Both the position numbers and the translations under genes were made by a program. Shown piece after piece: positions 1 through 64,000 of a DNA stretch of 64,000 bases; within the stretch, counting starts at the first letter, position 1, and each line of letters begins with the position of its first letter. Below the pieces are notes generated by a model that was not told the origin of the DNA, ran no database searches, and saw only the letters and a list, made by a program, of their open reading frames with translations. The stretch is from NCBI RefSeq assembly GCF_041435115.1, contig NZ_CP108046.1, forward strand, positions 248,001-312,000. Direction: 5' to 3'. The DNA comes from Streptomyces sp. NBC_00289. Its GTDB lineage: Bacteria; Actinomycetota; Actinomycetes; Streptomycetales; Streptomycetaceae.

Positions 1-768
1 GGGGCTCTGTTGGTTCCTTATCGTGCCGTACTCGATGTCCCGCATGCCCTCGTGGAGTGGCTGACGATACTGATCGTCACCCGGGAGGGTGACCGAAGAT
101 GCAAGCTGTCCCCGTCGCGGCGGGCCCTGGTCGCACTGGTGTACCTGCGGAAGAACGACACCCTGCGACAGCTCGCGGCCGGTTTCGGCATCGGTTTGGC
201 ACCGCCCACGCCCATGTCCACGCGGTCGTGGCACTTCTGGCCGATCTTGCACCGGGATTGACAGCGGCCCTGAGATCGGCCGACACCCGGTACGTTCTTC
301 TGGACGGGACACTCGCCGAATGCGACCGAACCGGCGACGGCCGCGCGGACTACTCGGGCAAACACCGCCGACACGGCGTGAACCTACAGGTCGTGGATAG
401 CACCAGATGGAACACTCGTCTGGATTTCGCCTGCTCTGCCGGGTCGTACTCACGATCTCACCGCGGCCCGCCGACACCGGATCATCGCCACCTGTATCCG
501 TCTCGGCATCCCTGTCATCGCAGACCGGAGCTACCAGGGCGCCGGCGACATCGTCGCCGTCCCGCACCGACGCAAACCCGGGAAAGACCTCACACTCAAA
601 CAGAAATGCGTCAACCGGGCCCACTCCCGACTTCCTTGGCCTGTCGAACGGACCATCGCGGAGATCAAGACCTGGCGCATCCTCCGCAAAGCGCGCTGCC
701 ACCCCACCGCAATCACGTCAATCACCAAAGCCATCCTCACCCTGGAGACTCACCGCTGAACAAGCTCA
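1..768 (+). pseudogene. IS5-like transposase relic (truncated by window edge)
   Basis: Reads as the DDE_Tnp_4-type transposase found intact at 38.5 kb, in three broken frames. The first frame (from 10) gives the start [16 protein letters not shown] and the helix-turn-helix region. A frameshift near 190 moves to [10 protein letters not shown], then [15 protein letters not shown] and [13 protein letters not shown], and another near 400 moves the rest to a third frame. The right terminal repeat (GAGCTTGTTCAG type, inverted) ends at 768. The left end lies outside the window. At the point where IS5-A copies have an extra C, this copy is in frame (TCG GCC GAC). Dead by multiple indels. Confidence 0.8.
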
Positions 769-929
769 ATTGCTCCGCACCCAACCCGGTTGTAACCTGC
801 CAGCTCAACGACCCCGCCCCGGCAACACCTGTCTTGTGCGAGAACTCGTCAGGTTACCGAGCGGGGTCGTTGCGGTTGACCAAGGGGTGGAAGCCTCCCC
901 GTGGGCTTGTGAATAACCCTCCTGGTGAA
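769..929 (-). repeat. Solo left end of an IS5-like element (D-type)
   Basis: About 160 bp matching, in inverted orientation, the sequence at 22975-23145, and partly 14021-14133 and 31640-31700. At 31.6 kb it runs into a transposase gene, which identifies it as that element's left end. It contains an inverted repeat, AACGACCCCGC and GCGGGGTCGTT, about 40 nt apart, and an outer end GGAGGGTTATTCACAAGC that resembles the element's right end at 32.35 kb. It has no coding content. Confidence 0.6.
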
Positions 930-1400
930 GGCATTCCTCAAAGCGGGCATCCTCGGCGAGGATCGCGGACTGCGAGAAACCAGCGCCGGAACCCCAGGGT
1001 TCGATCTTGTCGCCGTTGCTCAGCAACGTGGCCCTGTCGGTCCTGGACGAGTACGTCGCCCAGGGACCGGGAGCACCCGGAAGCAGCAAGCTGGGGCGGG
1101 AAGAGCGTCGCCTGATGGGACCTCCGCCGCCGCTACTGCGGGGGTGGTTGGCGGCCAGTTGGAGAGGAACGGACGCTGTTCGACCCCGGAAAGGTGCGCA
1201 CAACACGCTACCGCTACCGGGGCGCGGCCATCCCTTCCCCCTGGCCGACCACGGCATGAGGACGATCATCAACAGCAAAACGGGACTTGTGGAGCGCCCG
1301 GTGCCATGAGAGTGGCACGCCGGGTGCGGGAAGCGGCCCGAAGAAACGGCTCGATTGAAAGAGGAGACCGTGCTTCGGGCCGACTTCACCGCCCCAAGGC
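925..1400 (+). pseudogene. Group II intron relic: reverse transcriptase pieces plus domain V
   Basis: Two frames give reverse-transcriptase/maturase pieces: AGILGEDRGLRETSAGTP and then SPLLSNVALSVLDEY, the conserved block around the RT active site, but truncated before the YADD motif. At about 1180-1250 the maturase tail RYRYRGAAIPSPW follows. The intron-encoded protein therefore has a large internal deletion. Downstream, 1292-1327 folds as domain V: an 8-bp lower stem, a two-base CG bulge on the 3' side, a short upper stem and a GAGA tetraloop. A domain VI-like hairpin follows. It is a 3' intron end that has lost its 5' part. Confidence 0.7.
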
Positions 1401-1499
1401 ATACGCCCCGGACCCCTTCGACCAGCCGAGCCCCGACCTCTCCCCACGCTGACCGCCCTTCACGAGGCCCAGCGTGAGACGCACGTGGACAAACGACGC

Positions 1500-1616
1500 G
1501 GCCACCGGCCACGCGCCAAGGGCGACGGCAACACGTCTCCTGGCCGCCGTCCTTTATTACCGGCACGGCCTACCCCAGATCGCTATCGCCGCCCTGTTCC
1601 ATGTCCGGCCCGAGAC
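1500..1616 (+). pseudogene. Transposase N-terminal fragment cut by IS5-A copy 1
   Basis: The frame through 1531-1619 reads TRLLAAVLYYRHGLPQIA and continues IAALFHVRPETL, the helix-turn-helix start of a DDE transposase (ISAzo13-like in style, family not certain). It is interrupted exactly at the end of the IS5-A insertion. I could not find its continuation beyond 2496. Confidence 0.45.
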
Positions 1617-1619
1617 ACT

Positions 1620-2492
1620 GAGCTTGTTCAGCGGTGAGTCTCCAGGGTGAGAATGGCTCTGGCGATTGACGTCATCCGGCTCGGGTTGCAGTGGGCTTTG
1701 CGGAGGATCCGCCAGGTCTTGACCGATGCGATGGATCTCTCGACAGGCCACCGCAGACGCGAGTGCGCCCGGTTGACGCTTCTCTGTTTGACGGTGAGGT
1801 CTTTGCCCGGTCGTCGTCTGTGGGGCACGACGACGATGTCACCGGCGCCCTGGTAGCCGGGGTCGGCCAGGATCGGGATGCCCAGGCGGATACACGTAGC
1901 GATGATCCGGTGCCGTCGGGCCGCGGTCAGATCGTGGGTCCGGCCGGGCAGCGCGGGCGAGATCCACACCAGCGTGCCGTCGGGAGCGGTCACCACCTGC
2001 AGGTTCACGCCGTGCCGGCGGTGCTTTCCCCAGTAGTCCGCCCGGCCGTCGCCGGTCCGGTCGCACTCGGCGAGTGTCCCCTCGAGCAGCAGGTAGCGGG
2101 CGTCGGGGCGATCTCAGGGCCGCGGTCAGACCGGGCGCGAGCTCTGCGAGGTGGCCGATCACGGCGTGCACGTGGGCGTGTGCGGTGCCCAGGCTGATAC
2201 CGAAGCCGGCCGCGAGCTGACGCAGGGTGTCGTTCTTCCGCAGGTATACCAGTGTGACCAGGGCGCGCTCGGACGCTGGCAGCTTGCACCTGCGGTCACC
2301 TTCACGGGTGACGATGAGCATCGTGACCCACTCCACCAGGGCATGCGGAACATCGAGTACGGCACGATAAGGAACCAACAGAGCCCCAAGGCTGAAGAGT
2401 TGAGCGTAGACACCTCGCTCAACAGCCCTGGGGCTCTGCCCGTTCCGCCCTCACCACACCTCACCCGATCAGTAGCCGAACTGAACAAGCTC
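1620..2492 (-). mobile_element. IS5-A copy 1
   Basis: An 873-bp element with 12-bp terminal repeats GAGCTTGTTCAG at both ends and a 3-bp target duplication ACT (1617-1619 and 2493-2495). It is nearly identical to copies at 8842, 11250 and 51934. Confidence 0.9.
1628..2378 (-). pseudogene. IS5-A transposase, +1 frame break
   Basis: The N-terminal part (from 2378) holds the DUF4096/HTH-like start [17 protein letters not shown]. The C-terminal part (ending 1628) holds the DDE core: [25 protein letters not shown] and a terminal PVERSIASVKTWR. The halves are in different frames. Inserting a +1 slip at CCC-CGA (near 2105-2108) restores a 250-residue protein collinear with the intact relative at 38517. 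The same break is present in all four copies, so it is either programmed recoding or a lesion that spread. Confidence 0.8.
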
Positions 2493-2564
2493 ACTGGTCG
2501 ACGTCACCTGGCCTGGCGGCGCACAGGAAGGCCCCCGGCGGCCGTGTCCACCTGAGATCTCTAG

Positions 2565-4222
2565 CCTCGCGCTTTCACGAGGTGGGCTGTCCAAGCGTTG
2601 ATCAGAAACACGGAAAGTGCCCTTGACCTGCAACGATAGGACTTGCTGAGGGTCCTGTTGGCTGCAAGGAAAAGAGCACTTTCCAGGTGAGAGAGCCTAT
2701 CTCGTCGTACCCACATGTCCGTGTCCGGGGAGACGGTCGGCAGGTGGTCTCGCAGGCCGGTGCGGTCCTGCTGCTGGAGACGGTCCGCAAGACGGGCCTT
2801 GACCAGGCGATATCCGCAGCTCTGGCTCCGTGGCGCAAACCGCGGGCCGTCCACGATCCCGGCAAGATCCTCCTGGACGTTGCCCTGGCGGTCGCACTGG
2901 GCGGGGACTGCCTCGCGGACGTCGCGATGCTGCGGTGTGAGCGGGCCATCTTCGGCCCGGTCGCCTCCGATCCGACCGTCTCCCGCCTGATCGACACCCT
3001 CGCCGCGTCCGGCGAGAAAGCCCTGCAGGCCATCCGGTCCGCACGCTCCGAAGTCCGCCATCGTGCCTGGTCGTTGGCCGGCGAGAACGCCCCGGACGCC
3101 GACGGTCAGGTCACCGTCGACCTCGACGGCGTCCTCGTGATCGCCCACTCCGACAAGCAGGACGCGGCGCCAACGTGGAAGAAGACCTACGGCCATCACC
3201 CGCTGACGGCCTTCGTCGACCACGGACCGGGCGGAACCGGAGAGCCGGTCGCCACCCTCCTCAGACCGGGAAACGCGGGCTCCAACACCGCTGCCGACCA
3301 CATCACCACCGCCCAACTCGCCCTGGCCCAACTGCCCAAGCGATACCGACGAGGACGGCAGACGCTGATCCGCACGGACTCCGCCGGCGGCACCCACGAC
3401 TTCGTGTCCTGGCTCGCGAAGCGGGGCCGATGGCTGTCCTACTCGGTCGGCATGACGGTCAGCGAAGCCATCCACGAACACGTGCTGAAGGTCCCCGCCT
3501 CGGCCTGGACCCCGGCCATCGAGACCGACGGTGAGGCGCGGGACGGGGCCTGGGTCGCCGAGCTCACCGGTAAGCTCCTGGACGGCTGGCCCAAGGGCAT
3601 GCGGCTCATCGTCCGCAAGGAACGGCCTCATCCTGGCGCCCAGTTGAGGATCACGGACGCGGACGGCATGCGGATCACATGCTTCGCGACCAACACCACC
3701 GGCCGGCCGATCGCCGAGCTCGAGCTGCGTCACCGGCTCCGGGCACGGGCTGAGGACCGGATCCGGGCCGCCCGGGCCACCGGCCTGCGCAACCTGCCCC
3801 TGCACGGCACCGCCCAGAACCGGGTCTGGATGGAGATCGTCCAGATCGCGCTCGACCTGCTGGCATGGATGCCCATGCTCGCGCTGACCGACCGGGCGAG
3901 GCTCTGGGAACCGCGTCGCTTGCGCTTTCGCCTGTTCTCCGCGGCCGGCCAGCTCATCACAACCGGTCGGCGCAGGATTCTCCGCCTCGCCCGGCACTGG
4001 CCCTGGACCGACGAGATCACCGCCGCCCTCGAACGACTCGCGCTCCTGCCCGACCCCGGCTGACCAGCAACCCACCGTCCCTGCGACAGCATCACCCGCC
4101 CCGGGCAGTGGAACCCGGCGCCCACCCGACGCGACAGCCGGGCCACCAGCCTGCCCGGCATCAGCTCCGGAAAGCAAAAGGGTCCACCGACTCCGTCGGC
4201 GGACCCTCACGAAAGATCGAGG
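2565..4222 (+). mobile_element. IS1380-family element, complete
   Basis: A 1658-bp element with terminal repeats beginning CCTCG and sharing a CTTTC core, and a 4-bp target duplication CTAG at 2561-2564 and 4223-4226, as is usual for IS1380. It contains one intact transposase. Confidence 0.88.
2687..4063 (+). CDS. IS1380-family transposase
   Basis: The 458-residue DDE (group 1) transposase fills its element. Visible blocks are DVALAVALGGDCLADV near the N-terminus, the first catalytic region VTVDLDGVLVIAHSDK, the second LIRTDSAGGTHDFV, and the tail WPWTDEITAALERLALLP typical of the family. Its length is normal and there is no frame break, so it may be active. A truncated relative lies at 32.5-33.5 kb and a 3' scrap at 54.3 kb, both different enough not to be recent copies. 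Confidence 0.93.
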   Translation: MREPISSYPHVRVRGDGRQVVSQAGAVLLLETVRKTGLDQAISAALAPWRKPRAVHDPGKILLDVALAVALGGDCLADVAMLRCERAIFGPVASDPTVSRLIDTLAASGEKALQAIRSARSEVRHRAWSLAGENAPDADGQVTVDLDGVLVIAHSDKQDAAPTWKKTYGHHPLTAFVDHGPGGTGEPVATLLRPGNAGSNTAADHITTAQLALAQLPKRYRRGRQTLIRTDSAGGTHDFVSWLAKRGRWLSYSVGMTVSEAIHEHVLKVPASAWTPAIETDGEARDGAWVAELTGKLLDGWPKGMRLIVRKERPHPGAQLRITDADGMRITCFATNTTGRPIAELELRHRLRARAEDRIRAARATGLRNLPLHGTAQNRVWMEIVQIALDLLAWMPMLALTDRARLWEPRRLRFRLFSAAGQLITTGRRRILRLARHWPWTDEITAALERLALLPDPG

Positions 4223-4364
4223 CTAGTGCTGCGATGTTTCGTTTAAGGACTGATTGAAACGCTCATACTCGGAATCTCCAGAAGGCAGTAGCCCCGACTT
4301 GACCATAGCCGCGCCAATTTTTCCAATTCCACCTCTTCGTCGTCGCACTCAAGTCCACACTGAA

Positions 4365-4627
4365 TCACCTCCGCACCATTTCAGTAGTGTTTTCTTTGAA
4401 TATGGAACCGCTGTCTGCCTGGTAGAACCAGGCTTCGTAGACAACGGAATCATCAATCGCTACATCCAAAGCTCGCATGTATTGAGGACGCCCTCGTCGT
4501 CTGCTACTTCCGAAGATGACACGCGCTCCTTGGCGGGTAGGTTTTCCCCGTCGTAGGCAACGCCGCATAATGCAAGCTGCTCAACTTGAGCCGGAGTCAG
4601 TTGTTCCACGGAAGTAATTTTGCGCAT
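4365..4627 (-). pseudogene. Small unknown gene, frame broken, AT-rich
   Basis: A visibly AT-rich stretch. One frame starts MRKITSVEQLTPAQVEQL and runs into a stop. A second frame takes over at MRALDVAIDDSVVYEAWF and ends NTTEMVRR at 4365. Together they would make an acidic protein of about 85 residues. I do not recognise it. Base composition unlike the neighbours suggests recent transfer, for example of a small immunity-type gene, but that is a guess. It lies downstream of the L,D-transpeptidase on the same strand. Confidence 0.4.
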
Positions 4628-4676
4628 ATTTATAAAATCGACGTATCTGGACACTATCAACTGCGCCTCAGCCGTC

Positions 4677-5372
4677 TCAGGTGCCCAGCTTGCGGCCGTA
4701 CACGAAGACGTCGTCGCCCTTCTTCAGAAGCGACCAGTACTTCTTGGCGGTGGTCGTGGTCATGTTGACGCAGCCGTGCGAGCCCGGCGGGTTCCACATG
4801 CTGAGGCCGACCGAGTGGAAGGCCTGGCCGCCGTCGAAGAACTGGCTGTAGGGCATGGGCACGTCGTAGATGCTCGAGACGTGGTCGATGTCGCGCCAGT
4901 AGATCTTCTTCAGGCCTGTGCGGGTCTCGTAGCCGTCGCGACCGGTGCGGACCGGCACCGGGCCGTAGACGAGCCGGCTGCCGTCCTGGATCCAGCTGAG
5001 CTGGAGCGTCAGGTTCACGCAGGCGATCCGGCCCTTGTTGACCGGGCACCTGCCGTCCCTGTTCGGGTTGTTCCCGACGGCCTTCTGCTTGTTCATCAGG
5101 TCCATCACGCCCCAGGTGACGGGACCCGCGTAGCCGATGTTCGGTGTGATGCCGTGCTTGTTCTGGAACGACTGGATGGCCTTGCAGTCGGCGGAGGACT
5201 GCCTTCCGTCGACCGGACGGCCGAGGAACTTCTCCACCTTCTTCTGGTACGGCCCCGCCGCCGTGGTACAGCTCGCGGCCTGCGCCGGAGCGGCGCCGAG
5301 CGCGAGAGTGAGCGGTGCCACCAGTCCGGTGATCCCCAGTACGACGGCTCCCCGCCTGCGTATATCTGCCAT
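4677..5372 (-). CDS. Exported L,D-transpeptidase (YkuD fold) with peptidoglycan-binding domain
   Basis: The 231-residue protein would form 3-3 cross-links in peptidoglycan outside the membrane. The signal peptide is MADIRRRGAVVLGITGL followed by a hydrophobic run and the cleavage motif APAQA-A near residue 32. Residues about 45-100 resemble a PG_binding_1 repeat (SADCKAIQSFQNKHGITP). The C-terminal YkuD domain carries the catalytic motif SHGCVNM, with an upstream His in QAFHSVGL. The start at 5372 is chosen because AAGGGGAGG lies just upstream. A longer upstream frame exists but has no signal peptide at its start. Intact, with normal codon use. Confidence 0.92.
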   Translation of the reverse strand: MADIRRRGAVVLGITGLVAPLTLALGAAPAQAASCTTAAGPYQKKVEKFLGRPVDGRQSSADCKAIQSFQNKHGITPNIGYAGPVTWGVMDLMNKQKAVGNNPNRDGRCPVNKGRIACVNLTLQLSWIQDGSRLVYGPVPVRTGRDGYETRTGLKKIYWRDIDHVSSIYDVPMPYSQFFDGGQAFHSVGLSMWNPPGSHGCVNMTTTTAKKYWSLLKKGDDVFVYGRKLGT

Positions 5373-5564
5373 GATGAGCCTCCCCTTGCATAGTTTGTGG
5401 CCTCCATCAACTAGAGCGGGGCGGGGGGACGTCGGTTGCAGGAAGATCGGATTGCGACCAAACGGTGACACTGGTGCGCTCGGTGAGGTGTTGTGACGTC
5501 GTCGGGTGTGTTGACGCCTGACGGTATGTTAGGGCGTGTGGTCGGTTCGCCCGTGGGCTATTGG

Positions 5565-5660
5565 TCAGGCCACAGCGGGCAGGCTGGCAACGGGGGTGAT
5601 CTGTTCCCAGACGGCGAACCGGGTGATCATCTCGAGACGGTGTTCCGGGGCGGTCATGAG
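5565..5660 (-). pseudogene. IS6-family transposase C-terminal scrap
   Basis: Reads HLMTAPEHRLEMITRFAVW, the C-terminal tail of IS6-family transposases. A related longer scrap lies at 10557. It abuts the winged-helix relic upstream. Confidence 0.5.
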
Positions 5661-6195
5661 GTGGCAGCGTGGTACCGGCCGCCCAGGCGGCGGTGCAGTA
5701 GGGCCAAGTCCTTCTTCGTGTAGCCGCCCGACGCCTGACAGACCCATCCGCCGTCGGCGGTGACCTGCGCGCGGATGGGAAGCCGCTGGCCACGTTTCCG
5801 TGCGCCATGCGGCAATCGCCTCCTCGTTCCGCTCCACGGCCCCCAATTTCGACACCTGCCACGACCAGCCCATCCGGTCCAGCAACCGCCAGACCCCGGA
5901 GATCTCGTACCGCACCGAGAACGCTCCCCGATCAGCACCCGACCCGGGCCAGCGTCCACCGCTGGTCCTCCCAGTCGTACGCCGCCGGCCCCGCCCGCAG
6001 CAGATCCTCCAGTTCCTGCTCCGCGCTCAGGTACGAGTTGCCGCCCACCCCTTGGATAGCAGAGCCTCCCGGCCACCCGCCTCACAGGCCCGACGCCACA
6101 GGCTGACTGCTTGCGGCGTTACCCCGAGCACCTTCGCGACCTTGCTCTGACGCATCCCATGCTCGAAAAAATCAACCGCCTGCATGCGCCGCCGC
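5655..6195 (-). pseudogene. IS630-type winged helix-turn-helix protein, frame broken
   Basis: From about 6195 the frame reads MQAVDFFEHGMRQSKVAKV then LGVTPQAVSLWRRACEAGG, an HTH_29-type DNA-binding domain. After frame breaks near 6060 and 5950 it continues YEISGVWRLLDRMGWSWQV and a Pro-Arg-Ala tail. This is the N-terminal half of an IS630 transposase or the stand-alone winged-helix protein derived from it. The DDE half is absent. Confidence 0.65.
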
Positions 6196-6248
6196 TCAGA
6201 GTCAACTGGCTTGGCAGCCTACGAGTTCGAGTCCTCATGCTGCCGGGA

Positions 6249-6590
6249 TCAAAGCCCGGGGCCGGTATAACCGGGGTCAGGGTGCTGGCGAGGCGTGTAC
6301 CACTCGGTGAGCCCCCACAGCCCGAGAGCGAGTGTCGCCAGGGTCGTGAGCACCGCGATGCAGGGGCGACCCGTCGACCGCGTGGCCAGCGTCCATGTGA
6401 AGAGCGGAACCACCGTGCCACCGAGCAGAATGAGCGGCAGGTCTAGGAAGAGTACGCTCAGATCGCGGGCATGGCCCTCGAAGCCGCCATCAATGCTGAA
6501 CGCGGCCCGCGGTGCCCACACCAGCAGTCCAGTTACTGCACCGAGGCCAGCGAGGACCCAGGCTGCGGTGCCCTCGATCTTCTGGTTCAT
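6249..6590 (-). CDS. Small integral membrane protein, unknown function
   Basis: 113 residues with three clear hydrophobic segments: about 9-27 (AAWVLAGLGAVTGLLVWA), 43-69 (LDLPLILLGGTVVPLFTW) and 77-97 (LTTLATLALGLWGL). There is no recognisable domain. A weak purine-rich GCGGTAGG precedes the ATG. It stands alone among IS relics, and a GGCAGC-loop-GCTGCC hairpin just past its end (6214-6246) could act as a terminator. Confidence 0.6.
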   Translation of the reverse strand: MNQKIEGTAAWVLAGLGAVTGLLVWAPRAAFSIDGGFEGHARDLSVLFLDLPLILLGGTVVPLFTWTLATRSTGRPCIAVLTTLATLALGLWGLTEWYTPRQHPDPGYTGPGL

Positions 6591-6680
6591 GTGGCCTACC
6601 GCCTGAGTCGTTTTGCAGGCGCTGGTGGCCGTGCAGCAGCAATCTAGGGGATTGGAAGGGGAACATGGGTGAGTAGGCTT

Positions 6681-6775
6681 TGCTCCAACCCTACTTGCAC
6701 CGCCTGCACAGCAGCCTCGGCTACCTCAGCCTGCCGAATACGAGACTGCCCCCCTCTCTCTGTCAGCCGTTGGGT
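6681..6775 (+). pseudogene. IS3-family integrase C-terminal scrap
   Basis: Reads LHRLHSSLGYLSLPNTR, the signature end of IS3 orfB (the LHSSLGY block). Nothing upstream of it is recognisable. The rest of 6600-6970 holds nothing I can support. Confidence 0.45.
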
Positions 6776-6974
6776 GAGACGTTCCGAGGGCACGACAGGA
6801 GAACCACCCCCTCATGACCAGCACCAAGCCCGCCGGACCCGACCCGGCTCCGACACTGCTGCGCAATTCGCTGCGGAGGTAGCGGAGGGGTGCGCGATTG
6901 AGGTTGGGTCGTGCTGGCCTGGTGGGTTGGCTGGAGGTTGATCATCGTTCGGCGGCTCGGTCGGAGATTAGGGC

Positions 6975-8210
6975 TCAGTGTGATTTAACGTCTGCGGGTT
7001 CGGGAGTGTCGGCGGGTGGGCTGATGGTGTAGTTCCACTGGCCGTGGGTTTCGTGACGGGTCAGCGGGAGGGCCTTCATGGCCTTGTCGCTGATCTTGAT
7101 GCCTGTGGGGTAGACACCGGTGTCCAGGGCCGCGGACACGGTCAGGCCGGTCTCGGTCGTCGTCGCACCGATCAGGGAAACGGCGGCCTCGTGGCTGGTC
7201 AGTGGTGTCCCGCGCCAGTTCATGGTGATTGCGGAGAACAGCCGGTGCTCTATGCGATTCCACTTCGAAGTACCCGGCGGCAGGTGCAGCACGGTGATCG
7301 ACAGGCCGGTCTCGGCGGCGAGGGCAGCCAGCCCGGTCTTCCAGGCCCGTAGTCGGCTGCCGTTGGATCCGCCGCTGTCCGCGGTGATCGTCAGTGTCGT
7401 GGCCTGCGGATATGCGGCCCGGCCGACGTTGTTCCACCAGGTCCGCAGGGTGTTCACGGCGAACGCGGCGGTGTCGTGATCCATGCCGACGCTGACCCAG
7501 CCGGCGTTGGCGCCGATGTCGTAGACGCCGTAGGGGATGGCTTTGCCGGCCGGTCCGGGGAAGTCGTGGACGTTGACCTTCACCGGGTCCCCAGGCGGTC
7601 GCCATTCCTTGCCGACGTTCTTGAAGTTCCCGATCAGTTCCTTTTTCTTGCAGTCCACGGACACGACGGGCTGTCCGGCAGCGAGGGCCGCCCTGACCTG
7701 ATCGTTGAGGTAGCGGAACTGGGCGTCGCGGTCGGGGTGCTGCTTGCCCTCGACGGTTTTGGCGTTGCCCTGCAAGGAGTAGCCGGCCTCGTGCAGCAGT
7801 CGGGCCACGACGTTCTCGGTGCACCGGTGTCCCCGATTGACCAGCTCGGCAACCAGGTGCGACAGCGATTTCGTGGTCCAGCGCAGCGGGTTCATCGGAT
7901 CACCACGAGTCTCCGGCTCGACCAGGGCATCCAGGTCCACGGCCAGTTGCGGGTCCAGGACCTCGGCCCGTCTGCGGCCGCCTCCCGGCCCCCGGGACCG
8001 CCCGACCGCCAGCGGCTGCGGATCGTCCAGTTCCCCGCGGCCCCGTCGGATCGTGTCCTGGGACACCCCGGTCGCCTCACAGACGATCCGTGCACCGCCG
8101 CCACCCAGCTCACGAGCCTCGTTGCCGAGCCACAACCGTCGCTGCCGCTCGGTCAGGTGATCCCGGATCGCCTCGTAGCGCCGGGCCAGGGACTCCATAT
8201 CGATCGGCAT
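6975..8210 (-). CDS. ISAzo13-family transposase, intact
   Basis: 411 residues of the Rhodopirellula-type DDE transposase family. The N-terminal helix-turn-helix includes VCEATGVSQDTIRRGRGEL. The catalytic domain shows VVSVDCKKKELIGNF, DIGANAGWVSVGMDHDT, ITADSGGSNGSR and WNRIEHRLFSAITMNWRG. It is full length for the family and unbroken. Its ends are near 6965 and 8270 (both begin AGGGCTC) with no clear target duplication. It is a distant relative of the two broken inverted copies at 12.3 and 26.8 kb and could in principle supply transposase to them. Confidence 0.92.
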   Translation of the reverse strand: MPIDMESLARRYEAIRDHLTERQRRLWLGNEARELGGGGARIVCEATGVSQDTIRRGRGELDDPQPLAVGRSRGPGGGRRRAEVLDPQLAVDLDALVEPETRGDPMNPLRWTTKSLSHLVAELVNRGHRCTENVVARLLHEAGYSLQGNAKTVEGKQHPDRDAQFRYLNDQVRAALAAGQPVVSVDCKKKELIGNFKNVGKEWRPPGDPVKVNVHDFPGPAGKAIPYGVYDIGANAGWVSVGMDHDTAAFAVNTLRTWWNNVGRAAYPQATTLTITADSGGSNGSRLRAWKTGLAALAAETGLSITVLHLPPGTSKWNRIEHRLFSAITMNWRGTPLTSHEAAVSLIGATTTETGLTVSAALDTGVYPTGIKISDKAMKALPLTRHETHGQWNYTISPPADTPEPADVKSH

Positions 8211-8261
8211 AGCAGGAAACGTACGCGCCGCGCGACTGATTCATAACTTGTTTCGCTACGA

Positions 8262-8370
8262 GCCCTTAGGCCGGCGATGGCGGCGAAGGTCTCGTCGAAG
8301 TGCTCGCGGCGTCCGATGTAGCGCTGAGAGGTGCGCCACTGCTTGTGTTCGGCGTTGGAAGTGTTCCACC
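8262..8370 (-). pseudogene. IS5-like transposase C-terminal scrap
   Basis: One frame reads KQWRTSQRYIGRREHFDE then TFAAIAGLRA, resembling the C-terminal end of an IS5-like transposase. The flanking 8370-8630 has short open frames (for example WWARVPRTVLETVHAMPTG) that I do not recognise. Confidence 0.35.
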
Positions 8371-8841
8371 CAGACCCGTTTCGCCGGCCGCGGGTTAAGC
8401 GTCCGCGTCGCCCGCAGTGCGGCCTCTTTCGGGTTGTTCGTCGCGTTGCCGGCCATGCCGCCTCCCTCGCTCACGTGCTGCCTCAAGAATTGCGTCGCGG
8501 CCCCTCACGGACAAGAGCGCGCAGAGGCACCGGATCACGTATCCGTGCAGGCCAGTCGGCATGGCGTGCACTGTCTCGAGCACCGTGCGCGGGACGCGCG
8601 CCCACCACTGCGGCGTGAATCCCAAGGCGTTCACGGCGTCATCTTCTTGACATTCTCACCGCGGCCGTCGAGGTGGTCGATCAAATCGGCCAGGGCGAGC
8701 AGATCCTCGGTGCGGAACGGGCTGCTGCGGCCGGCGGCGAGAACGACGAAGGGGTCCTCGCCGCCCGCATCGGTCCACGCCGTCGGCGCGGACAGGACTT
8801 CTCCCGCCTCGTCGCGGAAGTACACGCGGTCCTCGCCCCAC

Positions 8842-9714
8842 GAGCTTGTTCAGTTCGGCTACTGATCGAGTGAGGTGTGGTGAGGGCGGAACGGGCAGAG
8901 CCCCAGGGCTGTTGAGCGAGGTGTCTACGCTCAACTCTTCAGCCTTGGGGCTCTGTTGGTTCCTTATCGTGCCGTACTCGATGTTCCGCATGCCCTGGTG
9001 GAGTGGGTCACGATGCTCATTGTCACCCGTGAAGGTGACCGCAGGTGCAAGCTGCCAGCGTCCGAGCGCGCCCTGGTCGCACTGGTATACCTGCGGAAGA
9101 ATGACACCCTGTGTCAGCTCGCGGCCGGCTTCGGTATCAGCCTGGGCACCGCACACGCCCACGTGCACGCCGTGATCGGCCACCTCGCAGAGCTCGCGCC
9201 CGGTCTGACCGCGGCCCTGAGATCGCCCCGACGCCCGCTACCTGCTGCTGGAGGGGACACTCGCCGAGTGCGACCGGACCGGCGACGGCCGGGCGGACTA
9301 CTGGGGAAAGCACCGCCGGCACGGCGTGAACCTGCAGGTGGTGACCGCTCCGGACGGCACGCTGGTGTGGATCTCGCCCGCGCTGCCCGGCCGGACCCAC
9401 GATCTGACCGCGGCCCGACGGCACCGGATCATCGCTACGTGTATCCGCCTGGGCATCCCGATCCTGGCCGACCCCGGCTACCAGGGCGCCGGTGACATCG
9501 TCCTCGTGCCCCACAGACGACGACCGGGCAAAGACCTCACCGTCAAACAGAGAAGCGTCAACCGGGCGCACTCGCGTCTGCGGTGGCCCGTCGAGAGATC
9601 CATCGCATCGGTCAAGACCTGGCGGATCCTCCGCAAAGCCCACTGCAACCCGAGCCGGATGACGTCAATCGCCAGAGCCATTCTCACCCTGGAGACTCAC
9701 CGCTGAACAAGCTC
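8842..9714 (+). mobile_element. IS5-A copy 2
   Basis: An 873-bp element with terminal repeats GAGCTTGTTCAG. The flanks are CAC and AGT, so unlike copies 1 and 3 there is no 3-bp duplication. This suggests a later recombination between copies. Confidence 0.88.
8956..9706 (+). pseudogene. IS5-A transposase with CCC-C +1 site
   Basis: Frame 0 from 8956 encodes the HTH half through GLTAALRSP. Codon CCC at 9226-9228 is followed by C9229. Skipping that C continues [18 protein letters not shown] into the DDE half ending 9706. Without the slip, frame 0 runs to a 179-residue product. The site combines a CCC codon able to re-pair one base downstream with a rare CGA codon in the A site. Confidence 0.8.
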
Positions 9715-9858
9715 AGTGTCTCGGGCCGCACGACGAACTCGTACGACCGCCCATGCCATGGATGGAACGAGTGCGTGACCGTCACAAGTTGCTCCACACC
9801 ATGCGGATCTGGAGCATTTGACGGCGCTGTCCAAAAGCGGCGTCGAAGGGATGATCGG

Positions 9859-10332
9859 TTACTTCCGCCGCAACCACTTCACCCCGGTCCCTTCTCTGAA
9901 CTTGCCGGAGTGACGATCGAGCCTGCCGTGGAGTTCGTGGTAGGTGCGGAAGTGGAAGAAGCGTAGGCCGTCGATCACGGTCCCGGACTCGATTTCTCGC
10001 AGAGTCCAGGGGTTGGCGGAGTAGTCGTCAACCGCAACACCCCCGTGCTCAAGGAGCAGCGCGACCAGTTGGTGAAGCTCTGCAGTGCCATCGATCCGCC
10101 CTGAGATGTCGATCTGCACTGCCCAGCCGGGGTGATGTCCGACGGCCGCTTCGAGGACTGCGACATCATTGGGTTCCCAGTCGGAGAAGAGGTGCCCGGT
10201 TTCCTCATCGTTGATGTCGATGTAGAGGCTTCCGTCCAGAGTCCACGGATCGCGCTGCTGGGGCAGGTGCTGATCGAGTGATGCGACAGTCTCGGCTCGC
10301 TCACCTGCGGGAAACACGAACACGCTGCGCAT
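9859..10332 (-). CDS. Unknown soluble protein
   Basis: About 157 residues from the ATG at 10332 (MRSVFVFPAGERAETVASL). A longer frame to 10440 exists but its extra residues look non-coding. The sequence is acidic, alternating strands and helices: DGSLYIDINDEETGHLFSDW, HPGWAVQIDISGR, LHQLVALLLEHGGVAVDDY, and the tail FFHFRTYHELHGRL. I do not recognise a family. The size and composition resemble immunity-type proteins, which is only an impression. There are IS elements on both sides and no obvious ribosome binding site. Confidence 0.5.
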   Translation of the reverse strand: MRSVFVFPAGERAETVASLDQHLPQQRDPWTLDGSLYIDINDEETGHLFSDWEPNDVAVLEAAVGHHPGWAVQIDISGRIDGTAELHQLVALLLEHGGVAVDDYSANPWTLREIESGTVIDGLRFFHFRTYHELHGRLDRHSGKFREGTGVKWLRRK

Positions 10333-10556
10333 GGGATGGAGCGTAGGCGGTGCGGCTTCGCGGTGACCACGGATATTCAGGCCAGGTGCGGGTCGGCCGA
10401 TGTGGTGCGGACGGGGGGCCTTCCCCGTGATCGTGGACACCGGTTGTCATGCGGTGGTGGCTAGCGTAGTTGATCGCTGTTCATAGGGGATCGGGCTGAT
10501 CTGACCGAGGCGGGAGTGCCGTCGGCGGGCGAGGAACCCGCCGAGGCGTTGTCACG

Positions 10557-10830
10557 TTGTCCTCGGTCGAGCACCGCTCCCACAGGAGGGTGAACAACCG
10601 GGCCGAGAATTCCCACCAGCCTACCCGGCAGCGCGAACGCGCGATGAAAGGCTTCCGCGGCGTCGGCACGGCCCAGCGGTTCCTGTCCGCGTTCAGCGGC
10701 ATCTCACCCCACTTCCGACCCGGCCGCCACCTGATGACCGCCCCCAACACCGTCTCGAGATGACCATCCGCTTCGCCATCTGAGATCAGATCACCGGCGC
10801 CGCCGGCCAGCCCGCCAGGGTCTGACCCAA
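10557..10830 (+). pseudogene. IS6-family transposase C-terminal fragment
   Basis: Reads VEHRSHRRVNNRAENSHQP then TRQRERAMKGFRGVGTAQRF and SAFSGISPHFRPGRHLMTA, the conserved C-terminal third of IS6/IS26-like transposases. The first two catalytic Asp regions are absent. Separate N-terminal IS6 fragments lie at 18.0 and 54.1 kb. Confidence 0.75.
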
Positions 10831-11249
10831 GGCCGCCACCCGGCCCAACCAGGCCCTGACGCGGCGTCATACAGCCCATACCCTAAACAACATGACAACG
10901 CCCTCACGGACCTTCTGGGTCAGGGCATCGGCCCAGACGAATGCGTAAGGGCCTTGGTCCAGGGGCCGGTTGCGGAATGCGGCGACTGCTCGTCCAGGTG
11001 CTTGGCCATCGCGCTCCTCTGGGACTCGACAGTTGTGTGACGACCAGGGACTCGGCGAGCTTCTCGACCCGGCGCGTACTGACGCCGAGCAGGTAGGCGG
11101 TGGCGACCACCGAGATGAGGCCTGTTCGGCCCGGCGGCGCCGTTCAAGGAGCCAGTGCGGGAAGTAACTGCCCTGGCGCAGCTTGAGGATGGCCAACTTG
11201 ACGGTGCCGGCGCGGGTGTCCCAATCGCGCGGGCGATATCTGTTGCAAT

Positions 11250-12122
11250 GAGCTTGTTCAGCGGTGAGTCTCCAGGGTGAGAATGGCTCTGGCGATTGAC
11301 GTCATCCGGCTCGGGTTGCAGTGGGCTTTGCGGAGGATCCGCCAGGTCTTGACCGATGCGATGGATCTCTCGACGGGCCACCGCAGACGCGAGTGCGCCC
11401 GGTTGACGCTTCTCTGTTTGACGGTGAGGTCTTTGCCCGGTCGTCGTCTGTGGGGCACGACGACGATGTCACCGGCGCCCTGGTAGCCGCGGTCGGCCAG
11501 GATCGGGATGCCCAGGCGGATACACGTAGCGATGATCCGGTGCCGTCGGGCCGCGGTCAGATCGTGGGTCCGGCCGGGCAGCGCGGGCGAGATCCACACC
11601 AGCGTGCCGTCCGGAGCGGTCACCACCTGCAGGTTCACGCCGTGCCGGCGGTGCTTTCCCCAGTAGTCCGCCCGGCCGTCGCCGGTCCGGTCGCACTCGG
11701 CGAGTGTCCCCTCCAGCAGCAGGTAGCGGGCGTCGGGGCGATCTCAGGGCCGCGGTCAGACCGGGCGCGAGCTCTGCGAGGTGGCCGATCACGGCGTGCA
11801 CGTGGGCGTGTGCGGTGCCCAGGCTGATACCGAAGCCGGCCGCGAGCTGACACAGGGTGTCGTTCTTCCGCAGGTATACCAGTGTGACCAGGGCGCGCTC
11901 GGACGCTGGCAGCTTGCACCTGCGGTCACCTTCACGGGTGACGATGAGCATCGTGACCCACTCCACCAGGGCATGCGGAACATCGAGTACGGCACGATAA
12001 GGAACCAACAGAGCCCCAAGGCTGAAGAGTTGAGCGTAGACACCTCGCTCAACAGCCCTGGGGCTCTGCCCGTTCCGCCCTCACCACACCTCACCCGATC
12101 AGTAGCCGAACTGAACAAGCTC
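11250..12122 (-). mobile_element. IS5-A copy 3
   Basis: 873 bp, terminal repeats GAGCTTGTTCAG, target duplication AAT (11247-11249 and 12123-12125). Inserted into the IS256 relic. Confidence 0.9.
11258..12008 (-). pseudogene. IS5-A transposase, +1 frame break
   Basis: Same organisation and same extra C as the copies at 1628, 8956 and 51942. The DDE half reads [18 protein letters not shown]. Copies differ from each other by only a few substitutions. Confidence 0.8.
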
Positions 12123-12280
12123 AATGGTTGACGCTTTCGTCGTTGACCCGCCCGTATTCGGCGTTGCAGAGAGTAACCGCCTCGGCGGACATGAGCGCGT
12201 CGGCGAACGTCTTGATCATCGCGCGCAGTAGTTCGGGACTCGCCGCGGCGAGGTTGTCTTCCACGAGGGCGCGCAGGGCA

Positions 12281-14019
12281 GGGAGCTGCCGAACAATAAC
12301 TCCTCGGTATTCATGGGCTGGATGCGGTGGTGTCGGAGGGGACGAAGGCAGAACTGGTGGATGTGTTCGGGCTGTTGCTGCCACATCTCGATGAGCGGCA
12401 GCAGCGTCTGACGCTGGGTGCGGCGGCGGCCCGTGTTCTGGGCCATGGAGGGATTCGCAGGGTGGCCCAGGCGGCCGGGGTGGCTGAGTCCACGGTGTCG
12501 CGCGGGAAGCGGGAGCTGGAGGACAAGGAGGAGTCTGCGGGTCGGGTCCGGGCGCCGGGCGCGGGGCGGAGGTCCTTGCGGGAGGTGGATCCGGGGCTGG
12601 TGCCCGCGTTGCTGGCGCTGGTCGAGCCGGACCAGCGGGGCGACCCGGAATCTCCGCTGCTGTGGACGGTGAAGTCCACCCGGAATCTGGCGGCCGAGCT
12701 GACTCGGCAGGGGCGCCGGGTCGGCTCGGACACGGTGGGCCTCACTGCTGAAGGCGGAGGGGTTCTCCCTGCAGGGCACCTCGAGGACCACCGGGGGAGC
12801 CCGGCACCCGGACAGGACGCCCAGTTCCGTTACATCAACGATCAGGTCACGGCATACCTCGCCGACGGGCAGCCGGTCATCAGCGTGGACGCCAAGAAGA
12901 AGGAGACGCTGGGCAGCTACGCGGTCATCGGACGCGAATGGCACCGCGCCGGGCAGCCGGTGCAGGTCCGCGCGCATGATTTTCCCGAGAAGGGCGCCCA
13001 GAAGGCGGTGCCCTACGGAATCTACGACATCGGCGCGGACGCCGGCTGGGTGTCGGTGGGCTGCGACGGGGACACCTCCGCCTTCGCCGTGGCCACCTTG
13101 CGCCGCTGGTGGAACGGTGAGGGGCGACGCCGCTACCCGCACGCTTCCCGCCTGTTGGTCACCGCCGACGCCGGAGGCTCCAACGGCTACCGTGTGCGCG
13201 CCTGGAAGAAGGAACTCGCGGACTTCGCCTATGAGACGGGCGTTGATGTGACGGTCTGTCACTTTCTGCCGGGAACTTCGAAGTGGAACAAAATAGAGCA
13301 CCGGCTGTTCTCGCAGATCAGCATCAACTGGCGCGGCAGGCCCCTGACCAGCCACGAAGTCGTCGTCAGCACCATCGGAGCGACCACCACACGCAACGGA
13401 CTGTCGTCCACGCCGACTTCGACCCTGGCACTTACCCCACCGGGGGCACCGTCCCTGACAGTGTCATGGACCGCCTGCCCCTCACGCCGCACGACTGGCA
13501 CGGCACGTGGAACTACACCCTGCGCCCCGAACCCCTCGCCCCTGAACCACCCCCGCCCGGTGCCGAGTTCGGGCGTTTCCCGGCCGGTGACAAGCTGCCT
13601 GCCTGGCTGCGGCACCCCAGCCTCACCGGACTCGAGCCCGCCGCCTTCGACGAGCTCACCGCCCGCTACCAAGCTGGTGCACCGAGCACCCGCCGATCTT
13701 TCTGCCCGGAAAGCGCCCCGCCGGCGGCCCCGGCGCCGGCGGCAGACGGCTCTCCGTCGCCGACCAGCTGATCGTCTTCCTCCTCAAGAAGCGCTGGTCC
13801 ATGGACCAGGCACCGCTCGCCGAGGCAACCGGCCTGCCCAAGAGCAGGATCGGCGCGACCCTCCGGGAGACCACCCCCGTTCTCGCCGCGCTCGGGCACA
13901 CCGTCTCGACCGGCGCCCTCACCATGACCACGGCCCAACAGCTCGCCGAGATCGCCGGGCACGACCTCACACCCCCGTGATCCTCACCAAGATCGAGGAG
14001 TTATTGTTCGGCAGCTCCC
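12281..14019 (+). mobile_element. ISAzo13-family element, left inverted copy
   Basis: 1739 bp bounded by a 25-bp inverted repeat starting GGGAGCTGCCGAACAATAA. It is nearly identical and inverted relative to 26770-28501, including its frame breaks. No target duplication is evident. Confidence 0.82.
12327..13979 (+). pseudogene. ISAzo13-family transposase, multiple frame breaks
   Basis: The first frame gives AAARVLGHGGIRRVAQAAG (helix-turn-helix). Around 12735-12810 a paired shift scrambles about 25 residues before GQDAQFRYINDQVTAYLAD. It continues QPVISVDAKKKETLGSYAV, VTADAGGSNGYR and WNKIEHRLFSQISINWRGR. A shift near 13405 moves to HADFDPGTYPTGGTVPD, and another near 13670 moves to SVADQLIVFLLKKRWSMDQ and the true end HDLTPP at 13979. 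The restored protein would be about 550 residues. The same indels are present in the inverted copy. Confidence 0.82.
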
Positions 14020-14020
14020 T

Positions 14021-14133
14021 GCCCCGCCCCGGCAACACCTGTCTTGTATGAGAACTCGTCAGGTTACCGAGCGGGGTCGTTACTGTTGACCAAGAGGTGG
14101 AAGCCTCCCCGTGGGCTTGTGAATAACCCTCCC
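14021..14133 (-). repeat. Solo left end of D-type IS5-like element
   Basis: The outer 113 bp of the same module as 769-929 and 22975-23145, cut off by the ISAzo13 copy. No coding content. Confidence 0.55.
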
Positions 14134-14295
14134 GGTTGGTCTTGGACCGCTGAAGGGTCAGCCTGCCGCGGGAGTAGGACTGCCAGGGGCACTTTGCCGA
14201 ACCATGCTTGCGAGAACGTGCAGGCGGATCGATTCATGGGACGTCGGGCAGCCGCCTCCGTCGTCCTGTCCCTACCGAACGCTTGCTGCAGCGGC

Positions 14296-14754
14296 TCAGC
14301 CCTTGACGATCACTCCGTCCCGTTCGGTGACCTTCACCACGGGCAGGGCCTTAGTCGCCGGGCCGTGAACCGGCCGCCCCGTCACGGCATCGAATCGGCT
14401 GCCGTGGCACGGGCAAAGGATCTTCCCATCGCTTACCTCCGCGACGACGCAGCCCGCGTGAGTACAAATCGCGGAATAAGCGCGTAGCTCACCACCCTCA
14501 CCACGGGTCAGAACCACATTGGCCGACGGCACCACCAAACCCCCACCGCGCGGAACCTCATCCGCACGGGCCAACTCCGCAGCCGCCGCAGCCGCCGCCT
14601 CCCGCACCGCCCCCTCTTTCTCCTGCCTGCCACATCCGGCCAGCACCGTCACCGCCGCGGCGACAGCCAACCCCTCAACCACCACCCTCCGCCTCGACGC
14701 ACAACCCGCTCCCGGACCAGTGCCAGCCGCTTCCGAACTCGACGCCATACACAT
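14296..14754 (-). CDS. Rieske [2Fe-2S] lipoprotein
   Basis: 152 residues. A twin-arginine-like region SRRRVVVEG at about residue 20 is followed by a hydrophobic stretch and the lipobox LAGC, so it is probably exported folded and lipid-anchored. The C-terminal Rieske domain has both cluster-ligand motifs, CTHAGC and CPCHGS, with one Cys and one His each, followed by FDAVTGRPVHGPATKALP. It resembles the single-domain Rieske proteins of actinobacteria, presumed electron carriers; no partner is adjacent. It is intact although surrounded by IS. Upstream 14755-15070 holds nothing I can support. Confidence 0.88.
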   Translation of the reverse strand: MCMASSSEAAGTGPGAGCASRRRVVVEGLAVAAAVTVLAGCGRQEKEGAVREAAAAAAAELARADEVPRGGGLVVPSANVVLTRGEGGELRAYSAICTHAGCVVAEVSDGKILCPCHGSRFDAVTGRPVHGPATKALPVVKVTERDGVIVKG

Positions 14755-15074
14755 CCCACTCCAGCAGTTTCAAACGCTGCCAACACCAGCAGCGACCACG
14801 CCACATCGGGAGATCTGCGCAACCGGCAACCTCTCGGCCACCGAAGAAACCACGCTTCCGACTACGCTCACAGCCGTCGCACATCACACCCGCGCCATGA
14901 GTATCCGGGCAGACAACACCTGCATCCTGAGTAACCACTGCCTGACCGATCGGCCTTTCTTCGCGTTTCGGGCATCGCAGGGGAGTGTCATGAATCAAAC
15001 TCTGTTTTGGTGACGGCAGGTGACGGGTGTCGTTGATGTTGTGTGCGAGATGTCAACTCCCTTGTGGATATGCA

Positions 15075-15357
15075 TGCCTGAGCCGGCCACGCCCGACCGA
15101 AACGACACACCCGCCGTCGCCCTGGGGCCCACCGCGCTTGTTCTCGGGACTATCTCCGCGATAGGCGCGTGGCCGACGCTCGTCTTCGTCGCGCTCCCAT
15201 GGTCATCCTTGCTGGCGCTCTCTCTGTCACGTTCGGCACGGCGGGTATCTACTGCGCTAGCCGCGGCGTCGGCCGCTTGTGGATCGCCACCGTCGGAACC
15301 GTCCTTGGAGCAATCGGACTGGCTGGCGTTATGGCTTTTATCGGGGGTAGCGCCTAG
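15075..15357 (+). pseudogene. Small membrane protein gene, frame broken
   Basis: One frame gives MPEPATPDRNDTPAVALGP and ALVLGTISAIGAWPTLVFV. A shift near 15195 moves to MVILAGALSVTFGTAGIY then VGTVLGAIGLAGVMAFIGG, ending 15357. The composite of about 93 residues would have four hydrophobic segments like DUF4190-type proteins. A single indel separates the frames. Confidence 0.5.
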
Positions 15358-15700
15358 ACCTGTCTGTAGCTGGCCGTCCCATCGTTGCGAGTGGGCGCCG
15401 TGAGGAACAGAGCACGCAGCACTCATCGTGCATCCAGGCTGCTTGCGGGAGCTGATACCGCCGGGGCGTCGGCGATTCGGGTCGACGGGCTGGCTTGCGG
15501 GTGATGCGGCGGGTCATCAGCGTGATGGCCGCCCAGGTGATCAAGGTCTCCGAGTGCTGGACGAGGCGTTCGTAGTCGCGTGCATGCCGGCGGGCGTGCA
15601 TCAGCCAGGCCAGGGTGCGTTCGACGACCCAGCGGCGGGGCAGGACGACGAAGCCGGAGGTGTCCTTGGGGCGGCTGACGGTCTTGATCGTGAGGCTCAG

Positions 15701-17295
15701 CTTGTTCTTTATCTACCAAGACCTTCCCGGCTTGCCGATGGCTTTGAGGCTCTCGGGGCGTTTGACGGTCTTGCCGACGTCGTAGCGGGGTGCCCGGTGT
15801 CTGTTCTTGGCGCCGGGTGGTCGTCCGGGGCCGGTGCCTCGGGGTTTGGGAACACGGGTCGGGCAGGCGAGGTAGGCGCGAATGTTCCTGAACCCCCGGC
15901 GGACCCGGGCCGGGGTGAGCCGGTCGGAGGTGGCGGGTTTCTCCCACGGCCGGCGGAGGTCTTCGGCGAGGGGCCGGGCGAGCCGGAGCTGGGTGTGAGC
16001 GACGATCAGGATCCAGGTCCAGCGGTCCGCCGCCTCGGGAGTACGCAGTTTCGGAGTGGTCCAGCCGAGGGTCTGCTTCGCGAATCGGAAGGTGTGCTCC
16101 AGGTCGAAGCGGCGGAGGAATGCCTGCCAGAAGCGGTCCACGTCTTCCGGGGTGGCGCCCGTCTTGGAGGACCATAACCATACCGGCGGGGCATCGCGGT
16201 CCTTGGACAGATGCTCGACTTTCAACCGGATCAACGTCCCCTCGACCAGGGGAAGTTCACCGTCGTGGTCGAGCCATGAGGAGCGGTGGGTGAGCCGTGG
16301 GTGGACCCGGTCCCAGGCCTGGGTTTCGGCCTTGCCGTAGTTGGTGGTGTCAGTGACCGTGGTGATCGCGGGCTCGGGCCAGGTTTCCGGCCTGGTGAAG
16401 CGGAATTCCGGGCCGTGCTTGGGTGGCCGCCCGCCCTTCGGGTCGTGGACGCGAGGCGGCTTCGGCAGGCGCATGACGCGGTCGGAACGGACCCGGCCGA
16501 CCAGCTCGACGGGCAGGTCGCGCAGGACCCAGGCCAGGCGGGTGACGTCGTAGCCGGCGTCCATGACGATCACGATATCCGGGCCCCCGACCTGCCACTG
16601 GCCTGCGGCGATGAGCCGTTCGATGACACCCCGCAGCTGGGAGGCCGTGACCGCGGTCGCGTCGTCCGCCGGGCCGAGCCGGACCGCGTCCAGGATCGCG
16701 GTCCAGGACGTGGCACCCGGCTCCAGGACGGCCACGAAGGAATAGGGCCAGCCCGGAATGAACTGCGATGCCGTCTTCGCGCGGCCATAGACGTGACAGA
16801 ACAGCCGGTCGGCTGAGCACGGCGCGTCCGAGCGGAGCCACGGCGACACATCGACCGCCAAGACCAGGCGCCCGCCGTCGAAACGCGGCAAGGGCAGCCC
16901 TGCCAGCAGCGTCCGAAGCCGGTCGACGTCGATCCGGCCGCGGTTCAAGCCTCCGTACATCGCTCCGTGCCCGCGCCGATGCTCGGGCAGAAGGGTCAAG
17001 TCCACCGCGGACTTCACCGCACCATCGGCACACAGCACCGCGTCCACCAACTCGAACAGTTCGTCGCGCCGAGCGGTCAGACACTCGTAGAACTCGCCCC
17101 GGAAGCGTGACGCTTCCGCGAACGCTTCCCTGCGGACAGCATCAGGCAGCAGACTCATCCTCACGGCCTTCGTCGTGGTCACGTGCACCTTGGTCGGAGC
17201 ACATGATCAGACGAAGGCCGCCCCCACGTCCGACGAACCCTCAGGTGAGCGACTTAGTTCGAGACACCGTTCGGGGCCGGAAGAAAAAGAACAAG
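15701..17295 (-). mobile_element. IS701-family element, complete
   Basis: 1595 bp with short terminal repeats CTTGTTCTTT and a perfect 5-bp target duplication CTCAG at 15696-15700 and 17296-17300. The host IS5 reading frame rejoins exactly when the element and one CTCAG are removed. Confidence 0.9.
15713..17188 (-). CDS. IS701-family transposase (NF041680-like)
   Basis: 491 residues, intact. Catalytic landmarks are LVLAVDVSPWLRSDAPCS, IVIVMDAGYDVTRLAWVL and the late Glu region RRFDLEHTFRFAKQTLGW. The C-terminus is basic (GRPPGAKNRHRAPRYD). This DDE family is common in Streptomyces. With its intact target duplication this is one of the youngest and most plausibly active elements here. Confidence 0.92.
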   Translation of the reverse strand: MHVTTTKAVRMSLLPDAVRREAFAEASRFRGEFYECLTARRDELFELVDAVLCADGAVKSAVDLTLLPEHRRGHGAMYGGLNRGRIDVDRLRTLLAGLPLPRFDGGRLVLAVDVSPWLRSDAPCSADRLFCHVYGRAKTASQFIPGWPYSFVAVLEPGATSWTAILDAVRLGPADDATAVTASQLRGVIERLIAAGQWQVGGPDIVIVMDAGYDVTRLAWVLRDLPVELVGRVRSDRVMRLPKPPRVHDPKGGRPPKHGPEFRFTRPETWPEPAITTVTDTTNYGKAETQAWDRVHPRLTHRSSWLDHDGELPLVEGTLIRLKVEHLSKDRDAPPVWLWSSKTGATPEDVDRFWQAFLRRFDLEHTFRFAKQTLGWTTPKLRTPEAADRWTWILIVAHTQLRLARPLAEDLRRPWEKPATSDRLTPARVRRGFRNIRAYLACPTRVPKPRGTGPGRPPGAKNRHRAPRYDVGKTVKRPESLKAIGKPGRSW

Positions 17296-17715
17296 CTCAG
17301 GTGCTGTTTCGCCCAGCCGACGAGCTTTCCGGCATAGGCGGAGTCGGCCCAGACGATGGTGATCTCGGGCATCAGGCGGAGCCGGAAGAGCACTTCCTTG
17401 GCCGCGTCGCGGTCGCTGAGGGAGGCCGGGGTGACCATGACCAGTAGCGGAAGACCTCTGGTATCGACCACGAGATGCCGCTTGCGGCCATTGATTTTCT
17501 TGCCCGCATCAGTAGCCGCGGGAGTCCTTGCCGACGGTCTCGGCAGCCTTGACGCTCTGGGAGTCGATCACGGTGGCCACCGCTCTGGGGCCTTTTCCCA
17601 TCTCGCGGCGGATCCGGCCGGCGAGCTGGTCGCGGATCTGTCCGATGACTCCGGCGACGGCCCAGCGGGCCATGAAGCCCCAGACCGTCCGCCAGGGCGG
17701 GAAGTCCGCGGGTAA

Positions 17716-17934
17716 GTCGACCAACCCCCTGGAACGGTTGAACCGGGAGATCTCTTCCCCAATCCCGGGGCGCTCGAGCGCCTGGTCACCGCCGTTCTCT
17801 TCGAACTGCACGACGAGTGGATCGCCTGCCCCCGCCGCTACCTGCCGGAGGGAAGCATGGCCAAGCTCTACCCAAAGCTCCCCGAAAGCGCCACCGCACC
17901 ATCCCACACCACCAACGACCCCACCGAATGATCG
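17716..17934 (+). pseudogene. IS256 transposase C-terminal fragment
   Basis: Reads NPLERLNREI, a short deletion, then FPNPGALERLVTAVLFELH and CPRRYLPEGSMAKLYPKL to the stop at 17934. It is nearly identical to the end of the intact gene at 24318 and carries that element's outer end (about 17935-17965). Confidence 0.75.
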
Positions 17935-18019
17935 GCCACACACGAGAAGGGACGCCATTCTATATATGGGCACCACACCGGTGAAAACAGATGACACCCA
18001 GCAGTGAAAGGGTTTGTGG

Positions 18020-18433
18020 CGAGCGCGGTGCTCCGGATCTGGGGTTCTGAACATCTGGGAGGGGCTGTCGTGGAGGCGGAGCGACACCGTCGTACAAGAA
18101 GTACCGGTACCCGCGGAGGTCATGTCCCGCTGCGTGTGGCTGTACCACCGCTTCCCGCTCAGCTTCCGCGAGGCCGAGGAGCTCATGCCCGCCCGCGGCG
18201 TGATCGTCTCCCACGAAACCGTCCGGCAGTGGTGCACCAAGTTCGGGCCCCAGTACGCGGCCGGCCTGCGCCGCCGCAGGCCGAAGGCCTGCGATGAGTG
18301 GTATCTGGACGAGGTCTACGTGAAGATCAACGGCGAGTGGCGGTACCTGTGGCGGGCGGTGGACCAGGACGGCAACGTCCTGGACACCCTGGTCCAGTCC
18401 CGGCGGAACGCCCGCGTGAGACACGGGGTGTAG
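18020..18433 (+). pseudogene. IS6-family transposase N-terminal half
   Basis: Reads VMSRCVWLYHRFPLSFREA, ARGVIVSHETVRQWCTKFG, then the first catalytic region CDEWYLDEVYVKINGEWRY and AVDQDGNVLDTLVQSRRN, where it is cut. The left end of the element is probably near 18036 (GGATCTGGGGTTCTGAAC). The second Asp and the Glu are missing. Confidence 0.75.
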
Positions 18434-18449
18434 TAACATGTAGTACATG
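18429..18449 (+). promoter_or_regulatory. Direct repeat overlapping the antitoxin start
   Basis: TGTAGTA occurs at 18429-18435 and 18439-18445, a period of exactly 10, ending at the ATG of the Phd-type gene. Phd/YefM antitoxins autorepress through short repeats near their start, so this is a candidate operator. No Shine-Dalgarno sequence precedes the ATG. Confidence 0.4.
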
Positions 18450-18689
18450 GATGCCACGGCTCGGGAGTTTAATCAGAAGTCCTCGCAGATGCTTGCTGCG
18501 GCAGCGCGCGGAGAGACCATCACGGTCACCAAGAACGGTGTCGCGGTGGCCCGGATGGTGCCGGTCAGCGACGATGACGTCCCCTCGCACCCCATAAACC
18601 CCATGGGCGAAATTGACCTGCCCGACCTCGGCCTCCCTGATCTGGCCGACGATGAGATCGAAGAGACGCTCAGGGGAATGGGCGCCTGA
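18447..18689 (+). CDS. Phd/YefM-family antitoxin
   Basis: 80 residues. The N-terminal DNA-binding part reads MDATAREFNQKSSQMLAAA and ITVTKNGVAVARMVPV, the classic Phd strand-helix pattern. The acidic C-terminal part (LPDLGLPDLADDEIEETL) would wrap the toxin. It is followed two bases after its stop by a PIN toxin gene. Intact although the module sits between an IS6 half and a transporter scrap. Confidence 0.88.
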   Translation: MDATAREFNQKSSQMLAAAARGETITVTKNGVAVARMVPVSDDDVPSHPINPMGEIDLPDLGLPDLADDEIEETLRGMGA

Positions 18690-18691
18690 CG

Positions 18692-19132
18692 ATGATTGCA
18701 ATTGCCGATACCAACGGCCTGTACCGTCTCCTCGATCCGAAGCTCACCGGCCATGAAGCGCACAAGGAAGCCCTCGCGGCAGTCAGCCATCTCGTCATCT
18801 CTCCCATGGTCCTGGCAGAACTGGACTATCTGATCTCAACACGGGCCGGAGCCAGCAAAGCCCTCACCGCGGCACGGTTCATCGAACGCAACACAGCCGT
18901 GCGCCGCTTCGAGATCCCCTCTCTCGCCACACACCTGAGCGCGGCGATCGCCGTCGCCGAAGGCTATGCAGACGCCGACCAAGGCAAAGGCGTCGGACTG
19001 ACCGACGCCATGAGCGTCGCCCTCGCAGCCGCCTACCGGACCGAGGTCCTTCTCACTACCGACCGGCATTTCCGCATGATCCGGCCGCTGACGGGCCACC
19101 AGGCATTCCGCCTCCTGCCCGACGACCTGTAG
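18692..19132 (+). CDS. PIN-domain ribonuclease toxin (VapC-like)
   Basis: 146 residues. Metal-binding acids sit where expected: Asp in AIADTNGLYRLL, Glu in MVLAELDYLIST, Asp in GVGLTDAMSVALAA and Asp in LLTTDRHF. PIN toxins cut tRNA, rRNA or mRNA until neutralised by the partner. The two-base gap after the antitoxin implies one transcript and translational coupling. The pair is a Phd/PIN combination, not the more usual AbrB- or RHH-type partner. Confidence 0.88.
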   Translation: MIAIADTNGLYRLLDPKLTGHEAHKEALAAVSHLVISPMVLAELDYLISTRAGASKALTAARFIERNTAVRRFEIPSLATHLSAAIAVAEGYADADQGKGVGLTDAMSVALAAAYRTEVLLTTDRHFRMIRPLTGHQAFRLLPDDL

Positions 19133-19368
19133 ACCGAGCACCTACGCGACGCGGTCGCCTCCACCATCCAGGTCTACCAGGAGGCGGGTCTCTCCCACCT
19201 CGACCCTGGCTAGATCTATGTCTCGGACGCCGGCCAGGTCGCCAACCTGCTCTTCCGCCGCCTGACGCAGTTCCAGGAGGACGGCAAGGGCGGCGTCTCG
19301 GTCGTCGGCAACCTCGCCACCGACTCGGGCAAGTCCTCCGACGGCGGCAAGACCTGGACTTCACTATG
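19133..19368 (+). pseudogene. ABC transporter substrate-binding protein fragment (SBP_bac_5)
   Basis: Reads STIQVYQEAGLSHLDPG, an in-frame stop, then YVSDAGQVANLLFRRLTQF and SVVGNLATDSGKSSDGGKT. This is the start of the mature part of a peptide or nickel-type extracytoplasmic binding protein (the SDDGKTWTF-like block). The signal peptide and more than 80 percent of the protein are absent. Confidence 0.6.
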
Positions 19369-19445
19369 AAGCACAGGCACACCGCATTTTTCGTGTCAGA
19401 GCCACTTCAGCTCGTACGCCGACGACACCGGCCACCGCTACTCGG

Positions 19446-19851
19446 CGATGCTTGCCCGCCGAGCCGAACAGCAGCCGCGAGCAGGCGCGGCACCGGGCAC
19501 CAACTGGCCAGCGCAGCGCGGCAGGCCCTCGCCGCGACCCACATCGAGTCACGGCCCGCCGTGACGTGGGCACGCGAGGACAAGATTTTCCAGGCCGCCG
19601 AGCGCGCGTGGGCCGACATGGTCGAGCACGGCACCCCCGTGACGTCTGCCACTCGCTCGCTCAGCGCCCCCGTGCGCCACGGTGAGCACCAGCTGCTCAC
19701 GCCGCGCCCCGGGATGCGGCGGAACCTGGGAGACCAGGCCCGTTCTGACCCGTTCGACCGTGGGCACACCGGGCGGATTTCCCATCAGGAATGTGTGACG
19801 CAATGGGCACGACTTCACAACTTTCGGCCGGACCGGTGGCCGAGAAAGTGA
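19446..19851 (+). CDS. Possible unknown coding region
   Basis: An open frame with coding-like composition in its middle (VTWAREDKIFQAAERAWADM, HGTPVTSATRSLSAP). No family is recognised, the start is unclear, and the 5' part overlaps scrambled sequence. It could be the end of a truncated gene. Confidence 0.25.
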
Positions 19852-20099
19852 TCCGAGTGTGGGCACAGGCCCTGTTCTGCTCGCCCCTGCGCCCACCGGA
19901 CCAGATCAGTACAAAGACGGTGTGCGCGGCGGTCGCCGAGGAGCTGGCCCGCCACGCGACAGTGCCCGGCGGGTGCGCGGGAGCGGTCGCGCAGCGGGCC
20001 GGGGACTGCCCCGAGCTCTTCACCGCGCGGATGGCCTGGTGCCTGGAACAGGCCACCCACGCCTACACGGCGCCGGCCTGCGGTGGATGCCAGGCATGA
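19803..20099 (+). CDS. Small unknown protein, first of a coupled pair
   Basis: 98 residues from the ATG at 19803 (an alternative ATG at 19791 leaves no room for the AGGA sequence). Helical, with VAEKVIRVWAQALFCSPL, QISTKTVCAAVAEELARH and ARMAWCLEQATHAY. From memory, actinobacterial hypothetical proteins of this shape are common, with no assigned function. Its stop overlaps the next start (ATGA). Confidence 0.55.
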   Translation: MGTTSQLSAGPVAEKVIRVWAQALFCSPLRPPDQISTKTVCAAVAEELARHATVPGGCAGAVAQRAGDCPELFTARMAWCLEQATHAYTAPACGGCQA

Positions 20100-20683
20100 C
20101 CAGCCCAGCAGGCGCCCAGCCGGACAACGCAGGCTCCTGCACCACAGCCGCGAGCGGCATGCCCTGCGGGGCGGAAGACGCCGCACGCAGCCAGCTCTGG
20201 TGGACCGTCCACCAGGCAGCCGGCGGCCCCGGACGCATGCCCGCCCACACCGACCGCCTGCGCCGGTGGTCCGGCCTGCTCATCGACGCCCTCCTGGCCT
20301 TCCATGACGATATGACGCGCCTGCCCGGATCGCAGGCCCGTATCTGGCAACTACGCCTGGCGCTGACCACCGAGCAGCGACTCCGGCCCGTTACCGGCGG
20401 CATCCCGGCCCACCGCTGGCTGGTCCACGCCCGCCACCGCACCCAGACTCGCCCCAATCCCACGCTCGACCGACGGCTCTACCAGTCCTGGATCCCGCAT
20501 CTGGTCGCCGCGGTCCGCGACCTCATCAACGAAACCGCCGCAGCAATCGCACACACCACAAACACCGAACAAGACCCCGCCACCACGGTCCACCTCCTGC
20601 AAGCCCGCCACATCCTCCAGCACACCTGCCGCCACCTGAACAAGCCCCACGAACTACGACCACCGCCAGCCAGGAACAAATGA
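20096..20683 (+). CDS. Unknown protein, coupled to the preceding gene
   Basis: 195 residues starting at the ATG of the ATGA overlap, hence translationally coupled. Helix-rich, with SQLWWTVHQAAGGPGRM, LLIDALLAFHDDMTRLPGS, HRWLVHARHRTQTRPNP and LLQARHILQHTCRHLN. No motif I can name. The pair is the only uninterrupted non-IS gene couple between 19 and 23 kb. Confidence 0.55.
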   Translation: MTSPAGAQPDNAGSCTTAASGMPCGAEDAARSQLWWTVHQAAGGPGRMPAHTDRLRRWSGLLIDALLAFHDDMTRLPGSQARIWQLRLALTTEQRLRPVTGGIPAHRWLVHARHRTQTRPNPTLDRRLYQSWIPHLVAAVRDLINETAAAIAHTTNTEQDPATTVHLLQARHILQHTCRHLNKPHELRPPPARNK

Positions 20684-20689
20684 GGTCAG

Positions 20690-20890
20690 TTGATCGGGCA
20701 ACTGGTGGACCGCGCGAAGGCTGGCGGGATCAAGTTGACCGGTGAGGGCGGGCTAATGCAGCAGCTGACGAAGAGGCTCTTGGAGTCCGCTCTCGAGGGT
20801 GAGATCGCCGATCATTTGGCCACGAGAAGCATGAAAGGGCCGCCGACGGCCACACCCGCAACAACACTCGTTCGAAGACCGTGGTGACCG
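20690..20890 (+). pseudogene. IS256-family transposase N-terminal fragment
   Basis: Reads LVDRAKAGGIKLTGEGGLM then QQLTKRLLESALEGEIADHL, with a frame break right after. A different IS256 subgroup from the intact gene at 24318. Confidence 0.7.
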
Positions 20891-20894
20891 CAGT

Positions 20895-20961
20895 GAGATC
20901 GTGAATGCGGCCGGCGAGGGCCGGCGAAATCCAGACCAGGGTTCCGTCCGGTGCTGTGATG
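20895..20961 (-). pseudogene. IS5-like transposase scrap (exon side of an intron relic)
   Basis: Minus-strand frame reads [17 protein letters not shown] then RIHDLTA, the central block of an IS5-A-like transposase. It lies immediately 3' of the group II intron end, so it looks like the 3' exon into which that intron had inserted. Confidence 0.55.
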
Positions 20962-21165
20962 CCGAGTAGCCGAGGGGGATCTCACCCCTCGGCTCTCACA
21001 GATCCGTACGTGACAGTCTCCCGTCATACGGCTCTTGTCGTTCTGGTCATCAGACCAGGACGGCGCCCGCGGTCAGCCTCCAGTGTGCAAACATGCGGGG
21101 GTATCGCCGGGCGATCTCCTGCATCTTCGCGATGGTCTTCCGCCTGGCCGCGAGCCGTTTGTACG
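20962..21165 (-). pseudogene. Group II intron 3' end relic
   Basis: From the left junction at about 21165 the frame reads KRLAARRKTIAKMQEIARRY then PRMFAHWRLTAGAVLV, the C-terminus of a maturase. After the stop, 21001-21034 is a textbook 34-nt domain V (GAGCCGTATGACG arm, GNRA-type loop, ACGTACGGATC arm), followed by a domain VI-like hairpin and the presumed 3' boundary near 20962 (CTACTCGG). It is closely related to the relic at 53661. Confidence 0.72.
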
Positions 21166-21477
21166 GGTCCTGGCACGACATCCGCGCCTGGCGGGAATCG
21201 GGCTTCCCTGGTCTGTTCCCCGACTGCGAGACGATGGGTGACCTCGGCTATATCGGCACCGGCGTCCTCACCGGCCAGGCGCAAGCCACCCAGCCGGGAA
21301 CGACCCCAAGCCGACAAGATCCTCAACCAGTCCATCAGCACCCTGCGCGCCGCCGTCGAACGAGCGATCGCACACCTGAAGGACTGGAAGATCCTCGCCA
21401 CCCGCTACCGCGGCCGCCCACTCGACACCCTCCCGAGCATCGTCCGCACCATCACCGCACTCGCGTTCTTCCGAACC

Positions 21478-22938
21478 CAGGGCCCCGGCGTGTGCCTGGA
21501 TCGTCCGGTTTGGTTATGTGATGCCGTAGAGGGCGAGGACGCGGGGGCGCTCGGTGTGGGCTCGTCGTCCGGCGGCGGTGTTGACGTAGCCGGCGAGCTT
21601 GAGCGCGCTGCGGATCAGGTCGCGGAGGGTAGCGAGTACGGCGGGCGCGTTGCGGGTTCTGACCTGGGACTTGTCCTCGTTGAAAGTGACATCTCGACAC
21701 CAGTGGACGGTATTTTCCACGGTCCAGTGCCCGCGAGCCCAGGACGCGATCTCGGCTGCGTTCGCTTCCTCGGCGGGCAGGTCGGTGATGGCGTAGACGG
21801 TCTCGCTGGACCATTTTTTCGCCCCGTAGAGACGGCGTCGGCGCTGGATCCGCAGGACCTGGGCCGCGTGCGGGAAGAGCAGGCCCTCGACGGTGACGAC
21901 CTGCACGAGCCGCTGCTCGTGACGGCCGTGGCCCCGGGCGTCGTCGCGGTGGATCACAGGGATCTCCTTCCAGGGCAGGGCGTGGAGTTGACGGGCCTGG
22001 CCGCGCTGGTTGTTCTTGATGGTCAGCAGGTAGTGAGCGCCGCGTTCGCGCAGGTAGATGGCGTGGTCGCGTTGGGCGTGGAGGGCATCGGCGGTAACGA
22101 CCACCCCCGTGAGATCCGCGTCGTCGATCTGGTCGAGGAGAGGTGCGAACTCGGGGATTTCGTTGGTCTTCGCGCCGATCTCGCGGGAGGCGAGAGTGAC
22201 ACCGTCGCCGTGACGGACGGCGGACAGGACGAAGACGCGGCTGCCGTCCGGGCGCCTCGCGCCGCGCAGGCACTTGCCGTCCACCGCGATCGCCCGCCGC
22301 CGGAGCCGTACCGGCTCGGCGCGGGCGGCCGCCCGGTGAGCCCGGCGCTGTTCACGTTCGGTGCCACCGTCGGGCATCACCGGCTCCGGCCGGCGGGGCT
22401 GTGCGGACAGCAGAGGCCGAAGGTAGTCGTAACCGGCCGCGCCGATCTCACCGGGATCGAGTCGCCCCAGGACGCTGCGCAGGGTTTTCTCGCTCGGCAC
22501 CCGGTAGCGGCCAAGGAGTGGGTGGTAGGGCAGGCCGAAGGCGGCCAGTTCCTCCGGCGCCGCACGTCGGCACCACTCCGCCGCCGCGGTGATCGAGTCG
22601 TGGCCGGACGGGGTCATCGCGCAGACCACCAGGGCCAGCAGCGAGGAGAGCCGGTACCGCACTCCGCAAGCCCCTCTCGGATCGGTGACCGACTCGAACT
22701 CGGCGACCAGGCAGCGCACTTGCTCCTTGGCGGCACCCTCGCCGAGGGCTTCCAGGCAGGGCGCACAAGGCACGGGGACAGCGACAAGGGATGATGGAGA
22801 AACGAACACGGCACCTTCGTGGATCTTGCAGCGTAGAGAACTACATGATCCACAGGTGCCGTGTTCACCTGCTTCCGGGGCCCACCACCGAGATCAACAC
22901 CCCAGACCGGGACGATCCAGGCACTCGCCGGGGCCCTG
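21478..22938 (-). mobile_element. ISAs1-family element 1, complete
   Basis: 1461 bp bounded by imperfect terminal repeats of about 35 bp starting CAGGGCCCCGGCG and a perfect 10-bp target duplication CTTCCGAACC (21468-21477, 22939-22948). Removing it restores the D-type element end seen uninterrupted at 32335. Confidence 0.92.
21514..22809 (-). CDS. ISAs1-family transposase, intact
   Basis: 431 residues of the H-repeat-associated/ISAs1 DDE family. N-terminal block DPRGACGVRYRLSSLLALVV, catalytic regions RRRAIAVDGKCLRGARRPDG and GVVVTADALHAQRDHAIYL, then HYLLTIKNNQRGQARQLHAL and RGHWTVENTVHWCRDVTFNE. Full length and unbroken, unlike the four other ISAs1 copies in the window, which are of a different subgroup. 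Likely active. Confidence 0.92.
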   Translation of the reverse strand: MFVSPSSLVAVPVPCAPCLEALGEGAAKEQVRCLVAEFESVTDPRGACGVRYRLSSLLALVVCAMTPSGHDSITAAAEWCRRAAPEELAAFGLPYHPLLGRYRVPSEKTLRSVLGRLDPGEIGAAGYDYLRPLLSAQPRRPEPVMPDGGTEREQRRAHRAAARAEPVRLRRRAIAVDGKCLRGARRPDGSRVFVLSAVRHGDGVTLASREIGAKTNEIPEFAPLLDQIDDADLTGVVVTADALHAQRDHAIYLRERGAHYLLTIKNNQRGQARQLHALPWKEIPVIHRDDARGHGRHEQRLVQVVTVEGLLFPHAAQVLRIQRRRRLYGAKKWSSETVYAITDLPAEEANAAEIASWARGHWTVENTVHWCRDVTFNEDKSQVRTRNAPAVLATLRDLIRSALKLAGYVNTAAGRRAHTERPRVLALYGIT

Positions 22939-22974
22939 CTTCCGAACCTCCTGGTGAGGCTTATGAGTAACCCT

Positions 22975-23145
22975 CACGAGCTCGGTCAATTGCTCCGCAT
23001 CCAACCCGGTTGTAACCTGCCAGCTCAACGACCCCGCCCCGGCAACACCTGTCTTGTGAGAACTCGTCAGGTTACCGAGCGGGGTCGTTGCTGTTGACCA
23101 AGGGGTGGAAGCCTCCCGTGGGCTTGTGAATAACCCTCCTGGTTT
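22975..23145 (-). repeat. Solo left end of D-type IS5-like element, inverted
   Basis: About 170 bp, the fullest copy of the module seen at 769-929. It sits back to back with the right end of a D element at 22968, so two half-elements meet head to head. 23146-23303 holds nothing recognisable. Confidence 0.6.
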
Positions 23146-23303
23146 CCATCTTGAGAATCCGAATCGACTTGCCGAGCCCACGCGCGAGTCTGGAAGCTTC
23201 CTGGATCCCAAACAAGAAGATGATCACGAGCTGCGTTTCTGATCATGGTCAAAGTCCTCTGGGTTTCATACACAAGGAGGCTGCCGTGTAGCGGACGATG
23301 ACG

Positions 23304-23858
23304 TCACGCTCTCGGCTGAGGGCTTGCGGTTGCCGGGGGCTCCGTCATCTGCTGGTGCAGTCGGTTGCTTGATCCGTCCAATTCGGCTGGATCTTCATCC
23401 TCGAGGCGCCACGCGAGAATTGCCGTGGGCAGCCAGATCAACATCTCGAGAAGCAAGAAGATCCCGATGCCTGCGACGCGGACCGGGTGTCGGCCGATAC
23501 TGAAGAAGAAGACGATCAAGAGGATCCACGCGGCCGCCGTGATGATGCCGTAGGCGCGACGGTAGGCGCTGTGTACCTGCTGAAGCTGCAGTTCATCCAG
23601 CAAGTGAGACGGAGCCAGGGACAGACCGCGGATGCCTCGCCAGGCAATCCAGCGGAACATGCCTTGAGCAAGGATCAGTGCCGCAAAAAGCCACACCCCC
23701 ACCTGCCAGGGAGTCATCACCGCCAACGTCATCGTGATGACGGTCAGCGCCAACACGACAAGCAAAGTCCGCCGAGTTCGTCTCCGCGGCATGGGTTCTG
23801 GCGCCGACTGGCCCAGCTGGAAGAGGCGTTCGTTACGAAGAAAGGTATTACGGATCAT
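23304..23858 (-). CDS. Four-helix membrane protein in operon with XRE regulator
   Basis: 184 residues. Four hydrophobic segments: about 32-50 (LLVVLALTVITMTLAVM), 52-70 (VGVWLFAALILAQGMF), 105-122 (IITAAAWILLIVFFFSIG) and 127-150 (IGIFLLLEMLIWLPTAILAW), with a basic N-terminus and polar tail. The start ATG overlaps the stop of the regulator gene (ATGA), so translation is coupled. Unknown role; small regulator-plus-membrane-protein pairs of this sort often respond to envelope stress or peptides, but nothing here proves it. Confidence 0.72.
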   Translation of the reverse strand: MIRNTFLRNERLFQLGQSAPEPMPRRRTRRTLLVVLALTVITMTLAVMTPWQVGVWLFAALILAQGMFRWIAWRGIRGLSLAPSHLLDELQLQQVHSAYRRAYGIITAAAWILLIVFFFSIGRHPVRVAGIGIFLLLEMLIWLPTAILAWRLEDEDPAELDGSSNRLHQQMTEPPATASPQPRA

Positions 23859-24187
23859 GGCATGTTCTCTTCGGGATTGACGGATGCGGGCACGCCGAGC
23901 TCCGCGGACGGTGAGGGTGAATCGGTGACGAGGGCCTCCCCGGTGAGCCGAGGAAAGGGATGCGGAGAAAAGACAGCCTCCACGGGCACACCGAAGCAGT
24001 TGCAGATCCGGAAAACCAGCTCCAGGCTCGGGTTGTAGTCGCCCCGCTCCAAGTAGCCGATGGTCTGGTAGTTCACCTTCGTAACCTCTGCAAGGTCGCG
24101 CCGCGACCAACCACGCTCTGCTCGCAACATCGCAAGCCGGTTGTAGATCCGCATCGGTTGATCGTTCGAACCCTGCGTCTTCCTCAT
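23855..24187 (-). CDS. XRE-family transcriptional regulator
   Basis: 110 residues. Helix-turn-helix at about residues 14-68: MLRAERGWSRRDLAEVTKV, NYQTIGYLERGDYNPSLEL and FRICNCFGVPVEAVFSP, in the style of the short YozG-like regulators. The C-terminal 30 residues are Pro/Ser-rich. Start at 24187 is preferred because a promoter-like TATAAA and an inverted repeat lie just upstream; the ATG at 24154 is the alternative. First gene of a two-gene operon. Confidence 0.82.
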   Translation of the reverse strand: MRKTQGSNDQPMRIYNRLAMLRAERGWSRRDLAEVTKVNYQTIGYLERGDYNPSLELVFRICNCFGVPVEAVFSPHPFPRLTGEALVTDSPSPSAELGVPASVNPEENMP

Positions 24188-24196
24188 GCGGCAGAG

Positions 24197-24214
24197 TGTT
24201 GCATTTATACAACG
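24197..24214 (-). promoter_or_regulatory. Candidate promoter and operator of the XRE operon
   Basis: TGTTG and CAACG arms flank CATTTATA, giving GTTG-N8-CAAC. On the gene strand TATAAA lies inside it, in a position to be the -10 box, with the ATG about 10 nt after the repeat. Suggests autoregulation and a very short or absent leader. Confidence 0.4.
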
Positions 24215-24317
24215 GGTGAGTCAATGCATAAGACGAGCAGTGAGACCTACAGGGGTGCACTTCACCTACTCAAGGATCGCGAGGTCCGGATGGCGTCCCT
24301 TCTCGTGGTGTGGCCGA

Positions 24318-25556
24318 TCATTCGGTGGGGTCGTTGGTGGTGTGGGGTGGTGCGGTGGCGCTTTCGGGGAGCTCTGGGTAGAGCTTGGCCATGCTTCCCT
24401 CCGGCAGGTAGCGGCGGGGGCAGGCGATCCACTCGTCGTGCAGTTCGAAGAGAACGGCGGTGACCAGGCGCTCGAGCGCCCCGGGATTGGGGAAGACCTG
24501 TACGACGTCGGTGCGGCGTTTGATCTCCCGGTTCAGCCGTTCCAGGGGGTTGGTCGACTGAATCTTCTTCCAGTGCTGGAGCGGGAAGACCGCGAAAGCG
24601 GTCAGGTCTGTCTTCGCCGTCAGCAGCATCTCTTTCACCTTGGGGAACTGCTCGCCGAGCATGTCGGCAACGGTGTCCAGCTGGGTGGCGACCAGTTCCG
24701 CAGTGGGCTGGGCGAAGACGGTCCGGATCGTCGCGGCGACCATTTCACCAGCGCCTTTGGGTATGTGCGCGAAGCAGTTGCGCAGGAAGTGAACGCGGCA
24801 CCGCTGATACGAGGAGCCCAGCATCACCTTGCGGATCGCGGCGATCAGTCCGCTGTGGTGGTCCGCGATGACCAGGCGGACGCCGCCCAGGCCGCGGGCA
24901 CGGAGCGAGCGCAGGAACTCACTCCAGAACGCTTCGGTCTCGCTGTCCCCCACGGCGGTCCCGAGGACTTCGCGGCCGCCGTCCTCGGTGATGCCGGTGG
25001 CGATGACCACAGCCTGCGAGACGATCTGATGGTTCACCCGCACCTTGCAGTACGTCGCGTCCAGGTAGAGGTAGGGGAACCGGGTGTGGTCCAGAGGGCG
25101 GGTGCGGAACGCGGTCAGCGGCTCGTCGAGCTCGCCGCAGATGCGGGAGACCTCGCTCTTCGATATGCCACTGTCCCCGCCCAGGGCCTTGACCAGGTCA
25201 TCGACCGAGCGGGTGGAGACCCCATGGACATATGCTTCCATGATCACGGCATAGAGGGCCTGGTCGATGCGCCGTCGGCGTTCCAGCAGGCTGGGGAAGA
25301 AGCTGCCGGTGCGGAGCTTGGGAATCTCCAGGTCCAGATCGCCGGCCGGCGTGGTCAGGGTCTTGTCCCGGTGCCCGTTGCGCCACGCTGTCCGGGAACC
25401 GGTGTGCTCATTCCAGCCGGCACCGATGTGCGCGCTCACCTCGGCTTCGATCAGTTCCTGCAGCATTCGCTCTGCCACGCTGCGGACGAGCTCGATTCCG
25501 TCGGACGAGCGTAGTGACTCCAGCATCCTTATCAGGTCAGACTGGGACAGGGCCAT
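24318..25556 (-). CDS. IS256-family transposase, intact
   Basis: 412 residues from the ATG at 25556, with GAGGAG upstream. Mutator-type DDE enzyme: N-terminal ALSQSDLIRMLESLRSS and LIEAEVSAHIGAGWNEHTG, first Asp in YLYLDATYCKVRVNHQIVS, second in VRLVIADHHSGLIAAIRKV with CRVHFLRN, and the Glu region STNPLERLNREIKRRTDVV. Ends CPRRYLPEGSMAKLYPEL. Unbroken. Fragments of the same type occur at 17716 (end) and 61452 (start). Confidence 0.92.
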   Translation of the reverse strand: MALSQSDLIRMLESLRSSDGIELVRSVAERMLQELIEAEVSAHIGAGWNEHTGSRTAWRNGHRDKTLTTPAGDLDLEIPKLRTGSFFPSLLERRRRIDQALYAVIMEAYVHGVSTRSVDDLVKALGGDSGISKSEVSRICGELDEPLTAFRTRPLDHTRFPYLYLDATYCKVRVNHQIVSQAVVIATGITEDGGREVLGTAVGDSETEAFWSEFLRSLRARGLGGVRLVIADHHSGLIAAIRKVMLGSSYQRCRVHFLRNCFAHIPKGAGEMVAATIRTVFAQPTAELVATQLDTVADMLGEQFPKVKEMLLTAKTDLTAFAVFPLQHWKKIQSTNPLERLNREIKRRTDVVQVFPNPGALERLVTAVLFELHDEWIACPRRYLPEGSMAKLYPELPESATAPPHTTNDPTE

Positions 25557-25799
25557 CACGTACTCCTCATGGTTGAACTGGGCGTTCACCAAGAAGAGTT
25601 ACGTGATGGCCCTCCTCGCGTCAGGGAGCGTCGGACACCAGCAGAAGTGCGCCCCGGGCACCCGCCCGCGCACGCCCACAACTTGATCGGCTACACCACC
25701 AAGCGGGACATGACCGAGGTCCGCCGACTCGTCGGAGCTGGGGGAGCTGCGCGTCGCTCAAGGCCGAGAGGTTGCCGCTGGCGGGCGGCCGATACGCGT

Positions 25800-26769
25800 G
25801 CAGGCACGGCTTCCCGGTGATCATGGAGTGTCGAGTTCGCTGATCACCACAACGGAAGACCGTGCCTGCTGCGCCAGCATCACTCATCCCCGTCGGGCTG
25901 GGCCAACTCGCGGGCGGCAATCCGGCCTGCCCCGACGAACTGCCCGACCTTCTGGCCCGGCTGTCTCGCTTGCCCGACCCGCGCCGCCGCCCGGGCCGTC
26001 GTCACCCGCTGCCGTATGTCCTGGCGGTCGCCGCCTGCGCGGTCCTGGCCGGAGCGAAGTCCCTCACCGCGATCGCCGAGTGGGCTGCCGATGCCTGTGA
26101 CCGGCTGCTGTTGTGCTGCGGGGCCGCGCTGCGTGATCCGGACCGACCTTGCCGGGCGCCCAGCGAAGCCACCGTGCGCCGGGTACTGCAGCGCATCGAC
26201 GGCGACGCGTTCGACGCGGCGATCGGCGGCTGGCTCACCGGCCGTGCCGCCGCCTCCCGCGCCGCGGCCAGGACAGACACCCACCGGACAGTCCGGCGCG
26301 GGCAGCGGTTGCGGTGGACGGCAAGTCCCTGCGCGGAGCCATTCGCGCCAACGGCCGCGCTGCGTCCACCTGATCTCCGCTCTGCGTGACGACAGCATCG
26401 TGCTGGCCCAGCGTAAGGTCAACGCCAAGAGCAACGAGATCACCGCGTTCCGCCCCCTGCTGAACCCGCTGGACCTGACCGGCGCGGTGGTGACCTGGCC
26501 GAATGCGTTCGCGGGCATTGGGCTATTGAGAATCGTGAGCACCATGTCAGGGATGTGACGTTCGGGGAGGACGCCTCACGGGTGCGAACCGGCGGTGCAC
26601 CGCGGGCGATGGCCTCCCTGCGGAACCTGGCCATCGGCGCGCTCCGCCTGACCGGCTGGGACAACATCGCCGCGGGCCTGCACCATCACGGACGGGACAC
26701 GACCCGGCCGCCGACCGCCCTCGGACTAAACTGATCATTCCCCGCCAATCGCGAGAACGACAGAGCCCT
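25800..26769 (+). pseudogene. ISAs1-family copy 2, frame broken and internally deleted
   Basis: The element's left end holds a long hairpin (GCACGGCTTCC paired with GGAAGACCGTGC). The frame from 25862 reads [37 protein letters not shown]. Near 26300 it shifts to [19 protein letters not shown] and near 26370 to [19 protein letters not shown]. About 350 bp present in the sister copy at 50.7 kb are missing after GAVVT (near 26493). The tail matches the sister copy. The right end is cut by the ISAzo13 copy. It shares its frameshifts with the copy at 50.7 kb. 25600-25800 shows only a short unrecognised frame. Confidence 0.78.
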
Positions 26770-28501
26770 GGGAGCTGCCGAACAATAACTCCTCGATCTT
26801 GGTGAGGATCACGGGGGTGTGAGGTCGTGCCCGGCGATCTCGGCGAGCTGTTGGGCCGTGGTCATGGTGAGGGCGCCGGTCGAGACGGTGTGCCCGAGCG
26901 CGGCGAGAACGGGGGTGGTCTCCCGGAGGGTCGCGCCGATCCTGCTCTTGGGCAGGCCGGTTGCCTCGGCGAGCGGTGCCTGGTCCATGGACCAGCGCTT
27001 CTTGAGGAGGAAGACGATCAGCTGGTCGGCGACGGAGAGCCGTCTGCCGCCGGCGCCGGGGCCGCCGGCGGGGCGCTTTCCGGGCAGAAAGATCGGCGGG
27101 TGCTCGGTGCACCAGCTTGGTAGCGGGCGGTGAGCTCGTCGAAGGCGGCGGGCTCGAGTCCGGTGAGGCTGGGGTGCCGCAGCCAGGCAGGCAGCTTGTC
27201 ACCGGCCGGGAAACGCCCGAACTCGGCACCGGGCGGGGGTGGTTCAGGGGCGAGGGGTTCGGGGCGCAGGGTGTAGTTCCACGTGCCGTGCCAGTCGTGC
27301 GGCGTGAGGGGCAGGCGGTCCATGACACTGTCAGGGACGGTGCCCCCGGTGGGGTAAGTGCCAGGGTCGAAGTCGGCGTGGACGACAGTCCGTTGCGTGT
27401 GGTGGTCGCTCCGATGGTGCTGACGACGACTTCGTGGCTGGTCAGGGGCCTGCCGCGCCAGTTGATGCTGATCTGCGAGAACAGCCGGTGCTCTATTTTG
27501 TTCCACTTCGAAGTTCCCGGCAGAAAGTGACAGACCGTCACATCAACGCCCGTCTCATAGGCGAAGTCCGCGAGTTCCTTCTTCCAGGCGCGCACACGGT
27601 AGCCGTTGGAGCCTCCGGCGTCGGCGGTGACCAACAGGCGGGAAGCGTGCGGGTAGCGGCGTCGCCCCTCACCGTTCCACCAGCGGCGCAAGGTGGCCAC
27701 GGCGAAGGCGGAGGTGTCCCCGTCGCAGCCCACCGACACCCAGCCGGCGTCCGCGCCGATGTCGTAGATTCCGTAGGGCACCGCCTTCTGGGCGCCCTTC
27801 TCGGGAAAATCATGCGCGCGGACCTGCACCGGCTGCCCGGCGCGGTGCCATTCGCGTCCGATGACCGCGTAGCTGCCCAGCGTCTCCTTCTTCTTGGCGT
27901 CCACGCTGATGACCGGCTGCCCGTCGGCGAGGTATGCCGTGACCTGATCGTTGATGTAACGGAACTGGGCGTCCTGTCCGGGTGCCGGGCTCCCCCGGTG
28001 GTCCTCGAGGTGCCCTGCAGGGAGAACCCCTCCGCCTTCAGCAGTGAGGCCCACCGTGTCCGAGCCGACCCGGCGCCCCTGCCGAGTCAGCTCGGCCGCC
28101 AGATTCCGGGTGGACTTCACCGTCCACAGCAGCGGAGATTCCGGGTCGCCCCGCTGGTCCGGCTCGACCAGCGCCAGCAACGCGGGCACCAGCCCCGGAT
28201 CCACCTCCCGCAAGGACCTCCGCCCCGCGCCCGGCGCCCGGACCCGACCCGCAGACTCCTCCTTGTCCTCCAGCTCCCGCTTCCCGCGCGACACCGTGGA
28301 CTCAGCCACCCCGGCCGCCTGGGCCACCCTGCGAATCCCTCCATGGCCCAGAACACGGGCCGCCGCCGCACCCAGCGTCAGACGCTGCTGCCGCTCATCG
28401 AGATGTGGCAGCAACAGCCCGAACACATCCACCAGTTCTGCCTTCGTCCCCTCCGACACCACCGCATCCAGCCCATGAGGAGTTATTGTTCGGCAGCTCC
28501 C
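26770..28501 (-). mobile_element. ISAzo13-family element, right inverted copy
   Basis: About 1.73 kb with the same 25-bp ends as 12281-14019. The flanking bases AGCCCT and AGGGCT extend the inverted repeat, and there is no direct target duplication. With the left copy it bounds a 16-kb block. Confidence 0.82.
26811..28462 (-). pseudogene. ISAzo13-family transposase, multiple frame breaks
   Basis: Residue-for-residue the same broken reading frames as at 12327, including the scrambled stretch before GQDAQFRYINDQ and the later switches to HADFDPGTYPTGG and LIVFLLKKRWSMDQ. Identical lesions mean one copy derives from the other after inactivation. Confidence 0.82.
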
Positions 28502-28574
28502 AGGGCTTCGGCGTAGTCGCCGGGCGTCCGGTTCATGACGGTTCGCCTGGTTGATCGGTCAGGGAGAGCGGAAC
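28502..28574 (-). pseudogene. ISAs1-family right-end scrap
   Basis: Begins AGGGCTTCGGCG, like the ends at 31620 and 48169, and encodes the tail NRTPGDYAEAL. Only the last 20 or so codons of the transposase remain. Confidence 0.4.
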
Positions 28575-28714
28575 AGGCACGGCTTCCAAGATCATGGACT
28601 TCTCGACGCCCCGTGACCTGCCTGGAAGACCGTGCCTGCCGAAGCATCATCGCTGATCCCGTCTGCCCTTGACCAACTCCGCGAGCATCCAGGTGTCGGC
28701 GTACACGTGAACGT

Positions 28715-30448
28715 GGCCCTGGCAAGATTTTCGTGAAGCGGGGCTGTGCCACCGTGCGCCGGTGACGCTCCGTCACGGGTAGTGGGACCTTCGGCGAGTG
28801 TGATGATCTCGTACGAATTGTGTCGCCGCACCTGGATGCTGGTGCGGGGGAACGGGTGTGGTCGTCGGGTGGCGTGGTCCGTATCGCTGTCCGTACCTGC
28901 GAGTTGATGGTGGCGTGTCCGGATTGCCGGTGCGAGTCGGCGCGGGTGCACAGCCGGTATTCCCGCACGCTGGCCGATGTCGCCGGGGGCCGCCCGGTGC
29001 TGATCAGTTTGGCGGTGCGGCGGTTGTTTTGTGACAGTGTGGATTGCGGGCGGCGGACGTTTGCCGAGCAGGTGGAGGGGCTGACGGTGCGCTGTCAGCG
29101 TCGCAGTCCGCTGCTGCAGCATCTGGTCGAGATGGCCGGGGTGTTGCTCGCCGGCCGTGGCGGGGCCCGACTTCTGCGCATCTTGAGGACGCCGTTGTCG
29201 CGGACGAGTGTGCTGTTCCAGTTGATGCGCATGGGGCTTCCGGCGGTAGCGACACCGCGGGTGCTGGTTGTGGATGACTTTGCGTTGTACGCGGACGTCT
29301 ACGGCACGCTGCTGGTGAATGCCGACACGCGGCTGCCGATCGAGTTGTGGGCCGGGCGCGATGGCGAGCAGCTGGCCTCCTGGCTGCGAGCGCATCCCGG
29401 CGTCGAGGTGGTGTGCCGGGACGGTTCGCTGGTCTACCGGCAGGGCATCGCCCAGGGAGCCCCGGACGCGGTGCAGGTCAGCGACCGTTTTCACCTGTGG
29501 CAGGGGCTGTCGAAGCGGGTCTCGGACATCGCCGCGGCCCACCGCGGCTGCCTGGCCGCCGCAATACTTCAACCCGAACCGGCCCCACCGCCGTCGGACG
29601 AACCGTGCGAGGCGGGGCGATACTCCCGCCCTCCGTCACGCGAAGCGACTGTTCGAGACCGTCCAGGGGTACACCGGCACGGCCCGCAGTCTCAGTGCGA
29701 TAGCCCGCGAGCTCGGCTTGAACCGCCGCACCGTGGCCAAGTACGCACGCGCTGCCTGTTGGCAGGAGTGCGTACGGCGCACTCCGCCCCGCCGACCCAC
29801 GAGCCTCGACCCGTATCTGGAGTATCTGAGGCAGCGGTGGGAGGAAGGCGAGCACACCGCGACCGTGCTGCACCAGGAGATTGCCGCCAAGGGCTACGGC
29901 GGCCATGACCAGCAGGTCAAGATGGCCATCGCGCCGCTACGCCGCGGTCTGCCGATCGACACACCGCGCGAGCGGCCACCTTCGCCCCGCCAGGTCGCCC
30001 GGTGGATCACCACCACACCGCCGAAGCGCGGCCTGCACCCCACCGAGGCACTCCGTCGGCTGCTTGAACACTGCCCGGAGCTCGACCAAACCCACACCGG
30101 TAAGGCAGTTCGCGGCCATGCTCGATGCCCGCGACGCCGCCCCGCTGCCGGCCTGGCTCGACCAACTCGCGGCCTCTGGCCTGCCCGCCTTGGCGAGCCT
30201 GGCCAACGCCATCCGCGAAGACCAGCCGGCAGTCGTACAGGGGATCACCACCCCGTTCAACTCCGGCATCAACGAAGGCCGCATCACGGACCTGAAACTC
30301 CAGAAACGGATCATGGCCGGCCGCGCCGGCATTCCGCTCCTACGCCACCGCGTCGTCCTCATGGCCCACCTCCGACGCCACTACCCGTGACGGAGCGTCA
30401 CCGGCGCACGGTGGCACAGCCCCGCTTCACGAAAATCTTGCCAGGGCC
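28715..30448 (+). mobile_element. ISL3-family element 1 with 71-bp perfect terminal repeats
   Basis: 1734 bp. Positions 28715-28785 and 30378-30448 are exact reverse complements (71 of 71 by my reading), far longer than the usual 15-39 bp ISL3 ends. Each arm contains a small palindrome GTGACG-CTC-CGTCAC. The right arm overlaps the last codons of the transposase. No 8-bp duplication is visible. Confidence 0.82.
28820..30390 (+). pseudogene. ISL3-family transposase, two frame breaks
   Basis: Frame 1 holds the zinc-ribbon start (CELMVACPDCRCESARVHS, CDSVDCGRRTFAEQ) and the first catalytic region PRVLVVDDFALYADVYGTL then EVVCRDGSLVYRQGIAQGA and FHLWQGLSKRV. A shift near 29620 moves to RHAKRLFETVQGYTGTARS and the inserted HTH domain. 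A shift near 30090 moves to VRQFAAMLDARDAAPLPAW and the end FNSGINEGRITDLKLQKRI. All catalytic blocks survive, so only indels separate it from function. Confidence 0.8.
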
Positions 30449-31635
30449 ACTTCAACTCGTACCCAGACACCAGGACTCGCGCCGGAAGAAGTGCCCGGAC
30501 TGCTGGGCCGCCTCGCCCAGGTGCCCGATCCGCGTGATCCCCGTGGAGTGCGCCACTGTCTGGTCGGCGTCCTTGCCCTGGCCGCCTGCGCGGTACTGGC
30601 GGGGGCGACGTCGCTGCTGGCGGTCGGCGAATGGATCACCGACGCTCCCCCCACGTGCTGGAACACGGCGGCGTGCGACTCGACCCCCTTTCCCCCAAAC
30701 GGGCCCTGCCTGCGGAAACGACAGTCCGACGACTGCTGGCCCGGATCGACGGCGACGCATTGGACCCGGCGGTCGGCCGCTGGCTGTCCGACCGCCGCAA
30801 CCAAACCCAGGGCCGGCCGAGCGGCTTGGCGGTCGACGGCAAAAGCCTTCGCGGAGCGGCCAGGGCCAACGGCCGCAGGATCCACCTGCTCGCAGCCCTG
30901 GACCACACCACCGGCCTGGTCCTGGCCCAGCTGGACGTCGGTGAGAAGACGAACGAGATCACCTGCTTCCAGCCGTTGCTGGAGACCATCACAGACCTGG
31001 CCGGGGTGGTCGTCACCAGTGACGCCATGCACACCAACGCGAGCACGCCGACTACCTCCTCGGCCGCGAAGCCCACTACATCGTGATCGTCAAAGGCAAC
31101 CAGAAGAAGCTCCGCAAGCAGCTCAGATCCCTTCCGTGGACAGAGATCCCGCTGCAGGGCCGTGTGAAGGGCATCGGCCACGGCCGCTCGGAGATCCGAC
31201 GGATCAAGGTGGTCACGGTCAACGGCCTGCTCTTCCCCGGAGCCCGCCAGGCCGCCCAGATCAAGCGTCGCCGCACCGACCGCAAGACCGGCAAGACCAC
31301 CATCAAGACCGTCTACGCCGTCACCAGCCTCACCGCTGAGCAGGCCGGCCCCGCCCAGCTGGCGGCCCTGATCCGTGATCACTGGCAGATCGAAGCCCTG
31401 CACCACGTCAGAGACACCACGTTCGCCGAAGACGCCTCACCACTGCGAACCGGCAACGCGCCCCGGGCGATGGCCACTTGGCGCAACCTCGCCATCGGCA
31501 CCCTGCGGCTGGCCGGCGCGACCAACATCGCAGCAGCTCTGCGACACAACGCCCGCAACGCGGACCGCCCGCTCGCCCTGCTCGACCTCAAGTGATCACG
31601 AAACGGACACCCACCTACTTCGCCGAAGCCCTGCG

Positions 31636-32367
31636 GGGCGGGGTCGTTGGGTTGGCAGGTTACAACCGGGTTGGATGCGGAGCAATTGACCGAGCTCTGG
31701 CTCGGGTGCATACGGCGCTTGGCGGCAGCGGGCGGGTCTCGCGGGGACGGCCGTCCGTGCTGGGGCTGTACTGGTCAGTGGTGATGGTGCCGTTCCTGCT
31801 GCGGCAGAACCCAGTCCAGCAGGCGGCGGCCGAGCTGTTCGGCTGCAGCCAGTCCACCGTCTCACGTCGGCTCGATCTGCTCGGGCCGCTGCTGGAGCAG
31901 GTCCTTGCCGAGTTCGTCCCCGACCCGGCGGAGGCGAGCACGGGGAAGGTGGTGCTGGTCGACGGCACGCTGGTTACCACCTGGGACTGGGCGGGCCGGG
32001 GCACCGAGCTGTTCAGCGGCAAGCATTGCGACACCGGGTTCAACCTGCAGATCGCCGCCACTTTGGACGGCGGCCTGCTCGCGGTCTCCGCCCCCGTTCC
32101 GGGGTCCTGGCACGACATCCGCGCCTGGCGGGAATCAGGCTTCCCCGGTCTGTTCGCCGACCGCGAGACGATGGGTGACCTCGGCTATATCGGCACCAGA
32201 GTCCATCAGCACCCTGCGCGCCGCCGTCGAACGAGCGATCGCACACCTGAAGGACTGGAAGATCCTCGCCACCCGCTACCGCGGCCCACTCGACACCCTC
32301 CCGAGCATCGTCCGCACCATCACCGCACTCGCGTTCTTCCGAACCTCCTGGTGAGGCTTATGAATAA
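31636..32367 (+). pseudogene. D-type IS5-like transposase, internally deleted
   Basis: The most complete D copy. Frame from about 31690: GRPSVLGLYWSVVMVPFLL, AAAELFGCSQSTVSRRLDL (helix-turn-helix), VLVDGTLVTTWDWAGRGTE and HCDTGFNLQIAATLDGGLL then DIRAWRESGFPGLFADRE. About 57 bp are missing after DLGYIGT relative to the copy at 21.2 kb; the tail STLRAAVERAIAHLKDWKI is in another frame. The left end is truncated by the ISAs1 end; the right end is GAATAACCCTCC at 32367. Confidence 0.72.
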
Positions 32368-32397
32368 CCCTCCCCGTCAGCTTGCTGACGGGGAGGG
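32368..32397. terminator. Strong stem-loop
   Basis: CCCTCCCCGTCAG, loop CTTG, CTGACGGGGAGGG: 13 bp without mismatch and a 4-nt loop. No T-run follows on either strand, so it is a transcription terminator of the GC-only kind common in Streptomyces or an element-end structure. Confidence 0.5.
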
Positions 32398-32525
32398 TGT
32401 GTCTGTGTGGTGGGGTCTTTTCGGGGCTGGGGCAGGCTGAGGGCCCGGCTTTCGCGTCGGGTGGGCGCCGGGTTCCACTTCGCCGGTGTGGTGGTGATGG
32501 TTGTCGGGATGGTCGAAGTGGCTGG

Positions 32526-33465
32526 TCAGCCGGGGTTCGGGAGGATATGGAGCCTGTCGTCGCGTGGGTGATGACGTCGGTCCAGGGCCATCGGGCGGTG
32601 AAGCGGAGCCAGTGGCGGCGCCCAGTGTGCACGAGCTGTGCGGCGGCGGAGAACAGGCGCAGGCGGAGCTTCTTGGGTTCCCAGCGGCGGGTGGCGCCGG
32701 TCAGGGCAAGCATCGGCATCCAGGCCAGGAGGTCGAGTGCGAGGGAGACGATCTCCAGCCAGATCTGGTTTTGTGAGGTTCCCCCGGCGTGCGGGGGCAG
32801 GTTGCGCAGGCCGGTGTCGCGGGAGTTTGGGATGCGGTCCTCGCAGCGGGCCCGTCTGCGGTGACGCAGTTCGAGGTCGGCGAGCTGGCCGCGTTGGGTG
32901 TTGGTGGCGAAGCAGGTCAGCCGCAGTCCGTCGAGGTCGGTGAAGCGCAACTGGGCGCCAGGGTGCGGGCGTTCCCTGCGGACTGTCAGCCGCATCCCGT
33001 TGGGCCGGGAGGAGAGGTCGGGTTATGTCGGTGATCTCTGCTACCCAGGCGCCGGGCCGCTCGGTGCCACCGGCGTCGTAGGCCGGTGTCCACGCCTTCT
33101 TCGCGATCTTCAGGACGGCTGGTGGATGGTGTCGGTGATGGTTATTCCGACGGAATACGACAGCCAAGGCCTGGCTTGGTGAGCCAGTCGAGGAAGGCGT
33201 GCGTGCCGCCGGCGGAGTCGGTGCGGATCAGCGTCTGCCGTCCCCGCCGCAGGTGTCTGGGCAGCTGGGCCAGGGCGAGCTGGGTGGTGGTGATGTGATC
33301 GCTCGCGGTGTTGGAGCCTGCGTTGCCGGGCCGTAGCAAGGCGGCCACCGGCTCCCCGGACCCGGCCTGACCGTGGTCGACGAACGCGACGAGCGGGTGG
33401 TGGCCGAAGGTCTTCTTCCAGGTCGCAGTGGCGTCCTGACCCGGACATGAAGATCGCGCCCTCAA
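32526..33465 (-). pseudogene. IS1380-family transposase, N-terminally truncated and frame broken
   Basis: From 33465: TWKKTFGHHPLVAFVDHGQ, LLRPGNAGSNTASDHITTT and LIRTDSAGGTHAFLDWL. Breaks between 33140 and 33000 interrupt the middle, then RRERPHPGAQLRFTDLDGL and LALDLLAWMPMLALTG lead to the end RLHILPNPG at 32526. The first 150 residues or so are missing. A distinct subgroup from 2687. Confidence 0.78.
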
Positions 33466-33602
33466 CCAGCTAGAGCACTATCCGATGAGCCGATTTTTTC
33501 GGTTTTGGGTATGGACTGCTCAGGGAGCCTGCGCGCCACGGGAGTGTGCTGGAAGTACCAGAAAAAGCATTCCGGCCCCCTTCCGGACAGGCAGTGATCT
33601 TG

Positions 33603-34079
33603 ATGACGACCACCACGACCTCCCACAGCCGGCAACAGCGCCCCGCGCCGCACGCCGCCGCGGCCGGTGCGCGCGTGTTCAGCCTGCCACTGGAACACGG
33701 ACCGCTCGCACCGGCCACCGCCCGCCGTGCCGCCCGCCCCATCCTGGCCTCCTGGGGACTGGACGAAGACCAGCTCTACGACGCCCTGCTGGTCATCTCC
33801 GAACTGGTCACCAACGCCGTCACCCACGCCCTACCCCCCGTCGCCCTGCACCTGCACACCACCACCAACGGCCCAGGCCGCGTCCAAGTCCACGTCAGCG
33901 ACGGCGGCCCCCACACCGCCTCCCCCACCACCAGCTGGGCCACCACCCGCCCCACAGACGAACACGGCCGCGGCACCACCATCATCACCACCCTCGCCCA
34001 CCACACCGGCACCACCCCCGCCCCCGACAACGACACCGACGGCCTCATCAACCACTGGGCCGACCTCGGCGCCGCCTGA
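33603..34079 (+). CDS. RsbW-like ATP-binding protein (anti-sigma/serine kinase fold)
   Basis: 158 residues. HATPase_c_2 domain with the N box in DALLVISELVTNAVTHALP, the G1 box in VQVHVSDGGPHTASPT and the G2 box in EHGRGTTIITTLAHHT. This family either phosphorylates anti-anti-sigma factors or binds sigma factors; Streptomyces has dozens of orphans like this. The start at 33603 has weak ribosome binding; an in-frame ATG at 33546 would add 19 residues. No sigma or antagonist gene is adjacent. Intact. Confidence 0.82.
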   Translation: MTTTTTSHSRQQRPAPHAAAAGARVFSLPLEHGPLAPATARRAARPILASWGLDEDQLYDALLVISELVTNAVTHALPPVALHLHTTTNGPGRVQVHVSDGGPHTASPTTSWATTRPTDEHGRGTTIITTLAHHTGTTPAPDNDTDGLINHWADLGAA

Positions 34080-34410
34080 TCAACGTCTCGTCTGCCTCTG
34101 TCTCACATTCGGTGGTGACGGTAAGTCATGACGGCGATGGACAGGCCATCGGCCACGAACCCGCCAGATCGTGCCTCGCAGCCGATCTTCTCTGAGATCC
34201 CGCACTTGGTGTCTAGTCGTGACAGTTCGACGCGACAAGGCTGGCGCCCCGGCGGGATACCGGCCGCTTCGAAACATCGTAGTCAGAGCGCCAGCCGTAC
34301 TCTCCTACCATGGCCCGGGACCGTCCGCGGTTGCGAAGCTCCACCGGAGCCCAGAGAGCCCGGTAAATGCCGGGGCGGCTGATCAAAGTGGCGAAATTTT
34401 GAGGAGAATT
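34080..34410. other. Non-coding gap ahead of the aryl-AMP ligase
   Basis: No gene seen. It should contain the promoter of the ligase gene; no clear iron-box-like palindrome was found. It ends with GAGGAGAATT directly before the start codon, a strong ribosome binding site. Confidence 0.4.
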
Positions 34411-36045
34411 ATGATGCTTGATGGGTGTGTTCCCTGGCCGGCAGAGTTTGCCGACCGGTATCGCAGCAGGGGCTACTGGGCCGGTATTGCCCTAGGTGAG
34501 CTGCCCGCCATGTGGGCCCGGCGCTTTGGTGACTGCATCGCCGTGGTCGCCGGTGACAGACGCTGGAGTTACGCCGCGTTGGAAGAGCGCATCAACCGGA
34601 TGGCTACTGGGCTGCAGCGTCTTGGCATCGGGCCGGGCGACAGGGTGGTGTTGCAGCTTCCGAATGTGGCGGAGTTCGTGGAGATATTCTTCGCATTGTT
34701 CAAGCTCCGGGCCATTCCCGTCGTTGTGCTGCCTGCATACCGCCGCAGTGAGGTGACGTACGTCTGTCAGCACACTGAGGCGGTCGCCTACATCGTTCCC
34801 GATCGGCACGCCGGTTTCGACTTCCCGACCTTGGCCTCTGAGGTCCAGAGCAGCGTGCCCTCGCTGAAGCATGTGATCGTCGTTGGCGAGTCGAAAGGGC
34901 GGCTGTCGGCCGACGAGGTGCGGGCCGAACCGGGCGAAGCGGAGACTAGGTGGCAGGTCGCCGACCCGGGCGATGTCGCAGTGCTACATCTGTCCGGCGG
35001 CACTACTGGGACTCCGAAGCTGATCCCCCGCACCCACGACGACTACCTATACGGGGCGCGGGCCGGCGCGGAGCTGTGCGGCTTTACCCATTCCACCGTC
35101 TACCTGTGCTCGCTGCCAGTGGCGCACCAGTTCTCGCTCAGTGCGCCCGGGGTGCTCGGCACCTTCCTCAACGGCGGACGCGTCGTTCTGTCCCCCAACT
35201 CGGCGCCCGATACCACCTTTCCCTTGATCGAGCAGGAACGCGCCACGGTCGCAGCGCTGGTTCCCCCACTGGTCGAGGCGTGGCTCAGCGCCGCCGCCCA
35301 AGCGTCGGCGGATCTGTCCAGCCTGGAGGTGCTGCAGGTAGGCGGTGCCAAACTCAAGCCGGACCTCGCCCAAAGGGTGCGGCCAGGGCTCGACGCCCGG
35401 CTCCAGCAGGTGTTCGGGATGACCGAGGGGCTGCTCAACTTCACCCGTCTCGACGACCCAGACGACCTCCTGTTCACCACCCAGGGCCAGCCCCTGTCAC
35501 CCGACGACGAGATCCGCGTCGTCGACGACGATGACCACGACGTACTACCCGGCGAGCCGGGCAACCTCCTCGTGCGCGGCCCCAACACCATCCGCGGCTA
35601 CTACCGCGCACCCAACCACAACAAGGCGGCTTTCACACCTGAAGGCTTTTACCGCACCGGTGACGTCGTCCAGCAGATACCCACCGGGCATCTCGTCGTC
35701 GTCGGCCGGGCCAAGGACCAAATCAACCGGGGCGGCGAAAAGATCGCCGCTGAAGAGATCGAATACCATCTCCTCGCCCACCCCGGAGTCGCCGAAGCCG
35801 CCGTGGTCGCCATGCCCGATGCCTTCCTCGGCGAACGCGTCTGCGCCTACATCGTGCCCAGCGACTGCCCAGCCGCTCCCGGTCAACTGGTCAACTTCGT
35901 CCGCAGCCGTGGTCTGGCCGAGTACAAGCTCCCAGACCGGATCGAGAGCATCGACGCACTGCCCCGGACCGCCGTCGGGAAGATCAGCAAACAGAAACTG
36001 CGCGACCGTATCACCCTCGCCCTCACCGGATACGGAGCCAACTGA
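34411..36045 (+). CDS. Aryl-acid AMP ligase (DhbE/EntE-like stand-alone adenylation enzyme)
   Basis: 544 residues. Activates an aromatic acid as the acyl-adenylate and loads it on an aryl carrier protein to start a siderophore or aryl-capped peptide. Adenylation motifs are in order: LHLSGGTTGTPKLIPRTHD (about 190-208), VFGMTEGLLNF (about 334), FYRTGD (about 414), GRAKDQINRGGEKIAAEE (about 432) and TAVGKISKQKLRD (about 518). Compared from memory with DhbE, the pocket reads Gln for Asn235, Phe for Tyr236, Ala for Ser240, Ala308 kept, Val329 kept, Leu for Val337. This is closer to salicylate-type than dihydroxybenzoate-type pockets but with two unusual residues. GAGGAG precedes the start. Its carrier gene follows with overlap but is broken. 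Intact itself. Confidence 0.88.
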   Translation: MMLDGCVPWPAEFADRYRSRGYWAGIALGELPAMWARRFGDCIAVVAGDRRWSYAALEERINRMATGLQRLGIGPGDRVVLQLPNVAEFVEIFFALFKLRAIPVVVLPAYRRSEVTYVCQHTEAVAYIVPDRHAGFDFPTLASEVQSSVPSLKHVIVVGESKGRLSADEVRAEPGEAETRWQVADPGDVAVLHLSGGTTGTPKLIPRTHDDYLYGARAGAELCGFTHSTVYLCSLPVAHQFSLSAPGVLGTFLNGGRVVLSPNSAPDTTFPLIEQERATVAALVPPLVEAWLSAAAQASADLSSLEVLQVGGAKLKPDLAQRVRPGLDARLQQVFGMTEGLLNFTRLDDPDDLLFTTQGQPLSPDDEIRVVDDDDHDVLPGEPGNLLVRGPNTIRGYYRAPNHNKAAFTPEGFYRTGDVVQQIPTGHLVVVGRAKDQINRGGEKIAAEEIEYHLLAHPGVAEAAVVAMPDAFLGERVCAYIVPSDCPAAPGQLVNFVRSRGLAEYKLPDRIESIDALPRTAVGKISKQKLRDRITLALTGYGAN

Positions 36046-36200
36046 TGAACACCCACAAACTCAAGCCTGCCCAGGTACGCTCCGATATCGCCGCTCTGCT
36101 GGGCGTACCCGAAAAAATCGAACGCTGGCGTTGCGCCGGAGTCCACGTCAGCTTCGCCGCGCTCATTGCCGGTAGCGCAGGCGTGTTTCGTGGGACGTGA
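36045..36200 (+). pseudogene. Aryl carrier protein gene with phosphopantetheine region deleted
   Basis: The start overlaps the ligase stop (TGATG). The 51-residue product begins MNTHKLKPAQVRSDIAALLG and then VPEKI, the first helix of an aryl carrier protein, and jumps straight to ERWRCAGVHVSFAALIA, the last helix. The block of roughly 25 residues that should hold the DSxR/DSL motif with the phosphopantetheinylated Ser is missing without a frame change. The C-terminal end is replaced after about 36174 by IS-derived sequence. It cannot be primed, so the pathway is dead unless another carrier exists. Confidence 0.7.
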
Positions 36201-36252
36201 GGTAGCCCCAGTGAGTCTTTGTCAGTAATGGGTCACGACGGTGTGTGATCGT

Positions 36253-36370
36253 TCAGATGGTGCGGTCGTGTTCGATCTGGAGCAGGACGAGGGCTGCGGC
36301 GGCGATCTTCGTGATGCGGCTGGGGTCGAGGCTGACTCTGCGCAGGGCTTTGAAGGTGATCTTGACCCTG
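36253..36370 (-). pseudogene. Transposase C-terminal scrap
   Basis: Reads FKALRRVSLDPSRITKIAA then LVLLQIEHDRTI to a stop at 36253, the style of an IS5-like transposase tail. The family is not certain. The junction with the carrier-protein remnant is near 36175. Confidence 0.4.
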
Positions 36371-38393
36371 TTGCCTATTGGCTGTTGAGGGCTGACAGGG
36401 GCTTGGTAGTGCTGACAGGGTTGGTGGTGCGGCCGGTTCTTCCTGATCCCCGAGCGTGGGGTGGGCTGGGCGTGTCGCTGGAGCCGCAGTCGTGGCCGGA
36501 GCCGGATCCCGTGGTGGCGCGGGCGGTGCGGGCGAAGAATTTGGGCGGCAGGTGCCGTTGCCGGTGACGGTGCGTGACCGGCTGGGGGAACTGTTCCCGA
36601 TCGGGGAGTTCGCGGAGGCTTTCGGCGTGACCGGGCCGGCGAGCTGGTCCCCGGGCCGGCTCGCGTTTGCCGACGGTGTTCCAGATGGCCGAGAACCTGA
36701 CGGACCGCCAGGCTGCGGAGGCGGTGCGTGACCGGCTTTCGTGGGCGTACGCGCTCGGGTTGGAGCTGACCGACACCGGCTTCGACTTCACCGTGCTGTC
36801 CCAGTTCCGTACCCGGGTGGTCGAGCATCATCTGAAGGAGAAGGTCCTGGACCTGCTGCTGGAGAGGCTGACGGAGCAGGGTCTAGTCGGGGCCGGAGGC
36901 AAGCAGCGCACCGACTCCACCCATATCGTCTCCGCGGTACGGGGCCTGAACCGCCTGGAGCTGGCCGGGGAGAGCGTGCGGGCGGCGGTGGAGGCGTTGA
37001 CGGTGGCCGCGCCGCACTGGGTCGCCGGCGTGCTGGACGTGCCCGGCTGGTCGCACCGCTATGACACCCGGATCGACACCTGGCGCATGCCCTCCTCCAC
37101 TACCAAGCGCGACCAACTCGCGCTGACCTACGCCCGCAACGGCTTCGCCCTGCTCAGCGCCGTCTACTCCGCGCTCCGAACCCTGGCTGCGCGAGCTGCC
37201 CGCGGTGCAGACCCTGCGCACCGTGCTGCTGCAGAACTACACCCGCACCGCCGCACGCGGCGGTCGCGAGGTGGTGGCCCGCCGGACCAAGACCGAGGAG
37301 GGCGGTAACGGGCTTCCGTCCGGCCATCTGCGCATCGCTTCTGCCTACGATCCCGACACCCGCTGGTCCGGCAAGCGCGACACCTTCTGGAACGGGTTCA
37401 AACTGCACGTGAGCGAGAGCTGCACGGAGGCGCCCGAGAAAGAGCGCACCGCCCCGAACCTGATCACGAACGTGGCCACCACCGCCTCCACCGTCCCCGA
37501 CACCAAGGCCCTGGACGGCATCCACCAGCAGATGCAGCGCCGCGGCCTGCTCCCGGGTGAGCACTACCTCGACTCCGGCTACCCCAGCGCCGACCTGATC
37601 GTGAAGTCCCGCCACGCCTACGGCATCGCACTGATCACCCCGGTCCTGCTCGACCAGTCCCGCCAGGCCCGCGAGAGCGCCGGCTTTAAGCCGACGCGTT
37701 CACCATCGACTGGAAGTACCAGCAGGTCACCTGCCCCAGGGGTGTGAGCGATCACGTAATTCGGCTCTGTCGCTGATCTTGTGATCGGGCGGGTCAGGAT
37801 CTCTGCAGGATGCGGGTGCGGAGGAGGTCGAAGTTGGCCCGGCCGTATCCATCCCTTTTGATCCGTTTCGCCCTCGTGTTCTGGCCCTCGACCTGGCCGG
37901 AGCTCCAGGAGCTGGACAGGCCGGCGATGACGGCGTCCTGGTCCCGGCGCAGGCCGTTGACCAGGGAGTGCAGTGCGGGCAGGTCGTCGTGTTCGACGCG
38001 CTCCATCCAGGCGGGGAGTTCGTTGCCGGTCAGGTCCCGCAGCATCGTCGCGAAGTCGCGGACGTGCTGGGTGACCGCGTCCAGTTCGGGACAGACCGCA
38101 CGGATCTCCTTGAGCGCGAGGGCGTCCTCGTCCGGGAGATTGCCGGGGTTCGTCATGATCCATCTGACGATACGGCGGGGCCGTGGAGCCACACGGGGCG
38201 CTGCCGGTGCGGCGGTGAAGGTTTTGAAGGAGCGAAGGTAGCGCCGGGTGGTCTGGATGCTGCCCCGGAAGCCCATGGCCTGGATTTCCTGGTGGAGTTG
38301 TGCGCTTCGCGGCAGCCGTCGTTCCACCGATGATGAAGGCGGGCCACCGTGTACGGGTCGAGGATGCTGACTCGGTTCGTCCCGTTGACCAGT

Positions 38394-39280
38394 GAGCGTT
38401 TTCAGGGTGGCCACTGATCGAGTGATGCAAGGGGATGGCTGGCAGGGCAACGGACGAGGCTCCCAGGCAGTTGAGAGAGGTATCTGACATGCGATCTCGG
38501 TTGCCGGGGAGCCCCGTTGATTACGTATCCTGCCGCACTCGACCTCCCGCATGCCCTCGTGGAGACGGTCACGATGCTGATCGTCCTTCGTGAGGGTGAC
38601 CGCCGGTGCAAGCTCCGTCCGTCCGCGCGTGCGGTTGTCGCGCTCGTGTACTTGCGCCAGCACACCACGCTGGCCCAGATCGCCGCTGGTTTCCGCATCA
38701 GCGTCGGGACCGCGCACGCCTATGTCCGCTCCGTGGTGGGCCTGCTGGCGCGCCGGGCTCCGGGGCTGACGCGGGCCCTGCGTGAAGTGAAGGCCCGGGC
38801 GGAATACGTGCTGGTGGACGGCACCCTCGCGGAGTGCGACCGGGTCGGTGACGGCCGCGGGGACTACTCGGGAAAGCACCGGCGTCACGGTGTGAACCTG
38901 CAGGTCGTCACCGATCCGGACGGCACCATCGTATGGATCTCGAAGGCGCTGCCCGGTCGCACCCACGACCTCACCGCCGCCCGCACCCACCGGATCATCG
39001 ACACCTGCCGCAGACTCGGTATCCCGGTCCTGGCCGACCTCGGCTACCTCGGTGCCGGCGGCACCATCACCACCCCGATCCGACGTTCTCCCGGCAAAGA
39101 ACTCAACCGCCGGCAGCTATCGCTGAACAGGGCTCATGCCCGCCTGCGCTACCCGGTCGAGCGCGGCATGGCCCGATTGAAGACCTGGCGGATCTTCCGC
39201 AAAGCCCGCTGCAGCCCCACCTGGCTCACCACCGCAGCCAAAGCCGTCCTCACCCTTGAGAGCTACTGCTGAAAATCCTC
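38394..39280 (+). mobile_element. IS5-B copy 1
   Basis: 887 bp, ends GAGCGTTTTCAG and GAGGATTTTCAG, 3-bp target duplication AGT (38391-38393, 39281-39283). Sits in the ISL3 transposase gene. Confidence 0.92.
38517..39272 (+). CDS. IS5-B transposase, intact
   Basis: 251 residues in one frame. The N-terminal HTH_Tnp_4-like domain ([38 protein letters not shown]) is followed by DDE_Tnp_4: first Asp in [19 protein letters not shown], then [18 protein letters not shown], second Asp in [19 protein letters not shown], Glu in [19 protein letters not shown]. It is the intact reference for the frame-broken IS5-A transposases and identical in sequence to the inverted copy at 40192. Probably active. Confidence 0.93.
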
Positions 39281-40183
39281 AGTAGTTCGTCGATGCTGGT
39301 GGCGCGGGCGAAGCGGCGCACGGTGGACCGGTCCAGCCGCAGCGTCCGGCAAATTCGTTCCAACGAGCTTCCGTCGGCCAGGAGTTGCTGTACGGCGGCG
39401 TACCGCTCCTTCGTTCGGGTCACCAGGCGGCGCTCGCGTCCGCAGACGTCGAGCGTGGAGTCGGTGGCGGGCGGCGGTAGCTGCCAGATGTCGTCTCCGG
39501 GCGGCGGGGTGAGGGGTACGGTGTTCGCGAACACGGTCCGGATGCAGGCATGATGGGCGCCAACGGTCTTCTCCACCGCTTCACCGAGGTTCTTCCACAA
39601 ATGCCAGCCATCGGCAATCTGCGCCGCCTGCGGGGCCCCGGTGCGGGCGCCCTCGGCGTAGGCCCCGCCGCGGTCCCTGCAAATGATCTCCACCTCGGGG
39701 TGGTCGCGAAGCCAGGTGGCCAGCGGTTCGGCCTCGCGGCCCGGCAGCACGTCGATGGGTCGCCGCCGTTCCAGATCTACCAAGATCGTCGAGTACGAGT
39801 CGCCCCTGCGCATGGCGAAATCGTCAACACCCAGCACTCTGACGCGTAAATAGCAGCAGGTCAGGGTGGGGGTAGGCAGGGCTGGGTGCCCGGTGGCTGT
39901 GGCGCTCGCCGGGTGTCTGGGTGCGGGTCGGTCAGGCCGCGCCTTCCAGCGGGTTGAGGGTGACGGTGTAGCCGAGCTGATTGAGCGCACTGATCGCGCG
40001 GCGGGTGGCGCGTTCGGGGTCGCGCTGGGCGAAGTAGGTGCCGCCGAGCTCGTGGTAGGTGACGTTGTCGGTGAGCATGTGCCAGATCGCGGTGATGATC
40101 GAGTGCTCGACGGCGACCAAGGCTCGCATCGGGCCGCGGCGGGCGGTGAGCCGCTTGTAACGGGCCTGCAGGTAGGTGTCCTT

Positions 40184-41070
40184 GAGGATTTTCAGCAGTA
40201 GCTCTCAAGGGTGAGGACGGCTTTGGCTGCGGTGGTGAGCCAGGTGGGGCTGCAGCGGGCTTTGCGGAAGATCCGCCAGGTCTTCAATCGGGCCATGCCG
40301 CGCTCGACCGGGTAGCGCAGGCGGGCATGAGCCCTGTTCAGCGATAGCTGCCGGCGGTTGAGTTCTTTGCCGGGAGAACGTCGGATCGGGGTGGTGATGG
40401 TGCCGCCGGCACCGAGGTAGCCGAGGTCGGCCAGGACCGGGATACCGAGTCTGCGGCAGGTGTCGATGATCCGGTGGGTGCGGGCGGCGGTGAGGTCGTG
40501 GGTGCGACCGGGCAGCGCCTTCGAGATCCATACGATGGTGCCGTCCGGATCGGTGACGACCTGCAGGTTCACACCGTGACGCCGGTGCTTTCCCGAGTAG
40601 TCCCCGCGGCCGTCACCGACCCGGTCGCACTCCGCGAGGGTGCCGTCCACCAGCACGTATTCCGCCCGGGCCTTCACTTCACGCAGGGCCCGCGTCAGCC
40701 CCGGAGCCCGGCGCGCCAGCAGGCCCACCACGGAGCGGACATAGGCGTGCGCGGTCCCGACGCTGATGCGGAAACCAGCGGCGATCTGGGCCAGCGTGGT
40801 GTGCTGGCGCAAGTACACGAGCGCGACAACCGCACGCGCGGACGGACGGAGCTTGCACCGGCGGTCACCCTCACGAAGGACGATCAGCATCGTGACCGTC
40901 TCCACGAGGGCATGCGGGAGGTCGAGTGCGGCAGGATACGTAATCAACGGGGCTCCCCGGCAACCGAGATCGCATGTCAGATACCTCTCTCAACTGCCTG
41001 GGAGCCTCGTCCGTTGCCCTGCCAGCCATCCCCTTGCATCACTCGATCAGTGGCCACCCTGAAAACGCTC
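40184..41070 (-). mobile_element. IS5-B copy 2
   Basis: 887 bp, same ends as copy 1, target duplication CTT (40181-40183, 41071-41073). Inserted in the IS110 transposase gene. Confidence 0.92.
40192..40947 (-). CDS. IS5-B transposase, intact (identical to 38517)
   Basis: 251 residues, same protein as the inverted copy 0.9 kb away. Independent target duplications show two separate insertions, so the element has moved recently rather than being copied by a larger duplication. Confidence 0.93.
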
Positions 41071-42065
41071 CTTGGTTCTCACCGCGCCGAGTGCGGCGAG
41101 TCCGAGGGCGCCTTTGAGATAGGGATGCCGGGTCGGACTTTGGTGCTCTTGGTTCGGCCGGCGGACTCGTGGTGGCCTGGGCAGACGCCGGCCCAGGACG
41201 CGAGGTGCCTGGCGGAGGCGAACCGGCTCATGTCCCCGCCGGTCTCCGCGATGATCACCTCGGCGACGGCCCGGTTGATCCCGGGGATGGTGTCGAGGAG
41301 GTCGAGCGAGGGACGAAAGGGAGCCATCGCCCCCTCGATCCGCTCGTCCAGCTGCCGGATCGCGTCGGTGAGCTGGTCGTAGTGGTCCAGGTGCAGCCGG
41401 GCCAGGAAGGCATGGTGGCTGCGGAAGCGTCCGGTCAGCGCCTCGGTCAGCTCGGGGATCTTGTTGCGGAGCTTGCGTTTGGCCAGCTCCGCGAGGACCT
41501 GCGGGCCGCGTTCCCCGCCGATGAGGGCTTCGAGCATGGCCCGGCCAGAGACCCCCATGATGTCGGAGGCGACCGCGGACAGCTTGATCCCGGTGTCCTC
41601 CAGCAGCTTCTCCAGCCGCTGCACGATCTGGCCGCGCTCGCGGGTCATCTGGGTGCGAGCCCGGGTCAGGTCTCGCAGCTCGCGCACCGGCTGGGGCGGC
41701 ACGAACGAGGCCCGCACCAGGCCATGCGCACCGAGCTGGGCCAGCCAGGCCGCATCCGAGACGTCCGTCTTGCGGCCGGGCAGGTTCTTGACCTGCCGCG
41801 CGTTGACCAGGATCACGTTCAACTCCCCGGCCAGAAGGTAGTAGAAGAGCTTCCAGTAGTCCGACGTCGCCTCGATCACGACCAGGGTGACCTCGGCGGC
41901 GAGCAGGTGATCGCGCAGGGCGAGCACCGCGTTCGTCGTCGAACCCCACGTCGTGGTCTCGGTCGCGAAGGCCCCCCGCCGCTTGGTACTCGGGGTGCGG
42001 ACACACGCCTTGGCATCCTTCTTGCTGATGTCCACACCGGCGCAGCGCTCGTGCAGCACATCCAC

Positions 42066-42360
42066 GTCCCTGTCCCTCCCTCAACGGCCGAGTGGTACGC
42101 CGTTCCGGGGGGACCAAGGTGAATCAGGAATTCTGACGCACGTGCTCGCAGCAACACTCCACGGTTCCCGTGGACGGCCCCCAGCACCACGCTGACCTGC
42201 GAGCTCACCGGCATCACAGAGCATTCGGTTTCGGCCGGAACGAACCCCACCAGCGTCCCGCAGCGGTATCAGCCCGCGTCAGAGGCAGACGGAAGCACCC
42301 CAGCGCGCGCCACAGGATTTACCACGCCCCCGGCGCGCACCGACGGTGCGCTGGACCGCT
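42066..42360 (-). ncRNA. Candidate IS110 bridge RNA leader (in a broken element)
   Basis: About 295 nt of non-coding sequence between the ISL3 junction and the IS110 transposase start, where IS110-group elements encode the bridge RNA that pairs with donor and target DNA. GC-rich with several short inverted repeats. The assignment rests on position and family knowledge only. Confidence 0.35.
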
Positions 42361-43639
42361 GACCTGCCCGACTGGCTCCTCGGGAAAGGCTCGGAGGAGA
42401 CGTAACAGCGTGTCCTTCGCCACCGGAACTCCAAGAGCCGCCGCGAGCCGGCTCCCCGGCCGCCCGGCCAGCGCCACCGCGATGCTGGTAAGCATCTCGC
42501 GCAGCAGCCGGGTGAAGCGGGCATGTGGGCTGGTCAGCCCGGCAACCTGTTCGACGAACGTCACTGCCGCGCAAGCGGCGTTGAGGCACCGGAACCGGCG
42601 CACCAGCAGCAGCTCGATCACCACCCGGGCGCCGCTGATCGCCGCATCCGACAACCGTCGCGGATACCGGCCGTGCACCCGTCCCGAGGAACTGCCGCAG
42701 TGCGGGCACAGCCCATCGGCCGCACGCGCGCGGGCATGCAGGGTGATCCCGCCGACAGGCCGCTCCACCAACTCCACCACGACACCCGTCAGATGAGGAA
42801 GAAGCGCCTCGAAGCTCCGCGAAGTACACACGAATCATGATCACAGCCGCGCCGTCCGGAGATCACCCGATCGCAAGATCAGCGACAGAGCCGAATTACG
42901 TGATCGCTCACAAGGGGCAGGTGAGCTCTTCCTCGAGCCCGTGCACCCAGCACGGCTATCCGATGATCGTGGTCGCTTTCTCCAAGCCGGCCTGCGGCCC
43001 CACCAGCCCCACCACCAGCCGCCGGGGCTTCCGCCAGCTCACCTTGAACCCGCGCTCGCTGACCGAGCCCTGCACACCGCCCGCGCCGAGCAGGCCGGCC
43101 GGCACTGGCAGGACGCCTACGCCCTACGCTCCGGCGTCGAGAGCACCATCCACCAGGCCCTCGCCGTCACCATAACCGCCGGGCCCGCTACCGCGGCCTG
43201 GCCAAGACCCACCTCGAACACGTCCACAACGCCGTCGCCCTCAACCTCATCCGCCTGAGCCTGGTGGAACAGCAAGCCACTGGACCGCCGCCACACCAGC
43301 CACCTCGCCCGACTCGAACTCAGCCTCGCTGCATAGCCGAATGGGCAACAGGGTCAACCTGTGCGACAAAGTTGTGGCCGAGGTCCGCGCCCACGCCCCC
43401 TGCTGGGCCATCGTCAACCCGCCCCGGCCCGGCGGCGTGCGCGAGCAGACTACCCGCGAGCGCTGGCACAAAGTCCACGCCCTCCTCGACTCCGGCGTCG
43501 GCCTGCTCGACCGCTCCCGCAGACTGAACCTCGCCTTGAATACCGTCAAGCGTTACGTCCGCGTCCCTTAAACCACCCGCGGACCGCATCGCCCCCCCAT
43601 TACCTTCTTGATCAGCACCGCAATGGGGTTCCCGGCCTC

Positions 43640-43832
43640 CGGGACGGCATGACTGCTCCCCCCTGTTGATCATGATCTGGGGGGTGGTGTCACCGCTCCC
43701 GGAGGCACTGGTAGACCGCTGATGAGGGGCATGACCACCAACTCCTTCGGGAGGCAGGGAGGTTCTTCGTAATGTGGATGCCGGCATCTGGTGCCGCAGG
43801 TGAGGCCGGGACCGTACGACCGGAGAGTGCTT
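43640..43832 (+). ncRNA. Candidate bridge RNA of the intact IS110 element
   Basis: Non-coding left end just upstream of an intact IS110 transposase. Visible structures: a CCCCCC/GGGGGG hairpin at 43658-43684, a stem CTCCCGGAG (43696-43704) with CTCC-TT-CGGGAG (43742-43753) enclosing a 37-nt loop, an alternative UUCG hairpin inside the latter, and the palindrome ATGCCGGCAT. Two large loops are what donor- and target-binding loops would look like. Exact RNA ends are unknown. Confidence 0.4.
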
Positions 43833-45035
43833 GTGATCGACACCAGCGACATCGGCGCCTTCCTGGGCCTGGACGTCGGCAAGGGCGAACACCACGCCAC
43901 CGCGCTGACCCCGGCCGGGAAGAAAGCCTTCGACAAGCGGCTGCCCAACAGCGAGCCCAAGCTCCGCGAGGTCTTCGCCAAACTGATCGCGAAGCACGGC
44001 ACCGTACTGGTGGTCGTCGACCAGCCCGCATCCATCGGGGCCCTGCCGCTGGCCGTGGCCCGGGACGCGGGCTGCAAGGTCGCCTACCTGCCCGGGCTGA
44101 CGATGCGGCGGATCGCCGATCTCTACCCGGGCGAGGCCAAGACCGATGCCCGCGACGCGTTCATCATCGCGGACGCGGCCCGGGCGATGCCGCACACACT
44201 GCGGTCCATCGAGCTCACCGACGAGACGGTCGCCGAGCTGGAGATGATCGTGGGCTTCGACGACGACCTCGCAGGTGAGGTCACCCGGGTCGCCAACAGG
44301 CTCCGTGGGCTGCTGACCCAGATCCACCCGCACCTGGAGCGAGTTGTCGGCCCGCGCATCCAGCATCCGGCCATCCTGACGCTGCTGGAACGCTTCGGTT
44401 CCCCGGCCCAGATCCGCACGGCCGGACGCCGACGACTGGTCACCCTCATACGCCCGAAGGCCCCCAGGATGGCCGAGCGCCTGGTCGACGAGATCTTCAC
44501 CGCCCTGGACGAACAGACCGTGGTCGTTCCAGGCACCGATGCCGCCGCACTGATCGTCCCCAGCCTCGCCGCCTCCCTCCAGGCAGTGCTTGACCAGCGC
44601 AAAATCCTCGCCACCAGGATCGAGGAACTGCTGGCCAACCACCCTCTTTCGAAGGTCCTGACGTCCATGCCGGGGATCGGCGTCAGGACCGGAGCCCGCA
44701 TCCTCATCGACGTCGGCGACGGCAGCAGCTTCCCGTCCGCCGCCCACCTCGCCTCCTACGCCGGCCTCGCACCGGCCACCCGCAGCTCCGGCTCCTCCAT
44801 CCGCGGCGAACAACCCTCCCGCCGCGGCAACAAACAGCTCAAGAGAGCCTTCTTCCTCTCCGCGTTCGCCGCCCTCGCCGACCCGGCCTCCCGCACCTAC
44901 TACGACAAGAAGATCAAGCAAGGCAAGCACCACACCCAGGCCATCCTCTGCCTCGCCCGCCGCCGAGCAGACGTCCTGTTCGCGATGCTCCGCGACGGCA
45001 CCTCCTACGAACCCAGAACCCCACGCCTCGCTTGA
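43833..45035 (+). CDS. IS110-family transposase (bridge-RNA-guided recombinase), intact
   Basis: 400 residues from the GTG at 43833 (GGAG 7 nt upstream); a GTG at 43791 is an alternative. N-terminal RuvC-like DEDD domain: AFLGLDVGKGEHHATALTP, TVLVVVDQPASIG and EAKTDARDAFIIADAARA. C-terminal domain: VLTSMPGIGVRTGARILID, AHLASYAGLAPATRSSGSS with the candidate catalytic Ser, and RRGNKQLKRAFFLSAFAAL. Full length, unbroken, no terminal repeats as expected. Inserted in an ISL3 relic. Confidence 0.93.
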   Translation: MIDTSDIGAFLGLDVGKGEHHATALTPAGKKAFDKRLPNSEPKLREVFAKLIAKHGTVLVVVDQPASIGALPLAVARDAGCKVAYLPGLTMRRIADLYPGEAKTDARDAFIIADAARAMPHTLRSIELTDETVAELEMIVGFDDDLAGEVTRVANRLRGLLTQIHPHLERVVGPRIQHPAILTLLERFGSPAQIRTAGRRRLVTLIRPKAPRMAERLVDEIFTALDEQTVVVPGTDAAALIVPSLAASLQAVLDQRKILATRIEELLANHPLSKVLTSMPGIGVRTGARILIDVGDGSSFPSAAHLASYAGLAPATRSSGSSIRGEQPSRRGNKQLKRAFFLSAFAALADPASRTYYDKKIKQGKHHTQAILCLARRRADVLFAMLRDGTSYEPRTPRLA

Positions 45036-45050
45036 CGAAAGACATGGGTG

Positions 45051-45540
45051 CGCCGTGAAGCGCGAGTTGTTCGGGTGGCGGTGAAAGGACGCCACCGCCG
45101 TCCTGTCGCAGTAGGGCGGTTGAAGCTGAGGGCAGCCCGATCCGGGAGGTGCCGGGGAGGGTGGCAAGCGGCCCTGACAAAGCCGGGACGTATCAGCACT
45201 GCCAGATGGTGCGGGTCCGGCAAGCGAGACGGAAAGGAGTACGCGAGGAACCGGCGTTGACGCCTCCTTACTCGTCACCAGCTCGAACCTGGCGGATCTG
45301 GGCTGGATGCGGTGCGTCCCTGCCTTGCTATGGGGGCGGCCTGTTCGACCTCCAAGCGGTGGCGGTCACTCGCTACCGCTACAGAGGCAACACGATCCCC
45401 AACCCCTGGACCCGCCCCAACCACGCCTGAACGGCAGAGTCCGTGGAGAGCCCGGTACTCGGAGACGGGTACGCCGGGTTCGGCGAGCGGCACGGAGAAA
45501 CGGACCGATGGCAACACCGGCACCGCGCTCCGTGCCGACT
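45051..45540 (+). pseudogene. Shrunken group II intron with both ends
   Basis: Starts GTGCGCC, matching the group II 5' consensus, followed by about 200 nt that look like domain I hairpins. The open frame keeps only the maturase tail VTRYRYRGNTIPNPWTRPN (end 45429). Domain V is 45448-45481: 34 nt, 8-bp lower stem, CG bulge, upper stem, GAGA loop. A domain VI hairpin (CGGCACGGAG with CTCCGTGCCG) ends near 45540. Most of the intron protein and probably domains II-III are deleted. Follows the IS110 gene directly. Confidence 0.65.
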
Positions 45541-45754
45541 CAACGGGCCCCCCGCTACCGACCCACCCTTGTCGACCCCTACCGCGACCACCTGCGCCGA
45601 CGCCGGCCCGACATCCGGCCGTTCCCGTCACGCACCTCCTACACGAGATCAGGGAACTGGGCTATACCAGCAGTGCCAACCTGCTGGTCCGCTACCTCAA
45701 TCAGGACCGCGCCGAAGGCGACCGCCCCGTGGCCGCGAGCGCGGCCAGCTCCTC

Positions 45755-46545
45755 CACACGCAGCCCCTGGCCGCCATTCGGGTGTCGGAGTTGGAGCGGC
45801 GTCTTGGGGCGCGCAATTCGGGCAACTCCTCGATGCCGCCGTCGTCGGACACCTTCGGGCGGCCGGAGAAGAAGGCGGCACCCAAGAGCGGACGTAAGCG
45901 GGGCCGTCAGCCCGGGGCGGGCGGGGCTGGACTGGCCATGGCCGAGCACCCCGACGTCACCGAGGACCATGTCCCGGCGGCCTGTACCGGCTGCGGAAAC
46001 ACGTTGGATCAGGGCGCCAGCGTCGGCTTCGAGCGGCGCCAGGTCCGTGACATTCCCCTGGCCACGGTAAAGGTCACTGAGCACCGGGCTCATCGCTGCC
46101 GGTGCGCGTGCGGCACGGTCACGGCGGGCTGATGCCCGGACAGATCGCCGGATCGCCCTCCTCCTACGGCCCGAACCTGCGCGCACTGGCCGTCTGCCTG
46201 CTGGTGTTCCAGCACATCCCGGTCGAGCGGACGCGCGGCTGATCAAGGATGTGACCGGGGCGGAGGTCTCCACCGGCTGGGTGGCGTCCCTGCTGAGCGA
46301 GGCCGTCGGCCTGGTCGAAGACTCACTGAACCTGATCCGGGCGCTGCTGGTGATGGGCCACATCCTGCACGCGGACGAGACCACCACCTGGATCGGGGCC
46401 GTACGGCGCTGGCTGCACGTCGCCTGCACCGGCTTCCTCACTCTGCTCCACCTCGCGCCTCGTTCCCGGGACGGCGCCGGCCAGGGTGGGGTGCTGCCGC
46501 ACTACCGCGGTGTCCTGGTCCACGACTCGCTCTCCATATATGGCG
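45755..46545 (+). pseudogene. IS66-family transposase (TnpC) N-terminal two thirds, frame broken
   Basis: Reads VSELERRLGARNSGNSSMP, KSGRKRGRQPGAGGAGLAM, the zinc-binding block VPAACTGCGNTLDQGA, then after a break near 46130 AGSPSSYGPNLRALAVCL and from 46250 EVSTGWVASLLSEAVGLVE, HILHADETTTWIGAVRRW. Cut at LVHDSLSIY near 46545. The C-terminal catalytic part and the accessory genes tnpA and tnpB are absent. Confidence 0.8.
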
Positions 46546-46582
46546 GGTGGTTGGCGTCCCGGGCGTCGTTCAGGGCAGGGGG

Positions 46583-47350
46583 TCAGGCTGTGCCGTGGAG
46601 GTTCTTGGCGGTTGGTGACGTCCGTACCGTGGCCGGGTCGGGGTAGGTTCCCAGGAGCCGGTCGGCGCTCGCGGTCGTGGTGACCGTGAACCAGTAGTGC
46701 TCGTTCTTGTAGTGGTGTAGCCGGTGGTTGCGCCAGATGGCTTTGTAGGCGCTGCTGCGGGGCTGGTAGTCGCTGTGGATCAGGTAGTGGGTCCACTCGT
46801 AGAGGAGCCCGGTCACTGCCACGGTGACCATGAAGGTCAGGGCTTGGCCCAGGCGCGGGAAGGCGATGAGGGCCATGATGTTGTAGCCGGCGATGACCCA
46901 GACGAGCGCCCGCCAGGGGATAAAGACCAGGGGGACGTCACGTGGGTCGACATGGTGTTCGCGGTGTTTCCTGGCCAGGAGAGGGTCCAAGACGACGCCG
47001 GCGACCTTGCGCGGACGCCAGTGCAGTACGAAGACGTGTATCAGCCATTCCAAGAGCGGGAACAGCAGGATGAGGGCGACCGGGGCGTAGACGTCGTCGG
47101 TACGCCAGTCCCCCAGGGCAATCCGGCAGGCAAGCACCGTCACCAGGGTGCCGCTGATCATCCAGGGGGAAGGGTGACGCCAGAAGGCCAGGAACACGTT
47201 TCCCAGCGTGACGTCTCTCCGGTGTGGTGACGTCGGCTGTGCTTTCTCGGCCGCGCGGACCTCGTCCGCTCGGAGGCGGGCTCGGGTGGGGGCATCCGAG
47301 GCCTCGTCGGTGGACGGCCGCATCCGCATGAGCGTCCTACGCAGGTTCAT
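46583..47350 (-). CDS. Fatty acid hydroxylase/sterol desaturase-family membrane protein
   Basis: 255 residues. Integral membrane di-iron enzyme that inserts oxygen into a lipid or carotenoid-like chain. Histidine clusters: HVFVLHW, KHREHHVD, THYLIHS and NHRLHHYKNEHYWFTVT. Hydrophobic spans: about 62-82 (ISGTLVTVLACRIALGD), 88-108 (YAPVALILLFPLLEWLIHV), 150-170 (LVWVIAGYNIMALIAF) and 175-195 (FMVTVAVTGLLYEWTHYL). The N-terminal 45 residues are polar. Its start lies 14 nt inside the upstream FadR gene, so the two are translationally coupled. Intact. Substrate unknown. Confidence 0.88.
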   Translation of the reverse strand: MNLRRTLMRMRPSTDEASDAPTRARLRADEVRAAEKAQPTSPHRRDVTLGNVFLAFWRHPSPWMISGTLVTVLACRIALGDWRTDDVYAPVALILLFPLLEWLIHVFVLHWRPRKVAGVVLDPLLARKHREHHVDPRDVPLVFIPWRALVWVIAGYNIMALIAFPRLGQALTFMVTVAVTGLLYEWTHYLIHSDYQPRSSAYKAIWRNHRLHHYKNEHYWFTVTTTASADRLLGTYPDPATVRTSPTAKNLHGTA

Positions 47351-48068
47351 CGCTCTCCTTAAGTTGGTCGATGACGTCGATCAGAGCCTGGGTCGCCGGG
47401 CGGAGCAGATCCTCAGCACGGGTGCGAGCGGCGGTCGCGTCGCGCTGAACTATGGCGTCGGTCAGGGCCGTGTAGGCATCCGTCCGGTTCACCTCCGTGG
47501 CCATGACGTGGACCAGGGCCTCTAGGGCGGGCTCGTAGGCGGTGCGCAGGCTGTTGAACATCAATCGGAAGGTCACGGACTCGGCCGCGTCCGTGACGTG
47601 TTCCCAGAAGGTCAGGGCGCGCCGTTGCCTGCTCACGGGATCGGTGTCGGTGTCGAGCGCCCGGACGGCGTCCTGGAGTAGGGCGGCGAGGGCGGGTCCC
47701 TTGCGCCGAGCTGCCAGTTCGGCGATCTTCGGGCCGATGTGAAACCGTGCTTCCAGGATGCTGCGGGCAACTTCCAGGTCGATCTCGCCGCCGGGGAAGA
47801 GGAGGCGAGGGAGCAGATCGAGACCGCCCGCTCTGCGGATGTCCCGCACAGTGGTGGCATCGCCTTGGCGGACGTCCAGAAGACCTGCGTGCGCGAGTCG
47901 TTGCAGCGCTTCCCGTACGGCGGAACGTGAGACGCCGAGGACTTCGGCGAGGCGCCGTTCGCTAGGAAGACTTTCACCGGGGGCGAGATTACCGCTGACG
48001 AGTTCGGTGAAGAGCTGGTCGAACACTTCGTCAGGAACGGAGCGCCGGTTGACGGGTTGTAGAGGCAT
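47337..48068 (-). CDS. FadR-subfamily GntR regulator
   Basis: 243 residues. Winged helix at about 10-75 (VFDQLFTELVSGNLAPGES, LPSERRLAEVLGVSRSAVR, EALQRLAHAGLLDVRQGD), then the all-helical FCD effector domain (VARSILEARFHIGPKIAEL, RRALTFWEHVTDAAESVTF, AYTALTDAIVQRDATAARTRA). This group usually senses an acyl or organic acid ligand. Cotranscribed with the hydroxylase, so it probably controls that enzyme in response to a lipid. Two palindromes lie just upstream. Confidence 0.9.
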   Translation of the reverse strand: MPLQPVNRRSVPDEVFDQLFTELVSGNLAPGESLPSERRLAEVLGVSRSAVREALQRLAHAGLLDVRQGDATTVRDIRRAGGLDLLPRLLFPGGEIDLEVARSILEARFHIGPKIAELAARRKGPALAALLQDAVRALDTDTDPVSRQRRALTFWEHVTDAAESVTFRLMFNSLRTAYEPALEALVHVMATEVNRTDAYTALTDAIVQRDATAARTRAEDLLRPATQALIDVIDQLKESDEPA

Positions 48069-48089
48069 GCGGAGACCCTACGATTCTAG

Positions 48090-48116
48090 TGGACTGATGG
48101 TCCAGTGGTCAGACCA
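48090..48116 (-). promoter_or_regulatory. Candidate FadR-type operator pair
   Basis: TGGAC-N5-GTCCA at 48090-48104 and TGGTC-A-GACCA at 48106-48116. The second is the spacing and sequence style (TGGTnnnACCA) known for FadR-subfamily sites. They sit 22-48 bp upstream of the regulator start, fitting autorepression. Confidence 0.6.
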
Positions 48117-48978
48117 GTCAAGGTGAAAGATGTCGTACCTACGATGTGCGTGTCCTACATGGTCAGGGCTTCGGCGAAGTAGGTGGGTGTCCGTTCGTGA
48201 TCACTTGAGGTCGAGCAGGGCGAGCGGGCGGTCCGCGTTGCGGGCGTTGTGTCGCAGAGCTGCTGCGATGTTGGTCGCGCCGGCCAGCCGCAGGGTGCCG
48301 ATGGCGAGGTTGCGCCAAGTGGCCATCGCCCGGGGCGCGTTGCCGGTTCGCAGTGGTGAGGCGTCTTCGGCGAACGTGGTGTCTCTGACGTGGTGCAGGG
48401 CTTCGATCTGCCAGTGATCACGGATCAGGGCCGCCAGCTGGGCGGGGCCGGCCTGCTCAGCGGTGAGGCTGGTGACGGCGTAGACGGTCTTGATGGTGGT
48501 CTTGCCGGTCTTGCGGTCGGTGCGGCGACGCTTGATCTGGGCGGCCTGGCGGGCTCCGGGGAAGAGCAGGCCGTTGACCGTGACCACCTTGATCCGTCGG
48601 ATCTCCGAGCGGCCGTGGCCGATGCCCTTCACACGGCCCTGCAGCGGGATCTCTGTCCACGGAAGGGATCTGAGCTGCTTGCGGAGCTTCTTCTGGTTGC
48701 CTTTGACGATCACGATGTAGTGGGCTTCGCGGCCGAGGAGGTAGTCGGCGTGCTCGCGTTGGTGTGCATGGCGTCACTGGTGACGACCACCCCGGCCAGG
48801 TCTGTGATGGTCTCCAGCAACGGCTGGAAGCAGGTGATCTCGTTCGTCTTCTCACCGACGTCCAGCTGGGCCAGGACCAGGCCGGTGGTGTGGTCCAGGG
48901 CTGCGAGCAGGTGGATCCTGCGGCCGTTGGCCCTGTGAGGGGCCTCGCGTTTTCCGGACAGGCTTCTGACCGTTTATT

Positions 48979-49902
48979 TCACGCGGCGATTCGCAACTTC
49001 TCGTACTCGGCATGGACTTCGCGTGGAGGGCGGTACCCCACCGCCGAGTGGAGGCGTTTGCGATTGTACCAGAATTCGATGTAGCGAGTGATGTCCTGCC
49101 GGGCGACCTCGCGGGTCAGGTAAGTCACCCTTGATACGCGCTCGTTCTTCAGGGCGCCGAAGAATGATTCGGCCATGGCGTTGTCGAAACAGATCCCGGT
49201 GCGGCCGGCAGATCTGCGGAGCCCGAACCGGTTTAGCGTCCTCCCGAACTCGGCTGACATGTAGTTACTTCCGCGATCCGAGTGAAATATCGCGTCGGCC
49301 GAGAGGTTCCTGTTCCGTGCCGCGTTACGGATCGCCTTGGATATCAGTGGGGTTTGGTAGTGGTCGTCCATCGCGTAACCGATGACTTCCTTCGTGCAGC
49401 AGTCGATTACCGTCGCGAGGTACAGCCAGCCTTCCCCGGTCCCGATATAAGTAATGTCACCGACGAGCTTTTCGCCGGGTGCGTCCGCGGTGAAGTTGCG
49501 GCCGACGAGGTCCGGCACTTGGCCGGCCGCGGCCTTGGTGAGGTTGAACCTCTTCGGCTGTGGCTGGCAGGACTCAAGTCCCAGCTCGCGCATCAGGCGG
49601 CGGACCAGTTCCAGGCCGACGCTGATGCCCCAGCGGTGCAGCTGGGCTTGGATGCGACGGTGGCCGTAGGTGCTGTCGGAAATGTCGAAGGCTTTCTTGA
49701 TGAGCAGTTTCAGTTCCTCGCGCCGCTGTGCCGTCGCGGATTCCGGGCGGGATCGCCAGTCGTAGTAGCCGGATCTGGAGACGCCGAGTCTGCCGCACAT
49801 GAACTCGACGCTGTATGCGCACTCCGCAGTGTCGAGCCGCATCTCATCGATGAACTCGTACTTGCTTGCTACCGGGGATCCTTCGCGAAGTACGCCGCGC
49901 AT
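48979..49902 (-). CDS. IS3-family transposase OrfB (integrase core)
   Basis: Integrase part of the IS3 transposase, normally made as an OrfAB fusion by -1 frameshifting. HTH_21 region FMCGRLGVSRSGYYDWRSR and DSTYGHRRIQAQLHRWGIS, first Asp in LVGDITYIGTGEGWLYLAT, second Asp in DAIFHSDRGSNYMSAEFG, Glu in CFDNAMAESFFGALKNERV, tail RKRLHSAVGYRPPREVH. Overlaps OrfA by 34 nt. The slippery run AAAAAA (49902-49907 on the + strand as TTTTTT) lies in the overlap. Intact. Confidence 0.92.
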   Translation of the reverse strand: MRGVLREGSPVASKYEFIDEMRLDTAECAYSVEFMCGRLGVSRSGYYDWRSRPESATAQRREELKLLIKKAFDISDSTYGHRRIQAQLHRWGISVGLELVRRLMRELGLESCQPQPKRFNLTKAAAGQVPDLVGRNFTADAPGEKLVGDITYIGTGEGWLYLATVIDCCTKEVIGYAMDDHYQTPLISKAIRNAARNRNLSADAIFHSDRGSNYMSAEFGRTLNRFGLRRSAGRTGICFDNAMAESFFGALKNERVSRVTYLTREVARQDITRYIEFWYNRKRLHSAVGYRPPREVHAEYEKLRIAA

Positions 49903-50159
49903 TTTTTCAGGAAGGAGTTTTCCATCTCCAGCTCACGGTTCCGCCGTTCGAGTTCCTTCAGGCGTACCCGCTCGTTCACCGTCAATTCTGCATCGGGAGC
50001 CGGTTCCTGCTGCTTCTGGTGCTTCTTCACCCAGCCGCGTAGCGTCTCCGAGTTCAGCTCAAGCTCCCGGGCAACTTCGGAGATCGTCTTGCTTGACCTC
50101 AACGCGATCTGGACTGCTTCCTCACGGAACTCCGGCGAGTACTTACTGGGTGGCGGCAC
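49869..50159 (-). CDS. IS3-family transposase OrfA
   Basis: 96 residues from a GTG with GAGGAAG upstream. HTH_Tnp_1 domain: YSPEFREEAVQIALRSSKT, ISEVARELELNSETLRGW. Followed by a leucine-zipper-like coiled coil (RLKELERRNRELEMENSFL) that spans the frameshift site. Binds the element ends as OrfAB or competes as a regulator on its own. Confidence 0.92.
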   Translation of the reverse strand: MPPPSKYSPEFREEAVQIALRSSKTISEVARELELNSETLRGWVKKHQKQQEPAPDAELTVNERVRLKELERRNRELEMENSFLKKCAAYFAKDPR

Positions 50160-50469
50160 TTCTTCCTCGTTTCCTGTTCAGGACAACCCTATTGGGTCCC
50201 TGTCCGGAAACTTCGGGGCCCCTCACCTGGCCGCTCCGCGAAGGCTTTTGCCGTCGACCGCCAAGCCGCTCGGCCGGCCCTGGGTTTGGTTGCGGCGGTC
50301 GGACAGCCAGCGGCCGACCGCCGGGTCCAATGCGTCGCCGTCGATCCGGGCCAGCAGTCGTCGGACTGTCGTTTCCGCAGGCAGGGCCCGTTTGGGGGAA
50401 AGGGGGTCGAGTCGCACGCCGCCGTGTTCCAGCACGTGGGGCGGAGCGTCGGTGATCCATTCGCCGACC

Positions 50470-50700
50470 GCCAGGTCGAAGTCCGGATCCTTCGAGCGGG
50501 TCCAGGACCGGGTACGGCGCCAGCGCACACCCTCGGCCAGCAGGATCCGGCGGACCTGGCTGCGACCGACCTCGATGCCCAGCCTCCTGGCCTCGGCGGC
50601 CAGTGCGTCAAGGGTCCACTCCGGCGGCCCAGACTCATCCTCCGCGGCCAGCTCGCCGTCCGCCTGCACCGTCAGCCGGCCCGGCGCCGCCTGCTTGTGA
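50470..50700 (-). pseudogene. IS630-family transposase N-terminal scrap
   Basis: Reads ELAAEDESGPPEWTLDALA, AEARRLGIEVGRSQVRRIL and WRRTRSWTRSKDPDFDLA, the second HTH of IS630 transposases just before the catalytic domain. It joins ISAs1 copy 4 at FDLAVGEW and ISAs1 copy 5 at 50700, so it bridges two ISAs1 pieces. Confidence 0.65.
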
Positions 50701-51933
50701 TCACCACAACGGAAGACCGTGCCTGCTGCGCCAGCATCACTCATCCCCGTCGGGCTGGGCCAACTCGCGGGCGGCAATCCGGCCTGCCCCGACGAACTGC
50801 CCGACCTTCTGGCCCGGCTGTCTCGCTTGCCCGACCCGCGCCGCCGCCCGGGCCGTCGTCACCCGCTGCCGTATGTCCTGGCGGTCGCCGCCTGCGCGGT
50901 CCTGGCCGGAGCGAAGTCCCTCACCGCGATCGCCGAGTGGGCTGCCAATGCCTGTGACCGGCTGCTGTTGTGCTGCGGGGCCGCGCTGCGTGATCCGGAC
51001 CGACCTTGCCGGGCGCCCAGCGAAGCCACCGTGCGCCGGGTACTGCAGCGCATCGACGGCGACGCGTTCGACGCGGCGATCGGCGGCTGGCTTACCGGCC
51101 GTGCCGCCGCCTCCCGCGCCGCGGCCAGGACAGACACCCACCGGACAGTCCGGCGCGGGCAGCGGTTGCGGTGGACGGCAAGTCCCTGCGCGGAGCCATT
51201 CGCGCCAACGGCCGCGCTGCGTCCACCTGATCTCCGCTCTGCGTGACGACAGCATCGTGCTGGCCCAGCGTAAGGTCAACGCCAAGAGCAACGAGATCAC
51301 CGCGTTCCGCCCCCTGCTGAACCCGCTGGACCTGACCGGCGCGGTGGTGACCTTCGACGCGCTGCTGACCCAGACCGACCACGCGAAGTTCCTGGCCGAG
51401 GAGAAGGGAGCGCACTACATCGCCGTACTCAAGGGCAACCATCCGAGCCTGCACGCGCTGGTGAAGAACCTGCCGTGGAAGGAGGTTCCGCTGCTGGACC
51501 GTACCCGGCCCACCGCGCACGGCCCTGACGAAATCCGCCGGCTCAAGGCCGCCATCGTGCCGGGACTGCCATCGCACGCCGACCAGGCGCTGCAGATCGT
51601 CCGCAGGCGGCGCACCCTGCGCACCGGGAAGGTGTCGCTCGAGCGCGTCTACGCGATCATCGGTCTGACGGTGCACCAGACGAACGCTGCTGACGAACGC
51701 GTTCGCGGGCATTGGGCTATTGAGAATCGTGAGCACCATGTCAGGGATGTGACGTTCGGGGAGGACGCCTCACGGGTGCGAACCGGCGGTGCACCGCGGG
51801 CGATGGCCTCCCTGCGGAACCTGGCCATCGGCGCGCTCCGCCTGACCGGCTGGGACAACATCGCCGCGGGCCTGCACCATCACGGGCGGGACACGACCCG
51901 GCCGCCAACCGCCCTCGGACTCAACTGGTCATT
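50701..51933 (+). pseudogene. ISAs1-family copy 5, frame broken
   Basis: Same sequence and frameshifts as copy 2 (near 51150 and 51225) but with the middle region intact: [57 protein letters not shown] and [18 protein letters not shown]. Two or three indels inactivate it. The normal end is interrupted by IS5-A copy 4, and its outer end reappears at 52807 (CGCCAATCGCGAGAACGACA), as in copy 2. Confidence 0.8.
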
Positions 51934-52806
51934 GAGCTTGTTCAGCGGTGAGTCTCCAGGGTGAGAATGGCTCTGGCGATTGACGTCATCCGGCTCGGGT
52001 TGCAGCGGGCTTTGCGGAGGATCCGCCAGGTCTTGACCGATGCGATGGATCTCTCGACAGGCCACCGCAGACGCGAGTGCGCCCGGTTGACGCATCTCTG
52101 TTTGACGGTGAGGTCTTTGCCCGGTCGTCGTCTGTGGGGCACGACGACGATGTCACCGGCGCCCTGGTAGCCGCGGTCGGCCAGGATCGGGATGCCCAGG
52201 CGGATACACGTAGCGATGATCCGGTGCCGTCGGGCCGCGGTCAGATCGTGGGTCCGGCCGGGCAGCGCGGGCGAGATCCACACCAGCGTGCCGTCCGGAG
52301 CGGTCACCACCTGCAGGTTCACGCCGTGCCGGCGGTGCTTTCCCCAGTAGTCCGCCCGGCCGTCGCCGGTCCGGTCGCACTCGGCGAGTGTCCCCTCCAG
52401 CAGCAGGTAGCGGGCGTCGGGGCGATCTCAGGGCCGCGGTCAGACCGGGCGCGAGCTCTGCGAGGTGGCCGATCACGGCGTGCACGTGGGCGTGTGCGGT
52501 GCCCAGGCTGATACCGAAGCCGGCCGCGAGCTGACACAGGGCGTCGTTCTTCCGCAGGTATACCAGTGCGACCAGGGCGCGCTCGGACGCTGGCAGCTTG
52601 CACCTGCGGTCACCCTCACGGGTGACAATGAGCATCGTGACCCACTCCACCAGGGCATGCGGAACATCGAGTACGGCACGATAAGGAACCAACAGAGCCC
52701 CAAGGCTGAAGAGTTGAGCGTAGACACCTCGCTCAACAGCCCTGGGGCTCTGCCCGTTCCGCCCTCACCACACGTCACCCGATCAGTAGCCGAACTGAAC
52801 AAGCTC
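51934..52806 (-). mobile_element. IS5-A copy 4
   Basis: 873 bp with GAGCTTGTTCAG ends. Flanks ATT and AT-G: the second copy of a presumed ATT duplication has lost a base. Inserted at the right end of ISAs1 copy 5. Confidence 0.88.
51942..52692 (-). pseudogene. IS5-A transposase, +1 frame break
   Basis: As the copies at 1628, 8956 and 11258, with the same extra C near 52420. DDE half VKQRCVNRAHSRLRWPVER. A few substitutions are private to this copy (for example [12 protein letters not shown]). Confidence 0.8.
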
Positions 52807-52898
52807 ATGCTTCGCCAATCGCGAGAACGACAGGGCCCTGCCTGCCCACCGCAGCCTGACAACACCGTTGAGGACCGCCCGGTTAATGTGTGTCAGCA

Positions 52899-52924
52899 TA
52901 TAATTTGTGCACCCCCGGGGGTGC
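52899..52924 (+). promoter_or_regulatory. TATAAT box followed by a 16-bp perfect palindrome
   Basis: TATAAT at 52899-52904 and the palindrome GCACCCCCGGGGGTGC at 52909-52924, which would overlap the transcription start. No good -35 at normal spacing (TTGAGG is 25 bp away). Likely promoter plus operator of the gene at 52968. Confidence 0.45.
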
Positions 52925-52967
52925 CCGAAAAAACCAGAACTGGCGGCCAAAATCAGGAGAACACTCA

Positions 52968-53660
52968 ATGGCATTCAATATAGAATTTCAAATGCAGGTC
53001 AAATTCAACTCTCGCAGTGAATTCAAGACGTGGCGCGAGCAAGTTCTAATTGAGCAGCGGACGAGACTAGAATCACTCCAGGGATTCTCAGAAAAATTCG
53101 ATGAGTCCGACGAGGACCTGCTAACCGACCTGATCATCGAGGACACCGCCACACTAGAAGAGGCCCTGGATGAGCTACGGCGCGTCGGCCACGAGATCAC
53201 GGCCGAGGATATCGCGGAATGGAGGCCGGCGGTAGACGATGAAGGAAGTCCCGGCATCTACCTTCTTGAGAACAGAAAGCTGAGGCGGGATTCACCGGTC
53301 GACGCTCTTTTCGATCACCTGCACGACAATCCCGCCCCTGCCCAACTGAGGATCAACCGCATCTCGCTGAATGATCATGCCAATGTGACGGCGAGCGGAT
53401 CCTTTCGAGACTTTGACGCATATTGCTACTATCGCCTCCCGTTGATCTTTGCCGGAACATCCGCCCAGGAGTTTGGTGGCAGGGGTCATGTATCCTTCTT
53501 CGGAGTCGAAAGAGGAGTGCTTGTTGCCTTGTTCTGCGATTTCCAAGAGAATGGTATTCGAATCAACGAGCCCGATGTTCAGGATGCGGTCGCTTGGAGA
53601 GTTCACGACCGCTTCGACAGCATCGAATTGACCAGTGAAGGACTTCGACACCGGCTTTAG
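52968..53660 (+). CDS. Unknown acidic protein, AT-rich gene
   Basis: 230 residues. AGGAG lies 9 nt before the ATG. N-terminal region MAFNIEFQMQVKFNSRSEF; then long acidic helices (KFDESDEDLLTDLIIED, ATLEEALDELRRVGHEITA) and a strand-rich C-terminal half (LRINRISLNDHANVTASGS, GHVSFFGVERGVLVALFCD). No family recognised. Base composition is clearly less GC-rich than its surroundings, so it is probably a recent import. It lies 3' of and opposite to the RHS gene, where partner genes of polymorphic toxins are often found, but the orientation argues against simple pairing. A group II intron relic starts right after its stop. Confidence 0.65.
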   Translation: MAFNIEFQMQVKFNSRSEFKTWREQVLIEQRTRLESLQGFSEKFDESDEDLLTDLIIEDTATLEEALDELRRVGHEITAEDIAEWRPAVDDEGSPGIYLLENRKLRRDSPVDALFDHLHDNPAPAQLRINRISLNDHANVTASGSFRDFDAYCYYRLPLIFAGTSAQEFGGRGHVSFFGVERGVLVALFCDFQENGIRINEPDVQDAVAWRVHDRFDSIELTSEGLRHRL

Positions 53661-54010
53661 CCGCCGAGTAGCCGAGGGGATTTTCACCCCTCGGCCCTCA
53701 CAGATCCGTACGTGACGATCTCTCGTCATACGGCTCTTGTCGTTCTGGTCACCAGACGCGGGGGGCATGGGTGGTCCAGGCCCAGTGGGCGAACCGGGGT
53801 CGCCGTGCGACGGCCTGGTTCCACGCCGTTTGGGCTTTCTTCCTGCCCCGCAGCCGTTTGAACTTCTTGCGCATCCACCGCCTCAGGTAGGCGTTGACGC
53901 GTTCCAGGAGGGGATGGAGGGCCGACTGGTAGAAGGCTCCGTAGTACGTCATCCACCCGCGAATGATCGGGTTGATGAACCGTGCGAGGTCTGCTTCCGG
54001 CGACGGCGTA
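53661..54010 (-). pseudogene. Group II intron 3' end relic
   Basis: From about 54010: FINPIIRGWMTYYGAFYQS, LERVNAYLRRWMRKKFKRL and RFAHWAWTTHAPRVW, the maturase C-terminal domain, stop at 53749. Domain V is 53703-53736, same as the relic at 21001 apart from the loop region. Domain VI and the 3' boundary reach 53661, adjacent to the stop codon of the gene at 52968. The 5' part is replaced by an IS6 fragment at about 54000. Confidence 0.75.
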
Positions 54011-54230
54011 GGGCGGCCGCGTACTGAGGCCCGAACCGGTCACACCACTGCCGGATGGCCTCGTGGGAGACGATGATCCCGCGCGCCAGCAGCAACTCCT
54101 CGACCTCGCGGTAGCTGAGCGGGAAGCGGTGGTACAGCCACACCGCCTGGGAGATGACCTCCGCCGGGAACCGGAAACCCTTGTACGACACCGTCGCTTC
54201 GGACTCCACGGCCGCCCCCTCCCCGGACGA
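54000..54230 (-). pseudogene. IS6-family transposase N-terminal fragment
   Basis: Reads VSYKGFRFPAEVISQAVWL, YHRFPLSYREVEELLLARG and IIVSHEAIRQWCDRFGPQY, ending at AALRRRRK where the intron relic takes over. About 85 residues. Confidence 0.75.
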
Positions 54231-54287
54231 TCAACAAACCCGACGATCATCCCAGCCCCGAGGCCCCTCACTCAACTTGACAGCGCC

Positions 54288-54505
54288 GCCCTGGACCCAC
54301 GAGATCACAGGCGCCCTCGAACAGCTCGCGCTCCTGCCGAACCCCGGCTGACAGCGGATCCACCTATCCCTACGAAACAACACCCCGGAGCAGCGGAACC
54401 CGGCGCCCACCCGACACGACACTCGGGCCGTCGGCATGCCCGCCATCAGTCACAGAAGCGAAACGGTCCACCGACTCCGTCGGCGGACCGTCATGCAAGA
54501 TCGAG
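54288..54505 (+). pseudogene. IS1380-family 3' end scrap
   Basis: Encodes the tail HEITGALEQLALLPNPG with the following non-coding end, which matches 4010-4222 closely in layout and ends in CAAGATCGAG. It abuts the stop codon of the RHS gene, so it may have replaced whatever lay downstream of it. Confidence 0.65.
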
Positions 54506-54506
54506 A

Positions 54507-57500
54507 TTAGCCGCCGTTCCTAGCTCGTCCCAGTGTTCCTGCTGCTTCTCGCACCAGTTGCTCTCGCGACTTGACAAGTCTGATCGCAGCGTCGACCCAA
54601 TACGCTGCCTGGCCAACTGCTGCTTTATAACCATCGCGGGCGAGTTGCCTTTCATAGGCATCCGGCGATGCTGTCTGCTCGTGTCTCACAGCAGCCCTTA
54701 CGGCGGCGTCGAAAGCTGATCGGGCGTTTGCGAGATTGACCTGCGCCTCCCGGAGGGCGCCCTCCCACATGGCCTTCTTTATTTCCGCGTAGCCGATCGC
54801 TATCTCCCTTTGTGCCTGCACAGTGTCTGGGATAGCAGGTTTGACCATCTCGCTGACTTGGGCGGCGCATTTTTGGTCTGTGGCGCACATGGTGCCGGTT
54901 CCTGATGCACCTGTGACTGTGGGTGCTGCTGCGGGGATGAGGGCGTCGGCTACTGCAGCAACAGCTGTCGCTCCCCCGACCACAACTAGCACTCCAATCC
55001 ATTGAGTGATGTAGGAGTCTCTGGTAGTGATCCAGACTTCATTAAGTCCGTTGGGTCCTTCGTATTTCTGGTAGGCGGCTGGGGTTCCGTCGGCGGTGCG
55101 GAGGTCGGTGGCGCAGTCTTCGGTGCAGAGTCCGGCGGCGGCTGTGGTGTTGTTGAGGATGTCGCCTGATCCGGCTTGGGTGCTTCCCTTGGCGTCGGCT
55201 TTGGCGGTTTTGGCTGCTGCTCTGTCGGCGGCTTCGATGGCGGCTTTGTCGGCTGCGTTGGCCTGGTTCCAGAGTGCTTCGGCGTTGGAGCCGCTGTTTT
55301 CTCCGGTGACGGGGGTGCAGCCGCAGTCGTTGCCGATGTAGCCCTTGCCGCCGTAGACGCCGGGTGCGCCGGTTGACTGTGCGCCGGCGATGCCGCTGGA
55401 TCCGCTGCCGGGTTGGTCGCATTCACCGGGGTGGGTGAAGGCGCAGGTGACTTTGCCGCTGGGGTCGGTGTTGTTGAGGGGGTCGTTGTGGACGTAGGTG
55501 TAGGGGTTGAGGGTTTGGCTGGTGGTGGTGTCCAGGACGGGGTCGGGGGTGATGAAGGTGTGATTGTTGGGGTCGTAGAGGCGGCCCTTCATGTTGATGA
55601 GGCCGGTGTTGGGGGTGTTTTCGTGGCCGGTGAAGGTGCGGGTGAGGTCGCCGGTGGTGCCGGTGAAGGGTGTGCCGTTCTTTGTGACGAGGCGGCCGAA
55701 GGGTTCGTAGTAGAGGGTCTGGAGGGGGTTGCCTGAGGTGTCCAGGGTGGTGGCGGTGGAGCCGAGGCGGTCGGTGAGGTTGTACTGGACGTCGGTCTTG
55801 ACGCCGTCGAAGACGGCCTGGCCGATGCTGCCGTCGGGGCCGGCGAGGTGGAAGACGTCCTTGTCGCCGCTGCCTTTGTGGAAGCGGTGCTCGAACAGGC
55901 CTCCGATGTAGAGGGTGTTGCCGATGGGGGTGGCTTCCATGATCTTGTTGTTGAAGGCGTCGTAGCGGTAGGTGGTGGTCACGCCCCGGGTGGTGACGGT
56001 GCGGGGCAGGTCGAAGGCGGTGTAGGTGACCTGGCGGGTGACGGTGCCGGCGGCGTTTTTCACGGTGGTCTGCCGGCCGCGGTTGTCGTAGCCGTAGGTT
56101 TCCTTGGCTCCGCCCATGCTGGTGGCATCGTGACCGGTGACGGTATGCGGCTGCACGGTGCCGGTGGGGTAGGTGAGGGTGTCCGCAGTGCCGTCGGGCT
56201 GGCTGATCTTGGTCAGGCCGCCCAGGGCGTCGTAGCTGTAGTCGATGCTCTGTGAGCCTGCGTCATGGCCGAGGTTCCAGCCGGTGAGCTGGCCCACGGT
56301 GTTGTAGTCGTAGGTTTCCGAGCGCAGCGGGGTGGTGGCGTCGTCGCGGGTCTGCTTGATGACCCGGCCGGCCGCGTCGTAGTCGTAGTCCAGGCCCATC
56401 ACCTTGGTGCCCGCGCCGGTGGTGGCGGTGAGGGTGTCCAGGCGTCCGCCGGCGCTCTGGTAGGTGTTCTTGAGGGTGACGCCGTTGCCGAGCTGGGCGG
56501 TGTCCGTCTGCAGGTCGGGGGTGCGCTTGCTGACCGTCCACAGGGTTTTCGGGTCCTGGCCGGGGGTGATGTCGGTGACGGTGTTGGGGTAGCCGGCTGC
56601 GTTGTAGCCGTAGCGCAGGGTGAGCGGCTCGCGTCCGGTGACCTCGGGGTAGGTCAGCGTGTCGGCGGTGCCGTCTGCGTTGTAGGTCTGCGAGGTGGTG
56701 TAGGAGCGGCTGGTGGTCTGGTCGGTGTATGTGGTGCCGGCGGGCCGGCCGTAGGAGTCGTAGGTGAAGTCGGTGCGGATTTTATCGATCTGTTCGGGGC
56801 TGGTGGCGTAGTCCAGCTGGCCGATGCCGTGGGGGGCGCTGTCGTAGACGAACGCGGAGATGCCGTCTTCGGTGGTGCGGGAGGTCATCCGGCCCAGGTC
56901 GTCGTAGCCGAAGACGCTCTGGTGCTGGGCGTCGCCACGGGTCTCCCGCTCGATGAGGCCGTTACCGAAGTAGGCGGTGTCGGTGACTCCGCGGTCCGGT
57001 TCGCTGAGCCTGGTGCGGCGCCCGCGGACGTCGTACTGCATGGTGGTGACGTTGCCCTTGGCGTCGGTGATCGACTTCAGCAGGTCGAACGGGGCGTAGG
57101 TGTAGGCGGTGTTGAGGCCCTCGGCGCTGCCGTCGGGCTTGGTGCGGTAGTCGGTGTGGACTTTCAGCCGGCCGTCGGCGTCGTAGAGGTCGAGCCGGGT
57201 GGCGCCGGTGGGGTCGGTGACCGTCGTGGAGGCGAAGGCGGGTTCGAACACGGTGGATTTGCCGTCCGGGCCGGTCGACTTCACCATCCGGTCCAGGCTG
57301 TCGTATTCGAAGTAGCTGGTTGCCTTCCCTCCGGTCGGCGAGGGAGCGGACGTGGCCACGGTGCGGCCCAGCGTGTCGTAGGTGACGGCGGTGGCCAGTT
57401 TCCCGCCGACGTTGTCGAAGTCCTTGCCGAAGGAGGCGACCGGCCGTCCCAGGACATCGGTGGAGGCGGTGCTGGTCTTGGGTCCGGTGGTGGTGGTGAC

Positions 57501-60500
57501 GCTCACGCCGTTGATGCCGCCGGCCAAGTCGCCGCGGCCGGCGTAGGTGATGTCGGTGGGCGCAGTGCCGTCGGTCTCGGCGTGGACCTGTCGGCCCAGA
57601 TCATCAATTTTCGCTGTGGTGGTGCGGCCGTTGACGTCTTCGCTGCCCAGCGTGATGCCGAACGCGGGATGGGTGACCATCCATGTCGCCGGCCGGTAGG
57701 CGGCCACCTTGTAGTCGACCCACACCAGGGAGGGGTAGATCTCCTCGTTCGGCTGGCCGGGAAACGCCGGCTCGTAGGCGGTGTATACGGTGCGGTCCGG
57801 GCGCCCCGGCGTCTTGGACGTCACCGACGTCACCGCGCCCCGCGCGTTGTAGGCGGTGATCGTCGACTCGCGCACCCTGTCGGCATCATCGTCCGTGTTG
57901 TTTTTCTCCACGTCCGTTCTGGTCAGCAGGCCGCGCTCGTCGTGGAGGTAGGAGACGTTGCGTTCCCGCGTGGCGCCGTCGGCCGCGAAGCTCACCGTCT
58001 TGGACGAGAGAGCCTCACCGACCCGCCACTCCTCGATCAGCTCGGCCGCGGTGTCGAACTTCGTCGTCGTGATGAGCGCGGTGCCGCCATCGGTGGCCCG
58101 CGACAGCGAGGTCGGGTTGCCGAACTCGTCGAACACCGCAGCACTGTCGGTGCGCCGAAGCGCCGTGGCCGGCTCACTGACACCGGTGATCGCTGCGCCC
58201 GCCGCCTGGCCGTCCCAGTCGATAGCGACTTGCTGCGCGCCGGACTGTTCCCATTCCTTGGTGGTCGAGCTCGTGTCGAAGACAGCCATCACCTTGCCGC
58301 CGTGCTGCGGCCGGGCCTCATAGGCGGAAGACGTGCGTGTCACCCGCGCGCGGGCCGTGGCCGGCTTCGCGGCAGCCTGCTCGGCGGTAAGGATCGCCAC
58401 CACCGTGGTGACCAGCGAAGGCCGCCCGACCTCCGGGTAGAAAGCGCCGTTGCTGACGCTCTTGCGGTGCGCGAACACCATCTCCGTCTGGGAGGCACGC
58501 CGCTTGTCGAAGACCCGGAACGTGCCGAACCCCAGGGAGCCGTTGCCCCGCAGGTCAGTGACCGGATCGGCGTAGGTGTACTGCCACACGCGGGCCGCGC
58601 CGGCAGAAGCGGTGTTGACCTGTCCAGCCCGCGACACCCGCTGGCGCACCACCGGGAAGCCCTTCTTCGGACACGTCAGCGGATACGTGCACGTGGCCGT
58701 CTCGGGCGTGCTGGACCAGGTGTTGGAGTAGGTGATGCTCTCCCGCTGCCAGGCCACTCCCTCGTCGTGCACCGACACCAACTTGTCGACCTGGCGTTCG
58801 TTTTGCTGCAGGATCCGCATCCGCCCCGAATCGATCTTCACCACGTCGGTGCGGCCGTCACCGTTGACATCCGCCAGCTGCGAAGTGGCCCGCCCGGCAC
58901 TCTCGTCCTTAGTGCCGCCGCCCAGATCAATGTCGGAGGAGGTGAACGTGCCGTCACCGTCCGAAACCGCAAGATGCGTCGCTACGGCGTCGAAGGAGAC
59001 GATGTCATCCCGGCCGTCGCCGTTGACGTCAGCGACCCGCAAATCCATCGAATCGTCATGCCCGATCGACACACTGTGCGGATCGGCAAGGCCCCGGCCA
59101 GTGTTGAACAGCAGGATGCCGTGCAGATCGTAAATGTGCTTGGCCGGGTCCGTCTTGGGCGGCAGCAGCAGCACATCCTCCAGACCGTCCGCGTTGAAGT
59201 CCCCCGGAAACGTCTCGAAACCAGACTGCTGGGGTGCCGCCCGGCTGTAGAGGCGGCCGGACTTGACCACCGACTGCGCACTCACCGTGGCCACGCCCGC
59301 ATCACTGACACTCAGCGACGACACCGACGCCAGACACGTGCCGTCCGCCGACACGTTCGCCGACAGCTGCTCGGCCCGGCCGTCACCGTCCAGATCCGAC
59401 ACTCCCAGATCACAACGGGCCTTCATACTGCTGGCCGTAGCCGGCTTGAACGTGCCCGGCCCGTCCGCGATCCGCACCGACACCGTCGGCACCTTGTCCG
59501 ATGCCGCCCCATCGGGGCTGAGCATGTCCAAACGGCCGTCACCGTTCACATCCGCCAGGTTACCCACCGCGTTCTCCGGCAGGTCGAACGGCGTCATCAT
59601 GTCCTCAACGAACCGGGCGGCCTTCTTGTCCCACTTCAGCAGATGCGACGTCCACTTCTTCGTCACCGCCGAAAAGACCGGCAGCAAAATCTCCGCCGCC
59701 CCGTCGACGTTCGCGTCCACCGCGCGCGCCCGCCCCAGATCGGTCAGCTCCCCCGGCCAGCCCAGCGCCGGGGTCAGATCCCTCTGCGCATCCGGCGAGA
59801 CACCGAACTTCACCCGGTCCGGCTTCCCCGGCCCCCGCGAATACAGAAGATCACTTCTGCCGTCCCCGTCCAGGTCCAGCACCCGCATCCGCGGATTACC
59901 AGCCGCCGTGTCCAGTGTCACCGAACCCCCGTCGACCACCGTGAACGACGGCGCCGCCGGCTGACTGGACCAGCCGAACTCCTTCTTCTTCACACACCCG
60001 CCCGCGCTGCCGCACTTCTGCAGCGAGGCCAGCAGACTCTGCCTGCTCGACGACACCGTGTAGGCGAGGTGGTACTGCCACGCCAGCTTCGTGTCATCCG
60101 GCATCGGCGCCAGCATACGGATCGTCTTCAACCGCTTCGTATGCGCAAACCGCACCCCCGCCGTATACGAGAACCTGGCCCCCGCAGCATCGTCCTCGTA
60201 ATCGAACTCCACCCGCCGCTTCGCCGCCACCCCCCCGTTGCTCGTATACTCGATCTTGGAGATGAGGATTTCGTTGCGGGCCCTGCCGTCCTTGTCGTAC
60301 TCGTAGGAGACCGTGTTCCCCGACGCATCCGTCTCATGGTCCAGCAGCCACGTCACCCGCACCGGCACCGCGAGATCCGTATCCATCAAAGGATTGTTGG
60401 CCGTGTCGAAACCGACCCCTGTCCTCGACCGGGTCGCCGTGTGCGGCAAAAACGTCTGCGTCACCCCCTTCTTGTCCGTCACCTCGAACCGGTCCGGACC

Positions 60501-61103
60501 CGTAATCCCCGGCGTCGTCCCCCCGAACGCCACAATCCTGCGGAAGCTGTTGCTCCGCGTCCGGTACTCCGAGCCGTCCCCTCCGTACTTGTCCGTGCCG
60601 CCCTGCACCGCCCCGACAAGAATCAGACGCTCACCATTCAGACAAAACCGGTCGTTGGGATCGAAGTGCACACCCCCGTGCGTGCCGTCCACCGCCACCG
60701 ACTGTGCGCACCGGGCAATCGCCGACCCCGCACCCGACAACGACCACCCCACCCCCACCGAAGACCGACCGGCCCCCGACGCATACTGCAGCGACAGCCG
60801 CGGACTCATGGCCGCCCGCCCCGCCGGCACATCCAACGGCACCGACGTCGTAAACACACCCGACGGCAACACCTCCCCCGACGACGGCAAATACCCCGCG
60901 TCTGCTCCCTTACCTACCGCCGCGGACACAGACAACGCCTTCGGAATCACCGGCACACCCGACACCGGATCAGCCGCCGACGCCACCGGCGCCTGCCCCA
61001 CCACCCCAGCCACCAACGCCGCCACCACAACCGGCGACAACGCAGCCAACCAACCAGGTCTCAGCAGACCCCCCGACCGCAACACACCACGACCAGCCAC
61101 CAT
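54507..61103 (-). CDS. Giant SpvB/FG-GAP/RHS-repeat protein, candidate polymorphic toxin or surface protein
   Basis: 2198 residues from the ATG at 61103 (TGAGGCG upstream); a signal peptide with cleavage after APVASA near 40. Domains: SpvB/TcdB-like N-terminus about 55-330 (GYLPSSGEVLPSGVFTTSV, VGWSLSGAGSAIARC); about 400-760 at least six FG-GAP/VCBS calcium-type repeats (DLDGDGRSDLL, DVNGDGRLDML, DVNGDGRDDIV); about 1150-1830 YD/RHS repeats; RHS core about 1830-1855 (GLINMKGRLYDPNNHTF, ITPDP). After the junction NDPLNNTDPSG the last 320 residues are variable: Cys-rich DCGCTPVT and LCTEDCATDL, a hydrophobic helix about 2035-2060 (GVLVVVGGATAVAAVADAL), then a charged coiled-coil-like tail. No known nuclease or deaminase motif seen. 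No immunity gene follows; an IS1380 scrap does. Confidence 0.88.
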   Translation of the reverse strand: MVAGRGVLRSGGLLRPGWLAALSPVVVAALVAGVVGQAPVASAADPVSGVPVIPKALSVSAAVGKGADAGYLPSSGEVLPSGVFTTSVPLDVPAGRAAMSPRLSLQYASGAGRSSVGVGWSLSGAGSAIARCAQSVAVDGTHGGVHFDPNDRFCLNGERLILVGAVQGGTDKYGGDGSEYRTRSNSFRRIVAFGGTTPGITGPDRFEVTDKKGVTQTFLPHTATRSRTGVGFDTANNPLMDTDLAVPVRVTWLLDHETDASGNTVSYEYDKDGRARNEILISKIEYTSNGGVAAKRRVEFDYEDDAAGARFSYTAGVRFAHTKRLKTIRMLAPMPDDTKLAWQYHLAYTVSSSRQSLLASLQKCGSAGGCVKKKEFGWSSQPAAPSFTVVDGGSVTLDTAAGNPRMRVLDLDGDGRSDLLYSRGPGKPDRVKFGVSPDAQRDLTPALGWPGELTDLGRARAVDANVDGAAEILLPVFSAVTKKWTSHLLKWDKKAARFVEDMMTPFDLPENAVGNLADVNGDGRLDMLSPDGAASDKVPTVSVRIADGPGTFKPATASSMKARCDLGVSDLDGDGRAEQLSANVSADGTCLASVSSLSVSDAGVATVSAQSVVKSGRLYSRAAPQQSGFETFPGDFNADGLEDVLLLPPKTDPAKHIYDLHGILLFNTGRGLADPHSVSIGHDDSMDLRVADVNGDGRDDIVSFDAVATHLAVSDGDGTFTSSDIDLGGGTKDESAGRATSQLADVNGDGRTDVVKIDSGRMRILQQNERQVDKLVSVHDEGVAWQRESITYSNTWSSTPETATCTYPLTCPKKGFPVVRQRVSRAGQVNTASAGAARVWQYTYADPVTDLRGNGSLGFGTFRVFDKRRASQTEMVFAHRKSVSNGAFYPEVGRPSLVTTVVAILTAEQAAAKPATARARVTRTSSAYEARPQHGGKVMAVFDTSSTTKEWEQSGAQQVAIDWDGQAAGAAITGVSEPATALRRTDSAAVFDEFGNPTSLSRATDGGTALITTTKFDTAAELIEEWRVGEALSSKTVSFAADGATRERNVSYLHDERGLLTRTDVEKNNTDDDADRVRESTITAYNARGAVTSVTSKTPGRPDRTVYTAYEPAFPGQPNEEIYPSLVWVDYKVAAYRPATWMVTHPAFGITLGSEDVNGRTTTAKIDDLGRQVHAETDGTAPTDITYAGRGDLAGGINGVSVTTTTGPKTSTASTDVLGRPVASFGKDFDNVGGKLATAVTYDTLGRTVATSAPSPTGGKATSYFEYDSLDRMVKSTGPDGKSTVFEPAFASTTVTDPTGATRLDLYDADGRLKVHTDYRTKPDGSAEGLNTAYTYAPFDLLKSITDAKGNVTTMQYDVRGRRTRLSEPDRGVTDTAYFGNGLIERETRGDAQHQSVFGYDDLGRMTSRTTEDGISAFVYDSAPHGIGQLDYATSPEQIDKIRTDFTYDSYGRPAGTTYTDQTTSRSYTTSQTYNADGTADTLTYPEVTGREPLTLRYGYNAAGYPNTVTDITPGQDPKTLWTVSKRTPDLQTDTAQLGNGVTLKNTYQSAGGRLDTLTATTGAGTKVMGLDYDYDAAGRVIKQTRDDATTPLRSETYDYNTVGQLTGWNLGHDAGSQSIDYSYDALGGLTKISQPDGTADTLTYPTGTVQPHTVTGHDATSMGGAKETYGYDNRGRQTTVKNAAGTVTRQVTYTAFDLPRTVTTRGVTTTYRYDAFNNKIMEATPIGNTLYIGGLFEHRFHKGSGDKDVFHLAGPDGSIGQAVFDGVKTDVQYNLTDRLGSTATTLDTSGNPLQTLYYEPFGRLVTKNGTPFTGTTGDLTRTFTGHENTPNTGLINMKGRLYDPNNHTFITPDPVLDTTTSQTLNPYTYVHNDPLNNTDPSGKVTCAFTHPGECDQPGSGSSGIAGAQSTGAPGVYGGKGYIGNDCGCTPVTGENSGSNAEALWNQANAADKAAIEAADRAAAKTAKADAKGSTQAGSGDILNNTTAAAGLCTEDCATDLRTADGTPAAYQKYEGPNGLNEVWITTRDSYITQWIGVLVVVGGATAVAAVADALIPAAAPTVTGASGTGTMCATDQKCAAQVSEMVKPAIPDTVQAQREIAIGYAEIKKAMWEGALREAQVNLANARSAFDAAVRAAVRHEQTASPDAYERQLARDGYKAAVGQAAYWVDAAIRLVKSREQLVREAAGTLGRARNGG

Positions 61104-61240
61104 CGCCTCACAACCAGAGAAGACAAGGCCGAAACCCACGGCATCAGCCACCTCCCCCCAAACAACCCCCACCCCCACCACCCCGCCAGAGCAAACCCCA
61201 CTCACACCACACTGAGCTTGTTCCACCATTGGTGTGGTGG

Positions 61241-61340
61241 TCAGGCTGCGAAGGCGGTCTCGTATTCGGCGGGGCGGTAGCCGCGTCCGGATGGCGTCCC
61301 GCTGAGTGGTGTAGGGGATCTCCGCGGTTGAGTGCGCGGG
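61241..61340 (-). pseudogene. IS3-family OrfB C-terminal scrap
   Basis: Reads GYRPAEYETAFAA to a stop at 61241, the end of an IS3 integrase. Only about 25 codons. It lies upstream of the RHS gene; 61104-61240 should hold that gene's promoter but none stands out. Confidence 0.4.
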
Positions 61341-61451
61341 TTCTCTGCTCCCTGGGGTGCACCGTCTGCCGGTGTCTGCTCCCTGCTCAACTGGCAGGCC
61401 ATCGTGCAACTGTCCGGAGTGGACGGGCAGTTCGACCCCAGGGGGTGCACG

Positions 61452-61512
61452 ATGGCTTTGTCCCAGCAGGACCTACTTCGCCTGCTTGAGTCACTACGAG
61501 CTCGCGCAGATA
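61452..61512 (+). pseudogene. IS256-family transposase start scrap
   Basis: MALSQQDLLRLLESLRARA, the first 20 or so residues of an IS256 transposase like that at 24318, cut by the following IS5 element. Confidence 0.5.
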
Positions 61513-61599
61513 GACGTCGTGGGGAGCCCCCAGCGACAAGGTGGGCACAGGTCCCGGTGATCATGGAGTTGCGACGCTCTGTGATTACTGGGGGGACCT

Positions 61600-62442
61600 G
61601 TGCCCGTGCTTCCATCATGGCTGACTGACCCGCTCTGGGAACAATTCGCGGCGCTGCTGCCCGAGCGCCCTACGGTCGATCCGTCCCACCCGCTGGGGTG
61701 CCACCGGCGCCGTATCAGCGACCGGATCGTGTTCGACAAGTTGCTGCAACTCCTGCGGTTCGGCTGCTCCTACCAGGCGATCTCCGACACGACCTGCTCG
61801 GCGACCACCATCCGCAACCGCCGCGACGAATGGATCCGGCTCGGCGTCTTTGGCCGACTCAAGCAGATCACGCTGGAGTCCTACGACCGGATCGTCGGGC
61901 TCGTGCTCGACCAGATCGCCGTCGACGGCTCCATCACCAAGGCCCCCGGCGGCGGCGAGGTCGCCGGGCGCTCACCGGTCGATCGCGGCAAACAGAGCTT
62001 GAAACGCTCGGGCATGACGGATGGTTACGGGATCCCGCTCGGCCGGGTCCTGGCCGGAGCGAACCGCCACGACTCGCCGCTGCTCTCGCCGACCCTGGAC
62101 CTGCTGGACGACCTCGGGCCGCTGCCCAACGACATCATGGTGCACCTGGACGCCGGCTACGACTCGGACAAGACCCGCGCTGAACTGGCGGCCCGCGACC
62201 TGCGCGGACGCATCGCGCACAAGGGTGAGAAGGCGCCGATCCAGGCGAGCCGGCGGTGGCATGTCGAGCGTACGCACGCCTGGCAGAACGCCTTCTACCG
62301 CCTTTCCCGCTGCTACGAACGCCGCGCTACCGTCGTCAACGCCTTCTTCGATCTCGCGGACACGATCATCACCATCCGTAGCCTGATCCGTCGAGCCTGG
62401 GCCACCCATCGCTGGGACGAACGCCCCCACCGTCGCCCTTGA
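61600..62442 (+). CDS. IS5-family transposase, intact
   Basis: 280 residues from a GTG. N-terminal DUF4096-like domain (WEQFAALLPERPTVDPSHP, DRIVFDKLLQLLRFGCSYQ); DDE core with first Asp in LVLDQIAVDGSITKAPGGG, second in NDIMVHLDAGYDSDKTRAE, Glu in SRRWHVERTHAWQNAFYRL. Element ends near 61529 and 62442 (AGCGACAAGGTGGG against GGGCGACGGTGGGG). A different IS5 subgroup from A, B and D. Unbroken. Confidence 0.9.
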   Translation: MPVLPSWLTDPLWEQFAALLPERPTVDPSHPLGCHRRRISDRIVFDKLLQLLRFGCSYQAISDTTCSATTIRNRRDEWIRLGVFGRLKQITLESYDRIVGLVLDQIAVDGSITKAPGGGEVAGRSPVDRGKQSLKRSGMTDGYGIPLGRVLAGANRHDSPLLSPTLDLLDDLGPLPNDIMVHLDAGYDSDKTRAELAARDLRGRIAHKGEKAPIQASRRWHVERTHAWQNAFYRLSRCYERRATVVNAFFDLADTIITIRSLIRRAWATHRWDERPHRRP

Positions 62443-62536
62443 GTACCCGCCCTGCGCGCCTACCATGAGGCCGAAGCCGCCAGCACAGGATGGGTGACCC
62501 GAAGAAGACGGCCAACCGCCGTAGAAAGAAGTCGGC

Positions 62537-63079
62537 ATGCTGCCAGAGTCGGAATTCGCCGTCATCCTCGGGATGTCCCCCGAACAGCGTGCGGCCTTCG
62601 TCGCAGGGGTAGCCGAGCGGGTCTTCGACCTGTACATGGACTGCGCACGGCCGTACCGCAGCAACGTTTGGGAAGCGATCACAGCTGCATGGGGCCGGGC
62701 ATCCGGCGAGACCATACCTGGCGAGACCGCCGCTCGTCTGGCAGAAGCCCTCGATCAAGAAGCAGCCAGCTACTGCGACGATCTAGATGAGAGCATCGAC
62801 ATTCCCTTTGAGGTGATCACCGCCGTCGGCCACGCGCTCAAGGCCGCCTTCTTCGGCGACCCCAAAGACGCTGAAGCGGCCGCGAACTTCGCGACGGGCG
62901 GCATCGCCCGCGCAGCTCACGCATGCAACGACGATCAGGACAGGGCAGTACAGGAAGAACTCGGCTGGCAACTCGACTGGCTGCGTTACGTCAGTACGAC
63001 CGAGGCGGAAGCCACCCGCGACGGATTCTCAGCACGCACAGTGACCAAGCCGACTTGGTATCTGCGCTGGGAGAACTGA
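62537..63079 (+). CDS. Unknown helical protein
   Basis: 180 residues, acidic and almost all helical: FAVILGMSPEQRAAFVAGV, RVFDLYMDCARPYRSNVWE, GETAARLAEALDQEAASYC, DIPFEVITAVGHALKAAFF, then a charged Asp/Glu-rich part and a Trp-rich tail (LGWQLDWLRYV). It faintly resembles DUF416-type or immunity-type helical proteins, which I cannot confirm. GAAAGAAG precedes the ATG. Flanked by IS5 and an IS256 scrap. Confidence 0.6.
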   Translation: MLPESEFAVILGMSPEQRAAFVAGVAERVFDLYMDCARPYRSNVWEAITAAWGRASGETIPGETAARLAEALDQEAASYCDDLDESIDIPFEVITAVGHALKAAFFGDPKDAEAAANFATGGIARAAHACNDDQDRAVQEELGWQLDWLRYVSTTEAEATRDGFSARTVTKPTWYLRWEN

Positions 63080-63084
63080 ACCCG

Positions 63085-63240
63085 CCAAACTGCACCGCCA
63101 CCAATCTGCGTGACCTCTACGTTCGGCCGATGGTCTTGAACTCGTCCGCGAGGTCGCCGAAAGGCTGCTGCAGGAACTGATCGAGGCCGAGGCCACCACA
63201 AAGATCGACGCCGAGTGGGGCGAACACACCGACACCCGCA
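63085..63240 (+). pseudogene. IS256-family transposase N-terminal scrap
   Basis: Reads DGLELVREVAERLLQELIE then AEATTKIDAEWGEHTDTR, residues about 20-55 of a transposase related to that at 24318. Confidence 0.55.
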
Positions 63241-63399
63241 CCACCACGTCGAGGCGCACCACTACCTCGACGCTGACATGCCCTGGCTGGAACGCATGCA
63301 CCACAAGCGCCACTGGATCCTCGAACGTCGCGGCTTTACCGCCACCTCTCCCGGCCAGCTGCCCCAGCCGCCCTCCCGCCCCGTCGTCATCGCCGCCGA

Positions 63400-63549
63400 C
63401 CGGATCCCGCACCAGCCGCGGCGAACTCGCCGGTGCCACAGGTACGGCAGTGGGCCAAGGACCAGGGCATGGATGTGCCTGATCCAGGCCCACTCCGCAC
63501 CGACATCTGGGACGCTTGGTATGCGGCCCACGCCCAGCCGGTCGGCTGA
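63400..63549 (+). pseudogene. Lsr2-like DNA-binding domain fragment
   Basis: Frame ends PQVRQWAKDQGMDVPDPGP then LRTDIWDAWYAAHAQPVG and a stop at 63549. The pattern (RxWAKxxGxxVxxxGx, xIxxAYxAAH) is that of the C-terminal AT-hook-like domain of Lsr2, the actinobacterial xenogeneic silencer. The N-terminal dimerisation domain is not found upstream. Confidence 0.45.
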
Positions 63550-63597
63550 TCCATCATCACGGCCCGACCACTGGCTCGAATCGCCGGGTAGCCCCGC

Positions 63598-63846
63598 TCA
63601 GCCGGTGTGTCCTACATGCTCAATGTGCAGCGTGCTGTTCTGGACGTCGATGCGGTACAGGACCCTCCACGGGCCGCTGTGCAGACGCCGGTGGCTGCTT
63701 CCCCACGCGCGAGAGCCTTCGGGGGCCGGATCGTCCGCGAGCCGGTCCGTGGCATGCAGCAGTGCGTCCACGCCGGCGGAATCGGCCTTCAGAAGGCCGG
63801 CTGCCTCGTTGAGCGCTGTGGGCTCCCACGTGACGCTCCAGCTCAC
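63598..63846 (-). CDS. RelE/ParE-family toxin
   Basis: 82 residues from a GTG that overlaps the antitoxin stop (GTGA). RelE fold: VTWEPTALNEAAGLLKADS, ATDRLADDPAPEGSRAWGS, HRRLHSGPWRVLYRIDVQN and the tail LHIEHVGHTG, with the Arg/Tyr in WRVLYRI typical of the ribosome-dependent mRNA interferases. Intact and coupled to its antitoxin. Confidence 0.88.
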   Translation of the reverse strand: MSWSVTWEPTALNEAAGLLKADSAGVDALLHATDRLADDPAPEGSRAWGSSHRRLHSGPWRVLYRIDVQNSTLHIEHVGHTG

Positions 63847-64000
63847 TCTCCGCTCCGGCCTGCTGCGTCGAGGAGTGCGAGACGCGCCTCGGCATGCGAG
63901 ACGGGAGCCGGAGTGATCCCCAGGGCCCTGTCGCGCTCCAGGCGCGCGACGGCCAGGGCGTCTTCGAGGTCTTCCAGCTCCGCCGGGGAGATCAGGACGG
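63843..64000 (-). CDS. Phd/YefM-type antitoxin, partial at window edge
   Basis: Only the C-terminal 52 residues are inside the window: VLISPAELEDLEDALAVAR, LERDRALGITPAPVSHAEA and RLALLDAAGRSGE. The VLISPAELEDLEDALA block is characteristic of YefM/Phd antitoxins. Continues beyond 64000. Confidence 0.75.
   Translation of the reverse strand, partial: VLISPAELEDLEDALAVARLERDRALGITPAPVSHAEARLALLDAAGRSGE

Follow-up and report, generated by a model that had tools for sequence, protein, structure and literature searches.

A shared extra C in a multicopy IS5-family element of Streptomyces probably marks a defective lineage moved in trans rather than programmed +1 frameshifting

IS5-family elements are short, carry one or two reading frames and end in short inverted repeats, and those of the ISL2 group produce a 3-bp ANT target duplication. 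A transposase frame that is split in two is commonly taken as a sign of programmed frameshifting, and predicted programmed shifts occur in the IS5 family (PMC3281130; PMC3196728; PMC5009743). Two frames, HTH then DDE, are described for the IS427 group in Paracoccus (PMC3281130) and for ISCaa elements (PMC3196728), as for the element studied here, IS5-A. However, the Paracoccus fusion is reported with a complete DDE and a conserved motif (PMC3281130), whereas that of IS5-A is incomplete in nine of ten loci, and the relatives of IS5-A, in contrast to the predicted shifts of the IS427 group, have a single frame. IS1237, from Leifsonia xyli subsp. cynodontis, is the closest published parallel that we found. 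It is described as an 899-bp element in 24 nearly identical copies, none with a complete ORF; a relative, ISLxx6 (85%), is intact, and translational control was proposed (PMC2516522). Both IS1237 and IS5-A are actinobacterial IS5-family elements with many near-identical copies, no complete frame and an intact relative, but IS1237 needs a -1 shift together with stop readthrough (PMC2516522), whereas IS5-A carries a +1 lesion, has mostly lost the first Asp of DDE and has its intact relative, IS5-B, in the same genome. MITE-like elements also resemble IS5-A in their intact ends, defective transposase and presumed movement in trans, although they are shortened (PMC10969869) and IS5-A is still full length. 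An earlier note on this DNA proposed that IS5-A uses a programmed +1 slip or that a relative supplies its transposase, and the predicted shifts in the family made the first idea a reasonable one.

The window, the whole 64,000-nucleotide stretch analysed (C1:248001-312000, strand +), lies within an 11.0-Mb genome and carries four IS5-A copies of 873 bp, at 1620..2492 (strand -), 8842..9714 (strand +), 11250..12122 (strand -) and 51934..52806 (strand -), exactly where the earlier note had placed them. The element has 12-bp ends, GAGCTTGTTCAG / CTGAACAAGCTC, as seen in the second copy. The window and a further 60-kb stretch at 500-560 kb have inverted copies near the other chromosome end, and IS5-A copies are paired, one in each arm; loci are therefore given for one arm only. 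Each arm has ten insertion loci, of which the window contains four, the others being L010, L012, L014, L016, L018 and L020, and the pieces compared across arms were identical in 10/10 pairs. Seven loci are full length, L018 is full length but split by an insert, L016 lacks the right end and L020 the left end. Clean 3-bp ANT duplications flank four of the eight loci with both ends, namely L004 (AGT) and L006 (ATT) in the window, which are the copies at 1620 and 11250, and L010 and L012 (both ACT), showing that these copies are real insertions; the targets are mostly C-ANT-G. The other four (L002, L009, L014 and L018) have mismatched flanks, the copies at 8842 and 51934 being among those without matching duplications, so that the earlier count of two clean duplications in the window holds. 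The insert in L018 (L147:1983-5379) is 3397 bp long, follows element base 207 and, as named by eye, has a 361-aa tyrosine-recombinase-like frame and a 626-aa frame. The left flank of L010 (C1:233288-233317), directly before IS5-A, resembles by eye the 3' end of a tRNA gene.

In the copy at 8842, frame 0 opens at TTG 8956 with the N-terminal part of the transposase (8956..9228, strand +; HTH_Tnp_4, PF13613, E 3.3e-15) and continues through 88 unrelated codons to a stop at 9493-9495. The C-terminal part lies in frame +1 (9230..9703, strand +; DDE_Tnp_4, PF13359, E 1.4e-26), and the two are separated by CCCC with the extra C (9226..9229, strand +), followed in frame 0 by CGA. The same extra C had been reported for all four window copies, which we confirm, and the site reads TCG-CCCC-GAC in all ten IS5-A loci, against GCC for CCCC in the related relic group. 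Reading +1 at CCC-C gives a 249-residue IS5-type transposase, and the joined frames are collinear with, and 84-88% identical to, four single-frame Streptomyces transposases (P0003-P0006), in agreement with the full-length collinear protein described earlier. These proteins (247-249 aa) match joined IS5-A in length within two residues and in having HTH_Tnp_4 and DDE_Tnp_4, but have a single intact frame, Asp99 and no extra C, with S-A-D (three of the four) or S-A-N (one) at the site where IS5-A has S-P-D. By its DDE transposase of IS5 type, its 873 bp and its 12-bp ends IS5-A belongs to the IS5 family. Its place in the ISL2 group is putative, with ANT duplications at half of the IS5-A loci with both ends and at 3/3 IS5-B copies checked. 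In the NCBIfam IS5 model NF033581, intact relatives and IS5-B scored 102, 82 and 81 bits, the cut-off of 140 being unreached.

The joined frame also differs from its relatives at residue 99, which the earlier note had overlooked. The codon GAG at 9251..9253 (strand +) places Glu there in nine of the ten IS5-A loci, including all four window copies, and only L010 keeps Asp99. Asp occupies this position in all 120 homologous proteins listed out of 1802 and, at the DNA level, in 119/119 outside loci. The residue is the D of a D-G-T motif that opens the DDE_Tnp_4 match, and we take it, from its role in the superfamily, to be the first catalytic Asp of DDE; this role and its invariance suggest that D99E would inactivate the enzyme. 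A sequence search for a solved relative gave only chance-level matches (E 0.06 or worse), and a structure prediction of an intact relative from 18 sequences was set aside at a mean pLDDT of 44.5. The second DDE Asp (Asp172; 9470..9472, strand +) and the Glu (Glu213; 9593..9595, strand +) are kept, the latter reached in the +1 frame only. In all ten loci Ser116 is replaced by Trp (TGG; 9302..9304, strand +); Ser is found in 118/120 listed homologues, but one outside locus (L038) also has Trp, and Trp116 therefore need not inactivate. L010 has Ser at residue 211, near the catalytic Glu213, where Pro is present in 118/120 listed proteins and 111/117 outside loci, and R229H is found in L002, L004 and L006, with His also in one outside locus. 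In addition, a common 5-bp deletion ahead of the Glu codon is seen in L014, L018 and L020, out of nine loci that span this part of the element, and together with the +1 at CCCC it leaves the net shift out of frame; the right flanks of the three loci differ.

Together with intact IS5 relatives in the genome, these features indicate that IS5-A is probably a defective non-autonomous IS5 lineage that was moved in trans and shuffled by recombination. The extra C would have separated the reading frames of the DNA-binding and DDE domains, and the first catalytic Asp would also have been lost in nearly all copies; with their ends still intact, the copies could have been inserted by a transposase acting in trans and later shuffled by recombination between elements. 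IS5-A has what is expected of a non-autonomous element, namely intact ends, a defective transposase and target duplications (clean in 4/8), and mutated elements are reported to be mobilised in trans by related transposases (PMC10969869). The likeliest supplier would be IS5-B, present in the same genome as intact, near-identical copies with similar ends and a matching type of target; another candidate is a relative of IS5-A that has since disappeared. In the window IS5-B lies at 38394..39280 (strand +) with an ORF at 38517-39272 (251 aa). The genome has 12 full-length IS5-B loci; 11 occur in both arms, which gives 23 copies, and another copy is in two pieces. No more than two substitutions and one 1-bp deletion separate the copies, and 21/23 have an intact frame. 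Of the two possibilities raised in the earlier note, supply by a relative thus fares better than the slip, given so intact and abundant a family, the supply itself being what we infer. Some points count against this explanation. The left ends of IS5-B (GAGCGTTTTCAG) and IS5-A (GAGCTTGTTCAG), with the shared inner stretch ACTGATCG, are similar yet differ inside the 12 terminal bases, which makes cross-recognition putative; a strong preference for acting in cis is described for those IS transposases that arise by frameshifting (PMC5009743); and L010, by its Asp99, might still give a slip product.

IS5-A is one of three broken multicopy groups beside IS5-B, which is the outcome we would expect of mobilisation in trans by one abundant intact element. 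IS5-C, present at two loci (L022 and L024), includes the relic at 1..767 of the window (strand +), which begins about 105 bases upstream of the window and is 84% identical to IS5-A. This relic had been described (as 1-768) as in frame at the site, and it does lack the extra C, but has -1 and +1 indels of its own. IS5-D is represented at five loci (L140-L144, C1 about 327-520 kb) by closely similar copies, every one with the same -1 lesion in a run of C (ATCGCC-CCATC). Identity among its three complete copies is 99.2-99.5%, each of them is flanked by a clean ANT duplication, and in two loci (L141 and L143) the left end is partly lost. The DDE residues of IS5-D are kept, which makes it a better candidate than IS5-A for a check of recoding or of the sequencing. 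In the right flank of L141, an IS5-A-type end (CTGAACAAGCTCAGT) is seen 10 bases beyond the IS5-D end, which suggests nested or adjacent insertions.

A pattern allowing 0-5 bases at the site matched 24 places in the genome (12 + 12), accounted for as 20 IS5-A and four relic-group places (10/24 printed individually), and neither this count nor the matches listed in a protein search showed an IS5-A without the extra C. An intact IS5-A source within the assembly was rejected, as every listed IS5-A protein match breaks at residues 91-93, among the matches listed (150 of 219 first-look candidates scored); the unsplit full-length protein matches listed belong to the IS5-B group (68%) and to groups near 54%. 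The tolerant pattern had no match in 391 other genomes of the genus, and an exact pattern found no near-identical IS5-A in genome_contigs; pattern searches of this kind miss diverged copies. The best plasmid match to IS5-A was 79%, and the best of 100 relatives by DNA were 73-75% identical to it. An intact source may have been lost from the strain or may lie on an unassembled replicon.

The earlier note argued that copies sharing a lesion at different targets must have moved with it. This is too strong, because variants appear to be reshuffled among the copies, and gene conversion could then also have spread the lesion. Tree and four-gamete tests covered 19 sites (17 coding) in the seven full-length copies; two more sites, 318 and 839, vary in the interrupted L018 alone and entered only the polymorphism test below. 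On the best of 945 trees the 10 parsimony-informative sites take 18 steps, and 28/171 site pairs fail the four-gamete test (a wider count of 61 incompatible pairs includes positions 875 and 876, outside the element, and truncated copies). Judging from this homoplasy and the four-gamete failures, variants were probably exchanged between IS5-A copies. Conversion can imitate the insertion of an already broken copy, which means that none of the IS5-A insertions can be placed after the lesion in time. The lesion might accordingly have spread mainly by gene conversion after intact IS5-A elements had inserted, no broken element having moved, a course of events that we find unlikely. It would agree with the mismatched flanks of four of the eight copies, as expected of recombined copies, and a precedent is described in Wolbachia wBm, where non-functional IS copies underwent gene conversion (PMC3196728). 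However, conversion would have had to reach all ten loci and leave none unconverted, while D99E (9/10) and the 5-bp deletion (3/9) did not; the order of incompatible sites along IS5-A is not significantly clustered (P 0.18); and the near-identical IS5-D copies, with clean duplications and a lesion common to all five loci, are more simply explained by copying than by conversion.

Far less probable, in our view, is that programmed or leaky +1 frameshifting at CCC-C makes an active IS5-A transposase and drove its spread. Besides the collinearity of the fused frame with intact relatives, this idea can draw on the nature of the site, CCC-C being described as a weak +1 site that reaches up to ~1% in E. 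coli when adjoining a start codon, as compared to under 0.003% for ordinary non-programmed frameshifts (PMC4519876), and on the +1 shifts predicted for the IS5-family elements ISCaa8 and ISCaa13 (PMC3196728). A recoding site should be conserved in related elements, and we surveyed 119 outside loci (29 from genus relatives, 10 from plasmids and 80 from genome_contigs), a set that leans to intact genes, 80/119 being best matches of one search, and whose loci are not all independent, the same element coming from two collections in cases such as L036 and L074. Usable hit pairs at the site were obtained for 114 of them (five had none), of which 111 were exactly in frame, two had -1 and one -13, and none of the 114 had +1; at a control junction further on, 112/116 were in frame. 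The closest outside loci at the DNA level are L148, L149, L150 and L071 (79-80% identical), and the extra C looks derived and confined to the IS5-A lineage.

Neither a slow A site nor a stimulatory structure downstream is apparent. CGA is no stop, and although only two of the six Arg codons are rarer, it makes up 27/3611 codons (7.5 per 1000) in 12 probable genes nearby, for which GC content per codon position was the sole criterion of choice; in-frame CCC-C is common in these genes (18 in 3611 codons; 10/12 have one). The 100 bases downstream fold with an ordinary z of -0.88, with 39/200 shuffles as good. The earlier note had looked to conservation of CCC-CGA amid synonymous changes as support for recoding. 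None of the 114 usable outside loci has the +1, and nine of the 19 coding polymorphisms are synonymous, against 5.7 expected without selection (P 0.08; 4/7 upstream of the site, P 0.19; 5/12 downstream, P 0.20), a slight lean that is compatible with or without weak past selection and gives no clear purifying selection. The fusion product also appears to lack a complete set of catalytic residues. Trp116, His229 and the change at 211, being shared with one or a few outside loci, need not inactivate it, and L010 keeps Asp99, but D99E affects the other nine loci, L010 itself has Ser211 next to the catalytic Glu, and the second frameshift at three loci is unbridgeable by the slip. Taken with the survey, these lesions make the programmed slip unlikely. 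A version in which low-level slippage at CCC-CGA in an ancestral, Asp99-bearing IS5-A drove the spread, the recoded element now decaying, seems to us equally improbable; if true, today's truncated or D99E products would be only inhibitors.

The two arms also allow the quality of the assembly to be judged. The window differs from its inverted copy by one indel over 63.9 kb and the 60-kb stretch from the other arm by 6 gap columns and one substitution, i.e., 7 gap columns against one substitution over ~124 kb, nearly all of them single-base indels in short runs. The sole difference in the window is one C in a C run at 61154, within a 2300-codon frame (54507-61409, strand -). Two IS5-B copies of the left arm (L128 and L131) have 1-bp deletions in short C and G runs, in one arm only, which are probably residual assembly errors; one-arm 1-bp indels in short runs make such run-length errors likely. 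Random sequencing error was ruled out as the origin of the extra C by its presence in both arms at 10/10 loci and by the single indel between the arms of the window. A systematic sequencing or assembly error in the repeated element, as these run-length differences and the two IS5-B deletions might suggest, is the least probable origin of all, since the likely errors are arm-specific and the extra C is present in both arms at every locus, the relic differs by GCC against CCCC, which is more than run length, and D99E and the 5-bp deletion are not of homopolymer type.

The common lesion of IS5-A is thus real, and an ordinary explanation is more likely than recoding. Recoding can be told apart from a dead element carried along by others if one checks the catalytic residues, looks for second lesions, surveys relatives outside the genome and tests whether variants are reshuffled between copies; compared with the reading proposed for IS1237, this case argues for checking the catalytic residues first. 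With three broken multicopy IS5 groups beside one intact relative, this Streptomyces-like arm offers a setting for direct tests of cross-mobilisation.
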